64,000 nucleotides of DNA from an uncultured bacterium. GTDB lineage: Bacteria; Desulfobacterota; Binatia; HRBIN30; CADEER01. The notes below the pieces were generated by a model. The model searched no databases. It worked only from the letters and a program-made list of their open reading frames with translations, and was not told where the DNA came from. Shown here one piece after another: positions 1 through 64,000 of this stretch (positions are counted from its first letter, which is position 1; each line of letters opens with the position of its first letter). The translations under genes were made by a program, and so were the position numbers. Location: NCBI GenBank assembly GCA_902826395.1, contig CADEER010000001.1, positions 1 through 64,000 of the forward strand, written 5' to 3'.

Positions 1-1348
1 GCTCGCGGCGCCGCCAGAAGAGGCCCCGACTGTTGGCGGGAGTCACGGTGTCGGCACGCCACAGCGACCCGCCGAGCTGTGTGCTGATGGGGATCCCTTG
101 CGAGATCTGCCACGACGAACCGTTGGGGCAGCTCTGCGTCGGCGTCGGGCTGGAGGTCGCCGTATGCGTTGGAGTCCGGGTGATGGTCGGCGTTTGCGTC
201 CGGGTATGGGTTCGCGTCGCCGTCGAGGTGCGCGTCAGCGTCGGCGTCAGGGTGATGGTCGGAGTGCGCGTGAATGTCTGCGTCCTGGTGTTTGACGGCG
301 TTCGCGTCGGGGTCGTCGTGGAAGTTGGGGTGCGGGTCGGAGTGTGCGTCCGGGTCGAGGTACCGGTGCGCGTCGGCGTCGCCGTCGGCGTCGAAGTTCG
401 CGTCGGCGTGCTGGTCGGCGTCCGCGTGGCGCTATTGGTGAGCGTCGCGGATGGGACCGCGGTCGATGTATGCGAAGGCGAGGCGGTGGACGTCGCACTC
501 GGCACGGGCGTTTGTGAGGGCACGGCGGTCGACGTCGCAGTGGGAAACGCGGTTGGCGTTTGCGATGGCGGCTCGGTGAATGACGCCGTCGGCGTCGCAG
601 TCGACGGCGGCGTGAAAGTCGGCGTGGCGACGGCCGTGTTCGTCGGCAACACCGTGAAGGTCGGAGTCATGGTCGGCGCCGCGGTTGGCGTGGCGGGGTC
701 CTCGACCTCCTCGCCATTCCAGTTGCCGGAGCAGTCGCCGATGAGAATGGCGATGAAGTTCTGGCCGGTGGCATTGCCGTCGAGCGGGTCGTAGCGAATG
801 CCGCCGCGGACGCAGGAGTCGCCCTCGAGGTCGGGAGCCTGCGTCTGCTGGTTGGCGGCAGGCTCGGCCGCCGGCACGAACACCCAATCCGAGTCGCACG
901 CGTCTGCCGCGGCGAAGCGGTCGAGGGATCCGATCGAGAATCGCAGAATATGGGCGGCATCGAGAGCCGACACCGTTCCATCGCCGGTGACGTCGCAGGC
1001 GATCGTGTGAAGTTCGTCCAGCTCGTTCAGCCCGACGACCGCCTGCAAGACGCGCGACGCATCGAACGCACTGATCGCGCCCGCGTAGTCGCCGTTCTTC
1101 ACCGGCTCGACACTGACCGCGCTCTGCGACGCCTGGCTGGCGTCGTAGATGCCGTCGGCGCCGGTCTCGATGGTCATCGGCTCGCTTCCGGCAACCACCA
1201 CCGAGGCATTCGGCACAGCTTCCGCCGTGCCGTAGTACATGATTTGGCCCGAGATCAGCGCGTCTTCCGCCGCGGCGGGGAGCCCCGGCGAGAGCAGCGC
1301 CGCGATGCACGCGGCTGCGAACCGATTTCGAACGAAAGTTCCCACCAC
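1..1348 (-). CDS. secreted modular protein, dockerin-like pair plus Thr/Pro stalk (3' end outside window)
   Basis: Reading starts at a GTG at 1348 (TTG 1351 and GTG 1345 are alternatives; GAGG lies about ten bases upstream) and stays open to the window edge. Residues 1-27 form a signal peptide ([18 protein letters not shown]). Residues ~32-85 look like a carboxypeptidase-regulatory-type beta domain. Residues ~89-144 are a dockerin type I-like pair ([17 protein letters not shown] and [18 protein letters not shown]). A Cys-containing block with WVFVP and GDCSGNW follows, then ~190 residues rich in Thr and Pro, then a new region starting SCPNGSSW. The beta domain, dockerin and WxFVP/GDCxGNW block also occur in the gene at 41890-43590. 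The role is unknown; export and a surface or extracellular location are inferred from the signal peptide and stalk. Confidence 0.75.
134..702 (-). repeat. Thr/Pro-coding low-complexity repeat
   Basis: Imperfect 6-base units (CCGACG/CCGACC-like on the minus strand, seen as gtcggc/gtgcgc on the plus strand) encode (P/R)T-rich peptide such as TPTRTPT. This is the stalk or linker of the surrounding secreted protein. The plus strand reads as a long Val/Gly/Arg frame here, which is an artefact of the repeat. Confidence 0.8.
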
Positions 1349-1465
1349 CAACTTCGCCTCTGCATCACATTCGAAGCAACATCGGTGCCAGCCCGATACC
1401 TTCGCTCGTGACGCACCACCCCACTTTGCGTTCCGCAGTGCACGGTGATCGAGAGCCGCGATGCG

Positions 1466-1906
1466 TTACCTCGTCAACTCTTCCGACCGCGATTCGTCCT
1501 CTTCCGGCACGCCGGCGTCGCTCTGCGGCAGGGCCGCGCCGTTGAGGATCGCCGCCGCGGCTCGAATGCGAACCATCGGGTCTTCGTCCTCGAGCGCCGT
1601 GCGCAGGACATCGACGGCATCACCGGTCATCGAGCGCAATCTCTGCAGCGATTGCGCGAGTTGGGCGCGGCCTGCGGCGTAGTATGCGCCAACAAAGCTC
1701 GGCTGTTCCAACCATTTGCGCAGCGTACTCTCTTTGACGCCACTCAGCTCGGCCGCCTTGACGAGTGAATCCGTAGCCAGCAAGCCGCGCACCGCAGCCA
1801 TCTGCTTGGGCGTCAGTTGGACGCGATACGGCAGCTCAGTGGGGGTACCCGGCTCGTATTCCCGGTTCCGTTCGACCTTCTGCAGCGCGTCCCAGATCTT
1901 GCTCAT
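1466..1906 (-). CDS. phBC6A51-like helix-turn-helix protein with MSKIWDALQ N-terminal peptide
   Basis: A 146-residue protein. I start it at the ATG at 1906 (MSKIWDALQKVERNRE) because the in-frame upstream extension has no family character. Residues ~32-70 carry a helix-turn-helix (TPKQMAAVRGLLA, then AAELSGVKESTLRKWL) like that of the small phage-terminase/phBC6A51 HTH family. An Arg/Ala-rich helical C-terminal region follows (residues ~75-125) and an acidic tail. The N-terminal peptide resembles the MSxIxEALxKAE start found on exopolysaccharide tyrosine kinases and other proteins. DNA binding is inferred from the HTH. No phage genes are nearby, so a host regulator is likelier than a terminase. 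It lies 132 bases downstream of the acyl-CoA synthetase on the same strand. Confidence 0.7.
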   Translation of the reverse strand: MSKIWDALQKVERNREYEPGTPTELPYRVQLTPKQMAAVRGLLATDSLVKAAELSGVKESTLRKWLEQPSFVGAYYAAGRAQLAQSLQRLRSMTGDAVDVLRTALEDEDPMVRIRAAAAILNGAALPQSDAGVPEEDESRSEELTR

Positions 1907-2038
1907 CTCACCACCCGCGGGTTCGCCCATTCCGCGACGCCGACCCTGCTGGTCGATAACAGGCTTTCGCGTTCCGGTAAACGACTTCGTGCTGCTCGTA
2001 GCGCCCTGCTCTTCTCCTCGCGGAGGGAGCACCGCAGC

Positions 2039-3811
2039 TCACACACGGACCTCGCCGCGCTCGAGCGCCTCGCGCAAGGCATCGTCGATCTCGACGTACG
2101 CACCGACAGCATCATCGCGGAAATAGAGCGGGTCGGTAATCCCGGGGGACAGAAAGCCCTCGTCCTGCAATCGCCGTTTGCTGTGCTTCAGCGTGCCGGT
2201 GACGTCCATCGCCGACGCGATGCGAACGAACAGCGGCCGTGCATACGCCGGCAGTGTGCGTCCGACGAACCGGTAGTACTCGCGCGGATCAAATCGGGCG
2301 TCGTCACCGAGCACAATCAGCGCCATGCCCGCTCTCCCTTCTGCGCCGGGCACCCGCACTCCGTACACCGCCGTCTCGGCGACGCCCGGAGCGCCGTTGA
2401 GCAGCTCGGCGACTTCCATCGTCGCGACGTTCTCTCCCTTCCAGCGGAACGTGTCGCCGACCCGATCGACGAAGTAAAAGTAGCCGCGGCGGTCGCGGCG
2501 CATCAGATCGCCGGTGCGCAGATAGAGGTCGCCCGCCTCGAAACAGTCGCGCAGCAGCTTCTGCTCGTTGTCGTCGCGGTTGACGTAGCCATCAAAGCTC
2601 ATCCGGGTGCTCTTTCCGATGACGCTGATCAGCTCGCCAACTTCGTCCGCGCGGCACTCCTCGAGCTGACCGGCGGCGTTGCGCAGCGGCGCCTGTCGAT
2701 CGCGGTCGAAGCGGACCACGCGCAGGTTTCCGTGCGTGCCGGGGGCGGCGCGGCCGATCGATCCGATCGGGCCGCGTCGGTTCATGAGACTGACGTTCGC
2801 CTCGGTCTGTCCGTATGTCTCGATGACGCGCTCGATGCCGAAGCGTTCGACGAACTGCCGCCAGATATCGGGCCGTAGGCCCGGCCCCGTCGCGACGCGA
2901 AGCCGATGCGCGCGGTCGTGGCGCGAGGGAGGCTGATTGAGCAGATAGCGGCAGAGCTCGCCGACGTACATGAAGTGCGTCGCAGAGACGCGTCGGACGT
3001 CGTACAGGAAGTGCCGTGCAGAAAACTTGCCGCGGCTGGCGAACGCCGTGCCGTGATGCAGAGCCGGAGCAAAACCCACGAAGTTCGAGTAGCCGTGGTA
3101 GAGCGGTGTCGGGGCGTAGGAGCAATCCCCTTCTTCCAAACCGAGCACCGCGGCCAGCGAACGTCCTCCCATCGTAAAGCGGGCGTGGCGAACGATCGCG
3201 GCTTTCGGATAGCCCGTCGTGCCCGACGTGTAGACGTAGAGAAACACGTCTCCGAGGCCGATGTCCGGAATATCCGGCTCGCCCGTCGATGCCGCGGCGA
3301 GCTCGCTGCGCAGATCTCGCGCCCCGCCGCCGCTGCCGATGATCGCGATGTCGGGTTCGCCGGCCAGCGCCACCAGAGCCGGAGTACAAGCTTCGTCGGC
3401 GAGAACCACGCGGACATCGCCCGTCGCGAGCACGTGCGACAGAGACGCTCCGCGCAGCGAGGTGTTGATCAACGCACCGATCGCACCTCGCTTGGCGACG
3501 GCGCCCTGCGCCATCAAGAAGTCCGGCGAGTTCTCCATCATCACGCCGACGCGGTCGCCGCGCGAAACGCCGCAACTCGCCAGGACGCGGGTGTAGCGAT
3601 TAACGCCCTCGTTGTACGCCCCGAACGAGACCGTCTCGTTCTCGAATCGCAGAAACGGGCGATCGGGGAATCGTTCCGCCTGCGCCCGGATGACGTGGCC
3701 CGCCGTCCGCGGATCCCGTGCTGCGGCCGCCATGGCGGCACCCGTCCTCCGGTAATCGGGAATCTCGCGCAGGTCCTCGATTCGGGTGAGGAGGCGGGTC
3801 AGCCAATCCAT
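2039..3811 (-). CDS. FATP/VLACS-type long-chain acyl-CoA synthetase
   Basis: 590 residues, the usual size for fatty-acid transport protein-type acyl-CoA ligases. They adenylate a carboxylic acid with ATP and transfer the acyl group to CoA. Visible motifs: AMP-binding TSGTTG (195-200), YGQTE (333-337), RTGD (432-435), and the family signature VGDTFRWKGENV (451-462). The ATG at 3811 lies 8 bases after the esterase stop, so the two are co-transcribed, with the P450 further upstream. The substrate may be a fatty acid, bile-acid-like steroid acid or other hydrophobic acid; the sequence does not decide. Longer upstream in-frame starts would overlap the esterase and are rejected. Confidence 0.9.
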   Translation of the reverse strand: MDWLTRLLTRIEDLREIPDYRRTGAAMAAAARDPRTAGHVIRAQAERFPDRPFLRFENETVSFGAYNEGVNRYTRVLASCGVSRGDRVGVMMENSPDFLMAQGAVAKRGAIGALINTSLRGASLSHVLATGDVRVVLADEACTPALVALAGEPDIAIIGSGGGARDLRSELAAASTGEPDIPDIGLGDVFLYVYTSGTTGYPKAAIVRHARFTMGGRSLAAVLGLEEGDCSYAPTPLYHGYSNFVGFAPALHHGTAFASRGKFSARHFLYDVRRVSATHFMYVGELCRYLLNQPPSRHDRAHRLRVATGPGLRPDIWRQFVERFGIERVIETYGQTEANVSLMNRRGPIGSIGRAAPGTHGNLRVVRFDRDRQAPLRNAAGQLEECRADEVGELISVIGKSTRMSFDGYVNRDDNEQKLLRDCFEAGDLYLRTGDLMRRDRRGYFYFVDRVGDTFRWKGENVATMEVAELLNGAPGVAETAVYGVRVPGAEGRAGMALIVLGDDARFDPREYYRFVGRTLPAYARPLFVRIASAMDVTGTLKHSKRRLQDEGFLSPGITDPLYFRDDAVGAYVEIDDALREALERGEVRV

Positions 3812-3819
3812 CCGGCGCG

Positions 3820-4773
3820 TCAGGCTGGAGCGCGCTCGTCGTCGGGAACACCGAGCGCACGGCGAAGATCGATCCCCGCGGCGGCAAGCGCCTCGGCGCC
3901 CTGCGGCAGCATTCCCGCCATGGAAACGAAGCCGTGGATCATGCCGTCGTAGCGACGCAGCACAGCAGCAACACCGCTCTCCAGAAGCCGCCGGGCGTAG
4001 GCCTCTCCCTCGTCGCGCAGCGGGTCGTACTCCGCCGTGATCACCAGGGCCGGGGGCAGTTCGGCCAGCGACTTCGCGTGCAACGGCGAGTGATACGGCA
4101 CTGGTGTCGGTGCATCCCCGGCGTACTGGCGCCAGAACCACTGCATGGCGGCGCGCGTCAGGAAGAATCCTTCGGCGTTCTCGCGCATCGAATCGGTGTC
4201 GCAGAGATAATCCGTCACCGGATAGATGAGCAACTGGAACGCGAGCGCCGGGCCACCTCGGTCGCGCGCCATGAGGCTCACGACAGCGGCCAGGTTGCCA
4301 CCGGCGCTGTCGCCGGCCACAGCGATCCGATCGCGGTCGACATCCAGTCGGTCCGCTTCTGCGGCCACCCATCGCAACGCCGCAAAACAATCCTCGGCCG
4401 CAGCCGGAAAAGGATCCTCGGGTGCTCGGCGGTAGTGGACCGAGACGACGGCGCAACCGGACGCGAGAGCGAGCCGCCTGCAGGTGTTGTCGTGCGTATC
4501 GAGATCACCGATCACCCAGCCACCACCGTGGAAGTACAGTACCACCGGCAGGTGCGACGCCTCGCACGGTCGGTAGATGCGCAGAGGGATCACACGCCCG
4601 TCGACCGCAGCGCCGACATCGACCACCGACGCGACCTCGGTCTTCTCGCCATCGAGCAGCGACATGCCCGAGAAAGCCTGCCTCGCTTCCGACGGCGACA
4701 GCTCCTCGAGGCGAATCTCTCCGCCGGCGGAGATCTCCTTCATCAACTTCTCGACCGCGGGATCCAGGGGCAT
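3820..4773 (-). CDS. alpha/beta hydrolase, hormone-sensitive-lipase type esterase
   Basis: 317 residues. The oxyanion-hole motif HGGG is at 82-85, the nucleophile elbow GDSAG at 154-158 (Ser156), and the likely Asp (EYDPLRDE, Asp250) and His (DGMIHGF, His280) complete the triad. This matches family IV (HSL-like) carboxylesterases, which hydrolyse short to medium acyl or aryl esters. No signal peptide is seen, so it is cytoplasmic. The ATG at 4773 has GGAGAAGAG upstream. It sits 33 bases after the P450 and 8 bases before the acyl-CoA synthetase, which suggests the order hydroxylate, hydrolyse, then activate to a CoA ester. Confidence 0.9.
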   Translation of the reverse strand: MPLDPAVEKLMKEISAGGEIRLEELSPSEARQAFSGMSLLDGEKTEVASVVDVGAAVDGRVIPLRIYRPCEASHLPVVLYFHGGGWVIGDLDTHDNTCRRLALASGCAVVSVHYRRAPEDPFPAAAEDCFAALRWVAAEADRLDVDRDRIAVAGDSAGGNLAAVVSLMARDRGGPALAFQLLIYPVTDYLCDTDSMRENAEGFFLTRAAMQWFWRQYAGDAPTPVPYHSPLHAKSLAELPPALVITAEYDPLRDEGEAYARRLLESGVAAVLRRYDGMIHGFVSMAGMLPQGAEALAAAGIDLRRALGVPDDERAPA

Positions 4774-4806
4774 ACGGACTCTTCTCCTACGTCTGCTGCG
4801 CCGCTC

Positions 4807-5994
4807 TCAACTGAACCGGATCGGCAATCGATCCGGAGAGCGGAAAGCGACGCCGACGATTCGTGTCGGTTCGCCGGCGGCGAGACGGAGATCCTTCAGT
4901 CGATCCAGCAGAGCGTTCACGGCGGTACGAGTCTCGAGTCGCGCCAGATGCGAGCCGGCGCAAAAGTGCCGTCCGAAACCGAAACCGACGTGGTCCTCGT
5001 TATTTCGGTCGATGTCGAAGAGATTCGGCCCGTCGAACTTCGCCGGATCCCGGTTGGCGGCGCCGATGCATGCCGAAACGATCATTCCGGCCGGGATAGG
5101 CGCCCCCGCCAGCTCGGCGTCGCGTGTCGTCTCGCGCGAGACCAGCTGTACAGGCGACTCCCAACGCAGGACTTCCTGGATCACCCTCTCGATCAGGGAT
5201 CGATCTTCGCGCACGCGTTCCATTAGCTCCGGGTCGTGCAACAGTACCCACAGCACGGTCCCGGTGAGGCGGTACGTCGTGTCGGCTCCCGCCGGAAGGA
5301 GGAGCCGAAGGAAGCTGAGCACCTCTTCGTCGCTCAGCCTGTGTCCGTCTACATCGCCATGGAGCAGCTTCGAGAGCAGATCGACGCCCTGCTCGCCGCG
5401 GCGCCGATCGAGCAGCGGCTGCAGGAATGTCACCAATTCCTGCGATGCCGCCAATCCACGCGCCGGGTCTTCGGCAATCGAGATGAGGTCGAGCGCCATG
5501 CGATGGAACGCCGCGTGATCATCGATCGGCACACCGATGATGTGAGCTATGACGCGCATCGGAAATATGAACGTAAACTGCGAAACCAGATCTGCAGCGC
5601 CTTCGCCCGCGAAATCGTCGATCAGATCATTGACGATCTCATCGACGACGGCCGGCATCTCGGAGCGCATGGCGAGCGGTGAGAAGAAGGGGGCTATCAA
5701 GTTTCGATGTCGGACGTGCTCGACGCCGTCCATTTCGAGCAGCGTGCGCCCCATCACCAAGCCGATCGCACGAGCGTTACCGCGCGACGAGAACACCTCG
5801 GGATCGCGCAGCATCGCTGTCACGTCCTCGTACCGAGTCACCAGGTAGTTGATGCCCATCATCGTACTGACCGCGAGCACCGGGCTCTCATCTCGCAGGC
5901 GCGCGTAGACCCGGTACGGGTCCTCGATGGGACTCATCATGTTGCCGCCGAACAACCCCTGGATGGTCGGCATCTCGACCGCAGTTTGCGACAT
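4807..5994 (-). CDS. cytochrome P450
   Basis: A soluble bacterial-type P450 of about 395 residues. From the ATG at 5994: I-helix AGADTT (235-240), ExxR EVLR (274-277) and heme-ligand loop FGFGRHFCAGSHLAR with Cys345. A GTG at 6042 would add 16 residues; I prefer the ATG, though neither has a strong ribosome-binding site. P450s hydroxylate hydrophobic substrates using O2 and electrons from a ferredoxin/reductase pair, and no such partner lies nearby. It heads the P450-esterase-acyl-CoA ligase cluster and is transcribed divergently from the small ribbon-helix-helix gene at 6194. Confidence 0.92.
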   Translation of the reverse strand: MSQTAVEMPTIQGLFGGNMMSPIEDPYRVYARLRDESPVLAVSTMMGINYLVTRYEDVTAMLRDPEVFSSRGNARAIGLVMGRTLLEMDGVEHVRHRNLIAPFFSPLAMRSEMPAVVDEIVNDLIDDFAGEGAADLVSQFTFIFPMRVIAHIIGVPIDDHAAFHRMALDLISIAEDPARGLAASQELVTFLQPLLDRRRGEQGVDLLSKLLHGDVDGHRLSDEEVLSFLRLLLPAGADTTYRLTGTVLWVLLHDPELMERVREDRSLIERVIQEVLRWESPVQLVSRETTRDAELAGAPIPAGMIVSACIGAANRDPAKFDGPNLFDIDRNNEDHVGFGFGRHFCAGSHLARLETRTAVNALLDRLKDLRLAAGEPTRIVGVAFRSPDRLPIRFS

Positions 5995-6193
5995 CGCCCG
6001 CGCTCTTAGCGCGAGCGAAGGATGCGAATCAAATCGAGCCACCTGCCCAACGGCTCGCGCCGTCGCCGCGGTCCGCCGCCATTTCTGGAATATTGCGAGG
6101 TTGCTTCGATTCTGTTAGACCCAAATCATTGTCAGGGCGCTGGCCGGATTTGGTCTTCTTCCCGTTGGAACGGGCCGAAAGGGGGTTTCAGCG

Positions 6194-6448
6194 ATGCGAT
6201 CGGAGCTACGTCTGAAGGATTTGAAGAGCACCAAGAGCGCGAGCAAGTTGATGAACGTCAAGGTGCCCGACGCGGTGAGTCGCGCCATCGAGAAAGTCGC
6301 CAGGGAAACCGGGTCCTCCAAGACGGCCACGGTCGTCGCATTGCTAAACGAGGGACTCGACGTGCTCCTGCAGTCCACTCCGGAGGCGCGCGGTCGTCGG
6401 CCGGCGCGACGCCGGCCAAGGCGGCGCGGTCGCCCCCCGAAACGCTGA
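6194..6448 (+). CDS. small ribbon-helix-helix protein with AT-hook-like basic tail
   Basis: 84 residues from the ATG at 6194, with a clear AAGGGGG eight bases upstream. Residues ~20-58 (NVKVPDAVSRAIEKVARE, then a helix ending in ALLNEGLDVLL) fit a CopG/Arc-type ribbon-helix-helix. Residues 65-84 are almost all Arg, Pro and Lys and end RGRPPKR, similar to an AT-hook or histone-like tail. It is probably a small DNA-binding regulator or nucleoid protein. It is divergent from the P450 cluster, with about 200 bases between, so it could control that cluster. The assignment rests on pattern only. Confidence 0.65.
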   Translation: MRSELRLKDLKSTKSASKLMNVKVPDAVSRAIEKVARETGSSKTATVVALLNEGLDVLLQSTPEARGRRPARRRPRRRGRPPKR

Positions 6449-6475
6449 CACCTTGCCCGGCGTCGCCCGGAGCCG

Positions 6476-7081
6476 TTACTCCGGGTTGGCGCCGGCGGCG
6501 ATCCACGAGCGGATCGTGCCCACTTCGTCCTCCGACAGTGGCGGCTGGAACTGCGGCATTTGCGTACCCAATTCTGCCGGAACCGACCCTTCGACTTTGA
6601 TCAACAGGTAGCTGTTGTCCGGGTCGCCTGGATCGACGCGCAGCAGCCCCATGTCAACGGCGAAGAGGTTGAACGGTTCGACACCCACGATCTCGTCGTA
6701 TGCCTCATCGGCCTCCAGGCTCATGTCATTGGCCGGAAAAGCGCCGCTGTGGCAGGCGACCGTCGAGCACTTCTGGGTAAAGATCGCTTGAACTTCGGCA
6801 AATGTCGCACCCCCGCCACCACATCCGCCGAGGCTGGCAGCAACTGCGGCGACGAGCTCGTTGATCGAGACTGTGCCGTTGCCGTTGCCATCGACCGCGG
6901 GGCATGCCGACAGTTGTGAGCGTCCCAGGACGATGCTCACGCCGGTAATCAACTCGTTGATCGCGACGGCGTTGTTGTCGTTGCAGTCACCCGGGCACGA
7001 TTGCGCCACGGCACCGGCAGCGCACACCGTCAGAACTGCGAGGCATGAAACAGCAGCGGCTCGGAATCTTCTCATCGTCAT
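6476..7081 (-). CDS. exported dockerin-like/CX4CH cytochrome-like protein
   Basis: 201 residues from the ATG at 7081 (a second ATG at 7075 is equally possible). A signal peptide ends near AVAQS. A dockerin-like EF-hand pair follows at ~28-85 (CPGDCNDNNAVAINELI and DGNGNGTVSINELV). The C-terminal ~110 residues contain CSTVACH (CX4CH, a variant heme c motif) and PGDPDNSYLLIK ... QMPQFQPPLSEDEVGTIRSW, typical of planctomycete/deltaproteobacterial cytochrome c-like domains. It has the same dockerin plus CX4CH layout as the N-terminal half of the monooxygenase-like protein at 8357, so they are likely paralogous modules. The redox role is inferred. Confidence 0.8.
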   Translation of the reverse strand: MTMRRFRAAAVSCLAVLTVCAAGAVAQSCPGDCNDNNAVAINELITGVSIVLGRSQLSACPAVDGNGNGTVSINELVAAVAASLGGCGGGGATFAEVQAIFTQKCSTVACHSGAFPANDMSLEADEAYDEIVGVEPFNLFAVDMGLLRVDPGDPDNSYLLIKVEGSVPAELGTQMPQFQPPLSEDEVGTIRSWIAAGANPE

Positions 7082-7365
7082 TTCGGTCGTCTCTCTTCTC
7101 GGTTCAATCGGACGATTACAGACGCGGCGCCTCGCACTGTCAACGAGGCCGGGCCTCGGTACGTCGCCGCGACGCATCATCCGGCGCCATGGGGCAGCGA
7201 GCGGTCGCTGTCGTCGTTCAACCGCCTGTCTTGCCGCGGCCACCGCTCACCGGATAGGGCTCAGCCGCGCCGGAGTGTGCGCCAAAACGCGATGATTGAA
7301 TTCCCGTCCCTTCCCCCCGCGGTCACCGTGCCGTCCGCAGACGGGGCAGCCTCAGGAGACCCGGC

Positions 7366-8178
7366 GTGAGCGCTGCACTGATCAAAACAGCCCTCGGATT
7401 GCCCGTCATGCTGGCGGCGCTCCTCGGCGGGTGGCTGGCCGTCCGCTCGGCGCATTCGAGCCGACTGTCGGGACAGCTCGGACACGCCAATGCATTCGCG
7501 TCCGGGATCATTCTCGGCACCGGCCTTCTGCACATGCTACCCGAGTCGCACGAGGGCCTACACGATATCTACCCAGGGTACCCGGTCGCGTTTCTACTCG
7601 CGGCAGCGGCGTTTCTGTTTCTCTTATTGGTGGAGCACGTCCTGCTGGGACAGCGCGGCCACTCGCATGGCGATCTCGCCCGTCACGGTCAACACGAGCT
7701 CGGCGACGAGCTCGCGGTGCACGCCGCCGATCATCGCTTGGCGAGCTTCGTCCTTTTGGCAGGGCTGTCCGTCCACTCGATTCTCTCGGGAGTCGCCCTT
7801 GGCGCGCAGAGCGCCGCCGGTCGCACGGCCGCCATCTTCTTCGCGCTGATTCTGCACAAGGCGACCGAGGGGTTCGCGCTCGGAATCAGCCTGACCAGGA
7901 ACCGCGTCGAGTCACAGCTCGCGTGGCGCCTCCTGCTCGGTTTCGCCGCTGCGACGCCCATTGGCATCGGTATCGGAGCGATAGCGGCGCAGGCCCTGGA
8001 AGCCGATGTCGCGAGCGTCTTCGAGGCAACCTTCTTGGCGATCGCCGCCGGCACGTTCCTCTACATCGCCAGTCTCGACATGATCGGCGAGGAGTTCAGC
8101 CACGGCGACCGACCGTTCGCAAAATGGGTCTCCGCAGTGGTTGGCCTCACGATCGCCGCTGCCCTTGCGGGCCATTAG
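7366..8178 (+). CDS. ZIP family metal transporter
   Basis: 270 residues, GTG start at 7366 with AGGAG eight bases upstream. About eight membrane segments are visible. Family motifs: HMLPE (56-60), a His-rich cytoplasmic loop (GHSHGDLARHGQHE, ~98-111), SVHSILSGVALG (135-146) and HKATEGFALG (164-173), the paired His/Glu helices of the ZIP metal path. It imports divalent metals, typically Zn2+, Fe2+ or Mn2+, into the cytoplasm. It is followed after about 180 bases by the copper monooxygenase-like gene, but the spacing argues for separate promoters. The metal cannot be read from the sequence. Confidence 0.9.
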   Translation: MSAALIKTALGLPVMLAALLGGWLAVRSAHSSRLSGQLGHANAFASGIILGTGLLHMLPESHEGLHDIYPGYPVAFLLAAAAFLFLLLVEHVLLGQRGHSHGDLARHGQHELGDELAVHAADHRLASFVLLAGLSVHSILSGVALGAQSAAGRTAAIFFALILHKATEGFALGISLTRNRVESQLAWRLLLGFAAATPIGIGIGAIAAQALEADVASVFEATFLAIAAGTFLYIASLDMIGEEFSHGDRPFAKWVSAVVGLTIAAALAGH

Positions 8179-8270
8179 GGGAATTCCGTACCGAACGGTC
8201 TGCCGGATCATCCGTTGACACGGCCGGGTTGCCCCTTCAGGGCGGATTAGGGCCGAAGACACGCGACAAA

Positions 8271-8300
8271 TTGACGCACTGACCGGCCTGTGATCTATCT
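8271..8300 (+). promoter_or_regulatory. candidate sigma70-type promoter
   Basis: TTGACG at 8271-8276 followed after 18 bases by CTATCT at 8295-8300, upstream of the monooxygenase-like gene, whose ATG at 8357 has GGGAGGTCAG before it. This is only a consensus match in GC-rich DNA. Confidence 0.3.
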
Positions 8301-8356
8301 CGAACGAGCCCCGCAAACTCAGTTCTAAACTGATTCGGGCGGTATCGGGAGGTCAG

Positions 8357-10345
8357 ATGATGCGAGAGAAGCGATCGGTTTTCACGATCGCCGCGACAAC
8401 GGCGGCTGTTTGGCTCTTGGCCACAGGCGTTGCTCCGGCGAAGGCCCAACCCTGCCCCGGCGACTGCAACAACGACGCCGAGGTGGTGATCAACGAATTG
8501 GTGACGGGCGTAGGCATCGCCATGGGGAATCTGCGGATGACCCTGTGCGCGAACTTCGACCCCAACGAGGACGCCAAAGTTTCGGTGGGCGAGTTGGTGC
8601 AGGGCGTCCGCTCCGCTCTCGACGGCTGCCCGATCAATCTACGCGCCAAGACGTTCCGTTCGATTCAACAGGTTTTCGATCAGAGCTGCGCTCTCTCGAG
8701 CTGCCATTCGTCGATTGCCCGCCAAGGCGGGCTGGTCCTCAGCTCTGAGGATGTGTCCTATGCGAACCTCGTCGATGTGGCTCCCGAGCACCCCGATGCG
8801 GGGAGCATGGGACTCATGCGCGTAGCTTCCGGCGATCCGGAGAACAGTTTCCTGCTGCGCAAGCTGCGCGGAATGGGCCCCGGCGACACGATGCCGCAGG
8901 CGGGTGGAATGCTCTCCGAGGAGATCATCGAGGTCATCGAAGAGTGGATTGCTCGGGGCGCTCACTCGACGCTCGAAGAGTGCGAGGCGCTGGGTCCCTC
9001 GAACCAGGCGGGCGGCGGCGCCCACGGCGGACCGGTACAGACGGTTTGCGACGCTGAGCCGATCGATCCCGGAGACTTCGTCTGGGAGCCAGAGCCACCG
9101 CTTCCCGCGCCGGCACCTGGCGAGGGAGTTCAGTTGTATGTTCCGCCGCGGACAGTCGACGCGGGGACCGAATGGGAAAGCTGTTACGCGTTCCGCGTCG
9201 ACTGGCGCGAGCAGGGACGCCTGGTCGGGTTGACCAACGGCGGGACTCCAACCATCAAGTGGCAGGAGTACCGGATGCATGAGGGTAGCCACCACCTGCT
9301 GGTCTACGCCTACTTCGGTACCTACCGCGATTGGGAATGGCCGGAGGGTCATTTCCCCTGCTCCGCGGCCAACTGCATCCGACCTGGAATCTGCACGAAC
9401 AACACGTGCACCTCCGGCAAGGAAGGCGAGTCGTGCACGGTCGATGAAGATTGCGACGAGTGTCCGCCCGACGGTCGAACGATTCTACCGATCGGCGGTA
9501 CTCAAGTGGCCGGCACGCGCTACCAGGTGTTCTATCCCGACGGTGTCGGAATCCCGATCCTCGGGCCGGATTCGGTAATCATCGCCAATCTGCACTACAC
9601 GAACCCGTTCCAACCGGCCCAGGAGATTTATTCCGAAGCCTGGCTGAACTTCTACTTTCATGAGGTCGGCGAGTTCAAAGTCGTGCTGGACGGCATCTTC
9701 GCAATCGGTTTCAACGACCTGCTCGTCGAGCCCTACGAAACCCGTGTCATGGACACCATCTGGCGGCCGTCCGGCATTCTGACCGACCTCGGCGATGCGT
9801 ACGTGTTCCAGCTCTTCGGGCATATGCACAAGCGCGGTACCCTCTTCCAGATCGATCTGGTGCGCGGCGGCACTTGCTCGGGCAGCGGCAATCTCTGCGC
9901 CAAGGATTCGGACTGTCGCTGCCGCCCGGCCAATCGCAACTGCACGCCCGACCAGGTGTGCAATATCGGTCCGAACTACGAGGACACGACGATCTATCGA
10001 ACCAACGCCTGGGACAACGCACCGGTGGTCGACTACCCCGAGCCCTATCTCCTGGTCCCCAAGGATGCCGGCCTTCGCTACACGTGCGAGCACATCAACG
10101 GCATCGAGGGCGACGAAGACTATCAGCCCAAGAAGTGCCACGAGGGATGCCGCACCTGCGGTTGGGATCCCGAGACGCGCACCTGCGTCTTCGAGCGGGG
10201 CGTCCAACTCGGTTTCCACGACGAGGTGCGCACGTACCAGGAGGGCGAGCCGATTCCGCTGGTGTTTGGCGAGCTCGCCGACGACGACATGTGCAACATG
10301 TTTGGGTACTTCATCCCGGGCGACCAGATCGGCCGGTTGCCCTGA
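8357..10345 (+). CDS. exported PHM-like type II copper monooxygenase fused to dockerin-like and CX4CH domains
   Basis: 662 residues. Signal peptide 1-30; dockerin-like EF-hand pair 33-91 (CPGDCNNDAEVVINELV); cytochrome-like domain ~95-205 with CALSSCH (111-117, CX4CH). From ~240 on it resembles peptidylglycine/dopamine monooxygenase: HH at 312-313, His413 in NLHYTNP, HMH at 489-491 in FGHMHKRG, and Met645 in DDDMCNMF. These match the CuH (three His) and CuM (two His, one Met) ligands in order. Two Cys-rich inserts (~335-370 and ~507-535) carry DxDC motifs. Known relatives hydroxylate C-H bonds using O2 and a reductant; the substrate here is unknown. The CX4CH domain could supply electrons. 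A hairpin terminator follows. Confidence 0.8.
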   Translation: MMREKRSVFTIAATTAAVWLLATGVAPAKAQPCPGDCNNDAEVVINELVTGVGIAMGNLRMTLCANFDPNEDAKVSVGELVQGVRSALDGCPINLRAKTFRSIQQVFDQSCALSSCHSSIARQGGLVLSSEDVSYANLVDVAPEHPDAGSMGLMRVASGDPENSFLLRKLRGMGPGDTMPQAGGMLSEEIIEVIEEWIARGAHSTLEECEALGPSNQAGGGAHGGPVQTVCDAEPIDPGDFVWEPEPPLPAPAPGEGVQLYVPPRTVDAGTEWESCYAFRVDWREQGRLVGLTNGGTPTIKWQEYRMHEGSHHLLVYAYFGTYRDWEWPEGHFPCSAANCIRPGICTNNTCTSGKEGESCTVDEDCDECPPDGRTILPIGGTQVAGTRYQVFYPDGVGIPILGPDSVIIANLHYTNPFQPAQEIYSEAWLNFYFHEVGEFKVVLDGIFAIGFNDLLVEPYETRVMDTIWRPSGILTDLGDAYVFQLFGHMHKRGTLFQIDLVRGGTCSGSGNLCAKDSDCRCRPANRNCTPDQVCNIGPNYEDTTIYRTNAWDNAPVVDYPEPYLLVPKDAGLRYTCEHINGIEGDEDYQPKKCHEGCRTCGWDPETRTCVFERGVQLGFHDEVRTYQEGEPIPLVFGELADDDMCNMFGYFIPGDQIGRLP

Positions 10346-10353
10346 TCAATCCA

Positions 10354-10390
10354 GAGGCCCCGGTGGAGACACCGGGGCCTCGCTGTTTCC
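10354..10390 (+). terminator. hairpin terminator
   Basis: Perfect 12-bp stem GAGGCCCCGGTG (10354-10365) with its complement (10370-10381), a GAGA tetraloop, then a short GCTGTTT tail. It directly follows the monooxygenase-like gene and separates it from the amidohydrolase gene. Confidence 0.75.
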
Positions 10391-10444
10391 GGGTCGGAAC
10401 GAACACCGCACGCGGCGATCCGACTCCGCTTCGCTGGGGGGGCT

Positions 10445-11956
10445 ATGCTTCTCAAGACCCGCAACAAGAACGTCCAGGAGAACGAGCGCGAGCTGCCGAT
10501 CCCGACGCAGCTCGTTTCCAACGGCGAGTACTGGCCGGTCCCGCAGACCCGGCATCAACGAAAGATCGAAGACCTCACACTCGGCATGGCCGACGAGCGC
10601 GCTCGCAAGCTCGGCATGTCGCGCAGATCGTTCCTGCGCTCCGCCGCCGGCACTGCCACCGCCCTGATGGCGCTCAACATCGCGAATGGATGTGGCAGCG
10701 ACGACGAAGGCGGCTTCATGGTCGACGACTGTGCCACCCGTGACCCTGATGCCGCGCGCGATCTCTTTCAGGCCGACTACTTCATCGTCGACGTCCAGAC
10801 GCATCACGCCGACCTCGACGGCCCGGTCGGATCGGTTCCCGCCCTGGGCGACTTCTACCGCAACTTCCGTATCTGCTACCCCGGCATGGATCTACCGGAC
10901 TGCACGCGCGGCGAGCTCAGTGAGCTGTCGCGCATGAACTACATAAAAGAAGTACTCGTCGACAGCGAGACGGCGGTGGCCATGATGAGCGGCCTGCCAG
11001 CACCCGCGGCAACGCTGGAGCTCATCGGCAACGATGCAATGGCGGCGACGCGCGACTTCGGCAACGAGCTCGGAGCGTCGCAGCGAATGCTCACACAAGC
11101 GATGCTCACGCCCAACCTGCAAGAGGCCGACACGCGGACGACTATCGCGGACATGGAGTACCTGGTGAACGTGCTCGGCATCCGGGCGCTCAAAACCTAC
11201 ACGGGCGCCGGCCATCGCGGCACCGATCCGGCAACCGCCATCTGGGGATCGACGCGGCCGTGGTGGCTAGACGACGAGGAAGTCGCCTACCCGATGTATG
11301 AGGAGGCGTTGCGGCTCGGCATAAACATCGTCAACACGCACAAGGGACTGCGCCTTGGAGTCTTCGACGCCGAGCACATCATGCCGCGTGATGTCCCGAA
11401 GGCCGCGCTCGATTGGCCCGACATCAACTTCGCGATTTATCACTCGGCCGGCGAGTTCCTCGACGACCTCGTCCAGATCAAGCGCACCCTCGACACCAAT
11501 CCGGCCTTCGCCAACAACCTCTACGCCGAGCTCGGCGCCATCTTCGCGAGCAACGTCATCTCGGGCGACATCAACCAGGTCGGACATCTACTCGGTAAGC
11601 TGGTGAATGCGTTCGGCACCGAGCGCATTCTCTGGGGAACCGACTCGATCTGGTACGGCACGCCGCAGTGGCAGATCGACGCACTGAAGACGTTTCAGAT
11701 GCCGCAGCGGCTGCGCGACGAGTTCGGGTACCCCGACATTACGCCGGACATCAAAGCGCGCATTTTCGGACTCAACGCAGCTGATCTCTATCAACTCGAC
11801 GCTGACGAGATCCGCTGCACGATCGCCGACGATCCGATCGCGCTGGTCAAAGCGGAGTACGGCAGCGAGCGCCATCGCAGCCTGCTCACCTACGGCCCGA
11901 AGACACGCCGCGACTTCATCCAGATGAACTACTCGGGCAAGGGCCCGCACGTTTGA
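10445..11956 (+). CDS. Tat-exported amidohydrolase family lipoprotein
   Basis: 503 residues, ATG at 10445 after a GGGGGG stretch. A twin-arginine signal SRRSFLRS (59-66) follows an unusually long cytoplasmic N-terminus, and a lipobox-like ANGC ends at Cys83, so the protein is probably exported folded and possibly lipid-anchored. The rest fits the COG2159/amidohydrolase_2 barrel: VDVQTHHADL near 115, NTHKGL, IYHSAGEF and WGTDSIWYG, which hold the usual metal and catalytic His and Asp. Such enzymes hydrolyse or decarboxylate ring or amide compounds. It follows the copper monooxygenase-like gene on the same strand, but a terminator lies between, so a pathway link is only suggested. Confidence 0.85.
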   Translation: MLLKTRNKNVQENERELPIPTQLVSNGEYWPVPQTRHQRKIEDLTLGMADERARKLGMSRRSFLRSAAGTATALMALNIANGCGSDDEGGFMVDDCATRDPDAARDLFQADYFIVDVQTHHADLDGPVGSVPALGDFYRNFRICYPGMDLPDCTRGELSELSRMNYIKEVLVDSETAVAMMSGLPAPAATLELIGNDAMAATRDFGNELGASQRMLTQAMLTPNLQEADTRTTIADMEYLVNVLGIRALKTYTGAGHRGTDPATAIWGSTRPWWLDDEEVAYPMYEEALRLGINIVNTHKGLRLGVFDAEHIMPRDVPKAALDWPDINFAIYHSAGEFLDDLVQIKRTLDTNPAFANNLYAELGAIFASNVISGDINQVGHLLGKLVNAFGTERILWGTDSIWYGTPQWQIDALKTFQMPQRLRDEFGYPDITPDIKARIFGLNAADLYQLDADEIRCTIADDPIALVKAEYGSERHRSLLTYGPKTRRDFIQMNYSGKGPHV

Positions 11957-11964
11957 GAGCGCGA

Positions 11965-11999
11965 TTGGAGGAGGGATTGGGCGCCCTTCCCTCCTCCAA
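11965..11999. terminator. bidirectional hairpin between convergent genes
   Basis: Twelve-bp stem: TTGGAGGAGGGA (11965-11976) pairs with TCCCTCCTCCAA (11988-11999). The loop itself contains GGGCGCCC. It lies between the ends of the amidohydrolase (plus) and beta-propeller (minus) genes, so it can serve both. There is no long T run. Confidence 0.7.
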
Positions 12000-12011
12000 C
12001 CAACGCTCACG

Positions 12012-14216
12012 TCACAGGCCGAGCGCCTCGCAACCTTCGAGACTCGCGCGCACGGCGAGCACCAGGTCCGACACGAGAATCCGGCCGCTGCCATCGCGAT
12101 CGAAGATTCCGCATGCCTCGACGGACAGCCCGAGCGACTCGCCAACTCCGCGAATCAACTCGTTGATCTCCGTCGTCCCGTCGAGATCACAATCTCCCGG
12201 GCAAGCGACGGCATAGGCGGTGATGCCGCCTGTCGGCCCCGACAGGCCGTACGGCGCGTACACCACGCCGTCGGTGATCGCAGCACCGCCGGCCACCGGC
12301 GCCGCGGTTGCGAAGCGCTTCAGAATGCGGCCGTCGGATGCATCGATGGCGTAGTAACTTCCCGGCGGGCACTCTTCGCGGCCGCAGGCAGGCTTGCAGG
12401 TCGTGTCGTTGCCACAGTCACCGATGAACATGATGCCGTTGACGACAGACGTGTGACTCCAGGTCTGATCGAAGGGCTGCGACCATGCCGTAACGCCGTC
12501 GGTGATCCGAAACGCCTGTAGATGATCTGGGTCGCGGCTCGGCACCGTGTCGTGCAAGCCCGCGTAAACGTGACCCGCATCGTACGCGATGGCTCCATTG
12601 AAGAGACCCCATGCCGCAAACCCCGGCGACACCGGTACCGCGACGACTTCGTTCTTCCAGACGTTCTCGCCAGTGTCTGAATCGACCGCGTAGAGAGACC
12701 CGTCTTTGCTGCCGGAGACGACGAGGGCTCGCCCGATGCCCGTTTCTGCCTCGGTGACGAACAGAGGGCCGTTGAGAAAGCCGAAGTCGTGGAAGGCTCC
12801 CTTGGCGCGGCACGTACCCGCGCTGCAGTCCGCGTCTTCGCGACACTCCGCACCGCCATCCTCCGGGCAATAGCCGAACTGTTCGGGAGGCTGCACTCGA
12901 TTCTTCCAGCGCAGCTCACCGGTGGCGGCTTCGAACGAAAGAAGACTGTCGGAATCGCCGACAGACGGGAACGTGAAGCAACCGACCGTGTTGGCAAACA
13001 CGATCTCGCCGGTCGAATCGACTGCGGGGCGGGAAGTGATGCCGGCGCCGCGCGCAACCACACAAGGACCTCCGCGCGGGCAGTCCGCATCTTCGTCACA
13101 CTCGATTGCGGTGTCGCTGCGACAAATCATCGCCGGAGTCGTGACGTAGCGCCACAGAACCTCACCGGTATCGAGATCGACAGCGACCAACTGCCCCTCC
13201 GATGCGCACGGCGAGTCGGCGACCGAGGCAATACCGACGAATACACGTCCGTTGGCGACGATCGCGGAGCCCCACATTTCGAGCTCTGGGACCTCGGTGA
13301 GTCGTGTCGACCAGAGCACTGTCCCATCACGGGCGTCGAGACACTCCAAAGTCTTGTCGGCTGTGATGATGACACGACCATCCGCGGTCAACGTCGGGCT
13401 GCCCTCGATACCAAGAAAGGCGGCTGAAGGAGCTCGGTAATGCCACACCACGTCGCCGGTTTCCTGATCCAGTGCGTAGATCTTACCGTTCCAGGCAGTA
13501 GCGAAGACCAGCCCGTAACCGACGGCTGGGGTCGACGTGATCGCCTTGAGCCCGCCGGGTGTACCCTCGAACGCTTCCACGTCGAACTGCCACTTCACAC
13601 CGAGCGCTCCGGCGTTGCTGGCGTCGACGAAAGTCTCCACCGGATTGGAGCGATGGTTTCCGTAGTTGTATCCATGTGACGGCCACCCGTGTGGCACACA
13701 GGCGAACGTCACACTGTCGCTGTCGGTGACCGAGCCTGCGGTGGTCGCCTCGATTCGAACCGTCGCCTTCTCGATCTGGTTCTCATCAACGCTGATCGAC
13801 AACGTCTGTCCCTCGGTGCAGACATTGCTGGTCGCTGGCACAAGCGCCGCCAGTGCCGCGCTCAGGCCGGCAAGCGGAACATCACCACCACCAGCGAATG
13901 CTTCCGCCGCTATCACGTCGTCCGCTTCGCAGGCCTCGAGCTCCGGAACGTCGTTGCGCAAGCACACGTCGATGTCGATAATGCACGCGCCGTTCTGAAC
14001 GCCGTCCAGATCGCAGCCCGCATCGCCATCGAAGCACCGCACCTCTTCGCGCGGCAGTGGCTCCTGTGGATTGAACGGCGGGAAGTTCAACTTCATCCGG
14101 GTCGTTGCGAATACCGCGTGACAATCGGTTTCCGGCGGGCCGCCTCCCGGTAGGGGCAGACTCGCCGCCGTGGTTGCGCTAAACACCAGCGCCAAGATGA
14201 CCATCAAGAGCCGCAT
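12012..14216 (-). CDS. exported PQQ-type beta-propeller protein with C-terminal dockerin-like pair
   Basis: 734 residues, ATG at 14216 with GGAGG seven bases upstream. Signal peptide 1-18. From ~190 to ~665 run propeller blades with the PQQ-repeat signature (ALDQETGDVVWHY, CLDARDGTVLWST, AVDLDTGEVLWRY, AVDSDTGENVWKN). Two Cys-rich inserts carry ECDEDADC and ECREDADC. The C-terminal 63 residues (672-734) are a dockerin-like EF-hand pair starting CPGDCDLDG. The fold is clear. Whether it binds PQQ as a dehydrogenase or is a structural propeller is not; I see no conserved catalytic Asp context or disulfide ring of quinoprotein alcohol dehydrogenases, so a non-enzymatic propeller is likelier. Confidence 0.82.
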   Translation of the reverse strand: MRLLMVILALVFSATTAASLPLPGGGPPETDCHAVFATTRMKLNFPPFNPQEPLPREEVRCFDGDAGCDLDGVQNGACIIDIDVCLRNDVPELEACEADDVIAAEAFAGGGDVPLAGLSAALAALVPATSNVCTEGQTLSISVDENQIEKATVRIEATTAGSVTDSDSVTFACVPHGWPSHGYNYGNHRSNPVETFVDASNAGALGVKWQFDVEAFEGTPGGLKAITSTPAVGYGLVFATAWNGKIYALDQETGDVVWHYRAPSAAFLGIEGSPTLTADGRVIITADKTLECLDARDGTVLWSTRLTEVPELEMWGSAIVANGRVFVGIASVADSPCASEGQLVAVDLDTGEVLWRYVTTPAMICRSDTAIECDEDADCPRGGPCVVARGAGITSRPAVDSTGEIVFANTVGCFTFPSVGDSDSLLSFEAATGELRWKNRVQPPEQFGYCPEDGGAECREDADCSAGTCRAKGAFHDFGFLNGPLFVTEAETGIGRALVVSGSKDGSLYAVDSDTGENVWKNEVVAVPVSPGFAAWGLFNGAIAYDAGHVYAGLHDTVPSRDPDHLQAFRITDGVTAWSQPFDQTWSHTSVVNGIMFIGDCGNDTTCKPACGREECPPGSYYAIDASDGRILKRFATAAPVAGGAAITDGVVYAPYGLSGPTGGITAYAVACPGDCDLDGTTEINELIRGVGESLGLSVEACGIFDRDGSGRILVSDLVLAVRASLEGCEALGL

Positions 14217-14354
14217 GCAGATCCTCCTCGACGTATTCGCACAGTTCTATTTGCTGCGTTTGCGAATGGTCAACCGCGAGAGAGCGAAGCACGTGTTTCC
14301 TCCGGCCAACCACTCGATTCCAACACTGATCGGCAGCCGCGCCGGGGCGCGCCG

Positions 14355-14954
14355 ATGACGCAGTCGCGAAAACCGTCGCAGGCGCTCGGGATAACCGCCG
14401 GCTCGGCTGGGACCCGAGGTGCCGTGACGGACCCCGACGAGGCCAAGCGGGCAGCGCGCGACCCCGCCACATGGTCGGCGGCGGAGCTGGCGAAGCTCGA
14501 CTCACTTCTGGAGCGTAGTCGCGCGACAGCTGGTCGCGCCGCTCGCGAGACCTTCGATCGGCCGGATCGCCATATGAACTCAGTCGAGTTCGTGGAGTTC
14601 TGGAACGGGACCAAGGTCAAGGCGATGGCGACGGTGGGGCGCGACGGCCGCCCACACATCGCGCCGATTCACGCGTCGTTCGAGCGGGGAATTCTACGCA
14701 CGACGATCTACGTCAATGCGGTCCGACGCACCGACATTCGCCACAACCCCGAAGTCGCGCTGTCGACCTGGGGGCCGGGCGGCGCCGCGGCGATCGTGTA
14801 CGGGCGCGCCACCGAGATCGCGGCAAGCGAAAAGGAAACTCGCACCGGAGCAAGTGGGCAACCGCGCCGAACGGTCGGACTCGCGATCGAGGTGAGCAGG
14901 ATCTACGCGATGAAGGGCCGAGCCGATATCGCGTCGGCTACCGACGGCGATTGA
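14355..14954 (+). CDS. FMN/F420-binding pyridoxamine 5'-phosphate oxidase-like protein
   Basis: 199 residues. Residues ~74-185 fit the split-barrel flavin-binding fold (FWNGTKVKAMATVGRDGRPH ... RHNPEVALSTWG ... AAIVYGRATEI). Residues ~26-70 are a charged helical extension. The family includes F420- or FMN-dependent reductases and heme-degrading proteins; none of the specific PdxH substrate motifs are apparent, so I do not assign pyridoxamine oxidation. It converges on the Rrf2-type regulator gene with 3 bases between the two stops. Confidence 0.7.
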   Translation: MTQSRKPSQALGITAGSAGTRGAVTDPDEAKRAARDPATWSAAELAKLDSLLERSRATAGRAARETFDRPDRHMNSVEFVEFWNGTKVKAMATVGRDGRPHIAPIHASFERGILRTTIYVNAVRRTDIRHNPEVALSTWGPGGAAAIVYGRATEIAASEKETRTGASGQPRRTVGLAIEVSRIYAMKGRADIASATDGD

Positions 14955-14957
14955 CCG

Positions 14958-15419
14958 TCAGGCGAGCGTCTTTTGACCACACGCCTCGCCACGCCCCAGC
15001 CGACATCCGAGTCCGTCGCCATCCGCCACATCCGCGATCGACACCGAGTCGAGGTAATCGAACAACTTTTGGCGCGCGATGCGCCACACATCGATCTGCG
15101 TGCAAACGGACGTGAAGTTGCAGGCCGCCGCGCCGTCGCGCAGGCATTCGATCAAGCACAACTCGCCCTCGAAACATTCGTATACCTGGAGGAAGGTGAT
15201 CTGGTTGGCGGGCTTGCGAAGCCGAAAGCCGCCGCGCGCACCCGCAACTGACTCCAAAAACCCCGCACCGACCAGGGATCGCAGAATCTTGGAGAGGAAG
15301 TGGCGCGGGATTCCCTGCTTGGTCTCGATCTCGGAACGGCGCACGAGCCGTTTCGCGTCTTGCCCCGCGAGATACGCGAGCGCGCGAATGGCATAGTCGA
15401 CGCGCCGCCCAACGTTCAT
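14958..15419 (-). CDS. Rrf2 family transcriptional regulator (probable Fe-S sensor)
   Basis: 153 residues from the ATG at 15419 (MNVGRRVDYAIRALAYLAG), the usual family start; an in-frame GTG further upstream would add 49 residues of no family character. A winged HTH spans ~1-70 (IPRHFLSKILRSLVGAGFLESVAGARGGF), followed by a dimerisation helix with clustered cysteines C88, C92, C100 and C106, in the region where IscR, NsrR and RsrR hold an Fe-S cluster. It probably senses iron, redox state or NO. It is divergent from sucA, so it may control the 2-oxoglutarate dehydrogenase operon and itself. Confidence 0.85.
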   Translation of the reverse strand: MNVGRRVDYAIRALAYLAGQDAKRLVRRSEIETKQGIPRHFLSKILRSLVGAGFLESVAGARGGFRLRKPANQITFLQVYECFEGELCLIECLRDGAAACNFTSVCTQIDVWRIARQKLFDYLDSVSIADVADGDGLGCRLGRGEACGQKTLA

Positions 15420-15728
15420 CAGAGAGCTGCGCTCGGCACATGCGATCGAGGAGCCCCGTGCGACCTGCGCGCCGTCCATGTGCTCGGCCGATCTCTGCGA
15501 GCCGTTCTCAACCACGCCGGAACGGTGTCTGATCACCCCCATGAAGTCAACGTAACCCAAGCCCACACTCAGCGCGCGTCGTGCAGAGCGCCGGCGTGAG
15601 TCTCAGATCCTTCGGCCGCGGATCCGCGCGCGTGATGGTGCGCTGATTCGTCGCAGCAGAGCGTTCGAACCATCCAACCCACGCCGCCCCGGGTGCGTCA
15701 CTCAGCCAAAGCTGATACATTTTGGCGA
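15420..15728. promoter_or_regulatory. divergent regulator/sucA control region
   Basis: A gene-free stretch between the Rrf2-type regulator (minus) and sucA (plus). It should hold both promoters. I see a short GATCC...GGATC inverted pair and GATACA close to the sucA start, but no convincing -35/-10 pair. Confidence 0.4.
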
Positions 15729-18455
<2,727 letters not shown>

Positions 18456-18549
18456 GCACGACGCGCCGTCGGTGATCGGCGCACGATCGGGTTGCTGTCT
18501 GCGTGCCGCGCCGGCGCGAAGCCGGCGACTCCGGCCTGGAGCTGGAACC

Positions 18550-19944
18550 ATGGAAGAAGTCCGAATCCCCCCTCTCGGTGAATCGATCAACGAAGGCGTC
18601 ATCGTCCGCTGGCTCAAGCAAGACGGCGACAGAGTCGCCGTGGATGAGCCACTCCTCGAGCTCGAAACCGACAAGGCCAGTGTCGAGATTCCGGCCCCGG
18701 CCGCGGGAATCGTTCGCGTAGCACGCGCCGAGGGAGACACCGTGCACGTTGGTGACACCGTGGCGCGCATCGAACCCGGGGATCCCATCACCAAAAGCGC
18801 CGAGCCTGGCGCGGCCGCCAGGCAAGTAGCGGCCGAGCCCGCCCACCCGCCGGAAACTCGACAGGCGGTCGCGCACACCTCCCATGGCGGACCTCGCACC
18901 GACCTCGATTCGCTGACCCCAGCAGTGCGACGGCTGGTCGAAGAGAACGACCTCGATCCGTCCTCGATCGACGGCACCGGCCGGTCCGGGCGCATCACCA
19001 AGGCGGACGTGCTGAAGCACATCGAAGCCCAGGGCCGTGACGTAGCCCCCGACCCGGGTACCGGCGCTTCCCCGACATCTCCACCAACACAGCCGGCCGC
19101 GCCGAGTCAGCGCTCACCGAAAGACCCGCCGCGCGAATCGCCGCCGGTTCGCGACCAGCAGTCGACGGTGTTAGCGGAGCCGCGCGATCCGCGTTCACCC
19201 ACGCCCTACCCCGGTGGCGATCGCAACCGCCCCCCGGCCGAGACGCCCAACGTTGTCCGAACACCGATGACTCGCCTGCGACGTCGCATCGCCGAACGGC
19301 TACTGGAGGCTCAGCACGGTGCGGCAATCCTGACGACCTTCAACGAGGTCGATATGAGCGCAATCCTGGCGCTACGCGAGCGTTTCAAGAAGACTTTCGA
19401 AGAGCGCCACGGCGTGCGCCTAGGCTTTATGTCTTTCTTTGCTCGCTCTTGCATCGCGGCGATGCGCGACGTGCCGCTGATCAATGCGCGGATCGAGGGC
19501 GAAGACGTCGTCCAGCCCAACGGCGTACATCTCGGGGTTGCGGTCGGCACCGAACGCGGCCTGGTGGTGCCCGTCCTGCACGATGCCGACCGCATGTCGT
19601 TCGCGGAGATCGAGGCAACCCTCGGACGACTCGCCGACCTCGCGAAAGACAACAAGCTGTCGATCGCCGACCTCACCGGAGGGACGTTCACCATCTCGAA
19701 TGGCGGCGTATATGGCTCACTGATGTCGACACCGATCCTCAATCCGCCACAGAGCGCCATCCTCGGTATGCACAAGATCGAGAAGCGTCCGGTTGTCGTT
19801 GACGACGAGATCGTCATCCGGCCCATGATGTATCTTGCGCTCTCCTACGACCATCGACTGATCGACGGCGAAGGTGCAGTGACCTTCCTGGTTGGCGTCA
19901 AGCAGCGCCTCGAAGCTCCGGAACGACTTCTCCTCGATCTTTGA
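18550..19944 (+). CDS. sucB: dihydrolipoyllysine succinyltransferase, E2 of 2-oxoglutarate dehydrogenase
   Basis: 464 residues from the ATG at 18550, with GGAG upstream. Lipoyl domain 1-77 with Lys42 in [11 protein letters not shown]1/E3-binding domain ~121-159 ([15 protein letters not shown] ... GRITKADVL); a Pro-rich linker ~160-240; catalytic acyltransferase domain with His435 and Asp439 in [10 protein letters not shown]. It transfers succinyl from the lipoyl arm to CoA. One lipoyl domain, as in proteobacterial SucB. Upstream in-frame codons from 18472 are not conserved and are left out. It ends 18 bases before lpdA. Confidence 0.96.
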
Positions 19945-19962
19945 AACGAAAGGTAGGCGGCT

Positions 19963-21363
19963 ATGGCGTCAGCCTCGCAATACGATCTTGCCGTCATTGG
20001 AGCTGGTCCGGGCGGTTACGTCGCCGCAATCCGCGCCGCGCAGCTCGGAATGCGCGTGGCTTGTATCGATCGCGATCGCAGTCTCGGTGGGACGTGTCTG
20101 AATGTCGGATGCATTCCCAGCAAGGCACTCCTCGATTCCAGCGAGCGCTACGACGAGGTGCGCCAGCACCTTGCCGAGCACGGCATCGAGGTGGAATCGG
20201 TTCGCCTCAACCTCGACCAGATGATGCAGCGCAAGCGGCGCGTCGTGCAGATGCTCACCAAGGGGATCGCATCGCTGTTCCGCAAGCACGGCGTCGATTC
20301 GATCACCGGCGAGGCATCGTTCGTTTCAGCCACCCAGCTGTCGGTCAGGGGCGACGCCGCCGCCATGGTGAATGCAGCCCGCGTACTGATCGCCACCGGC
20401 AGCAGTCCGATCGCATTGCCCCAGACTCCGTTCGATGGCGACCGCATCCTCTCGTCGACGGAGGCGTTGGATCTCGCCGAAGTTCCCGCCCATCTCGTCG
20501 TTCTGGGTGCTGGCGCCATCGGACTCGAGCTCGGTTCAGTGTGGCGACGGCTCGGAAGCAACGTGACCGTCATCGAGATCCAGCCTGAGGTTTTGCCGGG
20601 TATGGATGCGGAAATCGCATCAGGGCTGCGCAAAGCTCTCGAGAAACAGGGCATGCGCTTCCGACTGGAGACGACGTTGAAGAGCGCAACGACGGACGGC
20701 GATCGGGTTCGCATGGTGATCGCCGGCGCCGGCGGCGAGGAGATCCTCGAGGCCGATCGGCTGCTGGTCGCCGTCGGCCGCAAGGCGCACACCGAGGGCC
20801 TCGGTCTTCTTCACATCCGCCTCGCCACCGATGAACGCGGCCGCATTCCAGTCAATGAACGCTACGAAACGTCGGTGCCCGGCGTGTACGCGATCGGCGA
20901 CGTCATTGCCGGCCCCATGCTTGCCCACAAAGCCGAGGAAGAAGGGATCGCGGCCGTAGAGCGTATGGCGGGGCTTGCTGGCCACGTGAACTACGGGGCC
21001 GTCCCCAACGTCGTCTACACCTGGCCCGAGGTCGCGTCCGTTGGCCACTCAGCCGCGGCGGCAGAGAGATCCGGGCGGACTGTCCGCGTCGGCACCTTCC
21101 CATTCCGCGCCAACGGCCGCGCCCGCTGTTCGGCTAACACTGACGGCTTCGTCAAGATCGTCGCCGATGCTGTGAGCGATACCGTCCTGGGGGTGCACAT
21201 CCTGGGCCCACACGCGTCCGAGCTCATTGCCGAGGCCGCCGTCGCAATCGAGTTCGCCGCCAGCGCCGAGGATCTAGCGCGCTCCGTGCACGCCCATCCG
21301 ACTCTGGCCGAGGCCATAAAAGAAGCCGCGCTCGCAGTAAGCGAGCGCGGCATCCATTTTTGA
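19963..21363 (+). CDS. lpdA: dihydrolipoyl dehydrogenase (E3)
   Basis: 466 residues. FAD-binding GAGPGGYVAA (13-22), redox-active pair Cys45/Cys50 in GGTCLNVGC, NAD-binding GAGAIGLELGSVW, FAD motif YAIGDV and the C-terminal His445/Glu450 pair (HAHPTLAEA) are all in place. It reoxidises the dihydrolipoyl arm of E2 and reduces NAD+. The ATG at 19963 follows AAGGTAGGC. It is last in the operon with sucA and sucB and may serve other 2-oxoacid dehydrogenases or a glycine cleavage system elsewhere. Confidence 0.96.
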   Translation: MASASQYDLAVIGAGPGGYVAAIRAAQLGMRVACIDRDRSLGGTCLNVGCIPSKALLDSSERYDEVRQHLAEHGIEVESVRLNLDQMMQRKRRVVQMLTKGIASLFRKHGVDSITGEASFVSATQLSVRGDAAAMVNAARVLIATGSSPIALPQTPFDGDRILSSTEALDLAEVPAHLVVLGAGAIGLELGSVWRRLGSNVTVIEIQPEVLPGMDAEIASGLRKALEKQGMRFRLETTLKSATTDGDRVRMVIAGAGGEEILEADRLLVAVGRKAHTEGLGLLHIRLATDERGRIPVNERYETSVPGVYAIGDVIAGPMLAHKAEEEGIAAVERMAGLAGHVNYGAVPNVVYTWPEVASVGHSAAAAERSGRTVRVGTFPFRANGRARCSANTDGFVKIVADAVSDTVLGVHILGPHASELIAEAAVAIEFAASAEDLARSVHAHPTLAEAIKEAALAVSERGIHF

Positions 21364-21412
21364 GAACAAGCTTCGAGAAGGCGCGTTCGCGCACTTCGAA
21401 GCGGCTGGGAGA

Positions 21413-21874
21413 TCAGGCCGCTTGGTTGTGCACGTTGCTGTCGGAAGCCGTGTGCTCCGGCGACGCGCTCACCGCAGGGACGATGCCCGGCTCGGCGGAA
21501 CAGTCGGCCGGAGCCGCGTCGCCGAGAAGACCGCGGCGCATCGGCTCGACTTCGAGATCCAGTTGGTCACACAGGCATACGAAGGAGAACGGCCACGAGC
21601 GGTCGTTGGACATTACCCAACGATACGCCTCCATGTAGAGGCGCTGCTGCCGACGTCGCTCCGCGAAGCGGAACTTCCGCAAGTCCTCCATCGACTGCTC
21701 CAGCACCGCCAAGGCAAGCGCACGCTCGGGACGAATCGCCCGCGACTTGTGCCAGATATCCTTGACCTGGGTCGGCAACGCAAAATCGGGAGCCAGAATG
21801 TCGTCCGGAACACTGGACCACATCTTCGGAACCCTACCCTGCTGCTTCGCCGCGCCCCCACTAATTCTCGCCAT
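21413..21874 (-). CDS. conserved protein of unknown function, WPFSF motif
   Basis: 153 residues, ATG at 21874 preceded by GGGAGAG. The core (~45-120) is helical: ALALAVLEQSMEDLRKFR, then RRRQQRLYMEAYRWVMSND, then SWPFSFVCLCDQLDLE and a short MRRGLLGD end. I recall similar cores with W-x3-(D/N)D-x-WPFSF-x3-C-x2-LxL in other deltaproteobacterial-type proteins but know no function. The last part could be a small HTH. The C-terminal ~30 residues look disordered. It converges on lpdA and is divergent from the thiolase-like gene across an AT-rich gap. Confidence 0.6.
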   Translation of the reverse strand: MARISGGAAKQQGRVPKMWSSVPDDILAPDFALPTQVKDIWHKSRAIRPERALALAVLEQSMEDLRKFRFAERRRQQRLYMEAYRWVMSNDRSWPFSFVCLCDQLDLEVEPMRRGLLGDAAPADCSAEPGIVPAVSASPEHTASDSNVHNQAA

Positions 21875-22289
21875 TAGAATCTCTCCCGTGCTTCAACAAT
21901 TGAAGTGCCCAACTCTTATCATGGACAAAACACCTCTACAATAGGAAAATCTGTAAAAAGCACGATCGTTCAAATTAGCACTGCTACTCCGACGCCCTTT
22001 CAATCGGGATTTGGACGCAACATATCGGGTCAACTAACATACTGTTTTTTCGTTGTTTTCGGCCGATGGATAGGATCCGACCGTGCGCTTGAGCGAGCCA
22101 TGGCGCGCTCGGTCGAGCGATTCGAGGGTTCAGTTCAAGCCACTTTCGAGCAGCTCAACTGAACGGATATTCTCCCTTGGACCGAGCCTCCATAGCACCC
22201 GCTTAGCGCCCGCATGAATGAGAATTCATCGTGAGCTCAGATCCTTCTGGTTGCTTGACGACGTTGTCGTGCTCTGGAACACGAGACGG
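21875..22289. promoter_or_regulatory. AT-rich divergent intergenic region with inverted repeats
   Basis: About 415 bases without a credible gene; bases ~21890-22060 are clearly more AT-rich than the surroundings. Inverted repeats: GTTCAGTT (22128-22135) with AACTGAAC (22157-22164), and ATGAAT-GAGA-ATTCAT (22214-22229). It should contain promoters for the unknown gene at 21874 and the thiolase-like gene at 22290; the second palindrome has the look of an operator. Confidence 0.45.
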
Positions 22290-23789
22290 ATGCCAACCGC
22301 ACTTGTTCCCGTAATCGTCGGAGTGGGTCAGTTTACGAATCGCCCGGCTGCCGTCCCCGAGATCGTCGAACCACTGGAGATGATGGCGCGTTGCGCCGAG
22401 GTAGCGGAAGAAGACGCCGGTGCCCCGCTGCTTGCCTCACTCGACTCGATCACTGTCGTCAACCTGATTTCCCATTCGTATGCCGATCCGGCCAAACAAC
22501 TGGGGTCGAGGTTGGGGGCCTATCCGGGGGAGGCCGTGACGACCTCCATGGGTGGCAATTCCCCCCAATGGCGAATCAACGATGCGGCCGATCGAATCTC
22601 TCGCGGCGAGCTCTCGCTCGCACTCATCACCGGGGCGGAGGCCTTCCACTCCCTGAAGGTAGCCCGGCGCGACGGCATCGAACTGAGTTGGGGAAGAAAG
22701 GGCGACCCCGGGAAAGTCGTCGGCGACGCGCGCAGCGGCTCGAACGAGGTCGAGCGCGCTCACCAGGCGCACATGCCGATCCGGATCTACCCGCTCTTCG
22801 AAAATGCCCTTCGCGCAGCGCGCGGCATCGATATTGGACAGCACCGTCAGCTTCTCGGCACCCTGTGTGCCGGCCTGTCGCGGGTAGCCTCGGAGAATCC
22901 ATACGCCTGGTTTCAGGTAGCCAAGAGCGCCGCCGAGATCACCGCCGACTCACCCGACAACCGGATGATCTGCTTCCCCTACCGCAAGTTCATGAATGCG
23001 ATCATGACGGTAGACCAGGCCGCCGCGGTGATCGTGACCAGCACCGCGCGAGCCCGGGAGCTCGGCATTCCCGAGTCGAAATGGGTCTACCTCCGCGGCT
23101 GCGGCGATGCGCACGATCACTGGTTCGTCAGCGATCGGGTGGACTTCCATTCCTCCCCGGCGCTCCGCCTCGCCGGGAGGCGCGCCCTGGAGCAAGCAGG
23201 CACCGACCCTTCGCGAATCGACTTCGCCGACTTCTACAGCTGCTTCCCCTCGGCGTTACAGCTTGGCGCCCGCATGCTGGGCGTGGCAGACGACGGCTCG
23301 GTCGAGCTGACCGTCACCGGTGGCCTGCCTTATCATGGTGGTCCCGGGAGCAACTACACGACGCACGCAGTCGCGCAGTTGGTGGCGCGCCTGCGCGATG
23401 CATCGGACGCTCGTTTTGGGCTCGCAACCGGAGTTGGGTGGTACATGACGAAGCACTCGGTGGGCATCTATTCGAATCAACCGCCGTCGACCCCTTGGTC
23501 ACGTCACGATGTCGCCGCCGATCAGGCAAAGCTCGACGCAGAGATCCATCCGCCATTGTCCATCGATGCCAACGGATCAGCGACGGTCGAGACCTACACG
23601 GTGGCCCACGATCGCGAAGGAAGTCCCGACTACGGACTCGCGGCCGTACGACTCGCCGACGGTAGCCGCGCGTGGGCCAACATCCTCGATCGTTCCGCAC
23701 TGGATGCAATGGAGACGAGCGAGATCATCGGCAGATCGGGGCGCGTCTCCCATCGTCAAGATCGCGGCATCAACGTTCTCGAGTTGTGA
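22290..23789 (+). CDS. thiolase-superfamily acetyl-CoA acetyltransferase-like protein
   Basis: 499 residues from the ATG at 22290 (MPTALVPVIVGVGQF). The thiolase fold is recognisable (IVGVGQF, ITGAEAF, AAAVIVTS, IDFADFYSCFPSA, TGGLPYHGGPGSNYTTHA). At the place of the nucleophilic Cys (normally in a CxSG context) the sequence is MGGNSPQW (87-94), as in a known subgroup of uncharacterised actinobacterial/deltaproteobacterial acetyl-CoA acetyltransferase homologues. It may act on CoA-bound lipids or steroids without classic thiolysis. An OB-like C-terminal region (~390-499) includes AVRLADGSRAWANI. It is followed after 108 bases by a peroxiredoxin with its own ribosome-binding site. Confidence 0.8.
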   Translation: MPTALVPVIVGVGQFTNRPAAVPEIVEPLEMMARCAEVAEEDAGAPLLASLDSITVVNLISHSYADPAKQLGSRLGAYPGEAVTTSMGGNSPQWRINDAADRISRGELSLALITGAEAFHSLKVARRDGIELSWGRKGDPGKVVGDARSGSNEVERAHQAHMPIRIYPLFENALRAARGIDIGQHRQLLGTLCAGLSRVASENPYAWFQVAKSAAEITADSPDNRMICFPYRKFMNAIMTVDQAAAVIVTSTARARELGIPESKWVYLRGCGDAHDHWFVSDRVDFHSSPALRLAGRRALEQAGTDPSRIDFADFYSCFPSALQLGARMLGVADDGSVELTVTGGLPYHGGPGSNYTTHAVAQLVARLRDASDARFGLATGVGWYMTKHSVGIYSNQPPSTPWSRHDVAADQAKLDAEIHPPLSIDANGSATVETYTVAHDREGSPDYGLAAVRLADGSRAWANILDRSALDAMETSEIIGRSGRVSHRQDRGINVLEL

Positions 23790-23897
23790 AGCGGTTGACA
23801 CAGCCCGATCAACGCGCGAGTGAAGGACCGATAGTGCGCAGTTGACGACGGTCGAGCCCGCAGCAAAGCGGTTGCGGCGCAACACGAGGAGGCTCAC

Positions 23898-24530
23898 ATG
23901 GCACTTCGCTTGGGAGACATCGCTCCCGACTTCAAAGCAGAGACGACTGAGGGTCCCGTGGCGTTTCACGAGTGGATCGGCGACGGCTGGGCCGTCCTCT
24001 TCTCCCACCCCAAGGACTTCACCCCCGTCTGCACGACGGAGCTCGGCGAGGTCGCCAGGCTCAAGCCAGAGTTCGACAAGCGCGGCGTCAAAGTGATCGG
24101 GCTCAGCGTCGACCCTGCGGATTCCCACAAGGCGTGGGCGAGCGACATCAAGGAAACACAGGGGCACGCGCTCAACTTTCCGCTCATCGCGGACGCGGAC
24201 CGCAAGGTGTCAGGCCTCTACGACATGATTCACCCCAACGCCAACGACACCCTCACCGTTCGGTCGGTGTTCGTGATCGACGCCAACAAGAAGATCCGCC
24301 TGGTCATCACGTATCCCGCCAGCACGGGGCGCAACTTCGAAGAGATTCTGCGCAGTATCGATTCGCTGCAACTCACCGATAAGCACAAGGTCGCAACGCC
24401 CGTGAACTGGAAGCACGGGGAAGACGTCATCATCGTCCCGGCCCTGTCCGACGAAGACGCAAAGAAGCGATTCCCGGACGGCTGGAAGACGGTCAAGCCG
24501 TATCTGCGGATCGTTCCGCAGCCGAAGTAA
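23898..24530 (+). CDS. 1-Cys peroxiredoxin (Prx6 type)
   Basis: 210 residues, ATG at 23898 after GAGGAGG. The peroxidatic Cys45 is in FTPVCTTE; no other cysteine exists in the protein, so it is a 1-Cys enzyme that needs an external thiol. The C-terminal extension (VATPVNWKHGEDVIIVP, then RFPDGWKTVKPYLR) is diagnostic of the Prx6 group. It reduces hydrogen peroxide and organic hydroperoxides in the cytoplasm. A strong inverted repeat lies between it and the convergent aminopeptidase P gene. Confidence 0.95.
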   Translation: MALRLGDIAPDFKAETTEGPVAFHEWIGDGWAVLFSHPKDFTPVCTTELGEVARLKPEFDKRGVKVIGLSVDPADSHKAWASDIKETQGHALNFPLIADADRKVSGLYDMIHPNANDTLTVRSVFVIDANKKIRLVITYPASTGRNFEEILRSIDSLQLTDKHKVATPVNWKHGEDVIIVPALSDEDAKKRFPDGWKTVKPYLRIVPQPK

Positions 24531-24542
24531 GTCGACATTGCC

Positions 24543-24598
24543 GCGAGCGATCGATCGCGCTCCCAAGCACTTGGCCTGGGCCGCGATCGATCACTCGC
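24543..24598. terminator. long inverted repeat between convergent genes
   Basis: Seventeen-base arms GCGAGCGATCGATCGCG (24543-24559) and CGCGATCGATCACTCGC (24582-24598) pair with one mismatch around a 22-base loop that holds CCAAGCACTTGG. It abuts the pepP stop codon at 24599 and follows the peroxiredoxin stop by 12 bases. It is probably a shared terminator; no T run is seen on either side. Confidence 0.55.
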
Positions 24599-25912
24599 TC
24601 ACGCGTCGCGACGCAGCGCTTCGATCTCGTCGATCTCTTTGGGTGCCGCCTCGGTCAATACCTCGAAGCCCGATTCGCGAACGAGAACGTCATCCTCGAT
24701 GCGAATGCCGATCCCCTGCCATTGCGGCGGCGCACCACTGTGCTCCGCCAGGTACAAACCCGGCTCGACGGTGATGATCATGCCCGGCTCCAGCTTTCGC
24801 GAAGCACCCTGCAGCCGATAGACGCCGACATCGTGCACGTCCTTGCCCAGCCAGTGGCTGGTCCGGTGCATGTAGAACGCGCGATAGTGTTCGTCGGCGA
24901 TGTTCTCGTCGACAGTGCCCTGCAGGATCCCGAGGTCGATCAGTCCGCGCACCAGAATCCGAAGAGCCGCCTCGTGGACATCCTCCACCGTGACGCCCGG
25001 CCGGATCTCGAAGATCGCTGCCTCCTGAGCCGCCAGGACGACGTCGTACAAGGCGCGTTGCCGGCCGTCGAAGCGCCTGCCGACGGGAAACGTGCGGGTC
25101 ACGTCGCCGCAATACATCTCCACCTCGGCGCCGGCGTCGATCAGGAGCAGATCGGCTTCCTCGAGGCGGCAGCAGTTCTCCGTGTAGTGCAGCACTGTCG
25201 CGTTTGCCCCCGCCGCCACGATCGAGGGGTACGCCGGTGCTGAGGCACCGCGCGCGCGAAACGCATACTCGATCTCCGCTTCGACCTCGTACTCGTACTG
25301 TCCGGCGCGCGCGCGGCTCATGGCGCGACGATGCCCCTCGCAGGACACGACGGCGGCGCGCCGCATCGCCTCGATCTCGTCCTCGCTCTTGAACAGCCGC
25401 ATCTCGTGTAGCAGCGGACGCAGATCGTGGACCGCGGTCGGCCCCTGCCCGCTGCGCTGGCGCTGCGCCTGCATGGTCTCGACCCAGGCAAGCACTCGGC
25501 GGTTGTAGTCACCGCGGCCTTCCATCGCGTAGTACAAGATTTCGCGATCGGCGAGCAGAGCCGACACGGTTTCGTCGAGGGCCGCGAGAGGGTGCGCGGC
25601 ATCAGCACCGTAGATCTGCACCGCTCCCTCGGTGCCGGCGCGCCGGCCCGTCCAGGTTTCGCGCTCCTGATCGCGCGGCCGCACGAACAGCACGTACTCG
25701 TGATCCGGATGGCCCGGGAGCAACAGACACAACGCCTCGGGCTCGGGAAAGCCCGTCAAGTAGTCGAAGTCGCTGTTCTGGCGGAAGCGATACTCGACAT
25801 CGTTGGAGCGGATCCGCTCGCTTGCCGCCGGGACCAGCGCAGCAGCCCCAGGGCCCATCTTGTCCATCAACAGCCGCCGCCGGCGGCTGTGAAAACCCGC
25901 CGTCAGGCCCAT
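24599..25912 (-). CDS. pepP: Xaa-Pro aminopeptidase (aminopeptidase P)
   Basis: 437 residues from the ATG at 25912 (MGLTAGFHSRRRRLLMDKM), the normal family start; it lies 7 bases after the slipin stop. The N-terminal creatinase-like domain carries FRQNSDFDYLTGFPEP. The pita-bread catalytic domain holds the five metal ligands: Asp259, Asp270, His353 (RTSHWLG), Glu383 (TVEPGLY) and Glu406 (IRIEDD). It removes the N-terminal residue before proline, using two Mn2+ ions. Cytoplasmic. It is probably co-transcribed with the upstream slipin gene. Confidence 0.95.
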   Translation of the reverse strand: MGLTAGFHSRRRRLLMDKMGPGAAALVPAASERIRSNDVEYRFRQNSDFDYLTGFPEPEALCLLLPGHPDHEYVLFVRPRDQERETWTGRRAGTEGAVQIYGADAAHPLAALDETVSALLADREILYYAMEGRGDYNRRVLAWVETMQAQRQRSGQGPTAVHDLRPLLHEMRLFKSEDEIEAMRRAAVVSCEGHRRAMSRARAGQYEYEVEAEIEYAFRARGASAPAYPSIVAAGANATVLHYTENCCRLEEADLLLIDAGAEVEMYCGDVTRTFPVGRRFDGRQRALYDVVLAAQEAAIFEIRPGVTVEDVHEAALRILVRGLIDLGILQGTVDENIADEHYRAFYMHRTSHWLGKDVHDVGVYRLQGASRKLEPGMIITVEPGLYLAEHSGAPPQWQGIGIRIEDDVLVRESGFEVLTEAAPKEIDEIEALRRDA

Positions 25913-25919
25913 CGCGAAA

Positions 25920-26666
25920 TCAACGGCTACCCGCGAAAAGCGATCGGATGAGATCGACGGGAATCGGGACGACGACCGTGCGGTTCTTCTCCGTCCCCAC
26001 TTGCGAGAGCGTCTGAAGCATCCGCAGTTGCATCGCCACGGACTCCTTCTCCATGACCTGGGCCGCTTCGCCCAGCCGCGCCGCAGCCTGGAACTCACCT
26101 TCCGCGCTGATCACCTTGGCGCGGCGCAGGCGCTCGGCTTCCGCCTGCCGCGCCATCGCCCGCTGCATGTCCGCCGGAAGGTCGATGTGCTTGATTTCGA
26201 CCAGCATGACCTTGACGCCCCATGGCTCGGTGCTGGCGTCGATGATCTCCTGGAGCTGTTCGTTCAAACGGTCCCGATCGGCCAGGAGCGAATCGAGCGG
26301 CGCTTGCCCGCAGACGCTGCGCAAGGTGGTCTGCGCAATCTGCGAGGTCGCGAGATAGAAGTTCTGCACGTCGACAACGGCTTTAGCCGGGTCGACGACG
26401 CGAAAGTACAGAACGGCGCTCACCTTGACGGATACGTTGTCGCGCGTGATTACGTCCTGCGAAGGAACGTCATGCGTGATCGTGCGCAGATCCATCCGAA
26501 TCATCTGCTCGACGAACGGAAGCACGAACACCAACCCCGGCCCGCGAGTACCCACCAATCTGCCGAGGCGCAGAATGACTGCGCGCTCATACTCACGCAC
26601 CACCTTGAGAGCCATATAGAGGACCCAAAGGACCGCGAAGGCAGACAAAGGCAGCGCTGAAAGCAT
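25920..26666 (-). CDS. slipin/stomatin-like SPFH (band 7) membrane protein
   Basis: 248 residues from the ATG at 26666 (MLSALPLSAFAVLWVLYMAL), giving one N-terminal membrane anchor. The SPFH domain follows: VREYERAVILRLGRL, GPGLVFVLPFVEQM, SQDVITRDNVSVKVSAVLYFRV, then the helical stretch MQRAMARQAEAERLRRAKVI. Slipins oligomerise in membrane microdomains, often next to NfeD-type proteins or proteases. Here the partner is aminopeptidase P, 7 bases downstream, and no NfeD gene is present. The longer in-frame start at 26780 adds non-family residues. Confidence 0.9.
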   Translation of the reverse strand: MLSALPLSAFAVLWVLYMALKVVREYERAVILRLGRLVGTRGPGLVFVLPFVEQMIRMDLRTITHDVPSQDVITRDNVSVKVSAVLYFRVVDPAKAVVDVQNFYLATSQIAQTTLRSVCGQAPLDSLLADRDRLNEQLQEIIDASTEPWGVKVMLVEIKHIDLPADMQRAMARQAEAERLRRAKVISAEGEFQAAARLGEAAQVMEKESVAMQLRMLQTLSQVGTEKNRTVVVPIPVDLIRSLFAGSR

Positions 26667-26844
26667 GCTCGTGGCATATCGCACGCGAATCGCACCCGCA
26701 ATCAGCAGCCGGCCAAAGACGTCGACCTGCCAGCTGCTGTGCGTCCATCCAGGGTGGGTCGAACGTCGAAAGCAATTCAATCGAGCAAACGCGTAATTCC
26801 TGCTTTTTGCCGCTCGCCTACCGGGCTACCATTGGCTTTGCGCT

Positions 26845-29103
26845 ATGTTTCGTGCCGTCGGCCATGATTCCGGGAACACCGCCTCCCAACGCGCCTACGC
26901 GATCGAGCGCAGCGCCCAACTTCGGCGTTACCTCCGGCCGACATTTCTTGTCGCGTTTCTGCTGCTCCTGCTCCAGCTCGCCATCGATTTCGTGAATCCA
27001 GAGCGAGTGCGCCCATTGGCGGTCGACCAGTGGATCTTCTTGCTAGCTGTGCCGCTGTTCGCGACGACCCTCACCTACCTACCGCCCGCGCTGCTCGCCG
27101 TCGAAACCCTCGCGGTACTCTTCGACGTCTTCTTCTCTGCGGCGCTTACCAGCTTCCTTTTCGTTCCACATGGAAGCCTTTCCAGCATCACCGTCGCAAT
27201 GTGCTTGAAGATGCTCGCGACCGCCATCCTCGTGCCATGGGGCGCCACGCAACAGACTCGTTCCGCCCTACTCTCGCTCACCCTTTTCTATGGCGGTATG
27301 TGGTGGAGCGGCGAGGCCGCAACCGAGACTCATCAGTTCGTCGCTCCGATTCTCGCTTCCATCCTCAGCATCTACGGATGCAGGCGACTCGATCATACAC
27401 ACAGCTCCCTCTACGAGCGCGGCACACAGTTGGAGGTATCCGGCGAACAGTTGAGCGTCGCCCTCGCCCAGGAGCGGACCCTCCTCGAGGTCGCCAGTGA
27501 GACCAACGTCCTCACCGATCTGCGATCCGTTTTGCAGAGGCTCAACCGCGCCACGGCCGAAGCGACACAATCCTCATTCTCGACGATCTTTCTCGTCCAC
27601 GACGACGATGACACGCTCGAGCTCGCATCGACACACATCAAGCGAGGCAATCTAACGCACGAGCTCGGCACGCGGTTTCCCGGCTGGTCGGGAAGTCCTC
27701 TGCACCGCGCGATGAGCGGCGGCAAGACCGTCTCGATCGAAGACATCCACGCCCAGGATTTGATCGTTCCAAGACTTCTGGAGCGCCAAGGTGTGCAACT
27801 CATCGCCCTAAGCCCCATCATCAGCCAGGGCCGCCTACTCGGCCTTCTGATGGCCGGGCGAACTACCGGTTCCAAGGGATTCGACGAGCGCGAAATCGCG
27901 ATCCTTACCGGTATCGCCGCGCACGCCGCGGTCAATATCCACAACGCCCGCCTATACAAGGAGCTATTCCTGTCGGAGGCCGCTTACCGAGATCTTTTCG
28001 AGCGCGCCAACGACCTGATTTTCGTCGCAGACGTCGAGGGGAGAGTCGACTTCGCAAATCAGGCGGCCCTTCAGTTCTTCGACGTCGACGCAAATGGGCT
28101 CGAGAAGGTGCGGTGGACCAGATACCTCGACACGACCGAGGTGTTCCGCATGATGCGTCGCGCCAGCATCGCGAGCCGCCGACCACGGGCCACCGGCATG
28201 GCTGCCTTCGAGGTCGAGATATCGACCCCCGACGGCGACAAGGCGATCCTCGAGGTGCGAGCGCGCCTGATCTCTCCACCTGGCCAGACTCCTGAGCGCT
28301 ACCAGTGCATCGCACGCGACATTACGGAACGCAGCCGACGAGACGAAGAGACGCGCGCACTCCTCACTCGGCTACAGGAATCGCAGCGCCTGCAGGACGA
28401 GTTCGTCGCCAACATGTCGCACGAGTTGCGCACTCCGCTGAACGTCATCATCGGCTATGCCGACTTGATTGCCGACGACCTGCACCTACCAATCCACAGC
28501 GACGCCCGCTCATTCCTCGACCGCATCAGCGCCGCATCGAGAGCCCTGCACCGCATGGTAGAGAGCATCCTAGAGTATGCCCGCCTCGATCGCGGGCGCA
28601 TGATCGTAATCCCGACCAACTTCTCGTCGGATCACCTGCTGTTGGAGCTTCATGCGCTGTGCAACGACGTACGCAGCAGCTTCGACGTGAAGCTCGAGCT
28701 GACCCAGCAGCGCAGCATCGAATTCACCACCGACTACGACCGACTCTATTCCGTCCTCAGCAACCTGCTGCTCAACGCACTTAAGTTCACCCCCAAGGGG
28801 CGTGTGACCCTGCGCCTGACGCACGACGGCGACTATGCCGTCTTCGAAGTTCGCGATACCGGTATCGGTATCGAGGCGGGACAGTTGCGCTCCGTCTTCG
28901 AGCCCTTTCGGCAGGTCGACGGATCCGACACGCGCGCATTTGGTGGAGTCGGCTTGGGCCTTGCAATCGTGCGCCGCAACGTCGATCTCCTACAGGGAAT
29001 GATCGATGTCGACAGCGCACCAAGCCAGGGTACGACCTTCGCGGTTCGTGTCCCCATCGTCCTGGCCGGGGTCGTGCCGCACCGCACCTCCTCGGCCGCT
29101 TGA
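26845..29103 (+). CDS. membrane sensor histidine kinase (GAF-PAS-HisKA-HATPase)
   Basis: 752 residues. Five or six membrane segments lie in ~30-175, a coiled stretch with QERTLLEVASE follows, then a GAF domain (~215-365, FDEREIAILTGIAAHAAVNIHNARLY), a PAS domain (~373-490, YRDLFERANDLIFVADVEG), HisKA with His526 (NMSHELRTPLNVIIGY) and a full HATPase (NLLLNALKFTP, VRDTGIGI, GGVGLGLAI). It should autophosphorylate and signal to an unknown response regulator. None is encoded beside it, so it is an orphan kinase. It is divergent from the slipin gene. Confidence 0.93.
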   Translation: MFRAVGHDSGNTASQRAYAIERSAQLRRYLRPTFLVAFLLLLLQLAIDFVNPERVRPLAVDQWIFLLAVPLFATTLTYLPPALLAVETLAVLFDVFFSAALTSFLFVPHGSLSSITVAMCLKMLATAILVPWGATQQTRSALLSLTLFYGGMWWSGEAATETHQFVAPILASILSIYGCRRLDHTHSSLYERGTQLEVSGEQLSVALAQERTLLEVASETNVLTDLRSVLQRLNRATAEATQSSFSTIFLVHDDDDTLELASTHIKRGNLTHELGTRFPGWSGSPLHRAMSGGKTVSIEDIHAQDLIVPRLLERQGVQLIALSPIISQGRLLGLLMAGRTTGSKGFDEREIAILTGIAAHAAVNIHNARLYKELFLSEAAYRDLFERANDLIFVADVEGRVDFANQAALQFFDVDANGLEKVRWTRYLDTTEVFRMMRRASIASRRPRATGMAAFEVEISTPDGDKAILEVRARLISPPGQTPERYQCIARDITERSRRDEETRALLTRLQESQRLQDEFVANMSHELRTPLNVIIGYADLIADDLHLPIHSDARSFLDRISAASRALHRMVESILEYARLDRGRMIVIPTNFSSDHLLLELHALCNDVRSSFDVKLELTQQRSIEFTTDYDRLYSVLSNLLLNALKFTPKGRVTLRLTHDGDYAVFEVRDTGIGIEAGQLRSVFEPFRQVDGSDTRAFGGVGLGLAIVRRNVDLLQGMIDVDSAPSQGTTFAVRVPIVLAGVVPHRTSSAA

Positions 29104-29140
29104 GGCTGTCCTCCCGGACGACTTCCCCCCGACCCGGCGG

Positions 29141-30163
29141 TCAAGGGCAGATCGCGACCTTGATGGCGCCGGTGCTCTTGTCGGCGGCCGTGCGAAACGC
29201 CGCCTGCGCGTCACTTAGCGAGAAACGGTGCGTCACCAACGCGCGGAGGGTCGCCGCTTCGTCCCGGAGAAACTCGAGAGCGATCTCGAAGTCGCTGCCG
29301 GCGGCGGTACGATTGTAGACGATCGAGCCGACGACCCGGGCTTCTTTGACCAGTGCGGCCAGTGCCGGATACGGCGGATCGACGTCGAATAGGCCGAGAA
29401 CCACCACCGTACCTCCGGGCCCGACCAGGTGGATCGCCTGGCGCAGTGTCGGCGCGCTACCGCCTACGGTCTCGAGGACGACATCGACGTCGTGCACCGC
29501 TGCTGCCGTCCGCAAGGCGCCGCGCCCGTCCCGGTCGGTGGGAAACACCGCGGTAGCCCCGAGGCGGAGGGCCTGGTCCCGTTGATGGGCATGGCGCGCG
29601 CTGACCAACACCTCGGCCGCACCCAACCTTCGGCAAGCGACGATGGCGAGCAAGCCGATGGCACCGGCCCCGAGTATCACGACGCGCGATCCGGCTACTA
29701 CACCACCCAGGCGAGCCGCGTGGACGGTGACAGCGAGCGGCTCCGTCAGAACGGCATCGGAGAGGCTCAGCCCCGCCGGAATCAGGTACAGCGCTTCTAT
29801 CGGCACACGAACGGCTTCCGCGAGGCCGCCATCCTCATGGACCCCGAGAATGCGGAGCTGATCGCAGAGGTGATAGTCGCCGCGCCGGCAACGCGCGCAG
29901 GATCGACACGACCGCAGGGGCTCTACCGCGACCGCATCGCCCTCGCGAGCGACACCCCCACCCGCCAGGGCGACGACCTCCCCCACGATCTCATGGCCGG
30001 GACAGACCGCGGGTGGCGTACCGGCACCCCCGAACCAGTGCAGATCGCTGCCGCAAATCCCGCAAGCGGCGACCCGCACGATCGCCTCGCCAGCGCGCGG
30101 CGTAAGATCGGCGACCTCGCGGATCGCTATCTCACCCGCGCGCTCACAGAAGGCGGCGCGCAC
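29141..30163 (-). CDS. zinc-type medium-chain alcohol/polyol dehydrogenase
   Basis: 340 residues, GTG start at 30163, five bases after the upstream stop. Catalytic-zinc motif CGICGSDLHWF and GHEIVGEV; structural-zinc cysteines CRSCARCRRGDYHLC; Rossmann motif GAGAIGLLA. This layout matches the sorbitol/threonine dehydrogenase-like branch of the MDR superfamily, oxidising an alcohol with NAD(P)+. The substrate is unknown. It is translationally close to a second MDR gene without the zinc motifs, so the two probably form a two-gene operon. Confidence 0.9.
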   Translation of the reverse strand: MRAAFCERAGEIAIREVADLTPRAGEAIVRVAACGICGSDLHWFGGAGTPPAVCPGHEIVGEVVALAGGGVAREGDAVAVEPLRSCRSCARCRRGDYHLCDQLRILGVHEDGGLAEAVRVPIEALYLIPAGLSLSDAVLTEPLAVTVHAARLGGVVAGSRVVILGAGAIGLLAIVACRRLGAAEVLVSARHAHQRDQALRLGATAVFPTDRDGRGALRTAAAVHDVDVVLETVGGSAPTLRQAIHLVGPGGTVVVLGLFDVDPPYPALAALVKEARVVGSIVYNRTAAGSDFEIALEFLRDEAATLRALVTHRFSLSDAQAAFRTAADKSTGAIKVAICP

Positions 30164-30168
30164 GGCCG

Positions 30169-31326
30169 TCAGACCAACGCCGAGACCGACTGAGGAAGCT
30201 TCTCGGCAACCCGAACGATGGGAATACCCGTCTGCGTGTTCTGATGCATCTCGCGGACCGCCCGGGGCAGCTCCTCGAACGGATAGACCTCTTTGTGCAC
30301 CGTTGGCTTGAACACCACCCCGTACAGGTCAGTGGCCGCCGAGCAGCCGTCGATGGTTTCGTAGTGCGTGTGATCGAGCGTCACCTGCTTCACCGACAGC
30401 AGCGCAGAATCGTAGGAGATCTTCTGACCGAGCTGCCACCCGGCGCTGACGTTGACTCCTTGGCGCGCCAAAGCCGTCAGACCGGCTGGGAAGATCGGCC
30501 CGCGCAGCAGATCACAGACGACGTGCATGCCGACGCTGTCACTCACGTCCTTGACTACCTTCGAGAACGCCTTGACGTCGTCGGGACCCTTGAAGCGGTT
30601 GAACTTCTTCTGATCGATCGGCTCGATTCCCATCGCCGCCAGATGCTCGCGACGCTCGGGGCTTCCCGAGCAGAAGAACGCGTTGTGCCCCTCGTGGCGA
30701 GCCAGCATCAAGAACAGCTCGGAAACGCCGCCGCCGAACGCCAGCACATTGAGGCGAGCCAACTTTTCGCGCGAAACCTTCAGGCGGAAGATCGCCTCGG
30801 CGCGACGCCACATGTGGTACGCGGTCGGCGCGCGCAGCGGCAGCGCCGCAATCTCCCAGAGGTTGAGGCCGCACTCGAGTGGCGCACGGATTACCTGCCA
30901 ATCCGCCACCACCGCCTCACGACCGTACCATCCGATCGACTCGGGCTGATCGTAAGCCCAGATGCGCAGCGGATAGCCGTAGATGTCGGGCTCCCCGTTG
31001 CAGTGGGTGATGACGACATCCCCCGGCGCGAATCGCGTCACCTGATCGCCGACGGCGATCACCTCGCCGACGGCGCTGTTGCCTGGATATATCTTCCCGC
31101 CGCGCAAGGCAGCGATGTTGACTGTATCGGCCAATACGGCGTGGTCGATGTTGTGCTCGACCGAGATCGCCAGAATCTTGAGATGGACGTCGCCCGGCCC
31201 CATGGGCCGCAGTTCGACCTCGTCGAGCTTGATGACGTTCGCCGCATCGAACTTGTCGAGATCGTCGTTGACCCGCTTCCGCTCCGTCTGGATCGCCTCG
31301 GCGCTGATCGCGTATGCTTCTGGCAT
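30169..31326 (-). CDS. MDR superfamily reductase, crotonyl-CoA reductase-like
   Basis: 385 residues, ATG at 31326 after GGAGGAACC. It has the MDR fold (GDVHLKILAISVEHN, YPGNSAVGEVIAVGDQV, FAPGDVVITHCNG, LNVLAFGGGVSELFLMLAR), but the structural zinc cysteines and the standard CGxCxxD block are absent. The Rossmann motif is FGGGVSE rather than GxGxxG. It resembles the zinc-free crotonyl-CoA carboxylase/reductase or acryloyl-CoA reductase branch, which I give as the nearest look-alike, not a function. It is followed 5 bases later by a zinc-type dehydrogenase. Confidence 0.75.
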   Translation of the reverse strand: MPEAYAISAEAIQTERKRVNDDLDKFDAANVIKLDEVELRPMGPGDVHLKILAISVEHNIDHAVLADTVNIAALRGGKIYPGNSAVGEVIAVGDQVTRFAPGDVVITHCNGEPDIYGYPLRIWAYDQPESIGWYGREAVVADWQVIRAPLECGLNLWEIAALPLRAPTAYHMWRRAEAIFRLKVSREKLARLNVLAFGGGVSELFLMLARHEGHNAFFCSGSPERREHLAAMGIEPIDQKKFNRFKGPDDVKAFSKVVKDVSDSVGMHVVCDLLRGPIFPAGLTALARQGVNVSAGWQLGQKISYDSALLSVKQVTLDHTHYETIDGCSAATDLYGVVFKPTVHKEVYPFEELPRAVREMHQNTQTGIPIVRVAEKLPQSVSALV

Positions 31327-31433
31327 GCCCGGTTCCTCCTCCCGAGCGAGCGAAGCTAGCGGATCGATTCCGGAGCTTCAATTGACCCACACATCGGCCG
31401 AGGCAGCGAGCCTCTCGAGCGAGTGACGGTTCG

Positions 31434-31754
31434 ATGGAAGCATTTCTCGGCATCCTCGCAGCCATCGCCGCGGTGGCGATTCTCGTTCGCTCCACGCGCG
31501 AACGGCGAGCGGCGGCCGCCAAGCCGGGGGGCAGCGCCGCGAGCGCCATTCCGGTATCGCAGTTCGGAGTGATGGACGCCGTCGTCGCCGAGCAGAGATG
31601 CTCGTGTCGCGGCCGCTTCGCCTTGCGCGGCGAAGGTCCGGTCGGCACCGGAGGCAGGATCCGGCGAGCGCTGGTCGAGTGCAGAGAGTGTGGGCGCGAA
31701 CGATCGCTGTTCTTCGACCTCACCGGGGTCGAACACGCCATGGGCGACCACTGA
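31434..31754 (+). CDS. small membrane-anchored zinc-ribbon-like protein
   Basis: 106 residues. One N-terminal membrane segment (FLGILAAIAAVAILV), a basic stretch, then two Cys pairs, RCSCRGRF and ECRECGRE, about 27 residues apart, ending ERSLFFDL. The CxC...CxxC pattern suggests a small zinc ribbon. I recall similar short proteins in this lineage but no function. It is divergent from the MDR reductase and followed after 78 bases by a cyclase-like lipoprotein. Confidence 0.6.
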   Translation: MEAFLGILAAIAAVAILVRSTRERRAAAAKPGGSAASAIPVSQFGVMDAVVAEQRCSCRGRFALRGEGPVGTGGRIRRALVECRECGRERSLFFDLTGVEHAMGDH

Positions 31755-31832
31755 CCTCAGTCGCGGGTCTACACTTTGTCGTTTGAGGAACCGCGCTCCA
31801 ACACGTACACTGACGCGGTTTCGTGAACGGCC

Positions 31833-32654
31833 ATGCGACGTCCCTCGGCACCCCTTCCTGCACTCGAGTCCCTGAGACCGTCGCCCCTATTGGTGATGAT
31901 GGCGCTGGCGGGCCTACTCTCGGCGTGCTCGTCGCCGGAGCCGCCTCAACCGCGCAAGATCGTGGACCTATCGCCAATCATAACACCCGACGTGAACGTC
32001 CGGCGGCTCGGTATCAGAGCCCTCGAGTTCCTCGGCACCGATGGTCGGGTTCGCACCGCTTCGGTCGTGCCCCGACAGGCTCGGACGGCGTTCGGCCTCG
32101 AAGAGATCGAGCTCATGTCCCACACCGGCGCCTACCTCGACGCGCCGGCGCGTCTCCTGCGCGGCGGCGAGGCACCGTCGCGGGTCGGGCTCGACAAGGT
32201 TTACGGACGAGCGCACGTTATCGATCTGCGCTGGCACAATCGTCACTCCGCCATTCAGATCACCGACCTCGAGCTGAATCCGCCGGCAGCCGGAGACATC
32301 GCCATCCTGATGATCGGCTACCAGCCTCCCCCGCCGGAAGACTGGCCGCGTTATGCGCCCCTCTCGGAGCAAGCCGCTCTCTGGCTCGTGGCGCGAGGCA
32401 TCAAGGCGGTCGCGACCGACATGCCTTTTCTGTCGCGGTTGGACGAGGTCTCCGATCGCCTGCAAAAGGGACAACCGCCGGAGGTCGTCTGGGCCGAGTA
32501 CCTGCCCTTCTTCCAAGCACAGATCCCTGTCATCGCCGGGCTCACCCGCCTCGATGCGATCGCCAAGGAGCCGAACGTCGTCTTCCTCGGCTTCCCGCTA
32601 CCCCTCGCTACCGGCAACGGCGCACCGATGCGCGCCGCCGCTCTGGTCTATTGA
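31833..32654 (+). CDS. cyclase/kynurenine-formamidase-like lipoprotein with altered metal motif
   Basis: 273 residues. N-terminal segment LLVMMALAGLLSACSS ends in a lipobox with Cys32, so it is probably an outer or inner membrane lipoprotein. The rest fits the metal-dependent cyclase superfamily, but the signature HxGTHxDxPxH reads HTGAYLDAPAR (97-107): the first His and the Asp remain, while the second His is Tyr and the third is Arg. Full metal binding is therefore doubtful. Members hydrolyse N-formylkynurenine or similar amides; this one may be non-catalytic. The stop is 10 bases from the convergent L,D-transpeptidase gene. Confidence 0.7.
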   Translation: MRRPSAPLPALESLRPSPLLVMMALAGLLSACSSPEPPQPRKIVDLSPIITPDVNVRRLGIRALEFLGTDGRVRTASVVPRQARTAFGLEEIELMSHTGAYLDAPARLLRGGEAPSRVGLDKVYGRAHVIDLRWHNRHSAIQITDLELNPPAAGDIAILMIGYQPPPPEDWPRYAPLSEQAALWLVARGIKAVATDMPFLSRLDEVSDRLQKGQPPEVVWAEYLPFFQAQIPVIAGLTRLDAIAKEPNVVFLGFPLPLATGNGAPMRAAALVY

Positions 32655-32664
32655 GGACCGCTGA

Positions 32665-33774
32665 TCAGAGGTTGCGCGGAAGCTGATCCGACGCCATCGG
32701 GGGATTGCCAACCGGCGCGTGTTGGAACTCGGCAGCAGTGATGTCTACGGGGAGACCCGTTTGCTCCTCGATCGCCTTCTGCAGCTTTGCCTCGTCGACG
32801 TAACCGAGCCACTCGCGCTCGCTCAGCAGTCGACGCGCTTCGCCGTAGAGACCGGGGACCAGCGTATAGATGTCGTGGTGCACCTCGACGTAGATGCGCC
32901 CGTCGCGCGAACCAACCTTCACGGGCTGGTAGAGGAACTCACCCGGGCTGCCGACGTTGACGATACCGAACAAGCGCTCGATGTCTTCCGGATAGAGCCG
33001 CACGCATCCGTGGCTGACCTGCATCCCCACACCGTAGGTCCTGTTCGTACCGTGGATGCGATAGCCCGGCATGGTCAGTTCAAAGCGATACTTGCCCAGG
33101 GGATTGCGCGGATCACCGCCGGCGATCGAACGCTCGTGCAGGCCCTTCTCCCGGATGCGCTCCTGGCGAATCGCCTCGGGGATGATCCACTCCGGGTTCT
33201 TCGTCTTGCCGATCACCTTGAAACGCCCCTTCGGCGTGCGCCACTCGTCGCGCCCCAGGCCAACTGGGTACGTGTAAAGACCGCCGTTGGGCCGGAAGTA
33301 GTACATGCGCATCTCGGGGATGTTGACGACTACGCCGCGGCTATCGGTGCGCGGAACGATCCATTCCGTGGGCAGCAGGATCGATTTGGAGCGCTCCGGT
33401 AGCCACGGATCCACATCCTTATTCGCCGCCTCGATCTCGTTGTAACCAAGACTGTAGAAGCGCGCGATGTCGAGGAACGTATCGCCGGTCTGCGCGGCAT
33501 AGAGATGACGATTGCCGATCACGGACTTCTCAGCGCGAAAGTCATCGTCGAAGCGATAGTTGTAGACGACCTCGAGATGAGTCTTACGGAGGAAATCCTC
33601 CTCCGTGAAGCGCAACACCGACGGATCCGGCTCCGCCAAGGCCACCGGTGGGAGCTGTTCGACAGGGGCGGCCGCTCCTTCAGGGGGCGAAGTGACTTCG
33701 ACCTCCGCCGCCGCCGCGAACGAGATGACTACGGAAACCAGAGCCACCAACAGGCATCGAGATTGAGTCTTCAC
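32665..33774 (-). CDS. L,D-transpeptidase (YkuD) with LysM-like domain
   Basis: 369 residues. Signal peptide 1-23 (MKTQSRCLLVALVSVVIS). LysM-like segment ~88-135 (YAAQTGDTFLDIARFYSLG). YkuD catalytic domain ~145-285 with HGTNRTYGVGMQVSHGCVRL, catalytic His255 and Cys257. It cross-links peptidoglycan by 3-3 bonds or attaches proteins to meso-diaminopimelate in the periplasm, and is similar to ErfK/YbiS-type enzymes. It lies 34 bases after the dihydropteroate synthase gene on the same strand, so possibly co-transcribed. Confidence 0.95.
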   Translation of the reverse strand: MKTQSRCLLVALVSVVISFAAAAEVEVTSPPEGAAAPVEQLPPVALAEPDPSVLRFTEEDFLRKTHLEVVYNYRFDDDFRAEKSVIGNRHLYAAQTGDTFLDIARFYSLGYNEIEAANKDVDPWLPERSKSILLPTEWIVPRTDSRGVVVNIPEMRMYYFRPNGGLYTYPVGLGRDEWRTPKGRFKVIGKTKNPEWIIPEAIRQERIREKGLHERSIAGGDPRNPLGKYRFELTMPGYRIHGTNRTYGVGMQVSHGCVRLYPEDIERLFGIVNVGSPGEFLYQPVKVGSRDGRIYVEVHHDIYTLVPGLYGEARRLLSEREWLGYVDEAKLQKAIEEQTGLPVDITAAEFQHAPVGNPPMASDQLPRNL

Positions 33775-33808
33775 AGCTCGCGATTAGACCACAAGACGCA
33801 CGGACTCG

Positions 33809-34672
33809 CTACTGGACTCCGGGGCACATCAGCCCGCGCACAACCCTCACGGCGTCCAGCGTCGCCGCAACATCGTGCGTACGCACGATCGCAGCACCGT
33901 TCCAGACGGCGATAGCCGCTGCCGCGAGCGACCCCGCGAGACGCTGATCAACACTCTCCCGCCCGGTCAGCTTGCCGATGAACGACTTGCGCGAAACTCC
34001 CACCAACAGCGGTCGGCCCAGAACCAACAGCTGCCGGAGATCACGCAGCACGGCCCCGTTGAACTCAACAGGCGGCCATGCCGTCTGCGTATAGAAGCCG
34101 ATGCCCGGGTCGGTGACGATGCGCTCCTCGGCAATACCGCTATCCAAGGCGCGGCCGATCGCCACTCGGAGGTCGGCCTCGACAACGTCGATCGGCCGCT
34201 TCCCTAGCGCGCTCGGCACTGAAGGCGATGGCGATGCCATCACCACGACGCCGGCAGCATTGGCAGCAACCGCACCGATACCGTCTCCGCGCAGGCCATT
34301 TACATCGTTGACGATCGAGGCTCCCGCATCGAGTGCCGCCTGCACCACGGTCGCCCGTATCGAATCCGCCGAGATCGGAACCGCAACAGCGCCGGCAACC
34401 GCACCGACTGCTGCGACCATGCGCCGGCGCTCCTCCTCCTCCGTGATCTCCGTCGCAAGGTACGGTGCCGTGGACTTGGAGCCAATGTCGATGAAATCCG
34501 CGCCCTCCTCGACAAACCGGCAAGCGCGCTCGCGCAGTAGGCCCGGGTCGACGGCCACCGATCCGGCGTAGAAGGACTCGGGGCTGGCGTTCAGGACGCC
34601 CATGATTCGAACCGGAGCACCACCGCCAACAGTAACGCCAGCGATCAAGGCGAGTGGCGCATTCTCAGTCAT
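33809..34672 (-). CDS. dihydropteroate synthase, archaeal/methanopterin-like variant
   Basis: 287 residues from the ATG at 34672. A TTG at 34792 would add 40 residues without family character. DHPS joins p-aminobenzoate or a derivative to dihydropterin pyrophosphate. Motifs deviate from bacterial FolP: GVLNASPESFYAGS (25-38) instead of GILNVTPDSFSDGG, and DIGSKSTAP (62-70) with ATEITEEEE instead of DIGGESTRPG. The later motifs INDVNGL-like VNDVNGL, DPGIGF and GVSRKSFIGKL are kept. The SPESFYxGS and xSTAPY combination is the form I associate with archaeal and methylotroph (tetrahydromethanopterin) proteins. So the symbol folP is withheld. Confidence 0.85.
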   Translation of the reverse strand: MTENAPLALIAGVTVGGGAPVRIMGVLNASPESFYAGSVAVDPGLLRERACRFVEEGADFIDIGSKSTAPYLATEITEEEERRRMVAAVGAVAGAVAVPISADSIRATVVQAALDAGASIVNDVNGLRGDGIGAVAANAAGVVVMASPSPSVPSALGKRPIDVVEADLRVAIGRALDSGIAEERIVTDPGIGFYTQTAWPPVEFNGAVLRDLRQLLVLGRPLLVGVSRKSFIGKLTGRESVDQRLAGSLAAAAIAVWNGAAIVRTHDVAATLDAVRVVRGLMCPGVQ

Positions 34673-34806
34673 CGCCGGGAACCAACCCCCCTCCTGGCGG
34701 TCTGTCAATACGCGCGACTCGGCAAGCGATCCCCCGGGCCGTCCCGTCCGCGCAAGGTCGACGGCCCAGGCGCCGCCGCTCAGGGCCGTCAAATCGACGC
34801 CAACCC

Positions 34807-35475
34807 TCAGCGTGGCTGGCGGGGAATCGACACGGCGAAGACGACGTCACCGTCATCTCGATCGAAGACGACCCGCCCAGAGTGCAGGGCGACGACTCGC
34901 CGCAGGATCTCCAGATCGTCGATTTCGATCTCGCGAAAGACGGCGTCGCGTTCGCCGATGCTACCAGCCTGCATCTCGAAACGCGCGAAGTCACCATCGC
35001 CGGCGGCGACCACTCGCAACACTCGCGGAGCACTCAGGCCGCGTACGATCTTGCGCAATACCGCTCTGGTCGCCATTCCGAGCAGATCGCGATCACCCAG
35101 CAAGAGCACACCGTCGCGCGGCACGACGCAAACCAGCTCGAGGCCGCGGCGCAGACCGGGGACCACGTCTTCGCAGGCTCGCCGAACGACCTCTCCCAGA
35201 TCCATCGGACGCACCGTCAAGTCGGTCTCGCCTGAACGCAGATCGCAAAGAGCCGAGAACTCCTCCAGGACGGCCAGCGCGCGGTGGGCGTTGGCGATCA
35301 ATCGCTCCGCGTAGCGAGCCCGCTCTTCCCGACCGACGCCATCGAGCGACTCAGCAAACGCGACGATGACCGACAAAGGACCGCGAAGGTCGTGCACCAA
35401 TCCGTCGATGTCGGGCTCACCGACCGACTCCGGCGAATCCTCGTCGCCCAGAGTCGAAAGCTCTTCCACCAGCAT
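34807..35475 (-). CDS. degenerate histidine kinase-like protein
   Basis: 222 residues, ATG at 35475 after GAGG. Residues ~22-85 fit the HisKA dimerisation region with His28 in VHDLRGPLSVI. The following ~130 residues have the secondary-structure pattern of a HATPase domain but lack the N-box Asn (GMATRAVLRKIVRGLSA) and any DxGxG or GxGxGL box. It probably cannot bind ATP and may act as a phosphotransfer or scaffold protein. There is no sensor domain and no partner response regulator nearby. It lies 134 bases upstream of the dihydropteroate synthase gene on the same strand. Confidence 0.7.
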   Translation of the reverse strand: MLVEELSTLGDEDSPESVGEPDIDGLVHDLRGPLSVIVAFAESLDGVGREERARYAERLIANAHRALAVLEEFSALCDLRSGETDLTVRPMDLGEVVRRACEDVVPGLRRGLELVCVVPRDGVLLLGDRDLLGMATRAVLRKIVRGLSAPRVLRVVAAGDGDFARFEMQAGSIGERDAVFREIEIDDLEILRRVVALHSGRVVFDRDDGDVVFAVSIPRQPR

Positions 35476-35684
35476 TGAAGCCTCACGATCTTACTCGCCG
35501 CGAAATTGAGCAATCCACATGCCAGGACCGAGTCGAGTCCTCTCGATGATCGGGCAGCCGAGGATCGAGGTAGAAGTGTCGGACGGTGAACGACAATGGA
35601 CGCAAAACGGCTCTCGAGTTTCCGCGCGAGCATGTTGAGCACCTTTCTTTCAAACACCCATCCGATCCGTTAGCGTCTCTCTTC

Positions 35685-36623
35685 ATGAGTCGCGCCCAAC
35701 GGATCTTGATCACCGGCATCACCAGTGGTCAGGGGCAGTTGCTCGCACAGCACCTGCTCACGAACTCGCCCGGCCGCTATCGAATTTACGGGGTCGACCG
35801 AAAACCGTGGCCGGGGCGGCCGCGCGAGATCCGCCTGACCGTCGCCGCGATCGGGACGAGGAAGTTCGAGGACGTGATTCGCCGCGTCAAGCCGGACTCG
35901 ATCGTCCATCTCGCTTCGGTGCGGCACTTCCGGGTCCACCCTGCGGTGCGGCACGAAGTCAATGTCGTCGGCACCAAGAAGTTGATCGATTTCTCGATCG
36001 AGCATGGCGTCCGACAGATCATCGTCAACTCGAGCTCTTATGTTTACGGCGCCTTGCCGGATAATCCGTACTACATGGACGAGTCCTACCCGCTGAGCGT
36101 CAGCCGCACCTATCCCGATGTTCGCGATCTCGCGGAGATGGACATGGTCGCCAGCGCTGCGCTGTGGCAGCACCCGGAGGTCGCGATCGCGGTCGTTCGA
36201 CCGGTCAACGTTCTCGGTGCCCGGGTCAACAGCTCGATCTCCAAGTATCTCCGGCGCGAATACGTCCCCACCGTCATCGGCTTCAATCCGATGCTTCAGT
36301 TCATCCACGAGGACGATCTCGCCGCCGCCTTTGCGCGCGCCATCGAGGTCGGCGCCCGGGGCGTGTTCAACGTCGCCGGCCCAGGAGCCGTACCGCTTCA
36401 CGAGGCGATCGAACGGATCGGAGGAACGGTCATCCCCGCGCCTGAGCTTCTCCTGCGTCCCCTGATCACGCGCATGTTCCGCTGGGGCCTCTACCCCTTT
36501 CCACCCGGAGCGATCGACTTCGCAAAGTACCAGTGCACGCTCGACGACAGCCGCTTTCGCGCGACAACCGGCTTCGAGCCGATGCACTCTCTCGCCCAAA
36601 CATTCGAGGACGCTCACCTCTAG
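35685..36623 (+). CDS. NAD-dependent epimerase/dehydratase-like SDR
   Basis: 312 residues from the ATG at 35685 (MSRAQRILITGITSGQGQLL). An extended SDR: N-terminal Rossmann segment TGITSGQGQ, VHLASV, NVVGTKKLI, and NSSSYVYGA. The catalytic YxxxK is YPDVR (Tyr143, Arg147), so the usual Lys is replaced by Arg. The C-terminal part includes FIHEDDLAAAF and GVFNVAGPG, as in nucleotide-sugar epimerases. The gene is followed 16 bases later by an acyltransferase, and this pair recurs in lipid-rich bacteria. The substrate is unknown; a lipid or sugar-lipid is plausible. Confidence 0.8.
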   Translation: MSRAQRILITGITSGQGQLLAQHLLTNSPGRYRIYGVDRKPWPGRPREIRLTVAAIGTRKFEDVIRRVKPDSIVHLASVRHFRVHPAVRHEVNVVGTKKLIDFSIEHGVRQIIVNSSSYVYGALPDNPYYMDESYPLSVSRTYPDVRDLAEMDMVASAALWQHPEVAIAVVRPVNVLGARVNSSISKYLRREYVPTVIGFNPMLQFIHEDDLAAAFARAIEVGARGVFNVAGPGAVPLHEAIERIGGTVIPAPELLLRPLITRMFRWGLYPFPPGAIDFAKYQCTLDDSRFRATTGFEPMHSLAQTFEDAHL

Positions 36624-36639
36624 GCGAGCGAGGAACCCG

Positions 36640-37596
36640 ATGGCCAAGCAGACCCGCAAGCCGCCGAAACGGCGGCGACCTTCCCCACAGCCTCCGGCTC
36701 TCAGAACTCCCGCCCGCAACAGCGGCTCGGCAACGAGCATCTACGGCCTGCTCGCCGGCCTGCGACCCGACTTCATCCGCGAGATCGAAGAGGAGGTCGC
36801 GGAACGGTTGGCCCGCATTCCCACGAAGGTGAACGAGTTCGGCTACGATCCATGGGGCCTGGACATCCGCTCGATGCAATCGGCGCTCACCATCGCCACC
36901 GCAGTCTATCGCTACTACTTCCGCGTCGAGACATTCGGCGTAGAGAACTTATCGGCGGGCCGCGTCTTGTTGATCGCCAATCACGCCGGGCAGATTGCCG
37001 CCGACGCCGCCATGATCGGTGTGGCGACCGTGCTCGAAGCCGAGCCGCCTCGTATCGTTCGCGGCATGGGCGAGTACTGGCTTCCCACCCTGCCGTTTTT
37101 CAACGAAGCCATGGTGCGCACCGGATCGGTCGTGGGCACACCCAAGAACTGCCGCGACCTCCTGGCACAGGGAGAAGCCGTAATCGCCTTCCCCGAGGGC
37201 GTGCGCGGTATGAACAAGCTGTTCTCGGAGCGCTACCGCCTGCAGCCCTTCGGCAATGGCTTCATGCGCCTCGCCCTGTCGACGGACACGCCGATCGTGC
37301 CGATCGCGGTTGTTGGATCGGAGGAGCAAGCACCGGGCATCGCGAATCTGCGCACCGTCGCGCGCCTGCTGGGAATGCCGGCATTTCCCATCACGCCGAC
37401 GTTCCCCCTTTTCGGACCGCTGGGCATGCTGCCCCTGCCGGTGAAATATCGCATCTACTTCGGTGCCCCAATGCACTTTCGCGGCGACCCAGACGATCAG
37501 GACGCGCAGATCAAGAAGAAGGTCGCCAAGGTGCGCGCCCAGATTCAGAAGATGCTCGACAAGGGCGTCGCCGAACGCGCTTCGATCTTCTTCTGA
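36640..37596 (+). CDS. lysophospholipid acyltransferase family protein
   Basis: 318 residues with a basic, Pro-rich N-terminus (1-30). The acyltransferase core has NHAGQIAAD (114-122), an H-x6-D form of the usual HX4D motif, and FPEGVRG (184-190), the acceptor-binding block. These enzymes transfer acyl chains to lysophosphatidate or similar glycerolipids at the membrane. GAGG lies upstream of the ATG at 36640. It is co-oriented with and 16 bases after the SDR gene, suggesting a joint lipid-modifying role. Confidence 0.85.
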   Translation: MAKQTRKPPKRRRPSPQPPALRTPARNSGSATSIYGLLAGLRPDFIREIEEEVAERLARIPTKVNEFGYDPWGLDIRSMQSALTIATAVYRYYFRVETFGVENLSAGRVLLIANHAGQIAADAAMIGVATVLEAEPPRIVRGMGEYWLPTLPFFNEAMVRTGSVVGTPKNCRDLLAQGEAVIAFPEGVRGMNKLFSERYRLQPFGNGFMRLALSTDTPIVPIAVVGSEEQAPGIANLRTVARLLGMPAFPITPTFPLFGPLGMLPLPVKYRIYFGAPMHFRGDPDDQDAQIKKKVAKVRAQIQKMLDKGVAERASIFF

Positions 37597-37625
37597 TCCC
37601 GGAATCACCGCGGCGCAACTTCCCG

Positions 37626-39557
37626 TCAGGGAAGGACTCGTACGACGATACTGGCCGACGGACCAAGCTGGCCGATCGTGTTGCGAATTCTAACCGTCAG
37701 CAACGTGTCGCCGACGCCGAACGCGAGCTCGGACCCAATGCCGACCTGGGGGCAGAACTGAAGCGTGCTCGTCGGATCGACGAAGATCGGATTGGAGGAG
37801 AAATCTCGTGTGCACGTTTCTCCCGCCGTGCGGGCGCTGAATCGGCACGCGAAGTCGTTGATCGCGTTTGCCGTCGCTTGCGATCCTCCGAAGGCGGGCG
37901 GGACCACCGCCGGAACACCGCCAGGCGTTCCGACGGTCGTGACGCCGTCATCGCAGACCTTCGTGCTGCCGTTGCCGAGAGCTCGATTGGCTATGATCAA
38001 GAAATCGGGGAGCGCCGAAGGATCGCCGGGATTGTGATTGAACGTGTTCGTGCCGATCGGACGGAAATCGAGACCGCGACGCGCCTCGACGAACACGAAG
38101 AACCCCTGCGGTAGAACGCGCTCGTAGATCGGATAGCCCTCGGGAGTGGTCCCGACGGGATCCGTGACGATTCCATCGGCGCGTGCGATGCCGAAATGCG
38201 TCACTACCGGCCCGCTGCCTTCAATAGTTGGAGTAAAGGTCGGTCCCGCAGTTCCCGTTCGCGTCGGCGTGCGTGTCGAGGTCGGCGTTCGGGTAAACGA
38301 CGACGTGCGCGTCGGTGTCGCAGTCGGCTGCACGAGCGGCGTCCGGGTGACCGTCGGCGTGCGGCTCGGCGACTCGGTGCGCGTCGCCGTGCGGGTGCGC
38401 GTGGCAGTGTTCGTGCGAGTGTCGGTAGCTGTCCCCGGAGCGGTCCGCGTCGGCGTACTGCTTCGCGTCGGCGTCGCGGTTCGCGTCACCGTTGACGTGC
38501 GCGTTGGGGTAAGCGTGCGAGTCCGAGTCTGAGTCGGAGTACTCGTGGCAGGGCTGGTGTTCGTACGGGTGACTGTCACCGTCCGCGTCAAGGTCGGCGT
38601 ACGGGTGATGGTCGCCGTGCGCGTCCGCGTTTCGGTCCTCGTCGGGGTCCGAGTCACCGTAAGCGTCGTGGTGCGCGTCCGCGTCTCAGTCTTCGTCGCA
38701 GTTCCCGTCACCGTGAGCGTCGGGGTGCGGGTCCGCGTTTCCGTTCTCGTCGCGGTTCCCGTCGGTGTCAGTGTCGGTGTCCGCGTGACGGTGCGGCTCG
38801 GTGTCGACGTCCTCGTCGGCGTACCTGTTTGAGTCGGCGTCCGCGTTCGGGTCGACGTCCGCGTCGCCGTGCCGGTGCGTGTCGTCGTGCTCGTGCGCGT
38901 CGGCGGGTCGGTGCGAGTCGGCGAGCTCGTTTGTGTCGCAGTGCTCGTGCGCGTGGCCGTCGGCAGAGTGCCCGTCGGGGTCGTGGAGGCTGTTTCCGTG
39001 GCAGTCGGAGTACGGGTGGCCGTCGGCGTGCGGGTCGGCGTCACGGTACGGGTCGATGTCGGCACATCGGTGTCGGTTGGGACGGCGGTACTGGTCGACT
39101 CCGCGGACGCAGTCGGCGATGCCGCCTCCGTCGCAGTCGGAATCGGCGTGTCCGTCGGCACCACCGCGGTCGCGCTTGCCGTCGGCAACGGCGTAGGAGT
39201 TTCGCTGCCCGGGATCGGCGTGTCGGTGGCTGTCGGTGTGGCGGTCGGAGACCCCGGTGTCCCCGGGGTCTCCGTCGGCACCTGGCAGCCCTCGAGAGAA
39301 TTGCGCACGGCGCGAATCAACTCATTGATCTGGACCGTCAAATCGGAGTTGCCGTCCATCGGCGGGCATTCCTCGACGGGCGCGTTGCCGATCGAGATGC
39401 CCACGCCGCGAATCAGCTCGGCGATCGAAACGGTGAGATCTGCGTTGCAGTCGCCGACGCAGGGAGGAGGGATCTGAGCCGGCGCGGAGGACACGACCAG
39501 TACGACCCCAATGGTCGCGACCATGATTACCCGGCTGAATCCCAACCCCGTCCTCAT
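37626..39557 (-). CDS. exported dockerin-like/Thr-Pro stalk protein with C-terminal four-Cys domain
   Basis: About 643 residues from the ATG at 39557; a GTG at 39584 or ATG at 39578 are alternatives, none with a good ribosome-binding site. Signal peptide (VIMVATIGVVLVVSSAPAQ), dockerin-like EF-hand pair (CVGDCNADLTVSIAELI ... NSDLTVQINELIRAV), ~350 residues of Thr/Pro/Arg repeat, then a ~195-residue domain (37629-38213) beginning GPVVTHFG and ending SIVVRV. This last domain is shared with the gene at 41890-43590 and has four conserved Cys (KVCDD, ACRF, TCTR, QFC). Probably a surface protein held away from the cell by the stalk. Function unknown. Confidence 0.8.
   Translation of the reverse strand: MRTGLGFSRVIMVATIGVVLVVSSAPAQIPPPCVGDCNADLTVSIAELIRGVGISIGNAPVEECPPMDGNSDLTVQINELIRAVRNSLEGCQVPTETPGTPGSPTATPTATDTPIPGSETPTPLPTASATAVVPTDTPIPTATEAASPTASAESTSTAVPTDTDVPTSTRTVTPTRTPTATRTPTATETASTTPTGTLPTATRTSTATQTSSPTRTDPPTRTSTTTRTGTATRTSTRTRTPTQTGTPTRTSTPSRTVTRTPTLTPTGTATRTETRTRTPTLTVTGTATKTETRTRTTTLTVTRTPTRTETRTRTATITRTPTLTRTVTVTRTNTSPATSTPTQTRTRTLTPTRTSTVTRTATPTRSSTPTRTAPGTATDTRTNTATRTRTATRTESPSRTPTVTRTPLVQPTATPTRTSSFTRTPTSTRTPTRTGTAGPTFTPTIEGSGPVVTHFGIARADGIVTDPVGTTPEGYPIYERVLPQGFFVFVEARRGLDFRPIGTNTFNHNPGDPSALPDFLIIANRALGNGSTKVCDDGVTTVGTPGGVPAVVPPAFGGSQATANAINDFACRFSARTAGETCTRDFSSNPIFVDPTSTLQFCPQVGIGSELAFGVGDTLLTVRIRNTIGQLGPSASIVVRVLP
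38222..39280 (-). repeat. Thr/Pro-coding low-complexity repeat (about 1 kb)
   Basis: Imperfect 6- and 12-base units coding TxTxTPT-like peptide (for example TRTPTATRTPT). The same kind of repeat occurs at 134-702. It is the stalk of the surrounding exported protein. It is prone to length change by slippage and to misassembly; the plus-strand Val/Gly frames here are shadows. Confidence 0.85.
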
Positions 39558-39666
39558 CTCTCCAACACCAACGCGCATGAACACATGGGCATCCGTGTGC
39601 AGGGAGATGCGAACACCCGAGCGATTGCTGCAGCGGACGCTACTACGCCGTCAGCATCGCGCAAAG

Positions 39667-39683
39667 GGGGGCCGACACCCCCG
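39667..39683 (-). terminator. weak hairpin downstream of the AAA+-like gene
   Basis: On the minus strand GGGGG-TGTCGG-CCCCC followed by C and TTT, 20 bases past the stop of the AAA+-like gene. Short stem and a very short T tail, so only a candidate. Confidence 0.35.
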
Positions 39684-39704
39684 CCAGGCAAGCCGGGCAG
39701 TCGT

Positions 39705-40511
39705 CTAGCGCGCCCGGCGATGGGTCCGCTTGAGGGCTTCCGCGATCAAGCGCAACTGAAACTCTTCCCGCAACGGGTCGAACTGCTCGTCTGCGCTGGC
39801 GATGCTCGCATACCGGCCCGGAAACCACCGAATCTGCGGCGGCAGGTCGTCAGCGGAAGCGACTCCACCGCCCGACCGCTCGCACATCCGTTCGACGACC
39901 TGCTCGAGCTCTCCGATATTGCCAGGCCAGTCGTACTCCACCAGATAACCCATGACAGCCTCGCCGATGCGAAGCGCCGCACCGCGCCGATGAATCAGCC
40001 GCTCGACCAGATCGGGTAGATCCACCGAGCGCTGCCGCAGCGACGGCACACGGAGGCAGGAGGACGCAAAGACATCGGCAAGAGACTGCGGGAACTGACC
40101 AGCGGCGCTCCTCGCGATCAGATCAGCACTGCCACCCACCACGATTCGCAACGCCAACCTCTTCTCTCGGAGAAGCCCCGCCAATTGCTCCTGGAGGGTC
40201 GGCGACAGTTGCTCGACATCGCGCAGGTATACGGTGCCGCGGCTGCCGTTCTCGACGAAGTGGAGGGTCTCGAGGCCGCCGCAGTCGAGCTCGACGAACG
40301 GGCTGTCGGGCACTGGCCCGCGTTGGTGAATGAACCGCGCCAACAGGCCTCGGCCGGATCCCGGCTCCCCAAGAATGAGGACGGGAGTCCACTCGGGCGC
40401 CAAGCGCCGAGCCGACTCGAAGACCGCGCAAGTGTCCGGATCTCGTGATGGGTTAAGGACGTCGGGCGACCGGAGTACGGGAAAGTACTGGCCTGAATCT
40501 GTCGTTACCAT
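39705..40511 (-). CDS. pseudo-AAA+ sigma54-activator-like protein
   Basis: 268 residues, ATG at 40511 with GAGGAG eight bases upstream. It is homologous in order to the central domain of sigma54 activators (SPFVELDCGGL, DWPGNIGELEQVVERM), but Walker A is GEPGSGRG (48-55, Lys replaced by Arg), the GAFTGA segment expected after residue 80 is absent, Walker B is GTVYLRD, and the Arg-finger region is not recognisable. It ends at EALKRTHRRAR where a Fis-type HTH would begin. Continuing past the stop in other frames gives no HTH. It is probably a non-ATPase regulator derived from an NtrC-type protein. A -24/-12 promoter precedes it. Confidence 0.75.
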   Translation of the reverse strand: MVTTDSGQYFPVLRSPDVLNPSRDPDTCAVFESARRLAPEWTPVLILGEPGSGRGLLARFIHQRGPVPDSPFVELDCGGLETLHFVENGSRGTVYLRDVEQLSPTLQEQLAGLLREKRLALRIVVGGSADLIARSAAGQFPQSLADVFASSCLRVPSLRQRSVDLPDLVERLIHRRGAALRIGEAVMGYLVEYDWPGNIGELEQVVERMCERSGGGVASADDLPPQIRWFPGRYASIASADEQFDPLREEFQLRLIAEALKRTHRRAR

Positions 40512-40548
40512 CGCCGGGCTCCTCGTCTCCTCACTGCCGGCTTGTCTT

Positions 40549-40564
40549 GGCAATTCTCATGCCG
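40549..40564 (-). promoter_or_regulatory. candidate sigma54 (-24/-12) promoter
   Basis: On the minus strand CGGCATGAGAATTGCC matches TGGCACRNNNNTTGCW at all key positions: GGCA at -24 and TTGC at -12 with correct spacing. Predicted transcription start is about 28 bases upstream of the AAA+-like gene's ATG, which leaves room for its GAGGAG ribosome-binding site. Confidence 0.6.
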
Positions 40565-40778
40565 GCGTCCTTGTCACACGGGCGGCGATTTTTTGGGTTT
40601 CGCGGGCCCGGTCCGCTGGCAAACGCGCAAGGATCGAAGAGGCAAAACTGCAATTTCAGCTCAGACATCAAGACCTATCGGTCGACAAGGACGATCACCG
40701 CCTTCTGTTGCTGCAGGTCTCGAGACGCCCGAGATGGCGCATGGCATCACAGCGAGAACGCGGCTATGGTGCCGCGAC

Positions 40779-41855
40779 ATGGCGCTTCCACACCAGGAAC
40801 AGCGTCTGCAGACGGTCTGTTTGCTGATCTTGACCAGCTTGGCCGTCGCGCTGGCCCTTTATTGGCTCCGCTCGGCCATGGTTCCCTTCGTCTTGGCTCT
40901 TTTCTTCTCCTTTGCGCTGGCGCCTTTCGTCGACTTGCAAGTGCGCTACTTACGCCTTCCGAGCACCCTGGCCGTGACGGCAACACTGGTTCTCGGATTC
41001 TTCCTCCTGACCACCCTTGCCGCCGTTGTTTCCGCATCGGTCAGCGAGCTCACCGCCAACGCGGTCTCTTATCAGGAGCAGATCGAGAGACTCCCGCTGT
41101 ATATCGACACGCTGCTGAGGAGTTGGGGGATTCGAACTCCGGAGGTGTTCAATCCGGTCGCGTTCATTCAGCCCGGCACCGTCGGCAGCATGGTAATCTC
41201 GACCACCAACGCGGTGCTCGGCGTCCTGTCGCAGGGCACGCTGGTGATGATCTTCATGTTTTTTCTGATGGCGGGCCGCACGGTCGATCCGGCGATGCCA
41301 GCCGGCGTCTGGGGCGAAATCGAGTTCAGCATCAAGCGCTACGTACTCACCAAGATGGTCACCTCAGGCGCCACCGGTGTCCTGGTTTGGTTGATTCTCA
41401 CCAGCTTCGGCGTCGATCTCGCCGAAGTCTTCGGGCTCTTTGCATTCCTGCTGCACTTCATTCCCAACATCGGTTCAGTGATCGCGACCCTACTGCCACT
41501 GCCGGTGGTCCTGTTCGATCCCGACCTCAGCTCCACCTCCGCAACGCTGGCACTGTTGCTGCCGGCCGTCGTGCAGTTCACGATCGGCAACTTCGTCGAG
41601 CCGCGGCTGATGGGAACTTCGCTCGATCTCCATCCCGTCGCGATCCTCCTCGCCCTCGTGGTGTGGGGGGCACTGTGGGGCATCGTGGGCATGTTGCTCG
41701 CCACGCCGATTACGGCCGTTATGAAAATCCTCGTCGAGAAGCTCGACCTCACCGCGCCGATGGGGGCCCTGATGGCCGGGCGCTTCGAAACCTACCCGCG
41801 GGCCGTCCCCACTCCGGTGCGGCGCGAAGACGACAAGAAAGACGCTGTCGGCTAG
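40779..41855 (+). CDS. AI-2E family (PerM/YdiK-type) permease
   Basis: 358 residues from the ATG at 40779; an ATG at 40734 is possible. Seven or eight membrane segments: VCLLILTSLAVALALYWL, AMVPFVLALFFSFALAPFVD, TLAVTATLVLGFFLL, then a periplasmic helical part (ELTANAVSYQEQIERLPLY) and the conserved C-terminal helices (FLLHFIPNIGSVIATLLP, FVEPRLMGTSLDLHPVAILL, WGIVGMLLATPITAVMKI). The family includes AI-2 exporter TqsA and sodium/proton antiporters; the transported solute cannot be read here. Divergent from the AAA+-like gene. Confidence 0.9.
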   Translation: MALPHQEQRLQTVCLLILTSLAVALALYWLRSAMVPFVLALFFSFALAPFVDLQVRYLRLPSTLAVTATLVLGFFLLTTLAAVVSASVSELTANAVSYQEQIERLPLYIDTLLRSWGIRTPEVFNPVAFIQPGTVGSMVISTTNAVLGVLSQGTLVMIFMFFLMAGRTVDPAMPAGVWGEIEFSIKRYVLTKMVTSGATGVLVWLILTSFGVDLAEVFGLFAFLLHFIPNIGSVIATLLPLPVVLFDPDLSSTSATLALLLPAVVQFTIGNFVEPRLMGTSLDLHPVAILLALVVWGALWGIVGMLLATPITAVMKILVEKLDLTAPMGALMAGRFETYPRAVPTPVRREDDKKDAVG

Positions 41856-41889
41856 TCCGCGACGCCGCCCGCTTCTGTTCGCCAGCCGA

Positions 41890-43590
41890 TCACTCGCTCT
41901 CAACCGCGGCGTCGACGATCCGGATCGCCGGCTCGTTCACCCGCTGGCCCGGCCGAACGCGAAAGCGGAGGATCGCAATTGCCGCACGCCCGTCGATGTC
42001 TCCAGCGACCGCCAGGCGCAGACGGCCCGGCTTGCTCCGATTCTCGACCATCAACGCGTTTGGCGATGCGCCGCGCCGCGTTCGTCGCGCCGCCAAAGTT
42101 CCCTGGTCATAGGAAACCTCGAGTAGTACACCGCTCGGCGCGTCGGCATCGACATACACTGGCATTTCGATTCTGCCTGAGCGCTGCCGCCGCGCACGGC
42201 CGAGGCGGACGGCACCACTGCTCCCAACGCTCGATGACAGCGTCGCGCCACTACCCGATTGCCAATTGCCGGTACAATCACCGAACGGAATCGCATGAAA
42301 GGACTGCCCGGACGCGTTCGTCGACAACGGATCGTAGTGGATCGCCCCCGCTCTGCAGAGGCCTCCCTCTGTCGACGGCTGCACCACGGTTTGGTGCGCT
42401 GCCGCCGCGGGGACGGGTACGAATGTCCACTCCGAACCGCACCGCAAGTCCTCGGCGACCGGCAGTCGATCGATCAGTCCGACGGTGAGTTGGAGGATGC
42501 GCGTTGCATCGAGACTCGTCAGCGTTCCGTTGCCGGTGGCATCGCAGGCCAGGCGTTGGCGGCTGTCGAGGGACCGCATCTGTGCAACCGACTGGAGCAC
42601 AAAGGCGGCATCGAGCGGGCTCACCCCGGCGCCGAGGCTGCCGTTCTTGCGCGGTTCGATCGCCACCGGTGCAGCCGGCAACTGATGGAGCGCGTATGTG
42701 CCTCCGACGCCACTCGACGCCGAGCGACCCGACGCCTCCTCGACCGTCACGCCGACCACTGGTGCGCCGGACCGATAGTGCGTGATGGACCCTGCGACCG
42801 AGAACGATCCCGACAGAGTCGGCGTCGGGGTGGGCGTCGGCGCCGCGGTTCCAACGCGTATGACGATCTCGTGTGCCGGACCGAGATTGCCCTGCGTGTC
42901 GCGGAGCTGGATCTGGGCGACCGTGTCGCCGTCAGCGAACTCGGCAGACTCCGGCACTTGAAAGCAGAATTGCGTGATGGTGTCGCTATCGATCGTGGAG
43001 AAGTCGCCGAAGCGGTTGCGCGTGCAGGCGGACGCGGCCGGCACCCATTCGAAGCGGCAGGCGGCGTCGATCAATGCGTTGGTGAGCTGAGTCTCATTGA
43101 GACCCACTGCGGCCGGCACGCCGCCCACCTGGTTCGTGCCGCACTCGACGAAGCTACTCCTGTTGCCGATTCCGCGATCGAAGCGGACTTGCAGCCCCGG
43201 TCTGGCGAACGCTCCGAGCGGCTCGATGGACTCGCCGCGACGCGTGCCGCTCACCGAGGGCGGCCGCAGCGACAAACCGTGCCCGCCCTCGACGACGAAG
43301 AGAAATCGACCGGCGGCGCGCTGGAAGACCTGCCTGCCGAGCTGATCGACATGCGGAGTGGGAGTCGGGGTCAGCCTGCAGTCAAAGCGGCAGCAGCCCG
43401 GACATCCGTCCTGCGGAATTGCGCCAGCGTAGGTAACGATTGGCCCGGTCTGCGAGGCAACCGGTGATGCGAGCGATACAATCGCCAGCGCCGCACGCAC
43501 AGCTAGACGCGCGACCACCCCCTGGCGACGCCATGGCGACACCGCGAGCCCGACCACGGGGCGGCCCGAATCTTTCCGATCGAGCAACAT
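41890..43590 (-). CDS. exported modular protein: four-Cys domain, regulatory-like beta domain, dockerin-like pair
   Basis: About 566 residues from the ATG at 43590; a GTG at 43701 is less likely. Signal-like segment LAVRAALAIVSLASPVASQ. Then a ~200-residue domain (42847-43446) from GPIVTYAG to EIVIRV with Cys in VECGT, ACRF, ACTR and QFC, homologous to the C-terminus of the 37626-39557 protein. After a short TPTPTPT linker come a carboxypeptidase-regulatory-type beta domain and dockerin-like pair (GVSPLDAAFVLQSVAQM, CDATGNGTLTSLDATRIL) and a WTFVP/GDCTGNW block homologous to the protein at 1-1348. The C-terminus (~430-566) looks like a cohesin-like or invasin-like beta domain. No catalytic motif is seen. 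Confidence 0.8.
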   Translation of the reverse strand: MLLDRKDSGRPVVGLAVSPWRRQGVVARLAVRAALAIVSLASPVASQTGPIVTYAGAIPQDGCPGCCRFDCRLTPTPTPHVDQLGRQVFQRAAGRFLFVVEGGHGLSLRPPSVSGTRRGESIEPLGAFARPGLQVRFDRGIGNRSSFVECGTNQVGGVPAAVGLNETQLTNALIDAACRFEWVPAASACTRNRFGDFSTIDSDTITQFCFQVPESAEFADGDTVAQIQLRDTQGNLGPAHEIVIRVGTAAPTPTPTPTLSGSFSVAGSITHYRSGAPVVGVTVEEASGRSASSGVGGTYALHQLPAAPVAIEPRKNGSLGAGVSPLDAAFVLQSVAQMRSLDSRQRLACDATGNGTLTSLDATRILQLTVGLIDRLPVAEDLRCGSEWTFVPVPAAAAHQTVVQPSTEGGLCRAGAIHYDPLSTNASGQSFHAIPFGDCTGNWQSGSGATLSSSVGSSGAVRLGRARRQRSGRIEMPVYVDADAPSGVLLEVSYDQGTLAARRTRRGASPNALMVENRSKPGRLRLAVAGDIDGRAAIAILRFRVRPGQRVNEPAIRIVDAAVESE

Positions 43591-43729
43591 CGCTAGATGA
43601 ATGGACGGCAGAGAGCGTCCGTTTGCTGCATCGCTCCCGCGCTGCCCGCAGCCTCGCACCGCCGCCGCCGCGAAGACAAGGAAATTCGCTAGAGCGCACA
43701 CCCCGGATGGTGAGCCCCGAGTTTTTGCG

Positions 43730-46468
<2,739 letters not shown>

Positions 46469-46537
46469 CGTTTCCGTCTCCCATCTCCAATGCAGTTACC
46501 CAGCCCAAATCGCCCCACACACCCACTTCGTGCCCTC

Positions 46538-47344
46538 TCAGCCCCCGCGCTCGAGACGGCGCTTCGTGAATTCGTCATCGTCCAGCCCGAGGTTGAACTC
46601 CAGCGCTTCGACGGTGGCGACAGTGTGACTGCCCGCCTTGGCATCGACCATCTCCAACCTGTGTGGGGCTGGGATGCCGGAGACATCGCGAATCTCCGAG
46701 ACCAAGAGGGTCTTGCGCAGGGCACCGTCCTTCTCGAGGAAGTCGTAGCGGTAGACGATCGAATCTTCGCGGCCAATCCAGATCCGGACAGCGTCATAGC
46801 TGACGTCCTGCGAATCGGCCGGGTCGAGCTGAATGACCGTGCACGGCGTGCCTTCGATCGATTCCTCGCGCAGCAGCTGACTACTTGCGTCGGCCGGCGT
46901 CCAGCTCACGACGTCCATCATCAACCCCAGATCTTCGTAGCTGAAGTCGGTGCCGACGAAACTCTCTTTCTTGCGCGAACCCGTGATCTGGCGAACTCGC
47001 TTCGTGGTCGGCAGATAGAGCCACTGCGAGTCCGGCCCTCGCGGGTCGACCCATTGCAGGAATCCGACACCGCGCGCCTGCGCGGGCTCGCGAAAGATGA
47101 GTGCGGTGCGACTGCTGTCATCCGGATAGCGTTTGGTCCACATCTCGAGTCGCCGATCGCGACGCCCGCCGCGACGGTCGAAGATCTCGAGCGACAGGAC
47201 TTGGTGCCGATCTGACCAATGCCGCGTCGTGCGGCTCAATTCCCCGGCCCGATCGAGAATTTCGCGGGCGGCTGGATCGTCCGTCGCGCCACCGACAGCG
47301 ATCGGCAGGCAGAGTGCGGCAAGAAGCAGAAAGAACAGTGGCAT
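46538..47344 (-). CDS. outer-membrane lipoprotein-sorting-like protein (LolA/LolB fold)
   Basis: 268 residues from the ATG at 47344; a GTG at 47386 would add 14 basic residues. Signal peptide MPLFFLLLAALCLPIAVGG. The body matches the COG2834/DUF4292-like half-barrel family: ILDRAGELSRTTRHWSDR, RTALIFREPAQARGVGFLQW, WLYLPTTKRVRQITGSRKKESFVGTDF (in part), and GALRKTLLVSEIRDVSGIP. Such periplasmic proteins carry lipid or lipoprotein cargo, often beside RND-type MMPL transporters, which are not seen here. It sits between pgsA and acnA, all on the minus strand. Confidence 0.85.
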   Translation of the reverse strand: MPLFFLLLAALCLPIAVGGATDDPAAREILDRAGELSRTTRHWSDRHQVLSLEIFDRRGGRRDRRLEMWTKRYPDDSSRTALIFREPAQARGVGFLQWVDPRGPDSQWLYLPTTKRVRQITGSRKKESFVGTDFSYEDLGLMMDVVSWTPADASSQLLREESIEGTPCTVIQLDPADSQDVSYDAVRIWIGREDSIVYRYDFLEKDGALRKTLLVSEIRDVSGIPAPHRLEMVDAKAGSHTVATVEALEFNLGLDDDEFTKRRLERGG

Positions 47345-47403
47345 AAGGCGACTCGACCGGTAGCGCGGCGGGCGCCGAACGGGCACCCGGGTCGCCGGTC
47401 GCT

Positions 47404-48033
47404 TCAGACGCCGAAGTTACCGCGCCTCTGATGCCACAGCAACCCGCGGTAGACGTATTGGACGCCAGAGCCTGCGGTAACCGCTGCCGTCAGGGTCTGC
47501 ATGGAATAGTTGAACCAGCGCAGTGGCAAGTCCGGCCTCGCCTCGCCGACCAACGCAAAGCCTAGCGTGAAGAGTTGGACGAACGTCGTCATCTTGCCGA
47601 GCCGGCTCGGGTCAATCGACATCCATTCGTGATCGACAACGAAGACCGCGACGTAGCCGACCATGAGGATCACGTCGCGCATGATCACCAACACGACCAG
47701 CCAGCCCGGCACATGGCCACCGACGGCAAGCACGGCGAACGAGCTCAGCAGCAGTAGCTTGTCGGCCATCGGATCGAGCAACGCACCGAGCTCGGAGTGC
47801 GACTGGTTGATGCGCGCTACGGCACCATCGACTACATCGGTGATCCCGGCCCCTACGAGTAGGATGAACGCCAGCGCGTAGTCGCCCTTGGCGAGGACCG
47901 CCAGCACGACCGGGATCACGATGATCCGCAGCAGCGTCAGGAAGTTCGGCAGGGTCAGCACGTCAGGCGCCACGAAACCCAGCCGACCGCGGGGTTGGAA
48001 TCGCGGTCTTTCATTACACCCCATCTGCCCCAC
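47404..48033 (-). CDS. pgsA: CDP-alcohol phosphatidyltransferase, PgsA-like
   Basis: 209 residues from a GTG at 48033; an ATG at 48024 and a GTG at 47973 are alternatives, the last giving the typical start just before LTLPNFLTLLRI. The catalytic CDP-alcohol signature is complete: D-x2-D-G-x2-A-R-x8-G-x3-D-x3-D in DVVDGAVARINQ ... LGALLDPMADK. Five or six membrane helices follow. It most likely joins CDP-diacylglycerol and glycerol 3-phosphate to make phosphatidylglycerol phosphate; another alcohol acceptor is possible. Located between hflX and the lipoprotein-sorting-like gene, same strand. Confidence 0.88.
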   Translation of the reverse strand: MGQMGCNERPRFQPRGRLGFVAPDVLTLPNFLTLLRIIVIPVVLAVLAKGDYALAFILLVGAGITDVVDGAVARINQSHSELGALLDPMADKLLLLSSFAVLAVGGHVPGWLVVLVIMRDVILMVGYVAVFVVDHEWMSIDPSRLGKMTTFVQLFTLGFALVGEARPDLPLRWFNYSMQTLTAAVTAGSGVQYVYRGLLWHQRRGNFGV

Positions 48034-48099
48034 CGGCTCGCCCTGCCGGGTGACGATGACGCAGCGACAAGTGCATCTCGCTCCAGGTCGACCGGCGCC

Positions 48100-49365
48100 C
48101 TAGCCGGCGAGCTCCTTGCGAATCCGGCCGGCGACGACCGGCGGAACCAGCGCCGTCACCCGATAGAGATCGGCGCCATCCTCGAACACCTCTTCGACGA
48201 CGCGGCCACTGCGGTGCAAAACGGCGATCAGGTCGCTGCGCCCGACGGGGATCCTCACCTGGAGTCGTTCCTGCTCGATCGCCAACAGGGACGCTATCTG
48301 GCCCAGCAGAACATCGATTCCCGCTCCGGTAAGCGCCGAGATGTCGCAGCTCGGCCCGTCGACGCGCGGCCGCCCTACGGACGGCGCCGGTATGTCGGCT
48401 TTGTTGAACACCGTGATCCGAGGTATGCCGTCGGCTTCGAGCTCGGCGAGTACCGCATCGACCACGTTCATGTGTTCCAAGGCCCGCTCGCGCGAAACGT
48501 CGACGACGTGCAGCAGCAAGCTGGCATTCCTCACTTCTTCCAACGTGCTCTTGAAGGCGTCGACGAAGCCGTGCGGCAGCTTCTGAATGAAGCCGACCGT
48601 ATCCACCAGAAGCGCGTCCGCGCCGTCCGGCAACCGCAGCAGCCGCACCGTCGGATCGAGCGTAGCGAACAGCTTGTCCTCGACCAGCACTCCCGCATCG
48701 GTCAGGCGATTCATCAGTGTCGACTTGCCCGCATTGGTGTAGCCGACCAGTGCGACAATCGGATACGGCACGCTGGCACGCTTGCCCCGGTGCAGGGCAC
48801 GCGTGCGGCTGACCTGATCGAGGCGACGTTGTAGCAGCGCTACTCGCTCGCGAGCTCGCCGCCGATCGACCTCGAGCTGCGTCTCACCAGGCCCGCGCGT
48901 GCCGACGCCGCCGCCGCGTTGTCGAGACAAGTGCAGCCACTGCCGGGTCAGCCGTGGCATCAGATACTGCAGCTGCGCCAATTCGACCTGCAGCTTGCCT
49001 TCCTGGGACGTCGCGCGCTGCGCAAAAATGTCGAGGATGAGTTGAGTCCGGTCCACGACTTTGACGCCGAACTGTTGCTCGAGATTGCGCTGCTGGACCG
49101 CCGACAACTCATCGTCGAACAGAACAGTATTGGCACCCAGAGTCTTGGCGAGCGCTGCTATCTCTTCCACCTTGCCCGAGCCGATCAGTGTCCGCGGGTG
49201 GGGACGCTTGACCGTCTGCATCGCGGTGCCGACGACCTCGATGCCGGCAGTCGCCGCCAAGCTCGCCAGTTCGCGCAGCGACTCATCAGCGTCGAGCGCG
49301 CCCGGCGACTGCCGCTGCACCGCGACGAGGACGGCCCGCTCTGTCGTTTTCGACGTTTCCAGCAA
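48100..49365 (-). CDS. hflX: GTPase HflX
   Basis: 421 residues. The only start that covers ERAVLVAVQRQ is a TTG at 49365. N-terminal HflX domain (IGSGKVEEI, FDDELSAVQQRNLE, the QRGGGVGTRGPGETQLEVD linker). GTPase domain with G1 GYTNAGKST (208-216), G3 DTVGF and G4 FNKAD. A C-terminal domain of ~60 residues follows. HflX splits stalled 70S ribosomes under stress and can act as an RNA helicase. It lies 66 bases upstream of pgsA and 156 bases downstream of the TonB operon. Confidence 0.95.
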   Translation of the reverse strand: MLETSKTTERAVLVAVQRQSPGALDADESLRELASLAATAGIEVVGTAMQTVKRPHPRTLIGSGKVEEIAALAKTLGANTVLFDDELSAVQQRNLEQQFGVKVVDRTQLILDIFAQRATSQEGKLQVELAQLQYLMPRLTRQWLHLSRQRGGGVGTRGPGETQLEVDRRRARERVALLQRRLDQVSRTRALHRGKRASVPYPIVALVGYTNAGKSTLMNRLTDAGVLVEDKLFATLDPTVRLLRLPDGADALLVDTVGFIQKLPHGFVDAFKSTLEEVRNASLLLHVVDVSRERALEHMNVVDAVLAELEADGIPRITVFNKADIPAPSVGRPRVDGPSCDISALTGAGIDVLLGQIASLLAIEQERLQVRIPVGRSDLIAVLHRSGRVVEEVFEDGADLYRVTALVPPVVAGRIRKELAG

Positions 49366-49445
49366 CTGGAACTACCAATCCACTTAGCCGCGACCCCGTC
49401 AAGGGAGGCTCACCCCGCCTGGGCGGACATTCGTGGATCGGGCGC

Positions 49446-49484
49446 CTGTTTGTATCAGCGGTCGTCGGTGACGATCACAAACAG
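49446..49484 (-). terminator. nested stem-loop after the TonB operon
   Basis: CTGTTTGT (49446-49453) pairs with ACAAACAG (49477-49484), with an inner CGTC-GGT-GACG hairpin. It lies about 40 bases past the end of the TonB operon and could terminate it or precede hflX as a leader structure. There is no T run. Confidence 0.35.
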
Positions 49485-49521
49485 CGGTAGACGCGGCAGC
49501 GACGATTACGGCCACCTCATT

Positions 49522-50772
49522 TTATGCGTCGCCCTCTAGTTCCGTATCGATTTGCCGGACCCAGCCGTCAGCTTGGCTCCGAGTCTCGCTGTGCGCCCGT
49601 GCGCGTTCGAACCACGACCGCGCATCGCGCACCTTCTTCTCGTTGTACAGCGCGATCCCCATCAGCATCTTCGCGCTGCCAGGCCGCTTCAGGTTGCCTT
49701 TGCTCATGGCGCGCTCCAGCGCTGCGACCGCCTTACCCCATTCCTCACGCTGCACGTGAACTTCGGCAAGGCGAACGAACGGATCTCCGTTGTCGGAGGC
49801 CTCCCCCGCGCGCTCGAGCCACTCGATCGCCTTCCCGTACTCGTGCGCGGCGATCCAGAAGTTTCCGGCCAACTCGTAGTTCTTCGTGCTCGCGGGCACC
49901 TGCTTCCGATCGAGCGCCTCCGAAAGAATTCGCGCGGCCCGGTACGGGATCCCCTCGTGGGCGAGTAGCTCGACCAGCCGCTGGATCTCGTCGCCAGTCG
50001 TCAGGAACCCGGCGGTGTGGGCGAGCTGGAGCATGGCCGTCGCGGTGTCGTACTTGTCCATCGAAAGCGCAACCGACGCCGCTTGCATCCAATAGACCTT
50101 GTTGTCGGGTAACCGCTCAATCAGCCGCAGCAAAGTCGGATAGGCCAGGCTGTACTCCTCGCGCTGCGCGCGAATGGCAAGAAGTAGCTGCAGCCAGGAC
50201 TCCTGCACCTTGTCGCCCGCCAGATCGACCGCCTTCTGAGCAGGGGTGACCGCGGCGTCGTAGTTGCCGAGCTGATAGTACGCGGCCGCCAGCGTGTAGT
50301 AGGCAGAGGAGTTCGGCTTCGGCTCGCTGGCGAACCATGCCTCCAAAGCCTTCACGCCCTCGGCCCACTTCTCCTCGACGATGAGGAGCTTCGCGATCTG
50401 AAAGCGGGTCGCGGACATTTCCTGGTCGTTCAAGCCGCCCGACGAAAGCGCCTTCTCGAGATGTTGACGCGCCGAGGAGTACTTCTCCTCCATCTGATCG
50501 ATGGCGGCGAACAGCTGCTCGACCCGACTCTTCTCGTAGGGAGACGCCCGGTCCAGGTTGATCGATTCGAGGGTCGACCGAGCTGCACCGGTCTTGCCTG
50601 CCTCGAGCTCTTCGATCGCCTTGTTGAGCCGCTTGCCCGTGCGGGGATCGAGAGGCGGTGCTTTCGCCTCCTTCTTGTCCTTCTCTCTGGCGTAAGCCAC
50701 GGACGAGAGAACGCACGGCGAATAGCAGGCCAGCGCAAACATCACGGACAAAATTCGAAAAAAGCGCATCAT
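49522..50772 (-). CDS. TPR protein of the TonB2-type system
   Basis: 416 residues. Signal peptide 1-28 (FRILSVMFALACYSPCVL). The rest is helical tetratricopeptide-like repeats, e.g. ARQHLEKALSSGGLNDQEM, AYYTLAAAYYQLGNYDAAV, DKYDTATAMLQLAHTAG and EYGKAIEWLERAGE. The start ATGA overlaps the tonB stop, so translation is coupled. In Vibrio the tonB2 operon ends with a TPR protein in the same place. The role is probably periplasmic support of the TonB complex; exact function is unknown. Confidence 0.85.
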   Translation of the reverse strand: MMRFFRILSVMFALACYSPCVLSSVAYAREKDKKEAKAPPLDPRTGKRLNKAIEELEAGKTGAARSTLESINLDRASPYEKSRVEQLFAAIDQMEEKYSSARQHLEKALSSGGLNDQEMSATRFQIAKLLIVEEKWAEGVKALEAWFASEPKPNSSAYYTLAAAYYQLGNYDAAVTPAQKAVDLAGDKVQESWLQLLLAIRAQREEYSLAYPTLLRLIERLPDNKVYWMQAASVALSMDKYDTATAMLQLAHTAGFLTTGDEIQRLVELLAHEGIPYRAARILSEALDRKQVPASTKNYELAGNFWIAAHEYGKAIEWLERAGEASDNGDPFVRLAEVHVQREEWGKAVAALERAMSKGNLKRPGSAKMLMGIALYNEKKVRDARSWFERARAHSETRSQADGWVRQIDTELEGDA

Positions 50773-51416
50773 TCGGCAATAGCGAAGCTGATCAGGACTT
50801 GAACACCGCGGCGATCGGTAGCCATACCGGATTCGACTCTAGGGTTATACTTCCACGACTCGACTGCCTTTACGGCCGCCGCGTCGAACACTCGCTCGGG
50901 GTCGGCCTTCACGGCGCGCACATCAGCCGTCGTGCCGGCAGCCGTGATCGTGAATTCCACCAGCACCCACCCTTGGACGCCGCGCGCCAGCGCGCGCGGT
51001 GGGTACACGGGCTCGACGCGTACCAGCGGCATCTCCTCGCGATCCGAGCCGCCCGCACTCACGGCCATCGGGCCGCCGAGAATCCCCTTTACGTCGACGG
51101 TGACGCCGGAACCCAGTCCGATCGCGATCGGCCCCGCACTCGGCTCGAAGCCGGAGACACCGGATTCGGTGGACACCTTCGACGTCGACGCCATCGCCTG
51201 GATCGGCTTCTCCGGCTCGGGCTTCTGCCGCTTGATCGTCTTCGCCTCCGAGTCGCGGCGCACGCGACTGAATTCAATGCGCATCGCCTTCTGTTGCTCT
51301 ACGTGCTCGACTTTCATGCTGGTCAACGTCGAGAGGAACCAGAACACCGCACTGGTGAATCCCAGAGCGAGCAAGAAAGAAACCGGAAAGCGCACTGCCG
51401 CATTCACCGGCCTCAC
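50769..51416 (-). CDS. tonB: TonB energy-transducing protein
   Basis: 215 residues, GTG start at 51416 overlapping the exbD stop as GTGA. One N-terminal membrane helix (FPVSFLLALGFTSAVFWFL), a short charged linker without a long Pro repeat, and the TonB C-terminal domain (LVRVEPVYPPRALARGVQG, VEFTITAAGTT, AVESWKYNPR). It transmits proton-motive force from the ExbB-ExbD motor to outer-membrane receptors for iron chelates, vitamins or other large solutes. No TonB-dependent receptor is encoded in the window. Confidence 0.92.
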   Translation of the reverse strand: MRPVNAAVRFPVSFLLALGFTSAVFWFLSTLTSMKVEHVEQQKAMRIEFSRVRRDSEAKTIKRQKPEPEKPIQAMASTSKVSTESGVSGFEPSAGPIAIGLGSGVTVDVKGILGGPMAVSAGGSDREEMPLVRVEPVYPPRALARGVQGWVLVEFTITAAGTTADVRAVKADPERVFDAAAVKAVESWKYNPRVESGMATDRRGVQVLISFAIAE

Positions 51417-51826
51417 TCCTCGCCCGTCGACTCGGCACCGATGGCGATCTCATTGATGCCAGCGAGCTTCACTTCGTCCATGATCTTCGCAACGAGCCCG
51501 GCGCGCGCAGACTTGTCCGCAACGATCACGGCGCTGTCCTCCGGTCGCTCGACGTGCATGCGCTCGATGATGGCACGCACTTCGCGCAGGTCGACTTGCT
51601 GTCGATCGATCCAGATGTCTCCATTGTCACGCAGAGCGATCAGGATGTTACCCGATTCTCGATACACAGCCGTCTCGGCCTTGGGCCGGACCACGGTCAT
51701 GCCGGGATCCTTCACGAACGAGGTCGTGATGATGAAGAAGATCAAGAGGTTCAGTACGAAATCGAGCATCGGCGCGAGATCGATGGGCTGCTCCTCGCCG
51801 TCCTCAGAACTGTGTCGCGCTCTCAT
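51413..51826 (-). CDS. exbD: ExbD/TolR biopolymer transport protein (second copy)
   Basis: 137 residues. Membrane helix with the conserved Asp22 in PMLDFVLNLLIFFII, the proton-path residue; periplasmic domain ~45-130 (DIWIDRQQVDLREVRAIIERM). It is 4 bases downstream of a first exbD and overlaps tonB by 4 bases. It is clearly paralogous to its upstream neighbour: the two share IDLAPMLDFV(L/M)NLLIFFIIT and DIWID/EIWID. Confidence 0.92.
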   Translation of the reverse strand: MRARHSSEDGEEQPIDLAPMLDFVLNLLIFFIITTSFVKDPGMTVVRPKAETAVYRESGNILIALRDNGDIWIDRQQVDLREVRAIIERMHVERPEDSAVIVADKSARAGLVAKIMDEVKLAGINEIAIGAESTGEE

Positions 51827-51830
51827 AGGG

Positions 51831-52235
51831 CTAGTTCGTACCGAAGGTGACGTCGTAGACCCCGGCGAGATGGACCTGATCGACGATCTCGACCAGCAAT
51901 CCCGCGGTGGCGTCCTGGTCGGCCGCTACGAGCACGCCGCTCTTCGGGCTCGCCGCGCGCAATCGCTCGATATTCGCGCGCACCGCACGCAGGTCGACGA
52001 CGCGGCCATCGATCCAGATCTCGCCCTCGGGCATGACGCTCACGACGATGCTCGGCGCGCCACCGCCGCCCGAGGTGGCACCACCAGCGCGATTCACGCT
52101 GACTCCCATCTCCTTCACGAACACTGCCGTGATGATGAAGAAGATCAGCAGGTTCATGACGAAATCCAGCATCGGCGCCAGGTCGATCCCGTGGCTGTCG
52201 TCGCTGTGTCGTCGTGTGTGCCGGCGTCGCCGCAT
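51831..52235 (-). CDS. exbD: ExbD/TolR biopolymer transport protein (first copy)
   Basis: 134 residues from the ATG at 52235; longer in-frame starts lie inside exbB and are rejected. Basic N-terminus (MRRRRHTRRHSDD), membrane helix with Asp24 in PMLDFVMNLLIFFII, a Gly-rich stretch (GGATSGGGGAPS) and a periplasmic domain (EGEIWIDGRVVDLRAVRANIERL). It lies 5 bases after exbB. Two tandem ExbD subunits could form a heterodimer in the motor. Confidence 0.92.
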   Translation of the reverse strand: MRRRRHTRRHSDDSHGIDLAPMLDFVMNLLIFFIITAVFVKEMGVSVNRAGGATSGGGGAPSIVVSVMPEGEIWIDGRVVDLRAVRANIERLRAASPKSGVLVAADQDATAGLLVEIVDQVHLAGVYDVTFGTN

Positions 52236-52240
52236 CTGCC

Positions 52241-52774
52241 TCAGTACGTGAAATGATCGCCGAGTAGCTCTGTCTCGCGCTTCGCTCGCGCCTCGAAGTA
52301 GTGCACCGGGTAGAGGCCGGTGATGCTCACGGCCAAACCAGTCAAGGTGCAGATCATCGCGTGCGATACGCCGCTCGCCATCGTGCGCGCATCGGCCGAT
52401 CCGCGAAGCGCCATCGAGTCGAAGACTTCCAGCATTCCGGACACCGTGCCGATCAGGCCGAGTAATGGCGACAGCGGCACGAGAACACGGAGCAGCGGCA
52501 GCGTACTGGTCATCTCGGTGTTGATCCTCGAAATCATGGCTTGGCGGATCTGCCGGGCGCACCAGGTCTTGTGCTCGCTCCGCGCCAGCCATTCCGCTAC
52601 CGCCACCCTGGAACGCTTCGGCAGGACGCGCGCAAAATACCACGCTCGCTCGATGACCAACGTCCACATTGCCAGCCCGCAGAGGAAAATGAGCAGCACG
52701 TACGGCCCACCCTCTTCCACGAGGTCGGCGACCGCTCCGAGAAGCGGTAGGGCTGTTACGTCAGACAGGGACAC
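52241..52774 (-). CDS. exbB: ExbB/TolQ/MotA proton-channel protein
   Basis: 177 residues with three membrane helices: VLLIFLCGLAMWTLVIERAW, LLRVLVPLSPLLGLIGTVSGML, and MICTLTGLAVSITGLYPVHY. The LLGLIGTVxGM motif is diagnostic. It forms the pentameric stator channel with ExbD. The start overlaps the end of the TtpC-like gene by 14 bases. The length matches the short ExbB2 type rather than the longer ExbB1. Confidence 0.93.
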   Translation of the reverse strand: MSLSDVTALPLLGAVADLVEEGGPYVLLIFLCGLAMWTLVIERAWYFARVLPKRSRVAVAEWLARSEHKTWCARQIRQAMISRINTEMTSTLPLLRVLVPLSPLLGLIGTVSGMLEVFDSMALRGSADARTMASGVSHAMICTLTGLAVSITGLYPVHYFEARAKRETELLGDHFTY

Positions 52775-54158
52775 TGGACCCGCTTCCCACCACGTTTCGC
52801 TTCGCTTCGATGCTCTCGGCCAACAGGCCGGTACTCTGTTCGTCGAGGATACTCACGATCTGGCGCGACATCGTGGACAAGCCCGCGTTGGCGAATAGGA
52901 GTGGAATGGCGATGCCGAGACCCAACACCGTGGCGATCATCGCCTGCCCGATGCCGTCCGCCATCAACCGCGGATCGCTAGAGCCAGACTCGGTGATGCT
53001 CTGGAAGGTGATGATCATGCCGACCACGGTCCCCACCAACCCGAGCAGCGGGCCGGCTGCGACCGCAAGGCGGAGGAACGACTGGAACCGCTCGATCCGC
53101 GGAATCTCACGCAATACGGCCTCGGAGATCCGCAACTCGGCTACCTCTGCATCCTCCTCGATCCGCGATGGGTCCCCTTTGAACGACAGCAGCACACGGC
53201 CGAGGGGATTGTTGGCGCTCGGTTGCGACAGGTTGCCGAGCTGACGCCGAATCGCCAAGCGCGTGCGGAGCAAATAGAAGAATTGATAGATCGCGGCCAA
53301 TGCACCGAGGAGGCCAACCGCGAGGATGACGAAACCGATCAGCTCACCGCGCTCGATACGTTCGACCAGAGTGGGCCGCTCGACGTACAGCGCGAGTAGT
53401 ACGCCGCGCGAAGGATCGGCGGCCGCACGGACATAACCGTCACGAGCCTGCTGCAGGTTTGCTGCAACTTCGGCGAGCTCGCCGGTGATCTGCCGCGGCA
53501 AAACGGTCAGGCTCTTCTGCGACGGTAGGTAGTTCAAGTATTTCCCGTCGGAAACCGCGAGGAAGGGACCGACTCGAACGACCTCGTGCTCCCCCTCCTC
53601 GCCACCCGGTGCGATGACCTTCGTGCGGAAGCGAGCTACTCGGCCGCTCTCGGTCATCTCTCGCTGCAGCTCGAACCACAGCTGCTCGAGCTCGGTGATG
53701 GAGGGCAACTCCTTCGAGTCGGCGAGCTTGCGCATGAAGGCCTCGCGGTCCGGTAGCTCGCCGCTGATCATCGACTGGCTCAACGCCGTCGCCGTGTCGC
53801 CCGCGACCTGGCGGGTGACACCGAAGAGCTCACCCAGATTCCCCGAACGCTCTTCCAGCGCCGTCTCGAGCTCGGCGATCAGCTTCTCGTTGGCGTCGTA
53901 CTGAGCGGAAAGACGCTGACTGCGCGCCTCCGCCGCCTTACGCTTGGCCTCCGCTTGCTGCAGCAGCGTCGATTGCTCCGCACTGCTCGCGCGAAACTCC
54001 TGCTCCCGAGCCGCGTTTTCTTTTGCCTCGCGCTCGCGCAGGGTCCTCGTCTCTTCGAGTAGCTGATCGAGAGTCGTGGCCGCGTTTCCCGGGACCGCGG
54101 CCGCCAACAAGAAAGCGCAGAATGCTAACGCACGCGTCACTGGTACCGAGCGATTCAC
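52761..54158 (-). CDS. TtpC-like MotA/TolQ/ExbB family protein with long coiled-coil N-terminus
   Basis: 465 residues from a GTG at 54158, preceded by GGAGG and overlapping the DUF3450 stop as GTGA. Signal peptide (ALAFCAFLLAAAVPGNA), a charged coiled coil (~25-130, REREAKENAAREQEFRA), a periplasmic domain (~135-300), then three membrane helices with LLGLVGTVVGMIITFQ near the C-terminus. This is the layout of Vibrio TtpC, the extra ExbB-like protein required by TonB2 systems. It probably links the motor to the cell wall or to DUF3450. Upstream in-frame sequence is not family-like. Confidence 0.88.
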   Translation of the reverse strand: MNRSVPVTRALAFCAFLLAAAVPGNAATTLDQLLEETRTLREREAKENAAREQEFRASSAEQSTLLQQAEAKRKAAEARSQRLSAQYDANEKLIAELETALEERSGNLGELFGVTRQVAGDTATALSQSMISGELPDREAFMRKLADSKELPSITELEQLWFELQREMTESGRVARFRTKVIAPGGEEGEHEVVRVGPFLAVSDGKYLNYLPSQKSLTVLPRQITGELAEVAANLQQARDGYVRAAADPSRGVLLALYVERPTLVERIERGELIGFVILAVGLLGALAAIYQFFYLLRTRLAIRRQLGNLSQPSANNPLGRVLLSFKGDPSRIEEDAEVAELRISEAVLREIPRIERFQSFLRLAVAAGPLLGLVGTVVGMIITFQSITESGSSDPRLMADGIGQAMIATVLGLGIAIPLLFANAGLSTMSRQIVSILDEQSTGLLAESIEAKRNVVGSGSSVPV

Positions 54159-54922
54159 TGCTGTACCTCCACCGGAGCCGGAATCGGAAACATGACGAGA
54201 TCCGGGGCACCTTCCTTCTTGGCAACCGATAGCGCGCGCTTCATGTCGTGAGCGTACTGAGGATCGACGACCCAAATCTTGTCTTTGGCATTCCAATATC
54301 CGGTCTCCTGCCCGTCTCGCGTCTGGTACATCAGAGAGATGCGCCCGAGACGGACGAACTGCACGGTGCGCGCGTCATCCCCTTCGCCGAGTTTCCCGGT
54401 GTACGCCTCCAGCGTGCGGCCGTAGTCCAACTCGATCTGATACGCCTCCAACACGCGGCGATACTTCTCGGAGGTGCTGACATCGGAGCGCCCGAGGAGC
54501 TCCTTCAGTCCAGCGACCCGATCCCGCCGCTCCTCGATCTGAAACGGCACGTCGAGATCGACGAACTGCTCGAGCGTGGCGATCATCTTCTCGATCAAGG
54601 GCAGAATGTTGCGCTGCGTGACATCGATTTCTTCGAGCTGAGCCTTCATCTGGTCGAGGCGGGCATTCTGCGATTCGACCTGCACGTTCAGTTGATCACT
54701 GTATTTCTCCAGGCTTTCGGCCATCGCCATCGAGTCGCGGTACTTTACCGCCGAATCCTGGGACTGCCCTTTCAGATCGTCGATCTTCGCCTGCGTCGCG
54801 ATCGCGGCCTTGTCGGCAGCCACCTGCTCCTTCACGACGGCGTCGATCGACGCCGCAGGTGCTTGGACGGCAATCGCCCCGAACACGCCCAAGAAAATCG
54901 CAATCAGTGTAGAACGTCTCAT
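54155..54922 (-). CDS. DUF3450 periplasmic coiled-coil protein
   Basis: 255 residues from the ATG at 54922 with GGAGAAG upstream. Signal peptide (STLIAIFLGVFGAIAVQAP). A long coiled coil (~25-110, AIATQAKIDDLKGQ ... LNVQVESQNARLDQMKAQ) leads to the conserved block DVPFQIEERRDRVAGLKELL, YRRVLEAYQIELDYGRTLEAY and VRLGRISLMYQTRDG. It is the first gene of the TonB2-type operon, as in Vibrio, and likely works with the TtpC-like protein in the periplasm. Its molecular function is not known. Translation is coupled to the next gene. Confidence 0.88.
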   Translation of the reverse strand: MRRSTLIAIFLGVFGAIAVQAPAASIDAVVKEQVAADKAAIATQAKIDDLKGQSQDSAVKYRDSMAMAESLEKYSDQLNVQVESQNARLDQMKAQLEEIDVTQRNILPLIEKMIATLEQFVDLDVPFQIEERRDRVAGLKELLGRSDVSTSEKYRRVLEAYQIELDYGRTLEAYTGKLGEGDDARTVQFVRLGRISLMYQTRDGQETGYWNAKDKIWVVDPQYAHDMKRALSVAKKEGAPDLVMFPIPAPVEVQQ

Positions 54923-54970
54923 CGCCCCAGCTTCTCCAAGAAGATCGGGGAGCGAAGCGGCCCCTTCAAC

Positions 54971-55029
54971 GCAATTGGCATTATCCTGGACTGCAATTGG
55001 CATTTTCAAACCCCGCAATCGTCATTATC
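54971..55029 (-). promoter_or_regulatory. three 22-bp-phased direct repeats, likely operator array for the TonB operon
   Basis: Plus-strand copies GCAATTGGCATTATC (54971-54985), GCAATTGGCATTTTC (54993-55007) and GCAATCGTCATTATC (55015-55029) start exactly 22 bases apart and agree at 13-14 of 15 positions. They lie 49-107 bases upstream of the DUF3450 start and overlap the promoter below. On the minus strand each reads GA(T/A)AATG..., with some likeness to a Fur hexamer, but no full Fur box. Confidence 0.65.
54980..55009 (-). promoter_or_regulatory. sigma70-type promoter of the TonB operon
   Basis: On the minus strand TTGAAA (55009-55004), 18-base spacer, GATAAT (54985-54980), five of six matches in each box. 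It leaves a leader of about 50 bases to the DUF3450 ATG. Repeat copies one and two cover the -10 and -35 boxes, which suits repression. Confidence 0.6.
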
Positions 55030-55163
55030 GGAGAGTTCCTACTCATCGCACCCACACAAAATCAAGTCCGATGCATGGTCGCTGGGCCCCTCGCCTGCCG
55101 TCTCCCGACCTGCAAGGTCGAAGGCTCGAGCCTACTTGCCGCACCGAGCTCGTCCAAGCCGGT

Positions 55164-58100
55164 TCATTGAAACGTGGTTGTTCCGGCGCCGAATATTCGT
55201 TCAACGGCATCGACCATGTTGTCGGTGGCAGCAACGCGCAGCTGGCTCGGCAGCTCGATGATGGTCTCGGTACGATCCGGTAGGAGCAAATGCAGATACG
55301 CCGGACAGGTCCCAGAATGCGCCTCGAGAGTCGTACGGAGAGTGCGCAGCCGCTCCTCGTCGACGCGATCGGCCCGCAGCGCAAAGTGCACCTGCTGGAC
55401 CGACTGTTCGCGTTCTTCGACCAGCAGAACGATGCCGTCGGCGATGATCTGGCAGCGCTCGTCGCCAAGCTCGAGCGTTCCCTTGACGCAGACAGGTTCG
55501 TCGGTCGACAGATCCACCTGGGTGCGTCGATACGTCTCCGGCCAACAAATCACTTCGACCGTGCCGCTCTTGTCCTCGAGCGTGAAGCTCGCATAGCGGT
55601 CGCCTTTGCGGTTGTTGCGCAGCCGCAAGCTCTGGATTACGCCGCCGACACACACCTTCGACTGCTCGCCGCGGCCGCGCAGCTGCGCCGCATCCGCATT
55701 GATGAAGCGCTTGAGATCGCGCTCATACTTATCGAGCGGGTGACCTGAGATGTAGAAGCCCAGCGCCTCGCGCTCGGCTTTGAGCATCTCTTTGTCCGTC
55801 CACGGCGCGACCGCCGGCAGGGGCGGCTCCGGGCTGACTGTTGCATGACCCTTACCCGCAAACAGGCCCATCTGATTGCTCTGGGCGTCGCGCGCTTCCG
55901 CCGCCGCCCACTGCAGGATCAAATCGAGCCCCTCCAGCAGCCGGCGCCGCGACTGGCCGGTGAAATCGAAAGCGCCGCACTTGATGAGGCCTTCGACCAC
56001 CTTCTTGTTGACCTGCTGCCCGGCAACTCGCTGCGAGCGCTTGCAGAAGTCGGCGAGTGACGAAAAGGGACCGTCGGCGTCACGCGTCGCCAGGATGGTC
56101 TCGATCGCGCGCGCGCCGACGCCGCGCACCGCGCCCAGCCCGAACCGAATGGGCCTGTACTTGCCCTTCTTCTCGGCGCCGACGGTGAAGTCTTCACGGC
56201 TTTCGTTGACGTCGGGCGGGAGAATCTGAATGCCTCGCTCCCGGCATTCAGCGATGTTCTTGAAGGTCTTGTCGGTGTCGTCCATTTCGAGACTCAACAA
56301 GCCGGCGAGGAACTCCTCCGGATAGTGCGCCTTCAGGTAGGCCGTCTGATACGAGATCAGTGCGTACGCTGCCGAGTGCGACTTGTTGAAGCCGTACATC
56401 GCGAACGTCTCCATCTGATCGAATATCTCGGTCGCTTGCTTCTCGGCGACGCCGAGGAGCTGCGCGCCATCGAGGAATCGTTGGCGCTCGACCTTCATCT
56501 TGGCCGGATCCTTCTTACCCATGGCGCGCCGTAGATTGTCGGCGTCGCCGAGGCTGTACCCGGCCAGCACCTGGGCGATCTGCATCACCTGTTCCTGATA
56601 GACGATGACGCCGTAGGTCGGCTCGAGAATCGGCCTCAGATTTGGATGCGGATAGCTGACCTTCTCCTTGCCGTGCTTGCGCTTGATGTACTGATCGACC
56701 ATCCCGCTGTCGAGCGGCCCGGGGCGGAACAGCGCGAGCACGGCGATGATTTCTTCGAACGTGCCCGGGCGGAGCTGCGCCAGCAGCTTTCGCATGCCGC
56801 CGGACTCCATCTGAAAGACGCCGACTGCATCGGCCCTGGCGAGCAGTCGGTAGGTTTCCTTGTCGTCGAGCCGCAGGGTAGCCAGGTCGATATCGACGCC
56901 GCGGCCTTCGCGTATCCGCTGCACGATATTCGACAACATGGTCAGCGTCTTCAAACCGAGGAAGTCGAACTTGATGAGACCGATCTCGTCGATGTGAGGG
57001 CCGGAGAACTGCGTCATCACGCTGCCCTCCTTGTCGACGAACAAGGGGAGGTCTTCGACCAGCGGCCGGCTGCCGATGACGATTCCGGCGGCGTGCTTCG
57101 ACGCGTGGCGCAACAGCCCTTCGAGACGCAGCGCGAAATCGAAGAGCTGCTCGTCGCGGCCGCCCTTCTTCTGCAGCTCGCGCAGCCGCGGCTCCATCTC
57201 GAGCGCCTGGCCTAGCGGGAAGTCCTTGCCCTGCTTCGGCGCCGGATAGAGCTTTGCAATGCGGTCGGTCTCGCCGAACGTGAAGTCGAGCACTCGGCCG
57301 ACGTCCTTGATCGCCGCCTTTCCCTTGAGCGTCCCGAAGGTGATGATCTGTGCGACGTGGTCGTCGCCGTACTTCTCGCGGACGTAACGGATCACTTCGT
57401 CGCGGCGCTCGAAGCAGAAGTCCATGTCGATATCGGGCATCGATTTGCGCTCCGGATTGAGGAAGCGCTCGAACAGGAGATTGTACGGGATCGGGTCGAG
57501 GTCGGTGATCTTGAGCGCCCATGCGACCAGACTGCCGGCCGCGGAACCGCGCCCCGGCCCAACCGGTACGCCGCGGCGCTTCGCATAGTTGGTGAAGTCG
57601 CCGACGATCAGGAAGTAACCGGAGAATCCCATCGCATGGATCACCTTGATCTCGTGATCGAGGCGCTCGCAGTACTCCCGCTCCTTATCGGCCGTCCAAC
57701 CCTCCTCGGCGCGCAGCCGCTCGAAGCGCTCCTCGAGGCCCTGACGCGCGTCGAGCTCCAACTGCTCCTCGAGCGTGAGATCGTTGGAAGTCGCGAAGAC
57801 CGGGAACTGATAGGTGCCGAAGCGCAGCTCGAGGTCGATCCGGTTCGCGATGTCGACCGTGTTGGAGATCGCCTCCGGCGTCGCTGCGAAGGCCGCCATC
57901 ATTTCCTCTGGCGTCTTCACGTAGAGCTGGTCTGTGCCAAAGCGCCAGCGGCTCTCGTCACTCAGTGTCTTGCCGGTCTGGATACAGAGCAGCACTTCGT
58001 GCGCGTGCGCGTCCGCCGGCTCGAGATAGTGACAATCATTGGTAGCCACCAACGGCAGCGACAGCTCGTTGGCGAGGTCGACCAACACCTCGTTGGCCCT

Positions 58101-58664
58101 TACCTGCTCGGGCAGATGGTTGTCCTGGACTTCTACATAGTAGCGCCCGTCGAACATCTCGCGATACTCGCTCAGCACGGCGCGGGCCCGGTCGAGCGAG
58201 CCCACGGCGATGGCGCGGTTGACCTCGCTCGCCAGGCAGCCAGACAGGGCGATGAGGCCGCCGTTGAGCTCGCGCAGCAGTTCCTTGTCGACGCGCGGCT
58301 TGTAGTAGAATCCCTCGGTAAACCCCGCCGTCACCAGCCGACAGAGGTTTTGATACCCCTGCGTGTTCATCGCCAGCAGGATCAGGTGGAAGTTGCCGGC
58401 CGTCTCGAAGTCGTCGCCGCGCACCACACGCTGCTTGTCGCGGCGGTCGCCGGGGGCGACGTACACCTCGCAGCCGATGATCGGTTTGACCCCGGCCTTC
58501 GCGGCCGTCTTGTAGAACTCGACGGCGCCGAACATGTTGCCGTGATCGGTCATCGCGACCGCCGGCATCCCCGATCCAGCGACTCGCGGCATCAGCCGCT
58601 CGATCTTGTTTGCCCCGTCGAGCAGGCTGTACTGCGTGTGCAAATGCAGATGAACGAAGCTCAC
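55164..58664 (-). CDS. dnaE: DNA polymerase III alpha subunit
   Basis: 1166 residues. Two in-frame GTG codons (58670, 58664) are possible; AGGGG lies 1 base from the first but 7 from the second, so I choose 58664 ([16 protein letters not shown]). PHP domain at the N-terminus, palm with catalytic aspartates in [15 protein letters not shown], fingers ([13 protein letters not shown]), [25 protein letters not shown] (quoted in part as [12 protein letters not shown]), tandem HhH and a C-terminal OB fold ([15 protein letters not shown]). It is the replicative polymerase of the DnaE1 type. It follows guaA by about 200 bases on the same strand. Confidence 0.97.
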   Translation of the reverse strand: [1166 protein letters not shown]

Positions 58665-58872
58665 CGGCACGCCCCTGCCGAGTTGCCGAGAGCTGTCGAA
58701 GTCGGTGAGTCAGGAGTCGAGGGACTGCCTTCATCGCACGGCCGCGCCTGCTGCCGTTCACCCACAACCCGACCACACCCCGTCATGCTCTTCCCCTCCT
58801 GCTCGACCGATCCAACCACCCACGCGTCTCAACGTCGGGAGGAGCCGGCCTCCCATCCGCCCGACCCGCAAC

Positions 58873-60405
58873 CTACTCCCACTCGATGGTGGCGGGCGGC
58901 TTTGACGAGATGTCGTAGACCACCCGGTTCACTCCTTTCACTTCGTTGATGATGCGGCTCGAGATGCGCGCGAGCAACTCGCTCGGCAGGCGCGACCAGT
59001 CCGCCGTCATGCCGTCGACGCTGTCGACGGCGCGAATGGCCACGACACTTTCGTAGGTGCGCTCATCGCCCATGACACCGACGGTGTTGACCGGCAACAG
59101 CACCGCGAACATCTGCCACACCTTGTCGTACCAGCCAGCGCTTCGCACTTCTTCATGCAGGATCGCATCGGCAGCCTGCACCAACGCGACGCGCTCGGCG
59201 GTAACCGCGCCGAGGATTCGGATAGCGAGCCCCGGGCCCGGAAACGGATGGCGCCCGATGACATCCTTGGGAAGCCCGAGAGCCATCCCGAGATCCCGCA
59301 CCTCGTCCTTGAACAGCTCGCGCAACGGCTCGATCAGCTCGAGGTTCATCCGCTCCGGCAAGCCGCCGACGTTGTGGTGAGACTTGATGGTCGCCGACGG
59401 CCCCTTGAACGACACCGACTCGATCACATCGGGATAGAGGGTCCCCTGGGCGAGAAAGCGCACCCCCTGCAGTTTCTTGGCCTCCGCCTCGAAGACATCG
59501 ATGAACGTGACTCCAATCGTCTTGCGCTTCTTCTCGGGGTCCTCGATTCCCGCCAAACGATCCAGAAACAGGCGGCTCGCGTCGACAGCCTTGATGCGAC
59601 AGCTCATGGCGTCGCCGAGAACCCGCATGACCGTACCGGCTTCGTCTCGCCGCAGCACGCCGTTGTCGACGAAGATGCAAGTGAGCTGATCGCCGATCGC
59701 ACGATGCAACAAGGCCGCCGTCACCGTCGAATCGACGCCACCGCTCAGTCCACAAACGACACCGGCGTCGCCGACGCGGGCGCGCACCGACTCACACTCG
59801 CGCTCGATGAAGTTCTCCATCGTCCAGTCCGCCCGCGCGTGACACATATGGAAGACGAAGTTCTCGAGGATCTCGCGACCGCGCGGCGTGTGCACCACCT
59901 CGGGGTGAAATTGGATCGCAAATAGCCGGCCGGACGCATCGCAACACGCGGCGACCGGTGAATTCTCACTGTGCGCCAGCACACGCCAGCCCGGTGGCAT
60001 CGCCTCGAGGCGGTCGCCGTGGCTCATCCAAACGCCGGTCTTTTCGCCGGCGCTGAAGCCCGCGAACAAACTCGAGGTCTCGTCGATCACCAACTCGGCC
60101 GGACCGAACTCGCGGTGGCTCGAACGCGCCATGGTACCGCCGTCGTTCTGCACCAGCACGCCCATGCCGTAGCAGATACCCAGCACCGGTACGCCGAGCT
60201 CGGCCACCGCCGGGTCCGGCAGCGGTGCGTCGGCGGCATACACGCTGGCCGGCCCACCCGAGAGGATGATGCCTTTGGGCCGCATGGCGCGGATCCGCTC
60301 GAGCGGTAGGTTGAATGGATGAATCTCGCAGTACACGTGCGCCTCGCGCACCCGCCGCGCGATCAACTGTGTGTACTGCGAGCCAAAGTCGAGAATGAGA
60401 ATCAT
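58873..60405 (-). CDS. guaA: GMP synthase (glutamine-hydrolysing)
   Basis: 510 residues from the ATG at 60405 ([18 protein letters not shown]); in-frame sequence upstream is not family-like. Class I glutaminase domain with Cys78 (LGICYGMG), His167 and Glu169 (QFHPEV). ATP-pyrophosphatase domain with SGGVDST (221-227). Dimerisation domain ending [18 protein letters not shown] and TIEWE. It converts XMP to GMP in the cytoplasm. It is 59 bases downstream of guaB, forming the usual guaBA order. Confidence 0.97.
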
Positions 60406-60464
60406 GTGAGAACTGGCCTCACCACCGAGGCACGACAACGCGGAGCGACTACGGATCGGTGGTC

Positions 60465-62307
<1,843 letters not shown>

Positions 62308-62823
62308 GTGATCATCACCCTCGACGGCATCACGCCCCGAATCGACGACACTGCTTACATCCAGGCGAGCGCTCAGGTCATCGGCGACGTTTTCATCGGT
62401 CCACAGAGCAGCGTCTGGTTCAACACGGTGCTGCGCGCAGATGTGCACCATATCCGCATTGGCGCGCGCACCAGCATTCAAGACAACTCAACGGTGCACG
62501 TGACCGGTGGGCGCCACGGCACCGTCATCGGTGACGGCGTCACGGTCGGCCACGGCGTGGTCCTGCACGGCTGCGTGATCGGCAACGGAGCGCTGGTCGG
62601 CATCGGTGCGATCGTCCTCGACCGCTGCGAGATCGGCGACCAGGCCCTCATCGGCGCCGGCGCCCTGCTCGCTCCCGGCACCGTAGTGCCGCCGCGATCG
62701 CTGGTTCTCGGCCACCCTGCCAAGGTGGTGCGACCACTGCGCGAGGACGAGATCGCCAGCCTGGCAACGTCAGCCGACAATTACGTTCTGAATGCCGCCC
62801 GCTACAAGAATCAGGGACTCTGA
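62308..62823 (+). CDS. gamma-carbonic anhydrase-like left-handed beta-helix protein
   Basis: 171 residues from a GTG at 62308 (IITLDGITPRIDDTAYI). Hexapeptide repeats form a left-handed beta-helix. The metal-site histidines appear as DVHHIRIG (first His region) and VGHGVVLHGCVIG (the His pair five residues apart), and SSVWFNTVLRAD is the conserved block with Arg and Asp. Closest to the YrdA/CamH-type group; it may hydrate CO2 or be a structural homologue. A TTG at 62272 would add 12 residues. Divergent from guaB. Confidence 0.9.
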   Translation: MIITLDGITPRIDDTAYIQASAQVIGDVFIGPQSSVWFNTVLRADVHHIRIGARTSIQDNSTVHVTGGRHGTVIGDGVTVGHGVVLHGCVIGNGALVGIGAIVLDRCEIGDQALIGAGALLAPGTVVPPRSLVLGHPAKVVRPLREDEIASLATSADNYVLNAARYKNQGL

Positions 62824-62850
62824 CCCGCCAACAGGCTTGCGGCGAGATGC

Positions 62851-64000
62851 TCAGCAGCCGTCCAGGGCGCTGTTGACGGCGCGGATCAACTCGTTGATCG
62901 CGATGTTGCCATCGCCGTTGCCGTCAGCGTCGAAGCAGCGGTCGAGCGCGCCGCCGTCGAGGGCGTAGTTGACCGCGAGGATCAGCTCGTTGATCGAGAC
63001 GCGTCCGTCGCCGCCGCAGTCGCCCGGACAATACTCACGCGCGATCGACCACAGCTCGGTTCCGACGTCGTCACCCGCAGCAACGAAGAAGACGCGCGGC
63101 CCGATCAGCGTAAAGTCACTTGGGCTCGAAGACGAGCTGGTCGCGGCGAGATCACCGACCGCCCGCGTGCCGCCGGCCGTGCCATCGCTCTCCCACGGCT
63201 CGCAGCCGCTGGTCGGCGTGCACGCCTGGAATAGAAAGGAGCTCCCACTGCTCGGCGTCAGGAACGCAGGGAACGATCCCGGCGCACCCGGGTTGAGATC
63301 GGCCACCAGAGCCGTACCGCCCGTCGTACCATTGCTGCGCCACAGCTCGACACCCAGCTCGCCGTTCTGCGCGGCGAAATAGAGAGTGCGATCGACGTTG
63401 GCGAACGAGAAGAAGAACGTGAAGAAACCAAACGCGTCGCCGAACGGGTTGATGTCGGCAACGCGGCGCGTCCCCTGCTGCGTGCCGTCGCTGACCCAGA
63501 GCTCCTCGTCGCGAATGCCGTCGTCGGCGGTGAAGTAGAGCCGACCGTCGACGTTGCGCAGGAACGACGGCGACGAGCTCTGCGGGCCGGCGAAGATATC
63601 GCGGATCATCGTCGTCCCGGCGGCGGTCCCGTCGCTGATCCACAGCTCGGTGCCATGCTCGCCGTCATCGGCTCCAAAGATCAATTGCTCGTCGAGCACC
63701 GTAAAGAAGAGAAACCCCGGCACCGGAAACGCATGGCCCTCAGGGTTGAGGTCCGTCACGAGTCGGGTGCCGCTCTCCGTTCCGTCGCTGACATAGAGCT
63801 CCAGGCCAACCTCGCCGTCGTCGGCGATGAAGAACAACTGGTCGCCGACGCTGACGGGAAACAGCGGAAATGAGCCCACCGGACCGGGCCTGAGATCTCG
63901 CAGGCGCGAGGTCCCGTCCGCAGTGCCGTCGCTGCGCCACATCTCGATGCCCGACTCGCCGTCGTCGGCGGTGAAGTAGAGTACGTTGCGGTGCACGAGG
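62851..64000 (-). CDS. ELWxSDGT-repeat protein with C-terminal dockerin-like pair (5' end outside window)
   Basis: An open frame from the window's right edge; a GTG at 63996 is probably internal. At least six ~50-residue repeats with the core (E)LW(V/I)SDGT--GT (for example GIEMWRSDGTADGT, GTELWISDGTAAGT) and LYFTADDG predict a beta-propeller or beta-solenoid. The last ~65 residues are a dockerin-like EF-hand pair, CPGDCGGDGRVSINELI and CFDADGNGDGNIAINELI. Export is expected but the N-terminus is not visible. Function unknown; similar repeats occur in large secreted proteins. Confidence 0.85.
   Translation of the reverse strand, partial: LVHRNVLYFTADDGESGIEMWRSDGTADGTSRLRDLRPGPVGSFPLFPVSVGDQLFFIADDGEVGLELYVSDGTESGTRLVTDLNPEGHAFPVPGFLFFTVLDEQLIFGADDGEHGTELWISDGTAAGTTMIRDIFAGPQSSSPSFLRNVDGRLYFTADDGIRDEELWVSDGTQQGTRRVADINPFGDAFGFFTFFFSFANVDRTLYFAAQNGELGVELWRSNGTTGGTALVADLNPGAPGSFPAFLTPSSGSSFLFQACTPTSGCEPWESDGTAGGTRAVGDLAATSSSSSPSDFTLIGPRVFFVAAGDDVGTELWSIAREYCPGDCGGDGRVSINELILAVNYALDGGALDRCFDADGNGDGNIAINELIRAVNSALDGC

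Follow-up and report, generated by a model that had tools for sequence, protein, structure and literature searches.

The gene at positions 8357–10345 of the forward strand of the window, which is the whole 64,000-nucleotide stretch of DNA that was analyzed, encodes a protein that combines a two-copper core of the PHM/DBH type with a c-type cytochrome domain in a single polypeptide chain. The protein is interpreted, with a probability of roughly 0.6, as an exported copper monooxygenase with the fold of PHM and DBH, in which the joined mono-heme c domain serves as the electron donor in place of ascorbate. This interpretation draws on the fold of the copper core, on the copper ligand set and its conservation, on the homology of the heme domain to cytochromes and on the occurrence of the fusion in many genomes.

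Domain organization of the fusion protein

The reading frame is uninterrupted from 8357 to 10345 (+), and its translation yields a 662-residue protein that is predicted to be exported. From the N-terminus to the C-terminus, the chain contains a signal peptide-like start, an EF-hand/dockerin-like pair, a CX4CH domain and a PHM/DBH-type two-copper core. The predicted Sec signal peptide (residues 1–30, MMREKRS...APAKA/Q; 8357–8446, +), as read from the sequence, is followed by the EF-hand/dockerin-like pair (residues 33–91; 8453–8629, +) with the loops DCNNDAEVVINE and DPNEDAKVSVGE (alignment A4). The cytochrome c domain (residues 95–205; 8639–8971, +) contains the CX4CH heme attachment motif CALSSCH, which provides Cys111, Cys116 and His117 (residues 111–117; 8687–8707, +). 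The copper core consists of two β domains. The PHM N-terminal-type domain (9104–9661, +), which was delimited by structure prediction, Foldseek and the PHM register, houses the CuH site with ligands His312-His313 (9290–9295, +) and His413 (9593–9595, +). The PHM C-terminal-type domain (9674–10321, +), defined by Foldseek and the PHM register, houses the CuM site with ligands His489 and His491 (9821–9829, +) and Met645 in the DDDMCNMF motif (10289–10291, +). The residue positions given for all of these motifs in the preliminary description (CALSSCH 111–117, HH 312–313, H413, HMH 489–491 and M645) agree with the translation. Judging from the sequence, copper and heme chemistry in the periplasm would fit both the export signal and the many cysteine residues of the protein.

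The copper core matches the PHM/DBH fold

Pfam and NCBIfam searches of the window protein, PF01082 and PF03712 included, detected no copper-monooxygenase domain, and the HMM search for the Pfam copper-monooxygenase domains that had been suggested earlier thus produced no match. A family alignment and a fold search were therefore used instead. The alignment (A1) comprises 38 homologues that share 26–76% identity with the window protein and that were chosen on the basis of their HMM scores, without regard to motifs. AlphaFold2 prediction from A1 produced confident strands over most of residues 240–660, insertions excepted, in a model with an overall pLDDT of 69 and disordered linkers. When this model was compared with the PDB using Foldseek, the top 31 matches were all PHM or DBH structures (E-values of 1.4e-9 to 3.6e-7; TM-scores to the target of up to 0.62), and the first unrelated match appeared at an E-value of 1e-4. 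The preliminary description had named a predicted fold lacking the two PHM β-sandwiches as the outcome that would contradict its assignment; the predicted fold instead retrieved the PHM and DBH structures.

All six copper ligands of the window protein are in register with those of rat PHM in an alignment that was built via intermediate relatives and that contains a rat PHM core sequence identical to 1SDW. At the CuH site, His312-His313 and His413 correspond to PHM residues H107-H108 and H172, respectively. At the CuM site, His489, His491 and Met645 correspond to H242, H244 and M314, respectively. Direct sequence comparisons were less far-reaching. A phmmer search of the PDB with the window protein returned no match, the family profile retrieved no PHM among its PDB matches, and an hhalign comparison of the family with PHM alone aligned only the Met motif, at a nonsignificant level. 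PF03712 matched 8 of the 38 A1 relatives weakly (best E-value of 0.0063), and the failure of PF01082 and PF03712 on the window protein is read as a limit of profile reach. Because direct sequence similarity to PHM is not significant, the PHM assignment rests on fold and ligand register. The model and the alignments support the placement of the window protein in the PHM/DBH fold with the six-ligand set in register, and the PHM/DBH-type identity that had been proposed from the ligand pattern is borne out by the fold match, by the six-ligand register with rat PHM and by ligand invariance.

The best PDB match of the core is the double β-sandwich of rat PHM (1PHM, 1SDW and 3MLL), in which the CuH and CuM ligands occur in the same order. 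The window protein is nevertheless distant from PHM (∼11% identity) and differs from it by large Cys-rich insertions, the fused heme c domain and the lack of a PAL domain. Dopamine β-hydroxylase (DBH; 4ZEL) belongs to the same fold family; it too is a secreted hydroxylase with two coppers and an additional domain at the N-terminus. The extra domain of DBH is a DOMON domain, not a c-type cytochrome, and DBH is ascorbate-dependent.

Conservation of the metal ligands and replacement of the PHM substrate residues

In A1, the part of the window protein that starts at position 95 covers 568 residues, 33 of which are invariant across the 38 sequences. The invariant histidines are exactly His117, His312, His313, His413, His489 and His491 (6 of the 15 histidines in this stretch), and the invariant methionines are exactly Met179 and Met645 (2 of 10). 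If alignment columns are treated as independent, the chance that ten preset columns are all invariant is ∼1e-13, or ∼1e-7 when only C, H and M columns are drawn. The invariance of the ligands across the 38 divergent homologues led to the rejection of a chance origin of the motifs.

The substrate-binding residues of PHM have a different fate. Residues Arg240, Tyr318 and Asn316 of rat PHM, which bind the peptide carboxylate of the glycine-extended substrate, align with Phe487, Phe649 and Asn647 of the window protein, respectively. Given the absence of the peptide-binding Arg240 and Tyr318, a PHM-like peptide substrate is unlikely, and the protein was not filed as a PHM (EC 1.14.17.3).

Natural ligand variants are found among the relatives. 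In one paralogue in the window genome (L117, G000:C89:50–1771), the six copper ligands are all gone (HH to SR, H to R, HxH to QLH and M to A), and the heme motif, CTLVFCH, is retained. Because the ligands disappeared jointly in this paralogue, the six residues appear to form one functional unit that is kept or lost together. The same protein, a natural pseudoenzyme, carries a C-terminal dockerin-like pair. In two other relatives (L058, G000:C83, and L105, G064:C8:63329–63709), His replaces the CuM Met (NEHCNLF); the former has a heme domain, and the latter does not.

The altered sites of these three proteins, together with the replaced substrate residues, could be taken to mean that the PHM fold and its copper sites were kept while hydroxylation was lost, leaving a protein for copper or redox storage, sensing or binding. 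This explanation is considered improbable because both sites, including the CuM Met, are fully conserved in the 38 divergent members, which points to catalysis.

The CX4CH domain is related to c-type cytochromes

The CALSSCH segment had been described as a possible heme c domain, and profile comparisons identify it as a true relative of c-type cytochromes. The C-terminal part of TIGR03806, the model of the SO2930 family of diheme cytochromes c, matches the window heme domain with an E-value of 1.7e-9, at a score so far below the whole-protein cut-off that the window protein is not a TIGR03806 member. PSCyt1 (PF07635) was found by Pfam in 21 of 36 members. The window domain differs from both of these profile families in its CX4CH motif and in its fusion to a copper core. 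In an hhalign comparison, the heme-domain profile aligned with a CXXCH mono-heme protein from a Novosphingobium plasmid over 96 columns (E-value of 2e-19). The best matches of the profile in the PDB were the hydrazine synthase α subunit, FoxE and cytochromes c6; only the first two of the six profile matches had E-values below 0.01, and one of the six is an unrelated ribosomal protein.

The CX4CH motif is invariant in 36 of 36 heme domains, and the two cysteines are always separated by four residues. All members also contain an invariant Met-Pro motif 60–73 residues past the heme motif. Met179 of this motif in the window protein (Met179-Pro180; Met179 at 8891–8893, +) is, from the sequence, the likely distal heme ligand. 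The AlphaFold2 model of the heme domain is confident and helical (pLDDT of 91.6). A Foldseek search of the PDB with this apo model found no significant match; weak matches (E-values above 1) included some c-type cytochromes (FoxE, SorU, PsbV2 and OmcF). The assignment of the cytochrome fold therefore rests on the sequence profiles.

Could the CX4CH segment lack heme altogether and use its cysteines for a disulfide or as a site for another metal? The spacing differs from that of canonical CXXCH, the PDB relatives displayed in the alignments all lack CX4CH, and the structural search with the apo model was without a significant match. Opposed to these points are the homology to CXXCH proteins, the invariant distal Met-Pro, three Cytochrom_C_asm maturation genes over the cut-off in the window genome and the precedent of MmcA, in which a CXXXXCH motif carries heme c, as shown by mass spectrometry (PMC11024163). 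A heme-free segment is accordingly regarded as highly improbable.

One relative has a CX5CH motif (CAASGVCH; L101, G091:C31) in its heme domain. A stand-alone CXXCH relative of the heme domain, annotated as hypothetical, is encoded on plasmid pNL2 of Novosphingobium aromaticivorans (L128, NC_009427.1) in a neighborhood of oxidoreductase genes (ring-hydroxylating dioxygenase and FAD oxidoreductase).

The fusion is maintained across a large family

Of the 148 genomes of the class that were searched, 31 contain relatives of the window protein. The window genome itself encodes 13 PHM-like proteins by profile search, ten of which combine a heme domain with the complete ligand set (the window protein, C85, C217, C128, C46, C168, C139, C26, C41 and C94). 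The remaining three are the Met-to-His protein G000:C83, the permuted protein G000:C98 and the ligand-free protein G000:C89. Orthologues with 60–76% identity are present in three other genomes. In the phylogenetic tree, the window protein groups with the orthologues of two congeners and of G064 (support of 100/100), and a long branch separates this group from a main group of 32 members. A near relative is found in the metagenome-assembled genome Deltaproteobacteria bacterium OFTM157. Two deep relatives of the window group (L042, G016:C124, and L037, G006:C1) contain PD40 β-propeller repeats after the copper core.

Phylum-wide profile searches, in which three candidates were scored per genome, detected full-length relatives only within the class, and copy numbers in genomes other than that of the window are for the same reason lower bounds. 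No full-length relatives were found in plasmids and viral contigs. Pfam recognizes almost none of the family members: PF03712 exceeded its cut-off in only 2 of the 395 genomes of the phylum sample, and the two proteins concerned are the Met-to-His variants G000:C83 and G064:C8.

The preliminary description had proposed a search for the same domain order in other genomes. The fusion proved to be common there, and the position of the dockerin-like pair to be variable. The pair is N-terminal in the window protein, is inserted into the copper core, between HxH and Met, in most paralogues of the window genome and is absent from the G064 orthologue. In the permuted protein (L157, G000:C98:2363–4090), the dockerin-like pair and the copper core precede a C-terminal CX4CH heme domain. 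That this protein is permuted yet fused suggests that the link between the heme domain and the copper core matters, rather than their order.

The copper core could be a monooxygenase that receives its electrons from small, diffusible reductants, with a heme c domain that is not the donor and instead accepts reaction electrons, senses the redox state or docks another partner. Such a role would suit a general module, and the heme domain does occur alone or on unrelated proteins (6476–7243 in the window; G000:C17, C25 and C69); the permutation in G000:C98 may be read in the same sense. In opposition, the heme domain and the copper core are joined in 38 of 38 A1 members, the ten proteins of the window genome listed above keep both parts complete, and PHM chemistry requires two outside electrons per turnover. 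A non-donor heme is thus rather unlikely, and the donor role is preferred.

The EF-hand/dockerin-like pair

The repeats that had been described as a dockerin-like pair are real and span approximately residues 33–91. They are mostly of the EF-hand type: among 36 copies of the pair, Pfam detected EF-hand_1 in 26 and Dockerin_1 (PF00404) in 14, the latter at E-values of 0.1 or below (best E-value of 1.8e-5) and not in the window copy. The pair occurs at ∼100 places in the window genome. A cohesin search of the genome yielded one match over the cut-off (E-value of 2.4e-6) and one below it; the former is an apparent lipoprotein (L158:2278–2979, G000:C145). Tethering of the window protein by its dockerin-like pair is plausible, and anchoring is possible in view of the ∼100 dockerin-like copies and the one lipoprotein-like cohesin protein. 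A cellulosome-like organization was not adopted because the many dockerin-like copies face only one cohesin over the cut-off. Within the window, the pair is also found in proteins encoded at 12012–14216, 39276–39518 and 62836–63039 (all −), and one of these three copies sits on a PQQ-type β-propeller protein.

Gene neighborhood

An Amidohydro_2 hydrolase with a Tat signal (10445–11956, +; PF04909, E-value of 5.7e-13) is encoded 99 bases downstream of the fusion gene. In G064, the order is opposite, with an amidohydrolase homologue immediately upstream of the fusion. In G094, such a homologue is directly upstream of a lipoprotein-like copy from a different subgroup. Since the two genes are paired in three separate ways, each in a different genus, a functional link between the amidohydrolase and the fusion is likely. 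Amidohydrolase and family matches also lie near each other in the sister of G094, G095, and are ∼3.6 kb apart in G101. The loci with this association besides the window are L066, L143 and L145.

On the other side of the fusion gene, an exported protein (6476–7243, −) consists of only an EF-hand/dockerin-like pair and a CX4CH cytochrome domain and shares 42% identity with the N-terminal part of the fusion. This neighbor is syntenic in two congeneric genomes and is a candidate for a separate electron carrier that partners the fusion. Proximity itself was not counted as functional evidence for the dockerin-cytochrome gene or for a neighboring ZIP transporter gene because the whole surrounding block, from acyl-CoA synthetase to 2-oxoglutarate dehydrogenase, is syntenic in the genus.

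Proposed mechanism

The scheme that we infer for heme loading, electron direction, hydroxylation, docking and the pathway is as follows. The two coppers would act as in PHM. CuH, coordinated by His312, His313 and His413, would store and pass on one electron, and CuM, coordinated by His489, His491 and Met645, would bind O2 and hydroxylate a C–H bond of a periplasmic or extracellular substrate. The heme c domain, as a single-electron carrier, would take electrons from periplasmic carriers and deliver them one by one to CuH, replacing ascorbate. The substrate would be something other than a peptide with a C-terminal glycine that is bound in the PHM manner, and the Tat-exported amidohydrolase may process the product of the copper enzyme. 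The EF-hand/dockerin-like pair would be a calcium-binding element that probably serves to anchor or dock the protein.

For cellobiose dehydrogenase and LPMO, it is an established principle that a secreted copper monooxygenase receives single electrons from a heme domain. That system differs in that its cytochrome is of type b and is usually a protein distinct from the copper enzyme, which contains a single copper.

Significance

The animal relatives of the window enzyme amidate hormones (PHM) and make noradrenaline (DBH). Long-standing questions about such enzymes are how electrons are supplied to a PHM-type core without ascorbate and how they are transferred between two coppers that are ∼11 Å apart with no bridge. 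No description of a heme c–PHM fusion was found in the literature searched, which covered mainly papers available without subscription. The parts are known, whereas their combination, in which a two-copper core of the PHM type carries a heme c of its own and has expanded and diversified, did not turn up in that literature. More broadly, and tentatively, the class may harbor a large set of PHM-type monooxygenases that need neither ascorbate nor an outside reductase for electron entry because each has its own heme c, that are present at about a dozen copies per genome, that act on different extracellular substrates and that are invisible to current profiles. Because Pfam misses most PHM-like proteins of the class, the spread of bacterial two-copper hydroxylases is probably underestimated. 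The heme of such a natural fusion is visible by spectroscopy, which allows electron entry to be followed directly by optical means, and natural controls are available within the family in the copy without copper ligands, the Met-to-His group and the permuted copy.
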